NCBI GenBank assembly: GCA_017432645.1
Contig: JAFRIU010000042.1
Span: 1 to 37,873, forward strand
Source: Bacilli bacterium
Lineage (GTDB): Bacteria; Bacillota_I; Bacilli_A; RF39; UBA660
Direction of reading: 5' to 3'
DNA: 37,873 nucleotides
This document shows positions 1 to 37,873 of the stretch, in pieces. Each line of letters starts with the position of its first letter. The stretch's first letter is position 1. Made by a program: the position numbers and the translations under genes. Below the pieces are notes generated by a model. The model did no database searches and had not been told where the DNA came from. It worked only from the letters and a program-made list of their open reading frames with translations.

Positions 1-1
1 A

Positions 2-304
2 GGCTTTATTGAACCTATGGAATTTGCTTATAATAAAGAAAAACAATTTATATTTGAAAGCATTATGTTTAGTGCTGTGACACTATATAATAATGGTGGT
101 ACTTCTAAAGTAAAATTAGCTGAATCTCACAAAAGATTTGAGCAAAGTATTGAGCAAAAGAAAGAAGAGAAGCTATCTCGTACTCAAGAATTAAATACAG
201 TTAAAATACAAGCATTAAAAGAGCTTGGTTATACAGAAATTAATGAAGATAATGCCAAAGAAGTATTTGAAAAAATTGCAGAAATTCAGTCAAGGAAAGT
301 ATAG
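2..304 (+). CDS. Unrecognised protein, C-terminal part (5' end probably outside window)
   Basis: The frame is open from the first bases of the window. The first ATG is at 17, but there is no ribosome binding site in front of it, so the true start is probably upstream and outside the window. The visible part is about 100 residues, rich in Lys and Glu and predicted to be mostly alpha-helical, with a likely coiled-coil stretch in the middle (many K/E/Q residues). I recognise no catalytic motif, signal peptide or membrane segment. The stop codon lies inside the loop of a strong intrinsic terminator, which supports a real expressed gene ending here. I do not recognise the family and assign no function. 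Confidence 0.5.
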   Translation, partial: GFIEPMEFAYNKEKQFIFESIMFSAVTLYNNGGTSKVKLAESHKRFEQSIEQKKEEKLSRTQELNTVKIQALKELGYTEINEDNAKEVFEKIAEIQSRKV

Positions 305-320
305 ATCCTTGACTTTTTTG
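288..320 (+). terminator. Intrinsic terminator overlapping the stop of the first CDS
   Basis: GTCAAGGA (289-296) pairs perfectly with TCCTTGAC (306-313), with one extra A-T pair outside. The loop is 9 nt and holds the TAG stop. Six T residues follow directly. Confidence 0.85.
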
Positions 321-740
321 TTTGTATGAAAGAGAAGGGGAGGAGGATGATAGGATCGAATCTCCTCTTTTGCTATTTTTCTCTTTAATTATTTTCTATT
401 GTCCTAATCTTATATTTATTAATTTTAAATTGATAAATAATTTTAATATAGTTTTAAGAAAATTATTTTATGTAATATAATTTTAATTAAATTATTTTTT
501 TTATTTATTTTAAATTTAGTTTATTTGATTGAGAGAAGTGGTATACCTCTTATTTTTAGTATAGGATTCCCTTCTTCTATTACTTCCTATAATTGATATT
601 ATGTTAACTTCTATATTATAAGAAAGTAATTTATCTATTATTATATATGCTCCCCTACTTCTTTTCTTGCTTATTTTAGAATTTATTTTCATTAATGTAA
701 TATTAAATACATAATTATGTATTATACGTAGCTCTAATAA

Positions 741-780
741 TTTTATATTGTTTTATATTTCTTTATATTTCTTTATGTTT
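741..780. repeat. Tandem 10-bp near-repeat, about four units
   Basis: Four consecutive 10-mers differ at one or two positions: TTTTATATTG, TTTTATATTT, CTTTATATTT, CTTTATGTTT. This could be slipped-strand expansion in AT-rich DNA. No function is evident. Confidence 0.6.
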
Positions 781-798
781 TCTCCTTTTCATTTTAAG

Positions 799-872
799 AT
801 GCATTTTAAGCATGCTTTTTATAGATAGATGGATAAGTATATGTCCTAAAATCACTAGAATGCATTCTAAGC
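799..872. repeat. Two copies of ATGCATTYTAAGC, 61 bp apart, upstream of the DUF1540 gene
   Basis: ATGCATTTTAAGC at 799-811 and ATGCATTCTAAGC at 860-872. The second sits inside the palindrome TAGAATGCATTCTA. A related CATTCTAGAAT lies at 913-923. Spacing near six helical turns would suit an operator pair, but that is only an inference. Confidence 0.4.
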
Positions 873-889
873 GATTTTTCTTATGAAGA

Positions 890-919
890 CGTATAATTAT
901 CCATAAAAAACTCATTCTA
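890..919 (+). promoter_or_regulatory. Sigma-G-like promoter of the DUF1540 gene
   Basis: CGTATA (890-895), 17 bp, CATTCTA (913-919). The -10 fits the Bacillus sigma-G consensus CATWHTA exactly and the -35 fits TGHATA at five of six positions. The arrangement resembles the promoter in front of spoIVB in this window, including a very short leader with the sequence ATAGAGGTGT. Confidence 0.45.
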
Positions 920-941
920 GAATATAGAGGTGTTTTTCTAT

Positions 942-1172
942 ATGAAAAAGAAAAAGAAAATTAAAGTAAAATGCGATGTTATTGAGTGTATTTATCATGA
1001 TGAAGAAGAGGGTGATTGTACTCTTCAAAAAATTAAGATTAGTCATGAGAATAGGGGTAAGAATGATAACTCCTCCTCTACTCTTTGTCAGAGTTTTGAA
1101 AAAAGTAGTGGTATTCTTACAGATAATGAATATGAAGTTTGTTCTGAAATAGAAAATGAAAATACAAAATAA
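942..1172 (+). CDS. DUF1540 domain protein
   Basis: A 77-residue protein starting at ATG 942, chosen because AGAGGTG at 926-932 is at the right distance; the GTG at 930 lies inside that ribosome binding site. After a poly-Lys start it shows the DUF1540 cysteine pattern C11-x4-C16-x9-C26 ... TLC49, with the usual TxCxSF ending of the domain, so it probably binds a metal. The function of DUF1540 proteins is not known to me; they are common in spore-forming Firmicutes. The acidic tail after residue 55 is extra. The gene stands alone and convergent to deoB. A sigma-G-like promoter suggests expression in the developing spore, which is inference from two hexamers. The domain assignment is fairly secure; the biological role is open. 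Confidence 0.8.
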   Translation: MKKKKKIKVKCDVIECIYHDEEEGDCTLQKIKISHENRGKNDNSSSTLCQSFEKSSGILTDNEYEVCSEIENENTK

Positions 1173-1200
1173 AAAGAGATTTCCTTTTTGGAGACCTCTT
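1162..1200 (-). terminator. Intrinsic terminator of the xerD-deoB operon
   Basis: Read on the minus strand, AAGAGGTCTCC pairs with GGAAATCTCTT across an AAAAA loop (one mismatch, one G-T), followed by TTTATTTT. It lies just after the deoB stop and touches the end of the convergent DUF1540 gene. Confidence 0.75.
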
Positions 1201-1202
1201 AT

Positions 1203-2369
1203 CTACTCTAGATCTTTTAGGATACTTTCCCCCATTGCTGGCTTTTCAACATCAAAATTATCTGCAATTAATGCACCAATATTAGCAAATGTTGGGAATG
1301 GATTGATTCTCTTAGGAGATTTAAAGTTACGACTATATAGAACAATTGGAACGTTTTCTCTTGTGTGGTCATGTCCAGGAAATGTTGGATCGTTTCCGTG
1401 ATCTGCTGTGATGATTAATAAGTCATCTAGATTTAATTTGTTGAGAATAATAGGAATATCTACATCTAGTTCTTCAATCGCTTTTCCATAGCCATCTACA
1501 TCTCTTAAATGGCCATATAATGAATCAAAATCAGATAGATTAATCATGCAAAGACCGGTAAAGTTTTTGTCCATAATATCCATTAATTTATTGATTCCTT
1601 CATTGTTGTTGTCGGCTTTAATCATCTTATTGATGCCTTGTCCATCAAAAATTGCATTTATTTTACCAATCCCGATTACGTTATAATTTGCTTCATTTAG
1701 ATGATCTAGAACACTCTTTTGAGGAGGTTTTACTGCGTAATCTTTTCTTGCGGTATTTAGGAATTTATATTTTCCTGGTGTTCCGTTAAATGGTCTTGCA
1801 ATTACTCTGGCAATTCTCCAGTTTTCTCTTAAGGTTAAAGCTCTAATTTTTTCACAATAATTATATAAAGTAGCAATTGGGATACAATCTTCATGAGCCG
1901 CTACTTGTAAGTCCGAATCTGCAGATGTATATACAATTAGTGAGCCATAGTTATACTCTCTTTCTCCTAAACCTTGGATAATAGAGTCGTCGTTACAGCA
2001 GATGTTTCCAATTACTTGTCTGCCAGTTATTTCTTCAATAGCTGATAAGATATCATAAGGGAATCCTTCATTGAAGGTTCGAAAAGGAATGTTGTTTGGG
2101 ATTCCAACCATCTCATAATGACCATTTAATGTATCTTTTCCAGCATTGGTTGGTCTGGCAAATGTATAATATGCTTCTACTTGTGGATCCTCATTCATAT
2201 TTAAGATATCCATAAATCCTATCTTTTTTAAGTTCGGGATAAACAAATGGCAATTTTCTTCTACATGTCCTAGTGTATTGGCACCTGTATCTCCGAAATT
2301 AGCTGCGTCCATTGTTTCCCCTACTCCTAGAGAATCTAGTACCATTAAAAAAATTCGTTTGAATTTCAT
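1203..2369 (-). CDS. deoB: Phosphopentomutase
   Basis: Interconverts ribose-1-phosphate and ribose-5-phosphate (and the deoxy forms), linking nucleoside salvage with the pentose phosphate pathway in the cytosol. The 388-residue product has the alkaline-phosphatase-superfamily metal motifs: VLDSLGVGE near the N-terminus, GxTG..T in the FGDTGANTLGH segment, and TADHGNDPTFPGHDHTREN near residue 335. Length is close to the usual 390-407. The start is the ATG at 2369 because AAGGAG lies 8-9 nt upstream; an in-frame upstream extension of six codons overlaps that site. It follows xerD by 4 nt and its ribosome binding site overlaps the xerD stop, so the two are translated from one mRNA. The xerD-deoB order matches the classical xerD-drm order of Bacillus. 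Confidence 0.97.
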   Translation of the reverse strand: MKFKRIFLMVLDSLGVGETMDAANFGDTGANTLGHVEENCHLFIPNLKKIGFMDILNMNEDPQVEAYYTFARPTNAGKDTLNGHYEMVGIPNNIPFRTFNEGFPYDILSAIEEITGRQVIGNICCNDDSIIQGLGEREYNYGSLIVYTSADSDLQVAAHEDCIPIATLYNYCEKIRALTLRENWRIARVIARPFNGTPGKYKFLNTARKDYAVKPPQKSVLDHLNEANYNVIGIGKINAIFDGQGINKMIKADNNNEGINKLMDIMDKNFTGLCMINLSDFDSLYGHLRDVDGYGKAIEELDVDIPIILNKLNLDDLLIITADHGNDPTFPGHDHTRENVPIVLYSRNFKSPKRINPFPTFANIGALIADNFDVEKPAMGESILKDLE

Positions 2370-2373
2370 ATAT

Positions 2374-3264
2374 TCACTCCTTCTCATTTCGTAAATGATA
2401 TTTTTGATAATCTTCTAATACTTTTTCATCACTGATTTTAGTATAAATTTTGGTTGTAGAAATATCTGAATGCCCTAACATTTCTTGAACACTTCTTAAA
2501 TCCGCTCCCCTATTTACTAGATGGGTTGCGAAAGAATGTCTTAATGTATGAGGAGAGGCTTCACAATTTAGATTTTTTTCCTTTAATAATGCTTTTAGTA
2601 TCTTGAAAAAACCTTGTCTTGTGATTCCTTTACCATGATTATTTATAAATAGTTTACTTTCATTTTGATTTTTTAAAAGTTCATTTCGATGAGCTAAATA
2701 TAAATTTAGGTAATATATTGCATATTCTCCTAATGGCACTTCTCTTTCCTTATTTCCTTTGCCGGAAATTCGAATAAAACAATTGATTTCATCGATATCA
2801 TTTATTTCTAATTGAATTAATTCACTGATGCGTAAGCCACATCCATATAGTAATTCTAACATAGCCTTGTTTCGATAGTCAAATGGTGTATTTAGTGGGA
2901 TGTCTAATAGTTTTTCTACATCTTCTGTACTTAGTGTTTTAGGTAAAGCTTTTTTTAATTTTGGTCTTTCTATGAACTCTGAAATGTTTTCCTTTACTAA
3001 TTTTTCTTTTACTAGGTACATATGAAAGTTTTTAATTACCGTTAAATTATGAGCGATTGTAGTAGTTTCTTCTTCTGTTCTATCTTTTAGAAAATCTTTG
3101 ATATCATCACTAGTAATATCAGTAATATTGGTTTTGCCTTTTTCTTCTAGAAAATTACTGTATACTTTTAAATCATTTTCATAGGAAAGTTTGGTTTTAT
3201 CTGATAAACCTTTCTCAAAGATACAATAATTTAAAAAGTCTAAGATTGCTTCTTCTATTTTCAT
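2374..3264 (-). CDS. xerD: Tyrosine site-specific recombinase XerD
   Basis: Resolves chromosome dimers at dif with a XerC-type partner. The 296-residue product has a SAM-like N-terminal core-binding domain (about 1-95) and a C-terminal catalytic domain with the full set R145 (GLRISEL), K169 (GKGNKER), H239-x-x-R242 (HTLRHSFATH), H265 (LGHSDISTT) and nucleophile Y274. The start is ATG 3264, supported by AGGTGG 7 nt upstream. A longer frame to 3294 would overlap the promoter -10. XerC and XerD are hard to separate by eye; xerD is preferred because of the deoB neighbour. First gene of a two-gene operon. Confidence 0.93.
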   Translation of the reverse strand: MKIEEAILDFLNYCIFEKGLSDKTKLSYENDLKVYSNFLEEKGKTNITDITSDDIKDFLKDRTEEETTTIAHNLTVIKNFHMYLVKEKLVKENISEFIERPKLKKALPKTLSTEDVEKLLDIPLNTPFDYRNKAMLELLYGCGLRISELIQLEINDIDEINCFIRISGKGNKEREVPLGEYAIYYLNLYLAHRNELLKNQNESKLFINNHGKGITRQGFFKILKALLKEKNLNCEASPHTLRHSFATHLVNRGADLRSVQEMLGHSDISTTKIYTKISDEKVLEDYQKYHLRNEKE

Positions 3265-3283
3265 AGTACCACCTACTTTATTT

Positions 3284-3312
3284 ATTATACTCAAAAAACA
3301 AAGCTTTTACAA
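3284..3312 (-). promoter_or_regulatory. Promoter of xerD-deoB
   Basis: On the minus strand TTGTAA (3307-3312), 17 bp, TATAAT (3284-3289), about 20 bp before the xerD start. The -35 overlaps the -35 of the divergent rarA promoter. Confidence 0.65.
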
Positions 3313-3334
3313 GAAAGCAATTATTTGATAAAAT
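3306..3334 (+). promoter_or_regulatory. Promoter of rarA
   Basis: TTTACA (3306-3311), 17 bp, TAAAAT (3329-3334), 16 bp before the rarA start. Its -35 shares bases with the divergent xerD promoter. Confidence 0.6.
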
Positions 3335-3349
3335 GTAGTTGGTGATTGT

Positions 3350-4567
3350 ATGAGTAAACCGTTATCTTTTCAATTAATGCCTCAGACGTTAGATGATGTG
3401 ATTGGTCAAAAGCATTTAATTGGTAAAAATAAAATTTTATCTAATCTTGTTAAGAACAAGAAATGTTTTTCTATGATATTATATGGTCCTCCTGGAGTTG
3501 GTAAGACTAGTATTGCGAATGCTATGATACATGATTTGGGTGCTCGCCATCGCTTTTTAAATGCAACAATTGATTCTAAAAAGGATTTGGAAGTGGTAAT
3601 TGAAGAAGCGAAGATGTATGGAGAAATTATCTTAGTTTTAGATGAAATTCATCGACTTAATAAAGATAAGCAAGATCTTTTACTTCCTTATTTGGAAAAT
3701 GGTTATATTACTTTAATTGGCATGACTACTGCTAATCCTTATCATGCCATTAATCCGGCTATTCGTAGTCGATGCCAATTGTTTGAGTTAAAAGCATTAG
3801 AGGAAAAAGATATTATTGATGGTCTAGAAAAGGCTATAAAACACCCTGATTTAGCTAAAATAAAGATTGATAAGGAAAGTATCCAGTTTATCGCAAAAGT
3901 CTCTGGAAATGACCTTAGATATGCTTATAACTTATTAGAAATTAGTTATTATGCTTATGGGGATGGAAAAGTAACAGTTGAGAGGCTTCAAACGATTCAT
4001 AATCGCCCTGCTTTTTTCTCTGACAAGAATGGTGATGGACATTATGATGTTTTAAGTGGCTTGCAGAAATCCATTCGTGGTAGTGATGTTCATGCTTCTC
4101 TTCATTATTTAGCTAGATTGGTCATGGAAGGAGATTTAGAATCTATTTATCGACGTTTAAGTGTCATTGCTTATGAAGATATTGGTTTAGCTAATCCTTC
4201 TATTGGTCCGAGATTATATGCAGCAATAGAGGCTGCAGAAAGAGTTGGATTGCCGGAAGCTCGCATTCCTTTAGGACATATTGTTTGTGAAATGGCTTTA
4301 TCTCCGAAAAGTAATAGTAGTCACCTTGCTTTGGATGCGGCACTAGAAGATATTGAAAAGGGTTCTACTGGTAATTTACCCAATCATTTAAAGACGAATT
4401 CTTCTGATTATAAATATCCTCATGATTATCCTAATTCTTATGTTGTACAGCAGTATTTGCCGGATAAAATTAAGAATAAAAAGTATTATGTACCTAAAGA
4501 AAATGGTTATGAAAAACAATTTAAAGAAATTTATGAGAGATTAGAAAAACTAAAAAATAGTCAATAA
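3350..4567 (+). CDS. rarA: Replication-associated recombination protein A (RarA/MgsA)
   Basis: AAA+ ATPase related to clamp loaders that acts at stalled replication forks. The 405-residue product has Walker A GPPGVGKT (residues 46-53), Walker B LVLDEIHR (about 96-102), a sensor-1 region TANP and IRSRCQLFEL (arginine finger), then the C-terminal MgsA tetramerisation part with ISVIAYEDIGLANP-type and QKSIRGSD segments. Slightly shorter than the usual 420-450, with no obvious missing domain. The start ATG 3350 is preceded by GGTGAT. It is alone on the plus strand, divergent from xerD, and ends in a terminator shared with the convergent gene. Confidence 0.95.
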   Translation: MSKPLSFQLMPQTLDDVIGQKHLIGKNKILSNLVKNKKCFSMILYGPPGVGKTSIANAMIHDLGARHRFLNATIDSKKDLEVVIEEAKMYGEIILVLDEIHRLNKDKQDLLLPYLENGYITLIGMTTANPYHAINPAIRSRCQLFELKALEEKDIIDGLEKAIKHPDLAKIKIDKESIQFIAKVSGNDLRYAYNLLEISYYAYGDGKVTVERLQTIHNRPAFFSDKNGDGHYDVLSGLQKSIRGSDVHASLHYLARLVMEGDLESIYRRLSVIAYEDIGLANPSIGPRLYAAIEAAERVGLPEARIPLGHIVCEMALSPKSNSSHLALDAALEDIEKGSTGNLPNHLKTNSSDYKYPHDYPNSYVVQQYLPDKIKNKKYYVPKENGYEKQFKEIYERLEKLKNSQ

Positions 4568-4596
4568 AAAATGAAACAAATCGTTTCATTTTTTTT
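4566..4596. terminator. Bidirectional intrinsic terminator
   Basis: ATGAAAC (4571-4577) pairs with GTTTCAT (4583-4589) around AAATC, with A-run and T-run flanks on both sides. It serves rarA on plus and the alaS operon on minus, and covers the last codons of the minus-strand gene. Confidence 0.85.
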
Positions 4597-5338
4597 CTTT
4601 GATTTTTTTACTTGGTTTATGAAAATTTTCAACTAAATTTTCTATCTTTTCATTACATGCTATTCGTATGATACCTTCTGTTATGATGTTATTGTTTTCT
4701 TTTATTAGTTCCTCTAAATATAGTGCACGTAACCTATTTTGATAAGCTATTTTTACTTGTATCCATAATGGTTCACTTTCTCGATAATCTAATCTACAAG
4801 TAAATGGTTTTTCTTCATAGTCTTGAACTACTTTATTTATCATTTCCGTAATTCTTTCACCAGCTTGTTTGCTTTTTACAAAGCAGGCTAAATCATATCC
4901 TACTCCTCTTGGAGTACAGTAGTCTCCTTTTTCTCCTTCTGGTCGAATATCTGGAACTACTAAATCATGGGCAGGGATTCCTTCTCTAGGATGTGGTCCT
5001 ACTAAGACATAGACAAAATCATCTTTTTCTATTCCTAATCCTTCTTGTAATTGTTTTTGTATGATGGGATCGGAAAAGTTGATTTCTGAGATGAATTGTA
5101 GAATACTTTCTTTTGTTGTGATGTCCTTTTTTGGAATAATAAAACCATTAAAACTTTTTTTGTGATAGCCAATTGATGCTATTTTGGTATTGGAATTTAA
5201 AATAATAAACTTAGTACCACATTCTGCACATATTACAGCAGCTTCTGTTCCAAAATGATACCCGTCTGTATAGGCATAGTTGCAGCCACAGTTTACGCAA
5301 CCATATTTTTTAAAATCTAGAAATTTTATTGCTTTCAT
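4586..5338 (-). CDS. Uncharacterised zinc-ribbon protein
   Basis: A 250-residue soluble protein that I do not recognise. The N-terminus carries C14-x2-C17-x-C19 and C37-x2-C40, a pattern typical of a zinc ribbon or rubredoxin-like knuckle. The middle (about 110-160) is rich in Pro and Gly (GPHPREGIPAHDLVVPDIRPEG and CTPRGVGYDLACF), suggesting a compact enzyme-like or binding fold. The C-terminus is a charged helical tail ending in KKIKEKK. There is no signal peptide or membrane segment. It starts at ATG 5338 with AAGGAG 5 nt before, and that site overlaps the holA stop, so it is the last gene of the T-box operon. Its place next to holA and alaS hints at a replication- or translation-related role, but that is association only. 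Confidence 0.8.
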   Translation of the reverse strand: MKAIKFLDFKKYGCVNCGCNYAYTDGYHFGTEAAVICAECGTKFIILNSNTKIASIGYHKKSFNGFIIPKKDITTKESILQFISEINFSDPIIQKQLQEGLGIEKDDFVYVLVGPHPREGIPAHDLVVPDIRPEGEKGDYCTPRGVGYDLACFVKSKQAGERITEMINKVVQDYEEKPFTCRLDYRESEPLWIQVKIAYQNRLRALYLEELIKENNNIITEGIIRIACNEKIENLVENFHKPSKKIKEKK

Positions 5339-5348
5339 ATTTTCTCCT

Positions 5349-6284
5349 TTATACTGATAGTATAAACATTTCTATTAAATGATTTCCATCTACATCTTCC
5401 GTTTTCATTTGATAATCCATTTCTGCTAAGGATTGCATATATTTTAGTAATTCCTCTTCCGTGTAATATGGAATTAGTTCTCTTGTTTTGGCAATTCGAT
5501 AGTCACTGTTTTCATTTAACTTCTCTGCTATTTCTTTATTAGTTAGTCTTTCTTTAGTGAGTAGTTTTACTTGATAGATAATTCGAAATTGACTGGCTAG
5601 TAAGCCAATGATTCCTAATGGTTCAATATTATATGATAATAATTCACGATACTTTTGAAGTGCCATTTTTTTATCTCTCGTAGCTAAAGCTCTCGTAAAA
5701 GAAAACGTTACTTCTTTTTCTTCTCCTAGTTTTGGTATGATGATTTCTTCTATATCTTTTTTAGTAATTTTCTTTTCTTTTAATTTATAATTCTTTAGTT
5801 TTTCGCATTCACAAGATATTTTAGATATATCATTGCCGCAATATTCTGCTAGAAAGAAAGCAGTTGAATTATCTATTTCATAGCCTTCTAAAGATGTCTT
5901 GATATATTTTTTAGGATCTAATTCTACAGTTTGATACTTACATTTCTTTTTTAATTCCTTTGTTATTTTACTTACATTATTTAGTTTTCTTGCTTCTATT
6001 ATTAGTAAATTATCTGGATTTGGTGAATCTAAATATTTCAGTAAATGATCTACTGCTTTTTTTTCGTCATCATATTTTATACTTTCTATATTTTGAATAA
6101 TAATAACTTTTTGATTACTTAGCAGACTATAAGTATCTAGATCTTCTAATGCCTGGTCTAGACTAGCTTCATCCAAATCATAGATATTGATACTTGCTTC
6201 TTCAAAGTGGTTTTCTTGAATCATTTTGTTTCTTTCTTTTTGCAAAGAAAGAGAGTCTTCACTCTCTATTAGATAGTTATTCAT
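5349..6284 (-). CDS. holA: DNA polymerase III subunit delta
   Basis: Clamp-loader subunit that opens the beta ring and loads it on DNA. The 311-residue product matches the delta family in length and layout: an AAA+-like N-terminal module without a Walker A, the conserved segment SLLSNQKVIIIQNIE (about 52-66), LLIIEA and the LKKKCKYQTVELDP-type strand, then EKEVTFSFTRALATRDKKMAL and a helical collar with LLASQFRIIYQVKLL. It starts at ATG 6284 inside the last codons of alaS (8-bp overlap), with only a weak ribosome binding site, so translational coupling is likely. Fourth gene of the T-box operon. Confidence 0.92.
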   Translation of the reverse strand: MNNYLIESEDSLSLQKERNKMIQENHFEEASINIYDLDEASLDQALEDLDTYSLLSNQKVIIIQNIESIKYDDEKKAVDHLLKYLDSPNPDNLLIIEARKLNNVSKITKELKKKCKYQTVELDPKKYIKTSLEGYEIDNSTAFFLAEYCGNDISKISCECEKLKNYKLKEKKITKKDIEEIIIPKLGEEKEVTFSFTRALATRDKKMALQKYRELLSYNIEPLGIIGLLASQFRIIYQVKLLTKERLTNKEIAEKLNENSDYRIAKTRELIPYYTEEELLKYMQSLAEMDYQMKTEDVDGNHLIEMFILSV

Positions 6285-8970
6285 GAGCTTTTGCTACTTT
6301 CTTTATCTTTTCTATCATTTCTGGAATGGCATTTTTTGTCTTTCCTCCACCTTGCGCAAAGGTTGGACTTCCGCCACCATTTCCTTCTGAAAGAAGAGAG
6401 GCCTCTTTTACTATTTCTCCTGCAGAAATAAAGCAATTACTTTTGGCAATAAAATTGACACTTCCATCTCCTTTTTGATTGATGAAGAAGATAAAGCCTT
6501 TTTTCATTTCATTCATAAGAGTATCGGCAATGCTTTTTAAAAGATTCATTTCTTGATTATCTACTGTCATGATTAATAATTCTATACCATCTATGTTTTC
6601 TATATGATCTTTATAAATATCAAGGTTTTGTAGAGCTAATTTTTCTTTTAATGATTGGTATTTCTTTTCTAGTTGTTTGACTTCTTCTTGTACCGTTTGT
6701 AATTCATTTCTGTGATATACAATATCTTTGTATGATGTTGGCTCTTCATCTGTAATATCCACGTTAAATTCTAGTTTTAAGCCATGTTTTTTTGTCTCTT
6801 CTAGAATTTCTCTTGCTTTCATTAGTTGTTTTAGCTTTTCATCATTATATGGCTGAATAGCCTGATATAGTGCTTTTTCTATTTGTTTTCCAGTAGCTCC
6901 TTCTATACGATAAATGTTACTTCCTTTGGATTCCCAACTATAGATTGCAAGATTACCAATTTCTTTGGTGTTTGCGACATGTGTTCCTCCGCATAATTCA
7001 ATAGATTTTCCTATTTTTACAACACGAACAGTATCACCATACTTTTCACTAAATAAGGCCATTGCTCCTAATTTTTTTGCTTGTTCTAGAGGCATTACTT
7101 CTGTCGATGTAATGATATCTGATTTAATCATATTGTTGGCAAAATGCTCTACTTCGATTAGTTTTTCATCGGTTAATTTTCCAGGATATACAAAGTCAAA
7201 ACGAACTTTTTCATCGTCTACATAACTTCCTGCTTGATGAATCTTTGTTGAAATGATTTGTTGTAGTGCATATTGCAAGATATGAGCACTAGAGTGATTA
7301 GCTTGTATTTTCATACGGCGATCTTTATCTAGGACTAGTTCACATTCTTCTCCCTCAGAAATCGTTCCTTCTAGGAGTTTTAGCTTATGAATATGTTGAC
7401 CATTTGGAGCTTTGAAGACATCAATTACATGAGCTTTAAAGTGTTCTCCTAGGATCATACCTGTATCGCTTACTTGACCTCCGCTTTCAGCATAGAAGCA
7501 GGTCCTTTTTGTGGCAACATAGCAATCTTCACTACTAGAAGATATTTTATTATCTTCAGAGAAAATAGCACTAACCGTACTTTTTAATCGATAAGTATAG
7601 TATACAAATTCACTTGGTTCTACAAATTCTAGTAAGGCTTTCTTTTGACTGGCCATAGAATTTACTATTTTAGCATTCTTTTTGGCAAGCTCTTTTTGGG
7701 CTTTCATGTATTTTTCAAATTCTTCTTTGGAAACACGGAAGCCTAGTTCTTTTAAATATTCTTCTGTTAGTTCAAATGGGAACCCATACGTATCATATAG
7801 TTTGAATGCTTCTTCTCCACTGATTTCTTTTGTCTCAGAGGATTCTACTAGTTCTTTTAAACGTTTCTCTCCTGCTTCCAATGTTTTTAGGAATAGTTTT
7901 TCTTCTTCTATTACTAATGTTTCTACTTCTTTTTCTTTCTCTCTTAGGTATGGGTATGCTTCTTTCATTACTTCTACAACGTCTGTAACTAATTTATATA
8001 AGAATGGACACTCAATTCCCATTGCTTTTCCGTTTCTTACACTTCTTCTTAATAGACGTCTTAGGACATATCCTCTTCCAATATTATCGAAGCTAGCGCC
8101 ATCTGCTAGTGCAAACGTAATCGCTCTAATATGATCTGCAATAATTTTGAATTCTTTTTGACCGGTATAACTGAAACTAGATAATTTTTCTATGTGGGCA
8201 ATAATTGGACGGAATAAATCTGTTTCAAAATTAGAATCTACGTTTTGGAAGATACAGCACCATCTTTCTAGTCCTGCACCAGTATCAATGTTTTTGCTTG
8301 GTAATTCTTGATAGTCCTTTCTTTGAACGCCCTCTTTTGAATTAAATTGACTAAAGACATTGTTCCAGATTTCTACATAGCGTTCCTGATCTTCGTCATT
8401 TTTAAATTTCTCAAAGGCTTGGCCATCTGGATCATATTTTTCTCCTCGGTCAAAGAAAATTTCCGAATCTGGTCCACAAGGACCTTCCCCTATTTCCCAG
8501 AAGTTTTCCTCTAGTGGAATAATATGATCTTCACTTAATCCAACTTGAATCCATTCTTCTTTAGCTTCTTGGTCTTCTGTATATACTGTTACATAGATTA
8601 AGTTTTTATCAATAGCAAAATAGTTTTCGCTAGTTAATAATTCAAAGGCATAAGCGATGGCTTCCTTTTTAAAATAATCTCCTATACTAAAGTTTCCCAT
8701 CATTTCAAAGAAAGTTTGATGTCTTTTCGTGATTCCTACATTATCAATATCATTAGTACGAATACATTTTTGTATATTTACGATTCTTCTACTTTCTGGT
8801 ACTTCTCTACCATCAAAATACTTTTTTAAAGGTGCTACTCCAGCATTAATCCATAATAAACTATCATCTTGAATCGGTATTAATGGGGCACTTTCGTACT
8901 TTTTATGACCTTTCTCTTCAAAAAAGCGAAACCATGTATTTCTTATGTCATCATGACTCATGTATTTCAT
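6277..8970 (-). CDS. alaS: Alanyl-tRNA synthetase
   Basis: Charges tRNA-Ala in the cytosol. The 897-residue product is full length: class II catalytic core at the N-terminus (FFEEKGHKKYESAPLIP, motif 2 region with CIRTNDIDNVG, and motif 3 in GRGYVLRRLLRRSVR), editing domain with metal ligands HSSAH near residue 557 and CGGTH near 660, then a coiled coil (about 735-775) and the C-terminal C-Ala domain ending in GGGSPTFAQGGG. The start is ATG 8970 with AAGGAG 8-9 nt upstream. cmk ends 1 nt before it and holA overlaps its end. The operon leader is a T-box with an alanine specifier, matching this enzyme although alaS is only the third gene. Confidence 0.98.
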   Translation of the reverse strand: MKYMSHDDIRNTWFRFFEEKGHKKYESAPLIPIQDDSLLWINAGVAPLKKYFDGREVPESRRIVNIQKCIRTNDIDNVGITKRHQTFFEMMGNFSIGDYFKKEAIAYAFELLTSENYFAIDKNLIYVTVYTEDQEAKEEWIQVGLSEDHIIPLEENFWEIGEGPCGPDSEIFFDRGEKYDPDGQAFEKFKNDEDQERYVEIWNNVFSQFNSKEGVQRKDYQELPSKNIDTGAGLERWCCIFQNVDSNFETDLFRPIIAHIEKLSSFSYTGQKEFKIIADHIRAITFALADGASFDNIGRGYVLRRLLRRSVRNGKAMGIECPFLYKLVTDVVEVMKEAYPYLREKEKEVETLVIEEEKLFLKTLEAGEKRLKELVESSETKEISGEEAFKLYDTYGFPFELTEEYLKELGFRVSKEEFEKYMKAQKELAKKNAKIVNSMASQKKALLEFVEPSEFVYYTYRLKSTVSAIFSEDNKISSSSEDCYVATKRTCFYAESGGQVSDTGMILGEHFKAHVIDVFKAPNGQHIHKLKLLEGTISEGEECELVLDKDRRMKIQANHSSAHILQYALQQIISTKIHQAGSYVDDEKVRFDFVYPGKLTDEKLIEVEHFANNMIKSDIITSTEVMPLEQAKKLGAMALFSEKYGDTVRVVKIGKSIELCGGTHVANTKEIGNLAIYSWESKGSNIYRIEGATGKQIEKALYQAIQPYNDEKLKQLMKAREILEETKKHGLKLEFNVDITDEEPTSYKDIVYHRNELQTVQEEVKQLEKKYQSLKEKLALQNLDIYKDHIENIDGIELLIMTVDNQEMNLLKSIADTLMNEMKKGFIFFINQKGDGSVNFIAKSNCFISAGEIVKEASLLSEGNGGGSPTFAQGGGKTKNAIPEMIEKIKKVAKAHE

Positions 8971-8971
8971 G

Positions 8972-9619
8972 TTATCTCTCCTTAATGTGTTTTAATATTT
9001 CTTGTGCGACTTCTTCAATCGTAAGATTGGTAGAATCAATATAGATTTGATCCTCAGTACGAGTTAAGGAACCTACTTCTTTATGCATATCATTATAGTC
9101 TCTTTTTCTGATACTTTCTAAGACTTCCTCATAGCTCATTTCTATTCCAGCTTCTTGATTTTGCTTAAATCTTCTTCTAGCTCTTTCTTCTAGAGTAGCA
9201 TCTAAGTAAAATTTATAATCTGCATTGGGAAATACTACCGTTGTGATATCTCTACCTTCCATAATGATGGAGCATCCTTCTGCTAACTTTCTTTGTGATT
9301 TTACCATTTGTTCTCTCACTTCTACAATAGAAGAAATGGGACTTACGACAGTAGATATTTCCTTTGTACGAATTAGTCCGGATACTTCTTCATCATCTAG
9401 AAAGACTTTTCCATTTTCTCCGAATTTTATTTTAATTTTTTTCGTTAACGCAATAATTCCTTCTTTATCTTCTATAGATAGATTGCTTCTTAAAAATGCA
9501 AGGGCAATGCATCTATACATTGCACCGGTATCAATATTCACGATTCCTAAGCGATCGGCTATTATTTTTGTAATGGTTCCCTTACCAGACCCTGCTGGTC
9601 CGTCTATTGCGATAATCAT
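8972..9619 (-). CDS. cmk: Cytidylate kinase
   Basis: Phosphorylates CMP and dCMP to the diphosphates. The 215-residue product has the P-loop GPAGSGKG (residues 6-13), the NMP-binding signature IDTGAMYRC and the EGRDITTVVFPNAD motif with the lid region RARRRFKQNQ. Length is typical (about 220). It starts at ATG 9619 with GGAGGG 5 nt upstream and lies 2 nt after the preceding kinase gene. Second gene of the T-box operon, so supply of CDP/dCDP is placed under alanine-tRNA control. Confidence 0.97.
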   Translation of the reverse strand: MIIAIDGPAGSGKGTITKIIADRLGIVNIDTGAMYRCIALAFLRSNLSIEDKEGIIALTKKIKIKFGENGKVFLDDEEVSGLIRTKEISTVVSPISSIVEVREQMVKSQRKLAEGCSIIMEGRDITTVVFPNADYKFYLDATLEERARRRFKQNQEAGIEMSYEEVLESIRKRDYNDMHKEVGSLTRTEDQIYIDSTNLTIEEVAQEILKHIKER

Positions 9620-9621
9620 GT

Positions 9622-10167
9622 TTACCCTCCGTAATTTTCTTCTGTTCTAACGACTTCTAAGGCCGCAATTTTTAAATCATCTAGTGAACGATTTTCAATT
9701 ACATAATCGAAATCTTGATATTTATCTATTTCATTTTCTGTGATATGTTTTGCTTCTTCATCTGTTAGACAGTTATCATAATTTTTTCTTTCTAGTTTTA
9801 TCGTTATTACTTCTTCATATTTTTCTTTTAGTTTCTCAAATTCATGAATCATTCTAGCATCGGTAATGATAAAGCAATCAAAAAAGTTAGAAAGAATCTC
9901 AATGTCTTCACATAAACGATTTAATAAGAACTCTTTTTTCCCAAGCTTATCTCTAATAATTTCAATTCCCATTTTCTGTAAGAATTCTCTTGGCTTGTCT
10001 TCTTCTCTACCATTCCAGTCAAAATAGGTTCTGGCATAAGAATATAATGGTTCCGTAATATGCATGATACATGGTCGATAACCATAGTCTTTTAATTGCT
10101 CCTTTAAAAAGTTACCAAATGTACTTTTTCCTGTTTTTGCTTTTCCTCCGATTACAAATATTTTCAT
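9622..10167 (-). CDS. P-loop nucleotide kinase, probably deoxynucleoside monophosphate kinase-like
   Basis: A 181-residue P-loop protein with Walker A GGKAKTGKST (residues 7-16). It also shows KPREFLQKMGIEIIRDKLG (about 58-76), which resembles the LQ..GTE..R motif of phage-type deoxynucleotide kinases, and ITDARMIHEFEKLKE (about 104-118), the usual Walker B/adenine region of that family. The start ATG 10167 is set by AAGGAGGG 5 nt upstream; a longer frame to 10185 begins inside the T-box terminator. First gene after the T-box leader and 2 nt from cmk, which agrees with a nucleotide-kinase role. Substrate not determined; a dephospho-CoA-kinase-like or gluconate-kinase-like protein is less likely. 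Confidence 0.75.
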   Translation of the reverse strand: MKIFVIGGKAKTGKSTFGNFLKEQLKDYGYRPCIMHITEPLYSYARTYFDWNGREEDKPREFLQKMGIEIIRDKLGKKEFLLNRLCEDIEILSNFFDCFIITDARMIHEFEKLKEKYEEVITIKLERKNYDNCLTDEEAKHITENEIDKYQDFDYVIENRSLDDLKIAALEVVRTEENYGG

Positions 10168-10183
10168 AATTCCCTCCTTATTC

Positions 10184-10370
10184 AAAAAAAAGATGATACC
10201 CTAAGGAGTGCAAATGCACGGTACCATCCTTTTATTTTCTTTCTTTGATAACGGTCTCCCGAATAAATTCCGAAAGTAGCTTCTTCCTCTTCACTGGATT
10301 CTTTCCACCAACCAGAATCTCTCTATTTAGTATCCGAAGAATACTCCTCTTTCATCCACATTTATTAACT
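10184..10370 (-). ncRNA. T-box leader riboswitch, alanine specifier (GCT)
   Basis: Minus-strand leader of the alaS operon. It shows the Stem I features of a T-box: GGAGTA near the 5' end, the GGTTGGTGG apical segment near 10310, and a specifier loop GAA-GCT-ACT with the Ala codon GCT at 10278-10280. Further on is the T-box sequence AAGGATGGTACCGTGCA near 10218-10232, in which TGGT is complementary to an NCCA end with discriminator A, as in tRNA-Ala. The terminator pairs GATGGTACC with GGTATCATC, with GTGC/GCAC in the upper stem, followed by eight T residues (10184-10191). Uncharged tRNA-Ala should favour the antiterminator and turn on the five downstream genes. Confidence 0.92.
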
Positions 10371-10376
10371 ACATGT

Positions 10377-10405
10377 ATTATAACAAATCCTAATTTTGAA
10401 TTCAA
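10377..10405 (-). promoter_or_regulatory. Promoter of the T-box(Ala) operon
   Basis: Minus strand TTGAAT (10400-10405), 17 bp, TATAAT (10377-10382). It lies between the T-box leader and the stop of the preceding gene, where I see no good terminator. Confidence 0.8.
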
Positions 10406-10425
10406 TCCAAAATTTTAAAATTTAT

Positions 10426-12636
10426 CTATGACTTCTGTGTTGGATCTTCTTTTTTCTCTTGAGGATACATCTTTAGTAGATTTTGATAAAGCTCTTTTTG
10501 TTCTTCTTGGAATTCTTCTGAAACATATTTCAAAGCTTCTGGTGAGTTAGATAGGGCTTCCATTACTAAAATCGGATATTTTACTTGGATACTTCCTGGG
10601 ATATCTCGTAGAACTCTGGCATTAATTCGAATCAAGGTAAGCATAAATTCTAGACCAAGATTTAGCAATTCTGTAGTGGTTAATCCTGTTATGATTCTTG
10701 GTTGTTTCTTCACTAATTCAGCAATAACTTCTCTATCTCTTTTTAGGGAGGCAGGTGCATGATAGAATGCTGTAAATTCTCCTGCTTTTACTGTTTCTAT
10801 AATGATTTCTGGGTGATGTTCGATAACACTTGTTGGTATATCTTCTAGGAATTCAATATTTTTATTTACGGCTTCTATTAATACTTCTGGATATAAATTT
10901 AATACCTCTTCACAAACATATTGAATGAAGAAACCAGATTGCTTAATAATTTTTCCAATTTCTTGTTGATGTGCTATTTGAATTTGTTTTGGTATTTTAG
11001 ATAAAAGCTCACTAGTTTTTTCAGGATGTTTTTCTAGAAATTTCCAGAATGCATCTGTATATAGTTGATTTCCTTTTAGTTCTAGTATTCTTGGTGATAA
11101 GTATTGATATAGTTCTATATCTTTTCCTACGATTCTAATAATATCCTCTACAATTTGATCTTGTACTTCTGCATGAATAAACTCCAAATATCTAGGATTC
11201 TTTTCTAGTATTTCTATGATTTCTTTTAAATACCAAGATTGTGCTTCAGCCGACATATCTGCGATTAGTATATTTTCTCTTTGCAGAATAGAGCGAATCT
11301 CTTCTTTATGTGGCGCTAAAGCTTCTGTAGTTGCATAATGAAGAGCAATGGAAGAACGCTTATGAATGATTAATCTTTCAATTAAATCGTGGTTAGTAAT
11401 TTTTAGTCCATTATCATCTAGTATTTTTCGATTGATGAAAAAGATGGTAATTGCTTCTTCTCCCATTTCTTGTAGTCTACGCCAGTCTTCTTGTATATTT
11501 CGTCTATTGATGACTCTTCCTTGTAATTTGCTTGGCTCATGCCCAAATCCAAACCTACCTGTATATAATAGTAGTAATTCGTCAGCTGTAAGGATTTGAT
11601 GATTTAATGTTTTTTGTCTGATTTCTGAAAGAGTGCGTAAATCTTTTATTTTCTTCATGTTCTCTCTTACTGATCTTGGCTCTAGGAAAGACATTCCTTT
11701 TAATTGCTTTTCAAGAATATCAATCATTTCCTCTTCTAGATTCTGTGAGTGATCAATCCCTCTGATTTCTCCTCCATCTAAGCTGTTCTTCCCCAATAGC
11801 CGGATGGCAATCCTTGGATTGGTATATTTTCCATTTTCATCTTTGGAATAATATACGTAGAAGTCTCCATGGTTTACTTGATTTTTTGCCATTACCAAAC
11901 TGGATTCTGTACACCAACCTGTTCCTTTTCCTTGTAGGGAATCATATAATCTTTGTGCTTCTTCTTCCCTACCCATCTCATATTTAACCCATTTACCTTC
12001 TGTCTGTTCTTTTTTCCTCTTGGTAACTCCTTTTTTATAATCTAGTAAAAGGTTTTTGAATCGGATGTCATTAGCGGCTCTTCTTGTTTCTTTTGCATTT
12101 TTTAAGGCTTCTATTTTAGGAATCATGATTTTCGCACAATAATCCATAAATTCAGGATCAAAATCTAAAAATGGTTCATACGTTTCAGGAGTTCTTTTTT
12201 TATACTTTCCCGTCAATTCATCAATGGATCCTAGATTTATGACTTCGCGTAGGAACCAATATTTGAACCAACTTGGATAAGCAACTCCAGGATCTAGTAA
12301 ATAGTCTAACCATTGTCCTAATGTTTTTCTTTGTTGATTAATCTTACTGTTTTTTTCAGCATCACTCATTCCAATAGGTAAGTTTTCTTTTTTTATGACC
12401 AATCTTTCAAAGTAAATTCCCTTTAGTATGGCTTTTTGCTGTTCCGTTGTAGCAATTTCAAATAAAGTTTGCATTCTTTCTAAGTAGTAACGGATTCGTT
12501 CTTGAAAGCCGGGAACTCTTTTAGCAGCTTCTTCTTCACTCAAATTATATTTTCTAGCAGTTGCATGTACGGATTGTACATAAAGATCTTTATATAGTGT
12601 ATATAGAAATCTTTCATATTCTGTTTTTTTACTCAT
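10426..12636 (-). CDS. Large uncharacterised protein with GWCT motif and helical repeats
   Basis: A 736-residue soluble protein of unknown function. Residues 1-200 are helical and rich in aromatic and charged residues. Residues 231-310 hold the most conserved-looking block: LQGKGTGWCT (W241, C242, T243), HGDFYVYYSKDENG, PRIAIRL and GIDHSQNLE. From memory this resembles a block in uncharacterised proteins of phages and Patescibacteria and, more distantly, PcfJ-like proteins; I could not check it. Residues about 380-720 form degenerate helical repeats of about 25-30 residues (pattern L..EAV.....L..IP..V...HPEIIIE), recalling DUF4116-type repeats. It starts at ATG 12636 with AAGGAG 6 nt upstream, 3 nt after an AI-2E-type membrane protein gene, so they are probably one transcript. 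Confidence 0.8.
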   Translation of the reverse strand: MSKKTEYERFLYTLYKDLYVQSVHATARKYNLSEEEAAKRVPGFQERIRYYLERMQTLFEIATTEQQKAILKGIYFERLVIKKENLPIGMSDAEKNSKINQQRKTLGQWLDYLLDPGVAYPSWFKYWFLREVINLGSIDELTGKYKKRTPETYEPFLDFDPEFMDYCAKIMIPKIEALKNAKETRRAANDIRFKNLLLDYKKGVTKRKKEQTEGKWVKYEMGREEEAQRLYDSLQGKGTGWCTESSLVMAKNQVNHGDFYVYYSKDENGKYTNPRIAIRLLGKNSLDGGEIRGIDHSQNLEEEMIDILEKQLKGMSFLEPRSVRENMKKIKDLRTLSEIRQKTLNHQILTADELLLLYTGRFGFGHEPSKLQGRVINRRNIQEDWRRLQEMGEEAITIFFINRKILDDNGLKITNHDLIERLIIHKRSSIALHYATTEALAPHKEEIRSILQRENILIADMSAEAQSWYLKEIIEILEKNPRYLEFIHAEVQDQIVEDIIRIVGKDIELYQYLSPRILELKGNQLYTDAFWKFLEKHPEKTSELLSKIPKQIQIAHQQEIGKIIKQSGFFIQYVCEEVLNLYPEVLIEAVNKNIEFLEDIPTSVIEHHPEIIIETVKAGEFTAFYHAPASLKRDREVIAELVKKQPRIITGLTTTELLNLGLEFMLTLIRINARVLRDIPGSIQVKYPILVMEALSNSPEALKYVSEEFQEEQKELYQNLLKMYPQEKKEDPTQKS

Positions 12637-12639
12637 TTT

Positions 12640-13815
12640 TTACTCCTTTATTTCTTTTTGTGTTTCTTTTTTTGGGCCAATGATTCCAGTTTGTTCTAAT
12701 ATAAATACCAAAATAACTTTACAGCAAGCAATACATGGGGTTGCGATTACCATTCCAATGATACCAAAGAAATGTTGGAAGATTAGTAATCCTGCCATGA
12801 TGGCAACTGGATGTAGTTTCATTGTATGTCCCATGATTAATGGTTGATAGAAATTATTTTCTAGTAGTTGAACGACTAAAATTGAAATGATCACACACAC
12901 TCCTGTAAGTGGTGATATTGTAAAGCCAACAATTACGGCAGGAAGGGCTCCGATATAGGGACCAAAATATGGAATGATATCGGTAACTGCGCAGAACAAA
13001 GCAAATAAGATTGGTGCTTTCATTCCTGCAATAGAAAGGCCTACTCCTTGAGTAATAAATACTAAAAACATTACTAACAATACTCCTTGTACATAACTTC
13101 TTAAGGAAGTATTGATACGATGAGTTAATTCCTTATAATTCTCTTTCCAAGTTGTTGGAATCAAGGAATAGATGGTGTGGTTTACTTTATCAAAATCAAA
13201 TAATAGATAAAATCCAATCATTAGACCTAAACTAAAATTAAAACCTCCGCTAATAATACTCTTTCCAACGGAAAGTAAATACTTTGGTACATCCGAACCG
13301 ATTCCAAGACCCCATTCTGTAATATTCTTCATTACATTTTCTTTTAGGTTATCTACTTTGACAAGACTTCCTAGGTTTAGTTTTTCAACGAAACCAATAA
13401 TAAAATCTGTAATGTCTTCAAAAATTTTAGGTGCGGCTGTAACAAAGTCTTTTACTTGATATACAAGAGATGGTACGAACAAGTATATGATTAAAAATAA
13501 GGATCCAAGTAGAACCAAATATACTAGGATGCATCCCACAATTCTTGGAAGTTTCCTGCTTTGTAGGGAAGATACTAGAGGTTCAAATAACCAGGCTATT
13601 AGAAAGCCTATGAATATAGGAGAGATTACCATTAGTAGTTCTCCAATATACTTGAAGATATTCCATTCTTTTAAAAGATAGGTTCCTAATAGAATAATAC
13701 AAACAATAGCCATAATATAACCAATATCAATTAGATTCTTTCCTACTCTTAAAATATGGTTTAGACTGGTAATATCTACTTCTTTTTCTTTATTATTCGT
13801 GTGAAAGTGAAACAT
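12640..13815 (-). CDS. AI-2E family transporter (YdiK/YtvI-like membrane protein)
   Basis: A 391-residue integral membrane protein of the AI-2E transporter superfamily, whose members include a proposed autoinducer exporter and Na+/H+ antiporters. About eight hydrophobic segments are visible: two near residues 30-80, one near 90-110, two around 190-240, and a cluster from about 250 to 370. The family signatures VLLVMFLVFITQGVGLSIAG and IPYFGPYIGALPAVIVGF (about 285-305) are clear, as is QLLENNFYQPLIMG (about 320). The N-terminus is cytoplasmic with a His-rich start. Start ATG 13815 follows GGGAGG. It precedes and is likely cotranscribed with the 736-residue GWCT protein. Substrate unknown. Confidence 0.9.
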   Translation of the reverse strand: MFHFHTNNKEKEVDITSLNHILRVGKNLIDIGYIMAIVCIILLGTYLLKEWNIFKYIGELLMVISPIFIGFLIAWLFEPLVSSLQSRKLPRIVGCILVYLVLLGSLFLIIYLFVPSLVYQVKDFVTAAPKIFEDITDFIIGFVEKLNLGSLVKVDNLKENVMKNITEWGLGIGSDVPKYLLSVGKSIISGGFNFSLGLMIGFYLLFDFDKVNHTIYSLIPTTWKENYKELTHRINTSLRSYVQGVLLVMFLVFITQGVGLSIAGMKAPILFALFCAVTDIIPYFGPYIGALPAVIVGFTISPLTGVCVIISILVVQLLENNFYQPLIMGHTMKLHPVAIMAGLLIFQHFFGIIGMVIATPCIACCKVILVFILEQTGIIGPKKETQKEIKE

Positions 13816-13856
13816 TTTGATCCTCCCTTCTATTTATAGTATACCACAACTATTTA

Positions 13857-13885
13857 TTTTCATATAGAAAAAAATAAGATATAAT
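13857..13885 (+). promoter_or_regulatory. Promoter of yigZ
   Basis: TTTTCA (13857-13862), 17 bp, TATAAT (13880-13885). The divergent AI-2E gene has an extended -10, TGGTATACT, at 13838-13846 on the minus strand. Confidence 0.5.
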
Positions 13886-13901
13886 AAATTTAGGTGATGG
13901 A

Positions 13902-14477
13902 ATGAAGTCTATTCAAGAAAATATTCAAAATGAAATCATAATTAAAAACTCTAGATTTCTTACTTATTTAATAGAGTTATCTAGTTCAGATATTTCTCCT
14001 TTTTTAGAAAGTATTAGAAATAAGAATTTGAAAGCTAATCATTATTGTTATGCTTATATTTATGAGAATGAAAAAGGTTGCAGTGATGATGGAGAACCTT
14101 CTAGAACTGCAGGTGCACCTATGCTAAATGTTTTAGAAAGAGAAGAACTTAATCATGTTTTAGCAGTTACTGTTCGTTATTTTGGTGGCATTAAATTAGG
14201 GGCAGGTGGTTTGGTAAGAGCTTATACGAAATCCGTTACGGAAGCATTAAAAAAAGCTTCTTTAGTTGAATTAATTGAGGCATATAAAGTAAAAATTACT
14301 TTTGACTATAAAGATGAAAAACAGATCAACTATTTGGTTGGGGAACAAGCTATTTTACAGAAAGATTATACTTCTACTCCTACTTATATTGTTTTCATTG
14401 AAAAAGAGAAAATTCATTCTTTATATCCTTATTCTTATGAAATTTTAGAAGAATGTTATATGAAAAAAGATTCCTAA
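13902..14477 (+). CDS. yigZ: YigZ/IMPACT family protein
   Basis: A 191-residue UPF0029/IMPACT-type protein of unclear biochemical function; eukaryotic relatives act in translational control. Signature segments are KANHYCYAYIY, GCSDDGEPSRTAGAPML (about 61-77) and LAVTVRYFGGIKLGAGGLVRAY (about 87-108), followed by a C-terminal DUF1949-like half. Slightly shorter than E. coli YigZ (about 204). The start ATG 13902 is preceded by TAGGTGATGG. Single gene on plus between two minus-strand units, with its stop codon in the loop of a bidirectional terminator. Confidence 0.93.
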   Translation: MKSIQENIQNEIIIKNSRFLTYLIELSSSDISPFLESIRNKNLKANHYCYAYIYENEKGCSDDGEPSRTAGAPMLNVLEREELNHVLAVTVRYFGGIKLGAGGLVRAYTKSVTEALKKASLVELIEAYKVKITFDYKDEKQINYLVGEQAILQKDYTSTPTYIVFIEKEKIHSLYPYSYEILEECYMKKDS

Positions 14478-14489
14478 GAATCTTTTTTT
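14463..14489. terminator. Bidirectional terminator between yigZ and sigE
   Basis: AAAAGATTC pairs with GAATCTTTT around CTAA (14474-14477), flanked by A-run and T-run. It overlaps the yigZ stop and the last codon of sigE. Confidence 0.85.
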
Positions 14490-15180
14490 ATGTATGAATT
14501 AATAATTGTAATTTTTTGATCACTTTCTTTTCGATTCTAGATATGTAAGATTGGGAGATTCCTAGCTTGTCAGCAACCTCTTTTTGAGTGTATTCCTCAT
14601 TTCCTAATAGACCATAACGTAAAATCATGATTTCTCTATCTCTTGGCTTTAGAGATAATATTTCTCTAATCATTAATTCTTTATCATCTTGTAATTCTAT
14701 ATTTTTGGGGACCTCATCTTTTTCTGTACCAATCACATCTTCTAAATGTAATTCATTTCCATCTCCATCTAAGGATAATGCTTGATCAATACTTACTTCT
14801 TGCTTTATTTTTTTGTTCTTTCTTAGATACATTAGTATTTCATTATCAATGCAACGAGAGGCATAGGTTGCTAGTTTAATGTTTTTATTACTACTGAACG
14901 TATTGATTCCTTTGATTAGACCAATGCTTCCTATACTTACTAAATCTTCTAAATCTACTCCTGTATTTTCATATTTTTTAGCAAGAAAAACGACTAGTCT
15001 TAAATTATGTTCAATTAATTTATCTTTTGCTTCTTCATCTCCTTTTTCTTTTAGAATGATATAATAATCCTCTTCTTCCTTTGTTAGTGGCTCTGGGAGT
15101 ATATCTGTAGCTCCTAGATAAAAACAACTTCCTACGTGCCTAAATATATGCTTTAAGAATGTTAATATTTTTCTTAACAT
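14488..15180 (-). CDS. sigE: Sporulation sigma factor SigE (pro-sigma-E)
   Basis: Mother-cell RNA polymerase sigma factor of early sporulation. The 230-residue protein begins with a hydrophobic/basic pro-sequence (MLRKILTFLKHIFRH), as expected for membrane-bound pro-sigma-E. YLGATDILPEPLTKEEE then aligns with the region after the processing site. Region 2 shows LIEHNLRLVVFLAKKYENTGVDLEDLVSIGSIGLIKG and the -10-recognising FATYASRCIDNEI-type segment. Region 4 shows SLKPRDREIMILRYGL and a helix-turn-helix TQKEVADKLGISQSYISRIEKK. The start ATG 15180 has AAGGAGGA upstream and overlaps the spoIIGA end by 7 bp, the same order as in Bacillus and Clostridium. SigK is the alternative, but the adjacent spoIIGA makes sigE the better call. 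Confidence 0.95.
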   Translation of the reverse strand: MLRKILTFLKHIFRHVGSCFYLGATDILPEPLTKEEEDYYIILKEKGDEEAKDKLIEHNLRLVVFLAKKYENTGVDLEDLVSIGSIGLIKGINTFSSNKNIKLATYASRCIDNEILMYLRKNKKIKQEVSIDQALSLDGDGNELHLEDVIGTEKDEVPKNIELQDDKELMIREILSLKPRDREIMILRYGLLGNEEYTQKEVADKLGISQSYISRIEKKVIKKLQLLIHT

Positions 15181-15905
15181 AGTTCCTCCTTAAACGTATT
15201 TGGTAAGATACAACTACAACCTGATATTTGAATTTTGTTTTTAGCCAAACCAATTAAACAGTTTGAAAAATTCTTCTTTTCAATTATTACTTTATCTGGT
15301 CTAATACATGGTACTACTCCTCTACTATTCAATGTTTGGTATGGAACATAAATGACTTTTGATATTGGTAGATTTAAATTTACCAATATAATGGATTCTT
15401 TCTTGATTGGTGAAATCATTTGATTTCCTGTATCAATGAATCCTTCTAGGTTATACCATTTCTTTTTATAGTAAATTTGTACTTGATATTTATTTTTTAT
15501 TTTTTCTTTATAACTTACTATTTCTTTAATTAGGAGCGCCATCACTCCTATACTACCAAAAACTAGTATGGAATATCGAAATAGAATGTTTTGTGGCAGA
15601 TCAAATAAGTAGAAAATTCCTCCCAATAAGATACTTAGTAGATAAAAATATTCCATATTTTTCAAAAAGTTCCTTTTTCCAAAACTAATTAGAATCATAC
15701 TTGTACTTAGTAGAATTTTTATTAAAAATAATTCTTTAGAAGATACTTTATAGATTAATAGAAAAGTAGTAAGAGATCCTACGACTCCTCCTAATAATAA
15801 TCTACTGTTTTTCTGATTGATTTTTAGAATTCTTTTGGTTCCATAAAGAATCATATAATCTAATAGAAAGTTTAATAGTACTACGCTCTCATAATATACT
15901 TTCAT
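15174..15905 (-). CDS. spoIIGA: Sigma-E processing peptidase SpoIIGA
   Basis: Membrane aspartic protease that removes the pro-sequence of sigma-E after septation. The 243-residue product has five hydrophobic segments in residues 1-130, then a soluble domain carrying EGFIDTGNQMISPI with the catalytic Asp158 in the DTGN motif. A later segment, KVIYVPYQTLN...GVVPCIRPD, matches the retropepsin-like fold expected of the family. It is shorter than B. subtilis SpoIIGA (309), mostly at the C-terminal end. The start ATG 15905 follows GGTGAT. It overlaps sigE, its substrate gene. A terminator separates it from the membrane-protein gene upstream, so it has its own promoter; I see only a TATACT at 15921-15926 without a clear -35. 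Confidence 0.9.
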   Translation of the reverse strand: MKVYYESVVLLNFLLDYMILYGTKRILKINQKNSRLLLGGVVGSLTTFLLIYKVSSKELFLIKILLSTSMILISFGKRNFLKNMEYFYLLSILLGGIFYLFDLPQNILFRYSILVFGSIGVMALLIKEIVSYKEKIKNKYQVQIYYKKKWYNLEGFIDTGNQMISPIKKESIILVNLNLPISKVIYVPYQTLNSRGVVPCIRPDKVIIEKKNFSNCLIGLAKNKIQISGCSCILPNTFKEELC

Positions 15906-15926
15906 TGAATCACCGAGAACAGTATA

Positions 15927-15957
15927 TAAAAAAGAAAACGGCTAAATTGTCGTTTCC
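15927..15957 (-). terminator. Intrinsic terminator after the 106-residue membrane protein gene
   Basis: Minus strand GGAAACG pairs with CGTTTTC (one G-T) around a 10-nt loop, followed by TTTTTTA. It separates this unit from spoIIGA. Confidence 0.75.
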
Positions 15958-15965
15958 TTGTTTCT

Positions 15966-16286
15966 TTAAATTTTTTTCTTGTGCCAAAATATTTTAATAA
16001 TATAAGATAAGAAGATGGACATGATTCCAACAAAACACCATTTTAAAATGCTATTTAATAAAGGAATGTTTCCAGTATATTTGTTGATGATTTCAAATAT
16101 ATTTTCTGGCAGATACTTCCCTATTACATGGGCAACATCATCTAAGCCAATATTGTTTTTAATAAAGGTTAAGATTCTTAAAAAGATATCTACAATTGCC
16201 ACAAAGAATACAAAAGATGAAAATCTTTTAAAGAACATTACTACTACAATTAGTAGAATAATTAATACTAATAAATCAATATACAT
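15966..16286 (-). CDS. Small membrane protein of unknown function
   Basis: A 106-residue protein with three hydrophobic segments (about 3-35, which may be one or two helices, and about 80-100) and a basic C-terminus (WHKKKI). A middle amphipathic part has IGLDDVAHVIGKYLPENIFEIINKYTG. I do not recognise a family. The start ATG 16286 is well supported by TAGGAGTGG. It lies alone between spoIVB and spoIIGA, bounded by terminators on both sides, and has an extended -10 (TGATAAAAT) in front. Its place between two sporulation genes is suggestive, but the sequence gives no further support. Confidence 0.75.
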   Translation of the reverse strand: MYIDLLVLIILLIVVVMFFKRFSSFVFFVAIVDIFLRILTFIKNNIGLDDVAHVIGKYLPENIFEIINKYTGNIPLLNSILKWCFVGIMSIFLSYIIKIFWHKKKI

Positions 16287-16341
16287 CCAACCACTCCTAC
16301 TCTATTTACATTTTATCATAGTTATAAAAAAATTGCACTAT

Positions 16342-16374
16342 AAAAGAGATGAATTTATGATAGAATTTCATCTC
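16342..16374 (-). terminator. Terminator overlapping the 3' end of spoIVB
   Basis: Minus strand GAGATGAA pairs with TTCATCTC (16346-16353 with 16367-16374), followed by TTTTAT. The T-run is short, so strength is moderate. Confidence 0.55.
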
Positions 16375-17326
16375 CTTTTTCTAGCATCGTAGTAATAAAG
16401 ATTCCATAACCTTTTTTGGTATCTTCTACTATTACGTAATTCACTGCTCCAATTATTTTATTGTCTTGAAGTATGGGAGAACCACTCATTCCTTGAATGA
16501 TTCCTCCTGTTTTATCTATTAATCTTTTGTCTGTTATTTCAAATAGAATGTTTTTATTATTGGTAGACTCATCGATTCCTAAAATGTTTATACTGAACTC
16601 TTCTACTTTATCTTCTTCGATTACTGTTTTTAGTATGGCTTTTCCTTTATGAATATCTTCTTTTTTTCCAACTTCTATTAATGTTGAATCAGCTAGTTCA
16701 TTTGTATATTTTCCAAAGATTCCTTCTGCTTCATTTCTATAGATGGTTCCTATTTCTTGATCTTTTTGAATGTGGGCTGATTTGGCCCCGGTTGAACCAT
16801 TTTTACTTTTTTCGATTGAAGATACTTCTGCTTTATAGATGGTTCCATCTTTTATTTGAAGTTTCTTAGAAGAACTATTTTCTAAAATTTCATGTCCTAG
16901 GGATCCATATATTTTTGTTTCTGGATCAATATAAGATAGAGTTCCTATCCCATTTACTTGATCTTTTACATATAATCCGGTTTTTAAAAGGTAATTTTCT
17001 TCTTGAACTGGTAAATCAATACTAATTCTTTGTCCATTCCTTTCTACCAGAAATGTATAAGTTTGGGCATTTTTTAATACTTTATTAAAGTCTCTTATAC
17101 TTTCAATTGACTGTTCATCGATTTGGATGATTCTATCGCCTTTTTGAAAGCCTGCATTTTTAGCCGTTTCTTCTTGATAAATGGGATAAAAACCTACTAC
17201 ATAAACTCCTTCTGAATGTACTTCTATTCCTATTGTATCTCCTCCTACAATGATTTTATTGGAATAGGCAAAAACTTGGATGGGAAGAATGAGTATTAGA
17301 AAAATGGTAATCCATTTCTTTTTCAT
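16355..17326 (-). CDS. spoIVB: SpoIVB serine peptidase (S55), sporulation checkpoint
   Basis: Forespore-secreted protease that triggers pro-sigma-K processing through SpoIVFA. The 323-residue product has an N-terminal hydrophobic signal segment (residues 3-20), a PDZ domain (about 45-115, with KNAGFQKGDRIIQID) and an S55 peptidase domain. The catalytic set expected from B. subtilis is present: H145 in GSLGHEI, D265 in EITDKRL and S280 in GGIIQGMSGSPI; the 15-residue Asp-Ser spacing matches. Shorter than B. subtilis SpoIVB (about 425), mainly in the N-terminal part. The start ATG 17326 was chosen because AGAGGTG lies 5-6 nt upstream; a longer frame to 17383 would run through the promoter. Monocistronic, behind a sigma-G-like promoter. 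Confidence 0.95.
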   Translation of the reverse strand: MKKKWITIFLILILPIQVFAYSNKIIVGGDTIGIEVHSEGVYVVGFYPIYQEETAKNAGFQKGDRIIQIDEQSIESIRDFNKVLKNAQTYTFLVERNGQRISIDLPVQEENYLLKTGLYVKDQVNGIGTLSYIDPETKIYGSLGHEILENSSSKKLQIKDGTIYKAEVSSIEKSKNGSTGAKSAHIQKDQEIGTIYRNEAEGIFGKYTNELADSTLIEVGKKEDIHKGKAILKTVIEEDKVEEFSINILGIDESTNNKNILFEITDKRLIDKTGGIIQGMSGSPILQDNKIIGAVNYVIVEDTKKGYGIFITTMLEKGDEILS

Positions 17327-17343
17327 ATTTACACCTCTATCAT

Positions 17344-17373
17344 TAGTATGAAAAGAATTCGACAAAATATACA
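17344..17373 (-). promoter_or_regulatory. Sigma-G-type promoter of spoIVB
   Basis: Minus strand TGTATA (17368-17373), 17 bp, CATACTA (17344-17350). Both boxes fit the Bacillus sigma-G consensus (TGHATA, 17-18 bp, CATWHTA) at every position, and spoIVB is a known sigma-G gene. The leader would be very short (about 12 nt). The spacer contains TTGTCGAA, a Spo0A-box-like sequence that may be chance. Confidence 0.75.
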
Positions 17374-17399
17374 AAAAAATCATTCTCTAGGAATGATTT
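17373..17399 (-). terminator. Intrinsic terminator of the xseA-xseB unit
   Basis: Minus strand AAATCATTC pairs with GAATGATTT around CTAGA, followed by a T-run ending in TTG. It overlaps the xseB stop and abuts the -35 of the spoIVB promoter. Confidence 0.85.
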
Positions 17400-17631
17400 A
17401 TTCTTCTACTTGAAAGTCTACTATTTCTCCATTTTCTTTGACTAGTTTTGTGATAGCTTCTTCAGCATTTTTTAGCTTTTCATCACATACTTTTGATAAT
17501 TTCATGGCTTTATTGAATTCTTCAATTGCATGATCTAGTGGTACATCACCTGTTTCTAGTTTCTTTACAATTTCTTCTAGTTGTTCTAGACTTTCCTCAA
17601 AACTAAGTTCTTTTTCTTTCTTCTCTGCCAT
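17398..17631 (-). CDS. xseB: Exodeoxyribonuclease VII small subunit
   Basis: Small subunit that binds several to one on XseA and is needed for exonuclease VII activity. The 77-residue all-helical product has the family segment SFEESLEQLEEIVKKLETGDVPLDHAIEEFNKAMKLSK. Length is normal. Start ATG 17631 with AGGAGG 6 nt upstream, 8 nt after xseA. Confidence 0.95.
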   Translation of the reverse strand: MAEKKEKELSFEESLEQLEEIVKKLETGDVPLDHAIEEFNKAMKLSKVCDEKLKNAEEAITKLVKENGEIVDFQVEE

Positions 17632-17639
17632 AATTCCTC

Positions 17640-18893
17640 CTATATTACCTCTGCATCAATATTTCCATCTTTAAATTCAATATTGATGAGATCTCCTTTC
17701 TTTATCTTTTTACAGCTACTAACTACTTGTCCTTCTTTCTTAGTCATTGTATATCCTCTCTGTAAGGTAAGAAGAGGACTCAATGTTTCTAATTTTGATA
17801 AGAGCTGTAGATACTTATTGCTTTTTTTATCTAATAATTGATATGGTTTTTGTAGAACATAGGAACTCTTTAGATTGATGAGTTCTTTTTCTTTTTTCGA
17901 TACTAAATTTGTAATACTAAATCTTAATCTATCTAGTATCGTTGAAAATATCATTTCTTTAGCTTGATACAATACAATTGGATTTTTAAAGATATTTCTA
18001 CTTTGAATATCATTTAGTTTTCTTCTATTCATTTTAATCTGATGAAGAATAATATTATTTAAGCGAATCTTAATCTGATTTAAATAATTTTCTACATCAC
18101 TGAATTGTGGTACAGCCATTTCTGCAGCTCCTGTTGGTGTGGGAGCTCTTAAGTCTGCAACAAAGTCAGCAATCGTAAAGTCAATTTCATGTCCTACGGC
18201 ACTAATAACTGGTGTTTTGCAAGCAAAGATTGCTCTAGCAACGATTTCTTCATTAAAAGCCCACAAATCTTCAATACTACCTCCACCTCTACCTACAATT
18301 AATGTATCTAGTCCAAATTCATCTGCTCTTTTAATCTGTTTTACAATGTCTTCTTTCGCTTCTTCTCCTTGAACTAAGGCTGGAAATAAATAGATTTCTG
18401 TTAATGGCCATCTTCTTTTAATGGTTGAAATGATATCTTTGATAGCGGCTCCTGTTGGTGCTGTTACGACTCCTACTCTATTTGGTATTTTTGATATTTT
18501 TTTCTTATGAAGAGGATCAAACAATCCTTCTTCTTGTAATTTCTTTTTTAATTGTTCAAAGGCAATATAGAGGTTTCCAATGCCATCTTCTAACATTTCT
18601 TCTACATAGATTTGATAAGCACCAGTAGACTCAAAAACGCTGATTTTTCCCCTTACTAATACTTTCATTCCATCTTGTGGTGTAAATTTCATACTTCTAG
18701 TATTAGATGAAAACATGATGGCATTAATTCGTGCATTTTCATCCTTCAACGTAAAATAGAAATGACCTCTTGTATGGGCTTTAAAATTGGATATTTCTCC
18801 TTTTAAAAAGACTTCATTTAAATTCATATCGTTATCTATTTTATATTTAATATAGCGTGTTAGTTGTGTTACTGTAATATATTTGTCGTTCAA
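17640..18893 (-). CDS. xseA: Exodeoxyribonuclease VII large subunit
   Basis: Catalytic subunit of the single-strand-specific exonuclease VII. The 417-residue product has an OB-fold N-terminus (LKGEISNFKAHTRGHFYFTLKDENARINAIMF, about 30-62), the catalytic domain with RVGVVTAPTGAAIKDI, DTLIVGRGGGSIEDLWAFNEE (about 195-215), SAVGHEIDFTIADFVADLRAPTPTGAAE, then a coiled coil and a short C-terminal OB-like end. The start is a TTG at 18893, supported by GGAGATG; no in-frame ATG gives the expected N-terminus. It lies just after a terminator hairpin that follows nusB, so its expression from the nusB transcript may be limited. Confidence 0.95.
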   Translation of the reverse strand: MNDKYITVTQLTRYIKYKIDNDMNLNEVFLKGEISNFKAHTRGHFYFTLKDENARINAIMFSSNTRSMKFTPQDGMKVLVRGKISVFESTGAYQIYVEEMLEDGIGNLYIAFEQLKKKLQEEGLFDPLHKKKISKIPNRVGVVTAPTGAAIKDIISTIKRRWPLTEIYLFPALVQGEEAKEDIVKQIKRADEFGLDTLIVGRGGGSIEDLWAFNEEIVARAIFACKTPVISAVGHEIDFTIADFVADLRAPTPTGAAEMAVPQFSDVENYLNQIKIRLNNIILHQIKMNRRKLNDIQSRNIFKNPIVLYQAKEMIFSTILDRLRFSITNLVSKKEKELINLKSSYVLQKPYQLLDKKSNKYLQLLSKLETLSPLLTLQRGYTMTKKEGQVVSSCKKIKKGDLINIEFKDGNIDAEVI

Positions 18894-18910
18894 ACTATCA
18901 TCTCCATTTG

Positions 18911-18937
18911 AAAAAAGAAGAATTATTTTTCTTCTTC
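18911..18937 (-). terminator. Hairpin with T-run between nusB and xseA
   Basis: Minus strand AAGAAGAA pairs with TTCTTCTT across AAATAA, followed by TTTTC. The stem is weak (two G-C pairs) and lies in the last nusB codons, so it may only reduce readthrough to xseA. Confidence 0.5.
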
Positions 18938-19324
18938 ATGATACACTTTATCTAAGACTCCATTTATCATTTTCGTGACGGCTTCATCACTATACTTTTT
19001 AGAAAGTTCAATGGCTTCATTGATTGCTACTACAGAAGGAGTGTCTGTATACATCAATTCATAAATCCCTAAAGATAGAATGGCTTGATCTACTTTACTT
19101 AGTCGGTCTATCGTCCAATCTTTTAGATATTTATTAGCTAGTTTTTCTATTTCTTGATGGTGCTCTTCGATTCCATCAATACAGGTATGTACAAATTCAT
19201 TATCTACTTCTAGTTGTTCTTTAATAATTTCTTCTTTGTTGTATTCTATTTTTGACTCCTGAAACAGTTGAATTTGATATAGAACTTTCATGATTACTTC
19301 TCTTAATTCACTACGGTTTTTCAT
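18923..19324 (-). CDS. nusB: Transcription antitermination protein NusB
   Basis: Binds boxA RNA with NusE (S10) and supports rRNA antitermination. The 133-residue all-helical product shows RSELREVIMKVLYQIQLF at the start and the family segments WTIDRLSKVDQAILSLGIYELMY, VAINEAIELSKKYSDE and KMINGVLDKV at the C-terminus. The start ATG 19324 is chosen because TAGGTG lies 6 nt upstream; a GTG nine bases earlier lies inside that site. An extended -10 (TGGTAAAAT) precedes it. Upstream of xseA-xseB on the same strand. Confidence 0.95.
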   Translation of the reverse strand: MKNRSELREVIMKVLYQIQLFQESKIEYNKEEIIKEQLEVDNEFVHTCIDGIEEHHQEIEKLANKYLKDWTIDRLSKVDQAILSLGIYELMYTDTPSVVAINEAIELSKKYSDEAVTKMINGVLDKVYHEEEK

Positions 19325-19383
19325 TTCTATCACCTACTTTATTTTACCATAAAATCGAAATAGGAAACAACTACTTCTTGATA

Positions 19384-19411
19384 AAATAAAAGAGTATCTT
19401 TTGAATACTCT
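19384..19411 (-). terminator. Terminator of the 56-residue membrane protein gene
   Basis: Minus strand AGAGTAT pairs with ATACTCT (19391-19397 with 19405-19411) around TCAAAAG, followed by TTTATTTTAT. It closes a monocistronic unit. Confidence 0.7.
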
Positions 19412-19431
19412 CTATACTTTAAGTTATTTTC

Positions 19432-19602
19432 CTACTTTGAGGTTTTAAATATTTCCGCTACTAACGTTGTGGCTAATCCACCGAGGCCACCGGAAAGCAT
19501 TGCAGTAACAATAACTCCTATAGTGATCAACGCATCAGCAACTATTCTTGTTAAAACTGGAGGCCCCTTCTGTTCAAATATTGCTTTTATATCACGAATC
19601 AT
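19432..19602 (-). CDS. 56-residue membrane protein under riboswitch control
   Basis: A short protein with a soluble charged start (MIRDIKAIFEQKGPPVLTR) and one long hydrophobic, Gly-rich segment (about residues 20-50, containing AMLSGGLGGLATTL), ending in KTSK. I do not recognise a family. The start is ATG 19602, set by AAAGGAG about 9 nt upstream; a longer frame to 19632 would run into the terminator of the leader. It is the only gene between a yybP-ykoY-type (Mn2+) riboswitch and its own terminator, so it is expressed alone and probably in response to manganese. Known genes under this riboswitch are Mn exporters and P-type ATPases; this one is far smaller. A role as a Mn-homeostasis microprotein or regulator of an exporter is inference. 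Confidence 0.72.
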   Translation of the reverse strand: MIRDIKAIFEQKGPPVLTRIVADALITIGVIVTAMLSGGLGGLATTLVAEIFKTSK

Positions 19603-19632
19603 AATACTCTTCTCCTTTAGCCTCTTATACAC

Positions 19633-19744
19633 AAAAAAGAGACTTAATACTTTTGTATCAAGTCTCGTTCCATTTCTTCAATTAATGAATCCAGAATAAA
19701 TCGACTGACGAATTCATTTTTTCAGAACTACTCCCCATCAACTG
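19633..19744 (-). ncRNA. yybP-ykoY (manganese) riboswitch with terminator platform
   Basis: The minus-strand leader begins near 19743 and carries the hallmark GGGGAGTAG (19728-19736). GTTC next to it pairs with GAAC near 19668. A stem AATGAAT/ATTCATT encloses the conserved TCGTCA (19706-19711) and CTGG of the opposing metal-binding loop. AACGAGAC (19662-19669) closes the aptamer. AGTT at the 5' end can pair with GACT. The same GACT lies in the terminator stem GAGACTTGATAC/GTATTAAGTCTC (19639-19666, one G-T), which is followed by six T. Aptamer and terminator are mutually exclusive, as expected for an ON switch. I compared it with the Lactococcus sequence from memory; P4 looks reduced. Confidence 0.8.
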
Positions 19745-19749
19745 TATAC

Positions 19750-19778
19750 ATTATACCATATTTACACGATTTTGGCAA
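19750..19778 (-). promoter_or_regulatory. Strong promoter of the Mn riboswitch unit
   Basis: Minus strand TTGCCA (19773-19778), 17 bp, TATAAT (19750-19755), with an extended -10 TGG. It lies directly behind the mutS stop. Confidence 0.85.
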
Positions 19779-19781
19779 ATT

Positions 19782-22337
19782 TTACTTGGTTTCCTTCATC
19801 TCTTTTTTGAGGTCATATAAATAATTTAGGGCTTCCATTGGAGTCATTTCTAATGGATTTATTTTTTCTAGTTGTTCTTCTATTTTACTCTTTTGCTCTT
19901 CTTGAGCTTCTTCTGCAAATTCAAATAAACTAGTTTGTGTAAATGTTTCTTTCTTTACTTTTTTATGCTCATAAACATCTAAGATAGTAGTCGCACGATC
20001 AATCAAATTTTTTGGTAGCTGTGCAAGGGATGCTACATGAATTCCATAACTTTTATCTACTGCTCCTGGTTTTACTTTATGTAGAAATGTTACCTTTCCA
20101 TTTTCTTCTTGTGCAGATACATGCACATTTTTTAATTGTTTTAAATCTTTTTCAAGTATGGTTAATTCATGATAATGAGTTGAGAATAGAGTCTTTGCTT
20201 TAATTTTGTCGTGGATATATTCTAAAATAGCTTGGGCTAGACTCATTCCATCGTAAGTTGCTGTTCCTCTTCCTAATTCATCAAATAGAATCAAACTATC
20301 TTCTGTTGCATTTTGAATGGCATAGTTTGCTTCTTTCATTTCTACCATGAAGGTAGATTCTCCACTTACTAAGTCATCACTTGCTCCTATTCTAGTAAAG
20401 ATTTTATCAAATATAGGAAGAGTAGCACTTTTACATGGTACAAAACAACCCATTTGGGCCATGATTACTGTAATCGCACATTGCCTCATATAAGTAGATT
20501 TTCCAGCCATATTAGGCCCTGTAATTAATAAAATACTAGTTGTTTTATCCATAATTACATCATTTTCTACATACTTATCTTTCATAACTTGTTCTACGAC
20601 TGGATGTCTACATTCTATTAGTTTTAGATTTTTTTCTTTTGTAATCTCTGGTCTTGTGAACTTATATAAATCAGAAACTGTTGAGAAGGATTGTAACATA
20701 TCTATTTCACTAATTACTTTTGCCGTTTTTAATAAAGATTGACTGTATCTTTTAATCACTTCTCTAACGTCCATAAAGATTTTATATTCCAAAGAGATAA
20801 TTTTTTCTTCTGCTCCTAAAATAATGTTTTCTTTTTCTTTTAAAAGTGGAGTTGTGAATCTTTCACAGTTAGCTAGAGTTTGCTTTCTTTCATAACCAAA
20901 TTCTTCTTTTACTAAACTGCATTGTCCTTTGGATACTTCGATATAGTAACCAAATACTTTATTAAAGCCTACTTTTAGATTCTTAATTCCTGTTTTTTTC
21001 TTCTCTTCTTGTTCTAGTTCTAGAATAAAGTCTTTACTACCACTACTGATTCTTTTCAATTCATCTAATTCTTGATTATATCCTTCTTTAATTAAATGTC
21101 CTTCATGTAGGGTAAAAGGTGCATCTTCTAGAATTGTTTTTTCTAGAAGCGTATAAATCTCTTCTAATGGCTCTATTTTCTTATCATATTTTAATTCTTC
21201 TAAAATAGACTCAATATGTGGTAATTCTTGTAGCGAACTTTTTAGTTGTAATAAATCTTTTGCATTCAAATTACCATAAGTAATTCTGGCTACTAATCGT
21301 TCTAGGTCATATACTTTATCTAAGGCTTTGATTAAATCTTCTCTTAGAATGAATTCTGTACTTAAAAGAGAAACAAAATCATAGCGCCTTTCTATTTCTT
21401 TTTGATTGGTTAATGGGTTTAAAATATTATGTTTTAGTGTACGACTTCCCATTGCAGTTTTACATTTATCTAATAACCAAAAAAGAGAATACTGACGGTC
21501 TCTATTCCGAATGGTTTCTACTAATTCTAGGTTTTTAATGGTATTGGAGTCAAACTCTAGGTACATGGAAGAGGAAATCACTTCACATGGTTGAAGATGA
21601 TGCAAATCTCCTTTTTTAGTTATTAAAATATAGGATAATAATTGTCTCAATGTTTCTATTAAACGAATATCTTCTATTTTTTCATAAATATAGGTATATT
21701 CTTTATCTTCTTCTTTTTCTTCTTCTAAGATTGTTACTAGAATATTGTAATTGGTTCTTAGAATTTCTACGATTTCTCTATTAATTCTTTTATTTACGAT
21801 GACTTCTCGAAACCCTTTTCTTATGATTTCATGAATGCATTTTTCTTTTTCGCCATCAACTAGAAAGGCTTTTACTTCTCCGGTTGAAACATCTGCATAA
21901 CTAATACCATAACAATATTCTAGATCATAGATACTAGCGATATAGTTATTACTTTTCGCATCCAGACTAGAATCCATTCTTGTTCCCTTAGTAATTACTT
22001 GAATGACATCTCTTTTGACCATTCCTTTTACTTCTTTTGGATCTTCTAATTGTTCACAGATAGCTACTTTATAGTCTTTATCAATTAGTTCATCTACGTA
22101 TGAAGTATAAGCATGGTAAGGAATTCCACACATTGGAACTTTTTCGTTTAATCCTGCTTGTTTTCCAGTTAGGGCTAACTCTAGTACTTTTGATGCTAAA
22201 ATAGCATCTTCAAAAAACATCTCGTAGAAATCTCCAAGACGAAAGAAAAGAATGCAATCTTCGTATTGATCTTTTATTTCCATATATTGTTGCATCATTG
22301 GGCTTAATTCATTACGATTTACTTCGCTTCTTCTCAT
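19782..22337 (-). CDS. mutS: DNA mismatch repair protein MutS
   Basis: Recognises mismatches and small loops and recruits MutL. The 851-residue product has the mismatch-binding FFRLGDFYEMFFEDA (Phe-x-Glu, about residues 33-47), connector and lever domains, the clamp region with KVGFNKVFGYYIEVSK, and the ATPase with Walker A TGPNMAGKST, Walker B ILFDELGRGTATYDG and the STHYH switch. It ends in a helix pair for dimerisation. Full length. The start ATG 22337 is preceded by GGTGAT; upstream in-frame GTG/TTG codons belong to that site. A terminator separates it from the gene upstream, so it has its own weak promoter, and no mutL is adjacent. Confidence 0.98.
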   Translation of the reverse strand: MRRSEVNRNELSPMMQQYMEIKDQYEDCILFFRLGDFYEMFFEDAILASKVLELALTGKQAGLNEKVPMCGIPYHAYTSYVDELIDKDYKVAICEQLEDPKEVKGMVKRDVIQVITKGTRMDSSLDAKSNNYIASIYDLEYCYGISYADVSTGEVKAFLVDGEKEKCIHEIIRKGFREVIVNKRINREIVEILRTNYNILVTILEEEKEEDKEYTYIYEKIEDIRLIETLRQLLSYILITKKGDLHHLQPCEVISSSMYLEFDSNTIKNLELVETIRNRDRQYSLFWLLDKCKTAMGSRTLKHNILNPLTNQKEIERRYDFVSLLSTEFILREDLIKALDKVYDLERLVARITYGNLNAKDLLQLKSSLQELPHIESILEELKYDKKIEPLEEIYTLLEKTILEDAPFTLHEGHLIKEGYNQELDELKRISSGSKDFILELEQEEKKKTGIKNLKVGFNKVFGYYIEVSKGQCSLVKEEFGYERKQTLANCERFTTPLLKEKENIILGAEEKIISLEYKIFMDVREVIKRYSQSLLKTAKVISEIDMLQSFSTVSDLYKFTRPEITKEKNLKLIECRHPVVEQVMKDKYVENDVIMDKTTSILLITGPNMAGKSTYMRQCAITVIMAQMGCFVPCKSATLPIFDKIFTRIGASDDLVSGESTFMVEMKEANYAIQNATEDSLILFDELGRGTATYDGMSLAQAILEYIHDKIKAKTLFSTHYHELTILEKDLKQLKNVHVSAQEENGKVTFLHKVKPGAVDKSYGIHVASLAQLPKNLIDRATTILDVYEHKKVKKETFTQTSLFEFAEEAQEEQKSKIEEQLEKINPLEMTPMEALNYLYDLKKEMKETK

Positions 22338-22363
22338 TTCAATCACCAATTATTATTATAAGA

Positions 22364-22397
22364 CAAAAAAAAGAAGAAAACCAACTATTTTCTTCTT
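22364..22397 (-). terminator. Intrinsic terminator overlapping the TPM-protein stop
   Basis: Minus strand AAGAAGAAAA pairs perfectly with TTTTCTTCTT (22371-22380 with 22388-22397), 7-nt loop, then seven or more T. Confidence 0.85.
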
Positions 22398-23224
22398 TGT
22401 GAATGCTTTTTATTAGCACTTTTTTTCTTTTTTTGATAGGCTTCTTCCATTGTGGTAGACTTCCATCCACCAAAGACTACTATGATACTTAGTATTTCAA
22501 TTATTAGAATAGCAAGTACGGTTTTTGGTTCTAAGAAATAGGCAATCATAATTAGTAGTATATTGATAAATATAGTAGCACTGAATTTGATGTAGTCTAT
22601 GCTATGATATTTCTCTTTCTTATACTTCTTTTTAAAGAAATCGCAGAAGATAGAACTAATAAATGCACTAACAAAAAGGATAGCCATTAGTATAGGCTGT
22701 TTGTACTTGATGATTAATTCTGGATTCTCTATTTTCATGGGTGTTGTATCAATATTATAATGAGAGCAGATCTTTTTATAGAAAGCAATATATCCATTTT
22801 TGATTCCTTTATCCCATTCATCATTTTTAAAATATGGCATGAAATAGTCTTGTATATAACTAGATGTCTCTTCCCTAGTCATTATCTTTCCTAATTCTTC
22901 ACCAAACGAAATATGAACTTTTCGGTCGCTCTTTGCCAATAAAATCAAGATGCTTTTTTTTGATAAACCAAACGATTTCATAATTAATTTGGCATAATCT
23001 TCTACTTCATAATTTTCTAAGTTAGAGACAGTAACCACATAATAATCGATATTTTTCTCTTTTTGTAAGAAAGAGGAATAATAGGTAATATAATTCTTTG
23101 TTTCTTCTGTTAATACGCTTGCTTCGTCTGTTACATAAATCAAAGAGGATTTTTGAATGATGGCAGAAGCTTCTAAGGGTATCAATAGAAACAAAACTAA
23201 CGTTAGTGCAAGAATTCTTTTCAT
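22385..23224 (-). CDS. TPM-domain (YgcG-like) membrane protein
   Basis: A 279-residue protein with an N-terminal signal segment (MKRILALTLVLFLLIPLEASA), a TPM domain (about 25-165: LIYVTDEASVLTEETKNYI, VTVSNLENYEVEDYA, and KSILILLAKSDRKVHISFGEELGKIMTREE), then three membrane segments (about 173-195, 212-230 and 235-255) and a very basic tail (KKKKSANKKHSQRRK). TPM proteins are tied to membrane protein quality control or phosphatase-like activity in other systems; the role here is unknown. The membrane part lacks the Gly/Ser-rich end of YgcG. Start ATG 23224 after AAGGTAGGG. It follows the 41-residue membrane protein gene with no clear terminator between them. Confidence 0.85.
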   Translation of the reverse strand: MKRILALTLVLFLLIPLEASAIIQKSSLIYVTDEASVLTEETKNYITYYSSFLQKEKNIDYYVVTVSNLENYEVEDYAKLIMKSFGLSKKSILILLAKSDRKVHISFGEELGKIMTREETSSYIQDYFMPYFKNDEWDKGIKNGYIAFYKKICSHYNIDTTPMKIENPELIIKYKQPILMAILFVSAFISSIFCDFFKKKYKKEKYHSIDYIKFSATIFINILLIMIAYFLEPKTVLAILIIEILSIIVVFGGWKSTTMEEAYQKKKKSANKKHSQRRK

Positions 23225-23270
23225 AACATCCCTACCTTAGTAATACTTTATCATATTTTTTTAGTTTTTC

Positions 23271-23396
23271 CTAGATAGATGTTTGCTTTTTTAAAGAGTC
23301 CTCCTCTTCTATTTTGTCACAGATACTAGCTACTTTTAATGAGCAGTACAAAAATAAGATTAAAACGACTGTAATTACTCCTAATAAATATTTCAT
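23271..23396 (-). CDS. 41-residue single-pass membrane protein
   Basis: A short protein beginning MKYLLGVITVVLILFLYCSLKVASIC with one strong hydrophobic helix (residues 3-25) and an acidic-then-basic tail (DKIEEEDSLKKQTSI). A longer reading frame exists, but AAGGAGG 6 nt before ATG 23396 sets this start, and the upstream part looks like promoter sequence. I do not recognise a family. The short length and the CATACAAT box in front suggest a mother-cell sporulation protein, but that is speculative. The next gene downstream encodes the TPM membrane protein and may be cotranscribed. Confidence 0.65.
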   Translation of the reverse strand: MKYLLGVITVVLILFLYCSLKVASICDKIEEEDSLKKQTSI

Positions 23397-23432
23397 AAAT
23401 CCCTCCTTGGCATGTGTTTTAGCATATATTTT

Positions 23433-23457
23433 ATTGTATGTAAAATAAGAGTTTTTA
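23433..23457 (-). promoter_or_regulatory. Possible sigma-E-like promoter of the 41-residue gene
   Basis: Minus strand CATACAAT (23433-23440) matches the B. subtilis sigma-E -10 (CATACAHT) exactly. An ATA about 15 bp upstream could be the -35, one to two bp closer than usual. A sigma-A reading (TTCATA, 17 bp, TACAAT) is also possible. Confidence 0.3.
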
Positions 23458-23521
23458 TGAATTAAAGCCATTTTTCTTCTCATTTTTTATTTTTCTTTTG
23501 TAGAATTTTTATTTTTTCATA

Positions 23522-23551
23522 GAAAAAGATATTTCATAAAAAGAAATATCT
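23522..23551 (-). terminator. Intrinsic terminator after yitT-family gene
   Basis: Minus strand AGATATTTC pairs perfectly with GAAATATCT around TTTTTAT, followed by TTTTCT. Confidence 0.75.
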
Positions 23552-24434
23552 ACTCTACTAATTTTTTTTCAAAATTTCCGTCAATTCCTATTCCTTCACT
23601 TTTTACTAGAAAAGCATGAGGACTAATATCATGAATCTGTTTTTCTAATCTTTGCATTTCGTATTTTGACATAGCGGAATATGAAATATAAGTTTTAGTC
23701 TGATCATACCCACCATATGCTTCCCAGTAAGTACAATCTCTTTTAATTTTTGTTTTAATAAATTCTACGATAGCATCTGGCTTTTCTTTGGTAAAAATCA
23801 TCACATAACTACAGATATTTTGTGTATGATGTTGGTCTAGTACTAAAGTTGCGACAAAGGAATAAATGATAGAATAAATCATGGTAGGAAAACCATATAG
23901 AATACCACAGATAGAATATATAACTACGTTAATAGAACGAGAAATTTTACCAACACTAAAGTCTTTATTTCTCATACTAATAGCAAATCCTATAATGTCC
24001 GTTCCGCCACCAGTTCCACCAGAAGATAAGATTAATCCACTTCCAATTCCTGCTAAAATAGCTCCAATTAGGACAGATGTTAAAATCTCTGGAACGATTG
24101 CGACTTTTAGTACAGGAATCATGGTAAAGAAAAAGGTTTGGACACAGACACAAAATAGTGTTCTAAAGAAAAAGGTTCTATTTACCAATTTATATGCAAT
24201 AAAAAATAATGGAATATTTAGTATAAAATTAATCATACCAGCTATATCAAAAGAAAATGATAAATGAAATGTAGATTCTATAAAAGTACGTAACAATTGT
24301 GAGATACCTAGTATTCCTCCACTATATAACGCATTGGGAACAATAAATAAGTTCATTGCACAAGCACATAGTAAAGAACCGATAATCGCTTGTATAAAAT
24401 CTTTTAAATCCCATTTAAAAATACTTCTTGTCAT
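23550..24434 (-). CDS. YitT family membrane protein (DUF161 + DUF2179)
   Basis: A 294-residue protein with five to six membrane helices in residues 10-190 and a soluble C-terminal DUF2179 domain (about 200-290, with YVMIFTKEKPDAIVEFI and TYISYSAMSKYEMQRLEKQIHDISPHAFLV). The glycine-rich LILSSGGTGGGTDIIGFAI (about 131-149) is the hallmark of the family. Function not established. The start ATG 24434 has AAGGTAGGG upstream. It is preceded by a short leader with a terminator-like hairpin, so it may be attenuated. Confidence 0.93.
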   Translation of the reverse strand: MTRSIFKWDLKDFIQAIIGSLLCACAMNLFIVPNALYSGGILGISQLLRTFIESTFHLSFSFDIAGMINFILNIPLFFIAYKLVNRTFFFRTLFCVCVQTFFFTMIPVLKVAIVPEILTSVLIGAILAGIGSGLILSSGGTGGGTDIIGFAISMRNKDFSVGKISRSINVVIYSICGILYGFPTMIYSIIYSFVATLVLDQHHTQNICSYVMIFTKEKPDAIVEFIKTKIKRDCTYWEAYGGYDQTKTYISYSAMSKYEMQRLEKQIHDISPHAFLVKSEGIGIDGNFEKKLVE

Positions 24435-24486
24435 ATTATCCCTACCTTCTTTATCATTTTAGCACAATCATAAAAAAAAGAAAATA

Positions 24487-24514
24487 AAAAAAGGAAACAC
24501 AATTAATGTTACCT
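24487..24514 (-). terminator. Leader terminator (possible attenuator) before the YitT gene
   Basis: Minus strand GGTAACA pairs with TGTTTCC-like sequence (one mismatch) just before TTTTTTTATTTTC. An alternative upstream partner GGGAATAC (24523-24530) can pair fully with the same 3' strand GTGTTTCC using two G-T pairs. Confidence 0.5.
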
Positions 24515-24541
24515 TATTAAAGTATTCCCTTCATGTATAGT

Positions 24542-24570
24542 AATATACCATATTTTTTGTTTCTTTGCAA
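24542..24570 (-). promoter_or_regulatory. Promoter of the YitT leader
   Basis: Minus strand TTGCAA (24565-24570), 17 bp, TATATT (24542-24547), with an extended TGG before the -10. It lies just beyond the dead orfA remnant. Confidence 0.55.
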
Positions 24571-24626
24571 GTTATATTTGTTTTATTGAATTCAAGAAAA
24601 ACTTTATATTTCAAATTCTTTTTGCT

Positions 24627-24977
24627 TTATTTCTTGAATACTACAATTGAACCATCTGATGTCACAAGGTATCCTTTTTTTTATCGTTCATTCTCAATTC
24701 TTAATCTCATATTTTCATATTCTAATTCTTATTCTCTAGATTTAAAATGCTTTGTTGCATAGTATTTAGATATAGGATTGCCAGGTTTCTTTTTATTAAC
24801 TAATGCTTCTTCGCCATTTTCTCTATATTTTCTTACCCATGTTCTTAACATTCCACTAGATATATCATATTTTTTTGCAACTTCACCAGATGATGAACCT
24901 TCTAATACTTCTTTTACTATTTTTAATTTATCTTCTTTAGACCAATATCTATTTGGTTCTTTTCTTATTCTTGTCAT
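24627..24977 (-). pseudogene. IS3-family orfA remnant with two in-frame stops
   Basis: The first 82 codons encode a helix-turn-helix transposase OrfA (WSKEDKLKIVKEVLEGSSSGEVAKKYDISSGMLRTWVRKYRENGEEAL), with a good GGAGGT before ATG 24977. After the TAA at 24729-24731 the same frame continues as ELEYENMRLRIENER, stop, KKGYLVTSDGSIVVFKK, stop. This is the usual leucine-zipper end of IS3 OrfA proteins, so two sense codons (probably TTA or AAA/GAA types) have become TAA. No orfB follows. This is a decayed insertion, not a working transposase. The end near 24627 is the next stop and not a measured IS end. Confidence 0.8.
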
Positions 24978-25002
24978 ATCTTACCTCCAATTTTATTATA
25001 AC

Positions 25003-25035
25003 AAAAAATGTAGACCATTTTTATGTGTCTACATT
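25003..25035 (-). terminator. Hairpin: terminator of the ABC operon or IS end
   Basis: Minus strand AATGTAGAC pairs with GTCTACATT around about 11 nt, followed by TTTTTTG. It follows the ABC exporter genes and fits a terminator. The TGTAGAC sequence also resembles an insertion-sequence terminal repeat next to the dead orfA. Confidence 0.6.
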
Positions 25036-25080
25036 TATCTTATAACTATATTTTTTAGACTAGATTATTTTTTCATTTTT

Positions 25081-27096
25081 TTATTTTTGAAATTGAGAAT
25101 TATATAGCTTAGCATAGAAACCACTCTTCTTTAATAGTTCATTATGCGTTCCTTGCTCTACTATATTTCCTTCGTTCATGACTAAAATTAGATCAGCATT
25201 TTTAATGGTACTTAAGCGATGTGCAATGATAAAAGAGGTCTTTCCTTCTGTTAATTTATCCATTGCTTTTTGTACTAGTTCCTCTGTACGAGTATCTACG
25301 TTTGAGGTTGCTTCATCTAGAATTAAGAATGGTGCGTCTTCAATCATACCTCGTGCAATTGTTAGTAATTGTTTTTGACCAGAACTGATTACTTGATTGT
25401 CACTAACAGGAGAATCTAATCCTCCTGGCAATGTTTTAATAAAATGGTCAATTCCAACCGTTTTACAAACTTCCCATATTTTTTCATCAGAAACTTTTTT
25501 CTTATTGAATTTAATATTTTCTCGAATTGTTCCATCAAACAACCAAGTATCTTGTAGTACCATAACAAATAAATCATGAATATTATTTCTAGATAGTTCA
25601 TGGATGGATTTTCCATCAATTAGGATGTCTCCGTCTTTTATTTCATAGAATTTCATTAGTAAATTTACCATAGTTGTTTTTCCGGCTCCTGTTGGGCCAA
25701 CAATGGCGATTTTTTCACCAGAGTGGACATTCGCACTGAAATCTTTAATAATAGTCTTATCTTTTTCATATCCAAATCTTACATGTTGAAATTCAATATT
25801 TCCTTTTACCTTTGTTTTATCAAGTTCTTCTATAATATGCGATTCATCTGTAAGTTCTTCTTCATCCATGAATTCAAATACTCTTTCTCCAGCAGCAGCA
25901 ATAGATTGCATCGTTGTAAGAGACTGAGCAATTCTAGATAATGGATTGGTAAACAATCGAACATAAATCATGAATGCTACAATCACTCCGAAAGATATTG
26001 TTTGATTCATTACCAGATAAGCTCCTACTATACAAACAGCAACATAACCAAAGTTACCAATGAAACTCATAATTGGTTGCATGATTCCAGATAAAAACTG
26101 ACTCTTTCTGTTGCATTCATATAATCTGTTGTTGATTTCATCAAATTCTTGTATCGCTTCTCTTTCTCCATTATAAGCTTTTACTACATTATGGCCAGAA
26201 TAGATTTCTTCAATATGACCATTTAAATCTCCTAGTTCTTTTTGCCTTTGATCAAAGTATTTTTGGCTTCTCTTTAATAACAAGAATGAGAATAGGAATC
26301 CAAAGATACTAGCAGCAATGGCAGTTAATGCCATGATCCAGTTTGTTACAAACATCATTACAATGGAACCTAGGAAGAGTGTTAAATTAGAAACAAAAGA
26401 TGTAATGTTATCACTCATATTAATTCCAATCGTATCAATATCATTTGTTACTCTGGATAGAATATCTCCTGTTTCATGACTATCAAAATAGCGTAATGGT
26501 AAACGATTGATTTTTAAACTGATATCTCTTCTTAATTTTTTAGAATATCCAATCCCAACATAGGCCATGATGATTCCTTGAATATATCCAAATAAAGAGT
26601 TTAATAAGTAAATAATTCCTAATATAATTACTCTCTTTTTTAGAGTTGGCATGTCGATTTTTGGCTCTACTAGTGTTTTAATGGATTCTGGTAATTCTTC
26701 CATCTTATTTAATAAGTCTTCGGTTACCATAGAAGAATCTATTTTTCTCATAATCTTCATAAACTGCATTTGATCTTGCACAGAGATATTGACTCCATCT
26801 ATTACAAAATCTTGGTATGAGTTAGAAATAATTCCATTTTCAATTGTTGCGTTTTGAGCAATTTTCATGGCGATTTGTTCTATTTTTTTTGTATTTGGTT
26901 TGATTCCATCGCTAATGACATCTGTAACAGTTGCTAAACGATTAGGAGCAATCGTTGATAGAAGAGCTGCACATAAAGCTAGAATGACAGATATTACTAG
27001 TAAGTATTTCCATTTTTCTAGGTTTTTAAATAAACGAAGCATAGATCCTTTAAAGTCTTTGGATCTGTCTTCAACATTCATTCCATGTCTAGGCAT
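25081..27096 (-). CDS. ABC exporter half-transporter, canonical ATP-site subunit
   Basis: A 671-residue half-transporter: long N-terminal extension, six membrane helices (about 30-390, with an unusually long soluble loop after helix 1 at about 65-145) and an ATPase domain with Walker A GPTGAGKTT, signature ISSGQKQLL, Walker B LILDEATSNVD and switch H in IAHRLST. The Glu after Walker B is present. Start ATG 27096 with GGAGGAG upstream; it overlaps the end of the partner gene by 8 bp. With its partner it forms a heterodimeric multidrug-type exporter of the YfiBC/BmrCD type. Substrate unknown. Confidence 0.92.
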   Translation of the reverse strand: MPRHGMNVEDRSKDFKGSMLRLFKNLEKWKYLLVISVILALCAALLSTIAPNRLATVTDVISDGIKPNTKKIEQIAMKIAQNATIENGIISNSYQDFVIDGVNISVQDQMQFMKIMRKIDSSMVTEDLLNKMEELPESIKTLVEPKIDMPTLKKRVIILGIIYLLNSLFGYIQGIIMAYVGIGYSKKLRRDISLKINRLPLRYFDSHETGDILSRVTNDIDTIGINMSDNITSFVSNLTLFLGSIVMMFVTNWIMALTAIAASIFGFLFSFLLLKRSQKYFDQRQKELGDLNGHIEEIYSGHNVVKAYNGEREAIQEFDEINNRLYECNRKSQFLSGIMQPIMSFIGNFGYVAVCIVGAYLVMNQTISFGVIVAFMIYVRLFTNPLSRIAQSLTTMQSIAAAGERVFEFMDEEELTDESHIIEELDKTKVKGNIEFQHVRFGYEKDKTIIKDFSANVHSGEKIAIVGPTGAGKTTMVNLLMKFYEIKDGDILIDGKSIHELSRNNIHDLFVMVLQDTWLFDGTIRENIKFNKKKVSDEKIWEVCKTVGIDHFIKTLPGGLDSPVSDNQVISSGQKQLLTIARGMIEDAPFLILDEATSNVDTRTEELVQKAMDKLTEGKTSFIIAHRLSTIKNADLILVMNEGNIVEQGTHNELLKKSGFYAKLYNSQFQK

Positions 27097-28849
27097 TTTG
27101 TAACTCCTCCTCACTTAGTTGCGATAAGGCTATTTCTTGATATATTTTGCAGTTTTTTAGTAATTCTTGATGGGTACCAAATCCTACACATTCTCCTTTA
27201 TCTAAAACAACTATTTTATCTGCAGTCATAATCGTTCCGATTCTTTGAGCTACAATCATAATGGTCGAGTTCTTTGTATATTTTTTTAATTCTTTCCTTA
27301 GTTTGGCGTCCGTTTGATAATCTAGCGCACTAAAAGAATCATCAAAGATATATATTTCTGGATCTCTTGCAATTGCTCTAGCAATGGATAATCTTTGCTT
27401 TTGTCCTCCACTAATATTGGTTCCTCCTCGTGCAATATGTGCTTGATAAGATTTATCCATCTTTTCTACAAAATCTGTTCCTTGTGCTACTTGAATAGCT
27501 TCTTTTACCTTTTCTAAGGTTGGTTTTTCTTTTCCGTTATCTCCATAGCTAACGTTATACTCAACACTTCCAGTAAACATGACTGCTGTTTGTGGAATAT
27601 ATCCTATTCTATTATTTAATTCTTTTAAATCGTATTCTTTTACATTCACACCATCTACAAACACTTCTCCATCTGTTGCATCATATAGTCTAGGTACTAA
27701 GTTAATAAGAGTGGATTTCCCGCTTCCTGTTGAGCCAATAAAGGCAATGGTTTCTCCTTGATTCACTCGAAACGAAATATTTTTTAATAGATATTCATCG
27801 GCATCTGGATACTTAAAACTAACATTTTTAAATTCAATGGTTCCCTGTTCTTTGGTTTGTCCTTTGAAGCCTCCAGAATGAATCGATACTTCTTCATTTA
27901 GCACTTCATTGATACGATTAGCAGATACTCTAGCTCTTGGTAAAATCATAAATATCATGGTTAGTAATAAGAAGGAAATAATTACTTGCATTCCATAACT
28001 AGCAAAAACTACCATATTACTAAATGTGGTTATTTTATCCATCATCCCACTTCGAGCAATAATATATGCTCCTACCACATAAATTCCTAAATGTTGAAAA
28101 TGCATAACAAAATTCATGGTTGGATCCATCATGGCAAAGGTTTTCGTTACCTTTAAGTGTGTATTCGATATGTCTTCATTTACCTCTTTAAAGCGTTGTT
28201 CCTCAAAAGATTCTGCATTAAAAGCATGTACGACACGAATACCCGTAATGTTTTCTCTCGTTACTCCATTAATCTTATCAGTTAGGGCCTGAATCTTAGC
28301 AAATCTCGGTGTTACTGTTTTGATGATTAATAAATTGGTTACTACAATGATAATTACCCCTACTCCAGTAACTATGCTTAATTCTCCACTTTTTCCTAAA
28401 ATCTTCATGAGAGCCCAAACAGCCATGACTGGAGACTTAATCAACATCTGTAAGCCCATTGCTAGTAACATTTCAATTTGTGTTACGTCGTTGGTAGTAC
28501 GAGTTATTAGACTGTTAGTTGAGAACTTTTTAATCTCTGCAATTCCGAAGTCTTCCACTTTTGCAAAGATTTTTCTTCTAATACTTCTGGAAAACCGTGC
28601 GGATAATAATGACGTAAAAAAGCCTACACAAATCGTACATACCAAGCTTCCTGTGGCACATAAAAGCATATGTCCTCCGGCATTCAATATTTCTTGTATC
28701 GTACTATCTTCTGTCTGTACTAGCTTCGTAATTTCACTCATATATTCTGGAGTACGAAGATCCAAAAATACTGAAAAAACAACTAGTATTATGACGCAAA
28801 TAATTAAAAGAATATCTTTTTTGGTAAGGTTCCGAAATAATTGAATCAT
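27089..28849 (-). CDS. ABC exporter half-transporter, degenerate ATP-site subunit
   Basis: A 586-residue half-transporter with six membrane helices (about 10-320) and an ATPase domain with Walker A GSTGSGKST, signature NISGGQKQRLS, and Walker B IYIFDDSFSALD, in which Asp replaces the catalytic Glu. The switch residue is Gln (VAQRIGT) where the partner has His. Such a pair of changes marks the degenerate site of heterodimeric type IV exporters, and the partner gene overlaps at 27089-27096. Start ATG 28849 with AAGGAG, overlapping the tag stop by 4 bp, so the whole group from 31957 to 25081 is probably one operon. Substrate unknown. Confidence 0.93.
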   Translation of the reverse strand: MIQLFRNLTKKDILLIICVIILVVFSVFLDLRTPEYMSEITKLVQTEDSTIQEILNAGGHMLLCATGSLVCTICVGFFTSLLSARFSRSIRRKIFAKVEDFGIAEIKKFSTNSLITRTTNDVTQIEMLLAMGLQMLIKSPVMAVWALMKILGKSGELSIVTGVGVIIIVVTNLLIIKTVTPRFAKIQALTDKINGVTRENITGIRVVHAFNAESFEEQRFKEVNEDISNTHLKVTKTFAMMDPTMNFVMHFQHLGIYVVGAYIIARSGMMDKITTFSNMVVFASYGMQVIISFLLLTMIFMILPRARVSANRINEVLNEEVSIHSGGFKGQTKEQGTIEFKNVSFKYPDADEYLLKNISFRVNQGETIAFIGSTGSGKSTLINLVPRLYDATDGEVFVDGVNVKEYDLKELNNRIGYIPQTAVMFTGSVEYNVSYGDNGKEKPTLEKVKEAIQVAQGTDFVEKMDKSYQAHIARGGTNISGGQKQRLSIARAIARDPEIYIFDDSFSALDYQTDAKLRKELKKYTKNSTIMIVAQRIGTIMTADKIVVLDKGECVGFGTHQELLKNCKIYQEIALSQLSEEELQNA

Positions 28850-29406
28850 ATGTTTTCTCCTTTCTTATACCAATCACAATCTAAATCATGATCATTTATT
28901 ATCCCAATTGCTTGTAGGTACGAATATATGATTGTTGTCCCTACAAAATGCATTCCTCTTTTCATTAAATCTTTTGATATTTTATCTGATAAAGAATTGG
29001 ATACTATATTTTTCTTTGTCTTTCTTTTCGTAATTTTTCCTTTACTAAAAGACCAGATATAGTTTGAGAAGCTTCCAAATTCCTGTTGAATACTCATAAA
29101 TATTTTAGCATTTTGAATTGTTGCTAAAATCTTACGTCTATTTCTTACAATACCCGTATTCTGTAATAACTCTTCTACTTTTTCTTCGTTGTAGGAAGCT
29201 ATTTTTTCTTTATTAAAATGATTGAAAGCTTCTCTAAATGCCTCTCTTTTATTTAAAATACATTCCCAAGAAAGTCCTGCTTGAAAGGATTCTAATACTA
29301 GCATTTCAAACAAATAATCATCATCAAAAGAAGGAACACCCCACTCCTCATCATGATATTTTACATAGAGTGGGTTCTTTTTATTTACCCAAAAACATCT
29401 ATTCAC
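28846..29406 (-). CDS. tag: DNA-3-methyladenine glycosylase I
   Basis: Removes 3-methyladenine from alkylated DNA. The 186-residue product matches Tag throughout: MNRCFWVNKKNPLYVKYHDEEWGVP at the start and FEMLVLESFQAGLSWECIL (about 33-51) in the active site. The zinc set C4, H18, H173, C177 has the same spacing as in E. coli Tag. The start is a GTG at 29406, inside the last codons of the preceding ABC gene (8-bp overlap) and with only a weak ribosome binding site, so translation is likely coupled. A repair enzyme inside a transporter operon is unusual but the overlaps are clear. Confidence 0.95.
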   Translation of the reverse strand: MNRCFWVNKKNPLYVKYHDEEWGVPSFDDDYLFEMLVLESFQAGLSWECILNKREAFREAFNHFNKEKIASYNEEKVEELLQNTGIVRNRRKILATIQNAKIFMSIQQEFGSFSNYIWSFSKGKITKRKTKKNIVSNSLSDKISKDLMKRGMHFVGTTIIYSYLQAIGIINDHDLDCDWYKKGENI

Positions 29407-31957
29407 TTCTTAGTGCCTCTACTGGATCTTTCTTAGAAGCAATTTTGGCTGGGATAAAACCTGCAATTACTGTTAATAATACACTAATTATGATTAATAG
29501 TATAGCACCTTTTATTGGTAATACTGAAATCGTACTAATATTTACTATTTTCTTAATGATTAAATTAATTGGAATGTTTAATAAAATAGTTATGGCAATT
29601 CCTAGGATACCGGCTGTTAAGCCTTCAATTAGAGTTTCTGCATTAAATACTCTGGAAATATCTTTTTTACTTGCTCCAATGGCTCTTAAAATACCAATTT
29701 CTTTTGTTCTTTCCATTACAGAGATGTAAGTGATGATAGCGATCATGATACTAGATACAACTAAGGAGATGGCTACAAAGGCAATTAAGACACTACTAAT
29801 TACATTTACAATTGTGGTGACACTACTCATCATAATTCCAACAACGTCTGTATATTCTATCTTATCGTTCTCTTCTAAATTTTTATTATAATCCTCAATG
29901 ATTTTTACAATTTCTTCTTTGGAATCAAAATCCTTTGGATAGATTGAAATGGTATCTGGGTTTTCTAATTCTGCTATTCCCAGTTTTCTTAGATTTTCTT
30001 CATAAGAAGAAGTCATGTTTTCTGAATAACTTTTCATGAAAGAGGCCATTTCTTCTTGAGACATATTTCTTAGTGCCATTTTTTGTTCTTGTGTTAGGGA
30101 AGACACATCCAAACTAGAATTTGTTGAGAATTCCTGTCCGGTAAATACATTTATATTTTTATTTTCTAGCTGTGATTGAGCAATTTCTGCCTTTTGAATT
30201 TCTTCAATTAGATGGGTCATTAAACCATGTTGATAGCCAACCAAACCATAGTCTTTTCCACTTGCTACTGCTTCTTCATTTTGGCTGATAATTCCTACTA
30301 TTTTTACTTCTTCTGCTTTAGAAATGATATTTTTCATGTATTCTTCATCATCATTTTTGTTTACCCAAACACCATTTTCATGAACATAGTAACTTGTATT
30401 TGGTACAAGCTTAAAAGTTAAACCAATAAAATCTTTGGTATCATATTCATGTTCTTCAAATGATACCTTTTTCCCGCTTGACATATTTTGAAATTGTTCT
30501 TTTAAATCGTCTTGTGATAATAATCCTAGGCTATATAGTGTATAATCACTGATTTCATTTCCATGTCCAACATTTAAGACCATTTCATAATCGTTTTCTG
30601 GCCATTTTCCATCGATTAAATCAAATTGTTGCTTTAATAACTCTTCATTATCCATTAATTCGTAGAATACATCATAGTTTGAAAGCATTCCACTATATAA
30701 ACTCGATATTCCTGATGTACCCATACCAATGGTATCTAATACCGTTGTTGGATTGACTCGTACAATTTTTTCTGTTGTATTTTTATAAAGATTTAATGTT
30801 ACTTGATAGGAATATCCTATTGCACTGGTATATTCTTTTAGTTTTTCATTTTGATCTAGGAAATCTTTGAACTTTTTTGTGTTATTATGTTTTACTTCTT
30901 GTGACATTGTTTCAAACATATCACCCATAATGTTTATGGAATGAATCTTATTGTCATCATGTTTTTCTTTCTCTCTATTTCCTGCTAATGTTTGAAGCAT
31001 TGTTGACATATCTACGGATTCTTTTTCTATGACTAAAGGATAAGAACTTAATGTGTCCTCCTCAGTTTTAGCAATAAATAAATTAATTCCATGAGAAAGA
31101 GATAGGATTAGGGCAATTCCTATAATTCCAATGGATCCAGCAAAAGCTGTTAAAAGAGTTCTTCCTTTTTTGGTCATCAAATTATTTAAAGACAAGCTAA
31201 GTGCTGTTTGAAAATTCATGGATGTTTTTTTACTTTTTCTTTTGGTTTCTTCTAGTTCTAATTCTGTATCTTCTCTTCCATCATAAGGATTAGAATCATC
31301 TATTATTTTTCCATCTTGCAAACGGATAATTCTAGTAGAATATTCTTTCGCTAAGTCCGGATTATGAGTAACCATAATAACTAGCTTTTCTTCTGCAATT
31401 TCTTTTAATAAATCCATTACTTGTTTACTAGTATTAGTATCTAGTGCCCCTGTTGGTTCATCAGCAAGAAGAATTTCTGGATCATTTACAAGAGCACGGG
31501 CAATCGCAACACGTTGCATTTGACCACCTGATAATTGGGATGGTCTTTTATACATGTGATCTTTTAATCCCACTCTAGTCAAGGCTTTCTTGGCACGAGT
31601 ACTTCTTTCTTTTTTGGATACTCCTGATAAAGTTAAAGCAAGTTCAACGTTAGATAGAACACTTTGATGAGAAATCAAGTTATAGCTTTGGAATACAAAT
31701 CCAACACGGTGATTTCTATACGTATCCCAATCCCTATCATTATATTTTTTGGTACTAGTCTCATTAATGATTAGATCTCCAGAATCATAATGATCTAATC
31801 CTCCAATTATATTTAATAATGTTGTTTTTCCGCTACCACTCGGTCCTAAAATAGAAGTAAATTCATTTCTACGAAAAAAAACACTTACTTCATTTAATGC
31901 TTTTTGAGTAAACCCTTCGGTTTTATAAATCTTCGTAATTTTTTTTAATTCTAGCAT
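29399..31957 (-). CDS. MacB/FtsX-like ABC transporter, ATPase-permease fusion
   Basis: An 852-residue fusion. Residues 1-225 are a MacB/LolD-type ATPase (Walker A GPSGSGKTT, signature LSGGQMQRVAIARAL, Walker B ILLADEPTGALD). A linker leads to one membrane helix (about 268-290), then a large extracellular domain (about 300-705) and three C-terminal membrane helices in the FtsX arrangement (ISLVVSSIMIAIITYISVMERTKEIGILRAIGA). Such mechanotransmission-type transporters handle peptides, lipoproteins or antimicrobial resistance. Start ATG 31957 with AAGGAGG. No two-component system is adjacent. Substrate unknown. It heads the operon with tag and the heterodimeric exporter; an extended -10 TGATATACT lies at 31984-31992. 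Confidence 0.93.
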   Translation of the reverse strand: MLELKKITKIYKTEGFTQKALNEVSVFFRRNEFTSILGPSGSGKTTLLNIIGGLDHYDSGDLIINETSTKKYNDRDWDTYRNHRVGFVFQSYNLISHQSVLSNVELALTLSGVSKKERSTRAKKALTRVGLKDHMYKRPSQLSGGQMQRVAIARALVNDPEILLADEPTGALDTNTSKQVMDLLKEIAEEKLVIMVTHNPDLAKEYSTRIIRLQDGKIIDDSNPYDGREDTELELEETKRKSKKTSMNFQTALSLSLNNLMTKKGRTLLTAFAGSIGIIGIALILSLSHGINLFIAKTEEDTLSSYPLVIEKESVDMSTMLQTLAGNREKEKHDDNKIHSINIMGDMFETMSQEVKHNNTKKFKDFLDQNEKLKEYTSAIGYSYQVTLNLYKNTTEKIVRVNPTTVLDTIGMGTSGISSLYSGMLSNYDVFYELMDNEELLKQQFDLIDGKWPENDYEMVLNVGHGNEISDYTLYSLGLLSQDDLKEQFQNMSSGKKVSFEEHEYDTKDFIGLTFKLVPNTSYYVHENGVWVNKNDDEEYMKNIISKAEEVKIVGIISQNEEAVASGKDYGLVGYQHGLMTHLIEEIQKAEIAQSQLENKNINVFTGQEFSTNSSLDVSSLTQEQKMALRNMSQEEMASFMKSYSENMTSSYEENLRKLGIAELENPDTISIYPKDFDSKEEIVKIIEDYNKNLEENDKIEYTDVVGIMMSSVTTIVNVISSVLIAFVAISLVVSSIMIAIITYISVMERTKEIGILRAIGASKKDISRVFNAETLIEGLTAGILGIAITILLNIPINLIIKKIVNISTISVLPIKGAILLIIISVLLTVIAGFIPAKIASKKDPVEALRSE

Positions 31958-31992
31958 TTTACATCCTCCTTTTACCATTCTCTAGTATATCA

Positions 31993-32120
31993 TATAATTT
32001 CTTTTTTGACTTCTTTTTTTTTTGTACCTTTTATTTTATTCTTATTTCTATTTTTATTTTACTTTTTCTTTCTATTTTTGTACAAAAACTTTAATTTTAC
32101 TAAATATACAAAGGAAACTG
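31993..32120. other. T-rich intergenic spacer
   Basis: Between the divergent ABC operon and tRNA-Met lies a spacer made mostly of T and A with TTTTATTTTATTC-like runs. I see no gene or hairpin in it. Confidence 0.5.
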
Positions 32121-32149
32121 TTGCTTTTTTAATTTTTTTTTGTTATCAT
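32121..32149 (+). promoter_or_regulatory. Promoter of tRNA-Met
   Basis: TTGCTT (32121-32126), 17 bp, TATCAT (32144-32149), 17 bp before the tRNA. Confidence 0.55.
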
Positions 32150-32166
32150 TATTTTGTTATGGAAAT

Positions 32167-32243
32167 GGCGCTGTAGCTCAGTTGGCTAGAGCAATCGGTT
32201 CATACCCGATAGGTCGAGAGTTCGAATCTCCCCGGCGCTACCA
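32167..32243 (+). tRNA. tRNA-Met (CAT), elongator type
   Basis: 77 nt including encoded CCA. The cloverleaf reads GGCGCTG acceptor (two G-T pairs with CGGCGCT), GCTC/GAGC D stem, ATCGG/CCGAT anticodon stem with loop TTCATAC (anticodon CAT), GAGAG and TTCGAAT T arm. It lacks the three G-C pairs of initiator tRNA and closely resembles the B. subtilis elongator Met tRNA; tRNA-Ile2 with a modified C is the alternative. Confidence 0.95.
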
Positions 32244-32253
32244 AGAAAAAACA

Positions 32254-32276
32254 AAAGACTTTATGAGTCTTTTTTT
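32254..32276 (+). terminator. Terminator after tRNA-Met
   Basis: AAAGACT pairs with AGTCTTT around TTATG, followed by TTTT. Confidence 0.75.
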
Positions 32277-32280
32277 GTAG

Positions 32281-32310
32281 AAAAAATGATACGTTTCCGT
32301 ATCATTTTTT
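32281..32310. terminator. Bidirectional terminator between tRNA-Met and the ClpX-like gene
   Basis: ATGATACG (32286-32293) pairs with CGTATCAT (32298-32305) around TTTC, flanked by A-run and T-run on both sides. Confidence 0.8.
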
Positions 32311-34018
32311 AATTATTTGCCTCACTTAAACGATTGGTTCTTTTTTTTGTATATTGTTTATTAGGTTTTCTTTCGATTTTTTGATAGGTGCTTGGATCTT
32401 CTATTGTGTTTTCATCTACTATAATTTCTTTATAAGTATTTGGATTTGTATATACTTCGTCAAATGCAAGCCAGGTTGTATCATCAATTACTTCACTTAA
32501 ACCTCTAGCTCCCGTTTTCTTTTCGGCAGCATCTTCTGCTACTTTTGTGACGTATCCATCTGTAAAGGTTAGTTTTACTCCAAGATCTTTAAATATTTTT
32601 TGTTGAATTAGAATCTCAGATTCATCTGATTCCATCATTATTCTTTTGATTCCTTCTACATCCAAACTATTTAACTTGATTACTGTTATTCTACCCATAA
32701 AACCATCTGTCATTGTTCCATATTCTATAAAATCTTTGGTAGATAGTCTTCTATTTTGTTTTTCAATTGGATATTTCTTTAAGAAACCTAAATCGGATCT
32801 GCCACTGGATTTATAAACGTCAGAATAGTTTCCTCCTAATATCACTGTCATGTTTTCCGTACTTATTCTTACTGTTCTCTTCGCTACAGAAGTATCATCT
32901 GTAGCATCATAAGTTGCTCCTGAAATAAATGGTAGAAGTACATCCAATACTGCATGATCACTATTTTCTACTATATTGTTACATCCATCAATATCATCAA
33001 AGAAAATGATAGCTCTTTCTGTTTTTTGTAAATCTTTTCCGCATTGAACGTATAAATCCCATAATACTTCTTCTATAAAACGAGGCTTTCTTTGTGTTTC
33101 ATCAATGAACACTACATCTCCTGTCGTTGAGATCTGAGCGGTATTTACCGTATAAAAAGGTCTATCAATGTATTTCGCAATTAAACGCATTAATTCTGTC
33201 TTGCCAACTCCTGTTGGGCCTGTTAGAAGGATTCCTTGTTTCTTTTTTCTGTCATCCATTTCTTTTCTGGCAATTTCCGCAATCACTCTTCTTGCTGGCT
33301 CATCCTGGGCAATTAATGTTTTTGTTACTTTTTCATATAGATCTTTGATATCTATTCTTTTTACGGGTTGATTGGAATTCTTTTCCTGCTCCTGTTTTTT
33401 ATTAATCATGGAATCAATTAAATCTACTATATCTTGAATGTTTTCTAGACTGATTTCTAATTCTGATAAAATTTGCGCTAATTCTTCTTCTGTAAATTTT
33501 CCATCAATGATCTCTTGAAGTAATTGATCCATTTCATCATCACCGGTAGCATTTAGAGTTGCCAATTCTGCATTTTCCTCTTCTTCGTTTGCTGCAATAG
33601 TCTTTTCTTCCTGCTTAGTTTGTTCTACTTTTCTTTCAACTTCTTCTGTATTGATTGCTCCACAAAACATTTTGCCATCGGTTCCTCTTCCCAAATAATA
33701 AAAGTTTTTCTTTCCCATTTTTTCAAATTCTCTTAATGCTATTTTTTCCAACTCTTTTGGTGTGATAGATTCTTTTTCTTCTTTATTAATTTGACCTTTT
33801 ATTTTTTGAAAATCTACTATATTAAAATATGCTTCTTGATAGTTTGAATCTAGGATTGCCTCACTCATCATTGGTACATATTCTTTTTGATTAGCATCAA
33901 TAAAACGATTGGTTTTCTCATTTAATTCTCCTATTGCTGCATGATCACAATAAACGATAAATTTTTCTTCCCCTATTTTTTGCTTTTTCATGATTGTTGC
34001 GATATACTTCTTTTTCAC
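32309..34018 (-). CDS. ClpX-like AAA+ ATPase with novel N-terminal region
   Basis: A 569-residue AAA+ ATPase. Residues about 230-520 align by eye with ClpX: Walker A GPTGVGKT (267-274), Walker B IIFFDDID (337-344, Asp in place of the usual Glu), arginine finger in GFMGRI (442-443) and sensor 2 KTGARG (501-506). The ClpX zinc domain is absent; instead there is a 220-residue unknown region, acidic and helical near 125-215. The ClpX pore motif GYVG reads GDVV (300-303), without its aromatic residue. An LGF (410-412) sits where ClpX has its ClpP-docking IGF. The start is the GTG at 34018, with AGGAGG 7 nt before; an ATG at 34024 lies too close to that site. It has its own promoter. Unfoldase or remodeller of unknown target. 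Confidence 0.85.
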   Translation of the reverse strand: MKKKYIATIMKKQKIGEEKFIVYCDHAAIGELNEKTNRFIDANQKEYVPMMSEAILDSNYQEAYFNIVDFQKIKGQINKEEKESITPKELEKIALREFEKMGKKNFYYLGRGTDGKMFCGAINTEEVERKVEQTKQEEKTIAANEEEENAELATLNATGDDEMDQLLQEIIDGKFTEEELAQILSELEISLENIQDIVDLIDSMINKKQEQEKNSNQPVKRIDIKDLYEKVTKTLIAQDEPARRVIAEIARKEMDDRKKKQGILLTGPTGVGKTELMRLIAKYIDRPFYTVNTAQISTTGDVVFIDETQRKPRFIEEVLWDLYVQCGKDLQKTERAIIFFDDIDGCNNIVENSDHAVLDVLLPFISGATYDATDDTSVAKRTVRISTENMTVILGGNYSDVYKSSGRSDLGFLKKYPIEKQNRRLSTKDFIEYGTMTDGFMGRITVIKLNSLDVEGIKRIMMESDESEILIQQKIFKDLGVKLTFTDGYVTKVAEDAAEKKTGARGLSEVIDDTTWLAFDEVYTNPNTYKEIIVDENTIEDPSTYQKIERKPNKQYTKKRTNRLSEANN

Positions 34019-34048
34019 AATCATACCTCCTGTCATTAAATATATTTT

Positions 34049-34076
34049 ATTATAGTGAAAAAAAAGATTCCGTCAA
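34049..34076 (-). promoter_or_regulatory. Promoter of the ClpX-like gene
   Basis: Minus strand TTGACG (34071-34076), 16 bp, TATAAT (34049-34054). The -35 lies in the loop and stem edge of the upstream gene's terminator. Confidence 0.65.
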
Positions 34077-34095
34077 TATTTGAGGGAATCTTTTT
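34057..34095 (-). terminator. Terminator of the folD-lipase-HExxH unit
   Basis: Minus strand AAAAAGATTCC pairs with GGAATCTTTTT (34085-34095 with 34061-34071) around 13 nt, followed by more T. It overlaps the stop of the HExxH gene. Confidence 0.8.
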
Positions 34096-34996
34096 AGCGA
34101 AAATTCACATTATTATTAAATAGCTCTACAATTCTTAATATTCTTTGAGATACAAATCTGATTTTTCTTAATGTAAAACTTTTCCAAAGTTTTTGTTCTG
34201 CATACTTTTCTTCTAATGTATATACTTCTTCTAATGATTGATTGAGAATTTGATAAGATTTTTCTTCTCCTGTAATATTATCAAACCATTTCTCAATATC
34301 ATATACTTCTCCGGTTAATCTTAGATTTTCTAATGTTGCTATAAAAGTTCTATTATTTAGAATTTCCTTACATATATAGCTTTGTAAATAGTAAGAATTG
34401 GAAGAATATGTAGATTCTGTTTCTGAGTTAATAGCGTAAATAGTATTCTGAATATCTCTATTTTCTGATTTTATTCCTTTAATGATATTAATAATATCAG
34501 ATGTTTGATGAGTGTTAATGATCTCTTCTAGAATATAAGAATTCTGTTTTTTTACAAATTGTAAGTTACTTTTTTGAAAAATTCTACAAGTTAATCCTGT
34601 TCTTAGATATATATAATTCTTTGTTGTTCTGATCTCATTTTTATAAGAGTTTAGTGCATGATTAAACTCATGAACTAGATTATCTAATAAATCTACTAAT
34701 TGTATCTCTTTGTAGTTTTGAATAACGATATGTTTTCTGGTTTTATATTCTCCATTTACTTCTTGTGGTACAGAGGAATAATAAGCTTTAATATATTTTT
34801 CTTTTTCATTTGTTCTTTCAATCGATACTGTCTGAAAAGTATTTAGAATAAGTTTTTCTTTTGCAATTCCATATTTCATAATAAAAGCAGGAATAATTAC
34901 ATAGAGTAAGTGTCTGATGTTTTCATCATAACTTTTTTCTTGGCAAAGCTGATCAATGAATTCTTTTTCTTGATTCAAAACTTGACTATAATTCAT
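34094..34996 (-). CDS. Unknown protein with HExxH motif, putative zinc metallopeptidase
   Basis: A 300-residue soluble protein with no signal peptide. VHEFNHALN at residues 108-116 is a clear HExxH zinc-peptidase motif, preceded by a hydrophobic helix start LLDNL as in gluzincins. LEEIINT (about 156-162) is a candidate for the third ligand (Glu) about 45 residues later. The rest is helical, with a C-terminal half rich in Leu, Ile and Arg. I recognise no named family. Start ATG 34996 after AAGGAAG, 19 nt behind the lipase gene. The neighbour downstream is the ClpX-like ATPase, though it has a separate promoter. A proteolytic partnership is possible but unproven. Confidence 0.75.
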   Translation of the reverse strand: MNYSQVLNQEKEFIDQLCQEKSYDENIRHLLYVIIPAFIMKYGIAKEKLILNTFQTVSIERTNEKEKYIKAYYSSVPQEVNGEYKTRKHIVIQNYKEIQLVDLLDNLVHEFNHALNSYKNEIRTTKNYIYLRTGLTCRIFQKSNLQFVKKQNSYILEEIINTHQTSDIINIIKGIKSENRDIQNTIYAINSETESTYSSNSYYLQSYICKEILNNRTFIATLENLRLTGEVYDIEKWFDNITGEEKSYQILNQSLEEVYTLEEKYAEQKLWKSFTLRKIRFVSQRILRIVELFNNNVNFR

Positions 34997-35015
34997 ATTC
35001 TTCCTTTCTATTCTA

Positions 35016-35858
35016 CTAATGTGATAGATACTTTCTTAAGGCTTCCTTTTTTGATTCGAAATCCGTTTTTCCTAAATAGTATTGTTCTTCTATCTTCTTT
35101 GGATTGTGTTCTACCAATTTGATTGGAACCACTCTACTTGGTCGAATCACAAATATTTTTCCTTCTTCTTCTAACTTGTTAATCTTTTCAATGGTTTCAT
35201 TATATCTTCTACTTCTTGTCCTTATTGTTTTTTCAAAGTTAGGATAGTGATGATATCTTCTTGCCAGCAAATTAATTTTCTTTTCTTTTTTTCGATATTC
35301 TATTGGTCTAGTTAGTATTAGAATAATTTTTTCATAACCCATATCTATTGCTTTTTGAATGGGAATGGAATCAGCCATACCACCATCTAAATATTTTTTG
35401 TTCTTAATTTCTACCATCCTACTAACCCCCGGTATGGATCCACCTGCACGTAAGTATTCTGTATCTTTTTTAGCGTCTTTTACTTCTCTATATTCTGCTT
35501 TTCCTGTTTCTAGATTCGTCATGGTACAAAAAAGCTTGATTTTTGATTTTTGGTAAGTTTCATTGTCGAAGGGATCTAATTTGTTTGGAAGGTCATAGTA
35601 AGCAAATTTTTTATTGACTACATCGCCAGTTTTTAGAAAGGATAGAATCCCAATATAGTTTCTATCCTGACAGTATTTCATACTGTACCTTAGCGCTCTT
35701 CCTGGTTGATTGGATAGATAATTGATTCCTACTAAGGCTCCCATAGAAACTCCTATTATAGCATCAATATTTATTTTTTCTTTCTGCAAAGCATCTAATA
35801 CACCGGCTGTATAAATTCCTCTTAATGCTCCACCTTCTAGGACTAAACATGTCTTCAT
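35016..35858 (-). CDS. Patatin-like phospholipase (YjjU/RssA-like)
   Basis: A 280-residue cytosolic serine lipase or acyl hydrolase of the patatin family. The catalytic features are GGALRG (oxyanion loop, 9-14), GVSMG with nucleophile Ser38 (GxSxG) and DGG near residue 158 carrying the Asp of the dyad. The C-terminal third is basic (RRYHHYPNFEKTIRTRSRRY) with a long helix. Start ATG 35858, 1 nt after the folD stop and with a weak ribosome binding site, so translation is probably coupled to folD. Substrate unknown. Confidence 0.92.
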   Translation of the reverse strand: MKTCLVLEGGALRGIYTAGVLDALQKEKINIDAIIGVSMGALVGINYLSNQPGRALRYSMKYCQDRNYIGILSFLKTGDVVNKKFAYYDLPNKLDPFDNETYQKSKIKLFCTMTNLETGKAEYREVKDAKKDTEYLRAGGSIPGVSRMVEIKNKKYLDGGMADSIPIQKAIDMGYEKIILILTRPIEYRKKEKKINLLARRYHHYPNFEKTIRTRSRRYNETIEKINKLEEEGKIFVIRPSRVVPIKLVEHNPKKIEEQYYLGKTDFESKKEALRKYLSH

Positions 35859-35859
35859 T

Positions 35860-36687
35860 TTACTTCATTCCATTCTTTAATTCTATTAGATTGTGAATTA
35901 CCATAGCAACAGTCATAGGACCTACTCCACCTGGTACTGGTGTGAGATAAGAAGCTTTTTCTTCTATATCCTTGGCAAAATCACCTACTAATTTCCCTTC
36001 TACCAAATTCATCCCTACATCTATTCCAATAAAATCTTTTTTTACCATATCCTTTGTTATTAAATTAGGAACACCGGCAGCACTAATTACTATATCAGAT
36101 ATCTTGGTAATCTCTTTTAAATTTTTAGTTTTGGAATGACACAAAAATACTGTAGCATTCCGATTAATAAGGGCATCTTCTAGTGGTCTTCCTACTAAAT
36201 TACTTCTACCAATTATCGCAACGTTTTTCCCTTCTATTGGGATTTGGTAATACTCCAATAGTTTCAATATTCCCGCTACGGTACATGGTAGAATCTTTTC
36301 TTGATGATTTCTTATGGAAAATAAATTCTCTTTCGTTAGTCCATCTACATCTTTTTCTATGGCGATTTTTTCTGTACATTTTTGAAAATCAATATGTTCT
36401 GGTACAGGAGATTGGAGAAGGATTCCAGTTACTGTAGGATCCTGATTTAGTTTTTCAATTAGTTCTATCACTTCTATTTCCTTTGTGTCTTTTTCTAATA
36501 AGGTAACTTCTGTCTTAATTCCTACTTGGGCAGCGTATTTTTCTTTGTTGCGGATATACAGATTGCATGCTTCATTTTCAATTATTTGAATGATTGCTAG
36601 TTTGATAGAAAGATTCCCTTTTTGAATGATCTCTTGATACTCGTCTAATAATTCTTTTCGAATTTTGATTCCATTCATTTCTTTCAT
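35860..36687 (-). CDS. folD: Bifunctional methylenetetrahydrofolate dehydrogenase/cyclohydrolase
   Basis: Converts 5,10-methylene-THF to 10-formyl-THF through 5,10-methenyl-THF, with NADP. The 275-residue product has the YIRNKEK segment with the catalytic Lys (about 48-54), LLQSPVPEHID, DVDGLT, PCTVAGILKLLEYY (usual PCTP reads PCTV), GRSNLVGRPL, IDVGMN and the final TPVPGGVGPMTVAMV. Length close to the usual 280-290. The start is ATG 36687 with AAAGGAAAAG upstream; a TTG six codons earlier lies inside that region. First gene of the folD-lipase-HExxH unit. Confidence 0.96.
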   Translation of the reverse strand: MKEMNGIKIRKELLDEYQEIIQKGNLSIKLAIIQIIENEACNLYIRNKEKYAAQVGIKTEVTLLEKDTKEIEVIELIEKLNQDPTVTGILLQSPVPEHIDFQKCTEKIAIEKDVDGLTKENLFSIRNHQEKILPCTVAGILKLLEYYQIPIEGKNVAIIGRSNLVGRPLEDALINRNATVFLCHSKTKNLKEITKISDIVISAAGVPNLITKDMVKKDFIGIDVGMNLVEGKLVGDFAKDIEEKASYLTPVPGGVGPMTVAMVIHNLIELKNGMK

Positions 36688-36734
36688 ATTGACTTTTCCT
36701 TTCAAAAATTCCTAGTCTTATTATATCATTTCCA

Positions 36735-36766
36735 TTATAAAAAGAATATGGGTTTCCATATTCTTT
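36735..36766. terminator. Bidirectional terminator between folD and tRNA-Arg
   Basis: AAGAATATGG pairs with CCATATTCTT around GTTT-type loop bases (about 36743-36763), with A-run and T-run flanks. It ends the RNase J/tRNA-Arg transcript on the minus strand. Confidence 0.8.
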
Positions 36767-36775
36767 TTTTCTAAC

Positions 36776-36852
36776 TGGTGTACCCGACGAGAATTGAACT
36801 CGTGACCTACCGCTTAGGAGGCGATCGCTCTATCCTACTGAGCTACGGATAC
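36776..36852 (-). tRNA. tRNA-Arg (CCT)
   Basis: 77 nt on the minus strand with encoded CCA. Acceptor GTATCCG/CGGGTAC (one T-G), D stem GCTC/GAGC, anticodon stem ATCGC/GCGGT with loop CTCCTAA (anticodon CCT, reads AGG), T arm ACGAG/CTCGT with TTCAATT. It starts 14 nt after the RNase J stop and has no promoter of its own that I can see. Confidence 0.95.
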
Positions 36853-36855
36853 AGA

Positions 36856-36877
36856 AAGAAGTATTGCTATACTTCTT
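36856..36877 (-). other. Hairpin between RNase J gene and tRNA-Arg
   Basis: Minus strand AAGAAGTAT pairs perfectly with ATACTTCTT around AGCA and covers the RNase J stop. The T-run after it is poor (TCTG), so it may be a weak terminator or mRNA 3'-end stabiliser ahead of tRNA processing. Confidence 0.5.
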
Positions 36878-37873
36878 GAACAACTGTAATAATCATTGGC
36901 TTAGCTTCTGTTTCTTGATAGAAGAATTTTCCTAAAGTATCTCTTACTTCATTTTTGATTCTTACATAGTCTACTTTCTTTTCGGTTTCTTCAATGCAAG
37001 AAGAGATGGCTTCTCTCGCAATTTTTTTGGTTTCTTCTAGAAGATCTTGACTTTCTTTTACATAGATGAAACCTCTTGTTAGAATCTCTGGTCCAGCTAA
37101 GATTTGTTTAGTCGTCTTATCTAGTGTGCAACTAATGATAACAATTCCACTTTCTCCTAGCATTTCACGATCTTTTAGAACTAAATCTCCAATATCTCCA
37201 CTATTGTTTCCATCAATTAGGATTTCTCCTGTTTCCACTTTTTCAAATGTCTCTGTATTTTTTCCATCTACTAATTCCAAAACATCTCCATTTAGTTTTA
37301 GAATGATATTTTCTTTGGGAATTCCTAATTCTTCGGCTATTTCTGCATTGGCATATTGATTTCTATATTCTCCTTTTACAGGCATATAGTATTTTGGATT
37401 CATTAAATTAATCATTAACATAAGGTCTTCTCTTGATGCATGATGAAATAAATGCTTTTTACTAGATAAACTTACTGCATCCGCGCCTAACATAGCAATT
37501 TCATCCATAATCATAGCTAAGCGTTTTTCGATTCCTGGATAGGATGGCTCTGTGATAAAGATGGTATCTGTTTCTTTGATTGTTACATATTTATCGAATC
37601 CTTTGATAATTCTCTCTAGATTAGCAAATGGCTGTTCTCTCTCGTCTGAAATTAAAACAACACTATTACTGTCTTCTAAATCAGATAAACTACCTATCTT
37701 ATCCTTAGTAATGGATAAATACCCATCTTCAATTGCTTTATTGATTAATTCTTGTAGTGGTTTTCCCATGATAACAATTCTTCTATGGGTTTTCTCTACT
37801 TCATTAAATATTTCTTGAATTCTGTAAAAATGGGCAGGAAAAATGGTGGCAATGATTCGATCTTTTGATTTAT
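36867..37873 (-). CDS. Ribonuclease J, C-terminal part (5' end outside window)
   Basis: Endo/5'-exoribonuclease of the metallo-beta-lactamase/beta-CASP family. The frame is open through the window edge, so about 335 C-terminal residues are visible. It starts with RIIATIFPAHFYRIQEIFNEVEKTHRRIVIMGKP (beta-CASP region), then FITEPSYPGIEKRL where canonical enzymes have SPIPGNE, FHHASREDLMLMINLMNPKYYMPVKGEYR where they have SGHAS and VHGEYR, and the C-terminal dimer/KH-like domain. The His of HAS is kept, but the VHGEYR His, a metal ligand in RNase J1, is Lys. That suggests an RNase J2-like or divergent paralogue. The N-terminal HxHxDH motif is not in the window. tRNA-Arg follows in the same direction. 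Confidence 0.92.
   Translation of the reverse strand, partial: KSKDRIIATIFPAHFYRIQEIFNEVEKTHRRIVIMGKPLQELINKAIEDGYLSITKDKIGSLSDLEDSNSVVLISDEREQPFANLERIIKGFDKYVTIKETDTIFITEPSYPGIEKRLAMIMDEIAMLGADAVSLSSKKHLFHHASREDLMLMINLMNPKYYMPVKGEYRNQYANAEIAEELGIPKENIILKLNGDVLELVDGKNTETFEKVETGEILIDGNNSGDIGDLVLKDREMLGESGIVIISCTLDKTTKQILAGPEILTRGFIYVKESQDLLEETKKIAREAISSCIEETEKKVDYVRIKNEVRDTLGKFFYQETEAKPMIITVVQEV

Follow-up and report, generated by a model that had tools for sequence, protein, structure and literature searches.

A predicted compact Mn2+-class riboswitch upstream of a 56-codon membrane protein gene and its sister leaders in a family of gut Bacilli

A single-gene unit in the mutS-nusB gap

The 37,873-nt stretch of Bacilli DNA analyzed here (the window) carries, in the gap between mutS and nusB (19333-19782), a riboswitch-open reading frame (ORF) unit all parts of which lie on the minus strand. 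The unit begins with a sigma-A-type promoter (19750..19778) composed of TTGCCA, a 17-nt spacer, and TATAAT, with an extended -10 (TG before the -10) and 11/12 matches, in keeping with the strong promoter that the original prediction had placed here. This is followed by a predicted compact aptamer of the Mn2+ (yybP-ykoY) class (19656..19742) and, overlapping it, by an intrinsic terminator hairpin of 12 pairs (19639..19666), found by a terminator scan and recognizable in the sequence, whose T-run extends to ~19633; shuffles of the region contained on average 0.2 terminators of such kind. The terminator 5′ arm, GAGACUUGAUAC, is at the same time the 3′ strand of the aptamer's L1/P1.1 (the GAGAC/P1 strand), so that, judged by their sequences, aptamer and terminator compete for GAGAC, as had been claimed. 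The same arrangement, with the aptamer (A/G)AGAC strand contained in the terminator 5′ arm, is seen in at least 42 of 55 leaders.

Further downstream, a ribosome-binding site (AGGAG, 19612..19616) stands ~9 nt upstream of the ATG (19602) of a 56-codon ORF (P0001, 19432..19602, stop at 19432) predicted to encode a helical membrane protein, a layout that supports the notion of a solitary microprotein as the sole target. A weak hairpin with a T-rich tail lies 3′ of the ORF (19381..19411; 7 pairs at 19411-19391), before the nusB promoter region. It may be the gene's own terminator, which the original prediction had included; the structure is visible but weak, and was absent from the output of the terminator scan.

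The ORF is probably coding, as its codon score of 0.07 nats per codon falls within the range of the neighboring genes, which average 0.28 with a minimum of 0.03, and exceeds the scores of the out-of-frame windows without exception (maximum −0.05). The protein has two predicted helices and, starting near residue 20, a hydrophobic segment; a single-sequence structure model was all helical (pLDDT 80, pTM 0.40). No match was obtained with this model in a structure search or with the protein sequence in Pfam, NCBIfam, and PHROGs. Homologues were likewise not found in 99 relatives (two weak matches, E 0.03-0.08) or among GTDB genomes and contigs, viral contigs, phages, and plasmids, so the conservation of the leader-ORF pair in relatives, whose failure had been named as a possible refutation, was not observed. 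Synteny of mutS, nusB, and xseA holds throughout the genus, but the mutS-nusB gap is variable (L160-L188), being short in many species and holding unrelated small ORFs in others. Neither the intervals read out from sister species nor a covariance-model search of 59 relatives (model R1, see below) gave a leader in this gap, indicating that the leader-ORF unit is species-specific as far as sampled.

Assignment of the leader to the Mn2+ riboswitch class

The aptamer is organized in the order P1.1, L1 (GGGAGUA opposite GAGA), P1.2, P3.1, L3 (UCGUCA/CUGG), P3.2, and P4, with no P2. In the window this reads as GGGGAGUAG, a stem AAUGAAU/AUUCAUU enclosing UCGUCA...CUGG, and then AACGAGAC. Both class motifs can be recognized: GGGGAGUAG with ACGAGAC or GCAAGAC opposite in L1, represented here by GGGGAGUAG and AACGAGAC, and CGUCA with CYGG opposite in L3, represented by UCGUCA and CUGG. 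GGGAGUAG is present in 54 of the 56 family members. Nearly all of them, the window copy included, keep the Mn-coordinating A of UCA, the adenine that in the Lactococcus lactis riboswitch (A41 in L3) coordinates Mn2+ (PMC6754395). P1.2, P3.1, P3.2, and P4 are backed by covariation, P3.2 and P4 being short in the window. The P2 helix and four-way junction of the class were not found, the window leader forming a three-way junction; P2 replaces P4 in some family members, and since ATPase leaders outside the family (e.g., L122) also look P2-less, this helix is seemingly not essential.

The original prediction had looked to the Rfam yybP-ykoY model (RF00080) as a check, and here the outcome was negative: no match to the window even at E = 5, and none in the host genome or in 145 genomes of the family. 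This silence does not count as evidence against the assignment, because in an Escherichia coli control RF00080 scored the mntP leader at 41.6 bits, below its own 45-bit cutoff, and did not list alx. The model therefore under-detects the Mn2+ riboswitch class and seems to need rebuilding. The best Rfam resemblance of the window was to SSRC10 (RF02617; 19.4 bits, E 0.13), which gave a significant match to a sister leader (L043:1473-1569, E 2.4e-4). In Streptococcus pyogenes, SSRC10 was described as a small RNA whose locus lies 5′ of a putative calcium transporter gene (PMC3675131). Probably, this RNA is what results when the streptococcal Mn riboswitch preceding a Mn2+/Ca2+ ATPase terminates transcription; unlike the window leader, that riboswitch controls a P-type ATPase and is catalogued as an sRNA.

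As Rfam gave no match in the window, relatives were sought directly. A search with the conserved-loop pattern retrieved two further copies in the host genome plus elements in sister species, and an alignment of thirteen compact leaders (A2), all from non-exporter genes and with the window sequence included, was used to build model R1. R1 identified six copies in the host genome (C3 twice, C9, C17, C20, and C38, the last being the window) and matches in 23/59 relatives, 14/193 sampled family genomes, and 42/296 genomes of the class, fractions that are lower bounds owing to the stricter filters of the large searches. One weak family match (L115; 26.7 bits, 19% GC) is probably spurious and was disregarded. 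Outside the family, the 41 R1 elements preceded P-type cation ATPases (n = 31), CaCA exchangers (n = 4), MntP (n = 2), SPFH proteins (n = 2), and OadB-like proteins (n = 2), the ATPase, CaCA, and MntP targets being assigned by Pfam and the OadB-like sodium-pump subunits by reading of the sequence alone. Since R1 had been trained on leaders of non-exporter genes, the exporter targets of these matches provide an independent check of the class. In a 22-kb E. coli region R1 gave a single match, the mntP switch itself, albeit a weak one (E 0.25).

A second model, R2, was built from 42 leaders, i.e., the 41 elements from outside the family (37 of them before P-type ATPase, CaCA, or MntP genes) and E. 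coli mntP; it holds no sequence from the host family, although R1, to which its training alignment was fitted, included the window sequence. Across the 37.9-kb window R2 gave one match only, at 19742-19656 (48.3 bits, E = 5.8e-10), and it recovered E. coli alx, absent from the training set, with an E value of 4.5e-8. The two E. coli leaders, found by the same covariance models as the window copy, differ from it in their larger size and in controlling Mn exporters; they are described as acting on translation rather than via an intrinsic terminator. Covariation pointed in the same direction. Among 56 family members, with 96% of cells paired, both-side changes numbered 261, whereas shuffles gave 80 and slid structures no more than 78. 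This contrast with the controls is large, even if fitting the alignment to the structure works in favor of the latter. Covariation was also seen in a smaller set of 22 homologues. Taken with the exporter targets of the homologues, these data identify the window leader, at the level of sequence, as a compact, P2-less member of the Mn2+ (yybP-ykoY) class, as originally proposed.

Sister leaders and their target genes

Descriptions of Mn riboswitches place genes of Mn homeostasis, chiefly exporters, under their control. No cation or Mn exporter lies downstream of the window leader, its target being the 56-residue orphan, and the same departure is seen across the genome. Beyond what the original prediction had covered, the window leader, with its degenerate P1.1, is one of six in a host genome of ~1 Mb and one of ~55 in the sampled family (~50 of them from relatives), mostly placed before non-transporter genes. 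The five other host leaders (G000:C3, C9, C17, and C20; loci L093, L037, L038, and L092) precede an SPFH protein, a 138-residue transmembrane protein, small ORFs located between rpoC and rpsL, a 234-residue membrane protein, and a 132-residue lipoprotein encoded closely upstream of a SecA-like gene. None of the six host targets is a known Mn gene or metal exporter.

In the family as a whole, the targets comprise nine lipoproteins or membrane proteins with a common F-x-P-G-E-H...G-Y-E pattern (two, C17 and C20, belong to the host), seven Nuc_deoxyri_tr2 proteins (deoxyribosyltransferase-like enzymes), five SPFH proteins (one in the host, C3) plus two NfeD-SPFH operons, a single CaCA exchanger, and singletons, among them the 56-residue protein. 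The Nuc_deoxyri_tr2 target is a protein of ~145 residues found in at least seven species (L104, L044, and L065, among others). The only exporter exception within the genus is a CaCA gene preceded by a leader scoring 26.6 bits (G028:C12). Inspection of 19 ATPase and 19 CaCA stretches of the genus for hidden leaders gave a best score of 15 bits, although a few ATPase leaders could have been missed as the ATPase gene starts were estimated. In the host, whose assembly is 95% complete, no PF00689 ATPase match was found; a CaCA exchanger is present and lacks a Mn-class leader. The latter gene is preceded by a T-box-like GGTGGTACCACG leader (L258, G000:C43, ~865-905), with no Rfam match at gathering in the stretch tested.

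The mostly non-exporter targets within the family, set against the 37 exporters among 41 targets outside it, indicate that the riboswitch was redeployed in the host clade. We would go further, if only tentatively and with slightly less than even confidence, and suggest that the clade turned a Mn2+ exporter riboswitch into a multigene regulon device serving lipoproteins, SPFH/NfeD proteins, deoxyribosyltransferase-like enzymes, and species-specific microproteins, in which metal sensing by RNA would act as a wide signal and the 56-residue protein as a new metal-induced effector. Going by the company of the sister targets, our guess is that cells under metal or envelope stress may produce the peptide as a small membrane protein.

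The larger result is that one family of gut Bacilli redeployed a known metal riboswitch. Its ~55 sampled leaders, mostly before other genes, offer proteins of unknown function a regulon that can be tested directly. With six copies in a single 1-Mb genome, they also exemplify the expansion of a metal riboswitch within one lineage, and the family, with its count of zero under RF00080, exposes how that model under-detects the class.

A literature search for yybP-ykoY together with SPFH retrieved no paper from the collection searched. Another family of the class (L136 and L138) also has Mn-class leaders before SPFH proteins, which extends the SPFH link beyond the host family. In other families such leaders were observed before look-alikes of the sodium-pump decarboxylase beta subunit (L135 and L140).

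Proposed switch and alternative readings

We consider it likely that the window leader is a transcriptional ON switch of the Mn2+ class whose single target gene encodes a 56-residue membrane peptide, and that it is one of six regulon copies that moved from metal exporters to envelope or uncharacterized genes. The metal would bind between loops L1 and L3 and stabilize their docking; in the metal-bound state the GAGAC strand (P1.1/L1) would be held in the aptamer, the overlapping terminator would be blocked, and RNA polymerase would read through, so that the peptide would be made when metal is plentiful. That Mn2+ is the ligand is suggested by the conserved core, and the ON direction by analogy with L. 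lactis, where an ON switch has a terminator that likewise shares the P1 strand with the aptamer (PMC11087558). Relative to this L. lactis yoaB-type riboswitch (RF00080), the window leader has the same L1 (GGGGAGUAG.../...ACGAGAC), the same L3 (UCGUCA/CYGG), the same helix order P1.1-P1.2-P3.1-P3.2-P4, and a terminator overlapping the 3′ strand of P1. It differs in the missing P2, with a three-way instead of a four-way junction, in a very weak P1.1, in an orphan membrane protein taking the place of an exporter, and in the lack of an RF00080 match. Unconstrained folding favors a different fold for the window aptamer; this, the lack of ORF conservation, and the absence of known Mn genes among the six targets count against the proposal.

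The weak P1.1 is where an alternative reading finds its footing. In the window this helix has 2 contiguous pairs and a duplex energy of −0.4 kcal/mol, the weakest of the 55 family leaders (median run in the family, six), for which reason switching may be impaired in this copy. As the first two P1.1 pairs nucleate antitermination in L. lactis (PMC11087558), the window copy may work, work poorly, or be decaying. If it were decaying, the aptamer would still fold but with P1.1 lost; transcription would mostly stop at the terminator, the main product would be a short terminated RNA, and the peptide would arise by leakage. The R2 score, the lowest of the six genomic copies (53-68 bits for the other five), the species-specific ORF, and the listing of the related S. 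pyogenes leader as a small RNA (SSRC10; PMC3675131) are consistent with such decay. However, promoter, aptamer core, P1.2, P3.1, terminator, ribosome-binding site, and an open, gene-like ORF are all intact, and interrupted P1.1 helices also occur in several other leaders, some of them before ATPases. On balance, we regard decay as unlikely, though a serious contender.

Less probable still, and in our view rather doubtful, is that the fold was retained while its ligand or signal drifted, toward another divalent metal or pH, as might suit an envelope-stress regulon. The mostly non-exporter targets of the family and the mostly leaderless cation P-type ATPase and CaCA genes of the genus would fit this scenario, as would the altered L3 of some copies, namely, CAACA in three of the six host leaders and, in L008, CGUCU, which is without the Mn-coordinating A. 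The window, in contrast, keeps UCGUCA and GGGGAGUAG exactly, like most exporter leaders, and CAACA-type L3 loops are also found before MntP, CaCA, and ATPase genes outside the family.

The original prediction had likened the peptide to MntS, a small protein linked to Mn sensing and produced when Mn is scarce. A small membrane protein under a Mn-class switch, in a host whose CaCA exchanger has no such leader, would agree with a role as a transporter-binding small regulator of manganese. Yet the switch proposed here is expected to be ON at plentiful Mn, the opposite response, and the searches gave no homologue, no structural match, and no link to a transporter gene, leaving this idea unsupported and, to our mind, improbable. 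Chance resemblance to a riboswitch, for which the lack of an Rfam match might be invoked, can be practically dismissed given the independent model match, the covariation, and the exporter targets of the homologues.

Other RNA elements were encountered near Mn-class leaders. One is an OLE RNA of a sister species (L096:4071-4684; 415 bits, E 1.5e-118), with a Mn-class leader and a CaCA exchanger ~2 kb away, and at a separate locus (L099:1100-1176) a NiCo riboswitch is located downstream of a P-type ATPase gene that itself follows a Mn-class leader.
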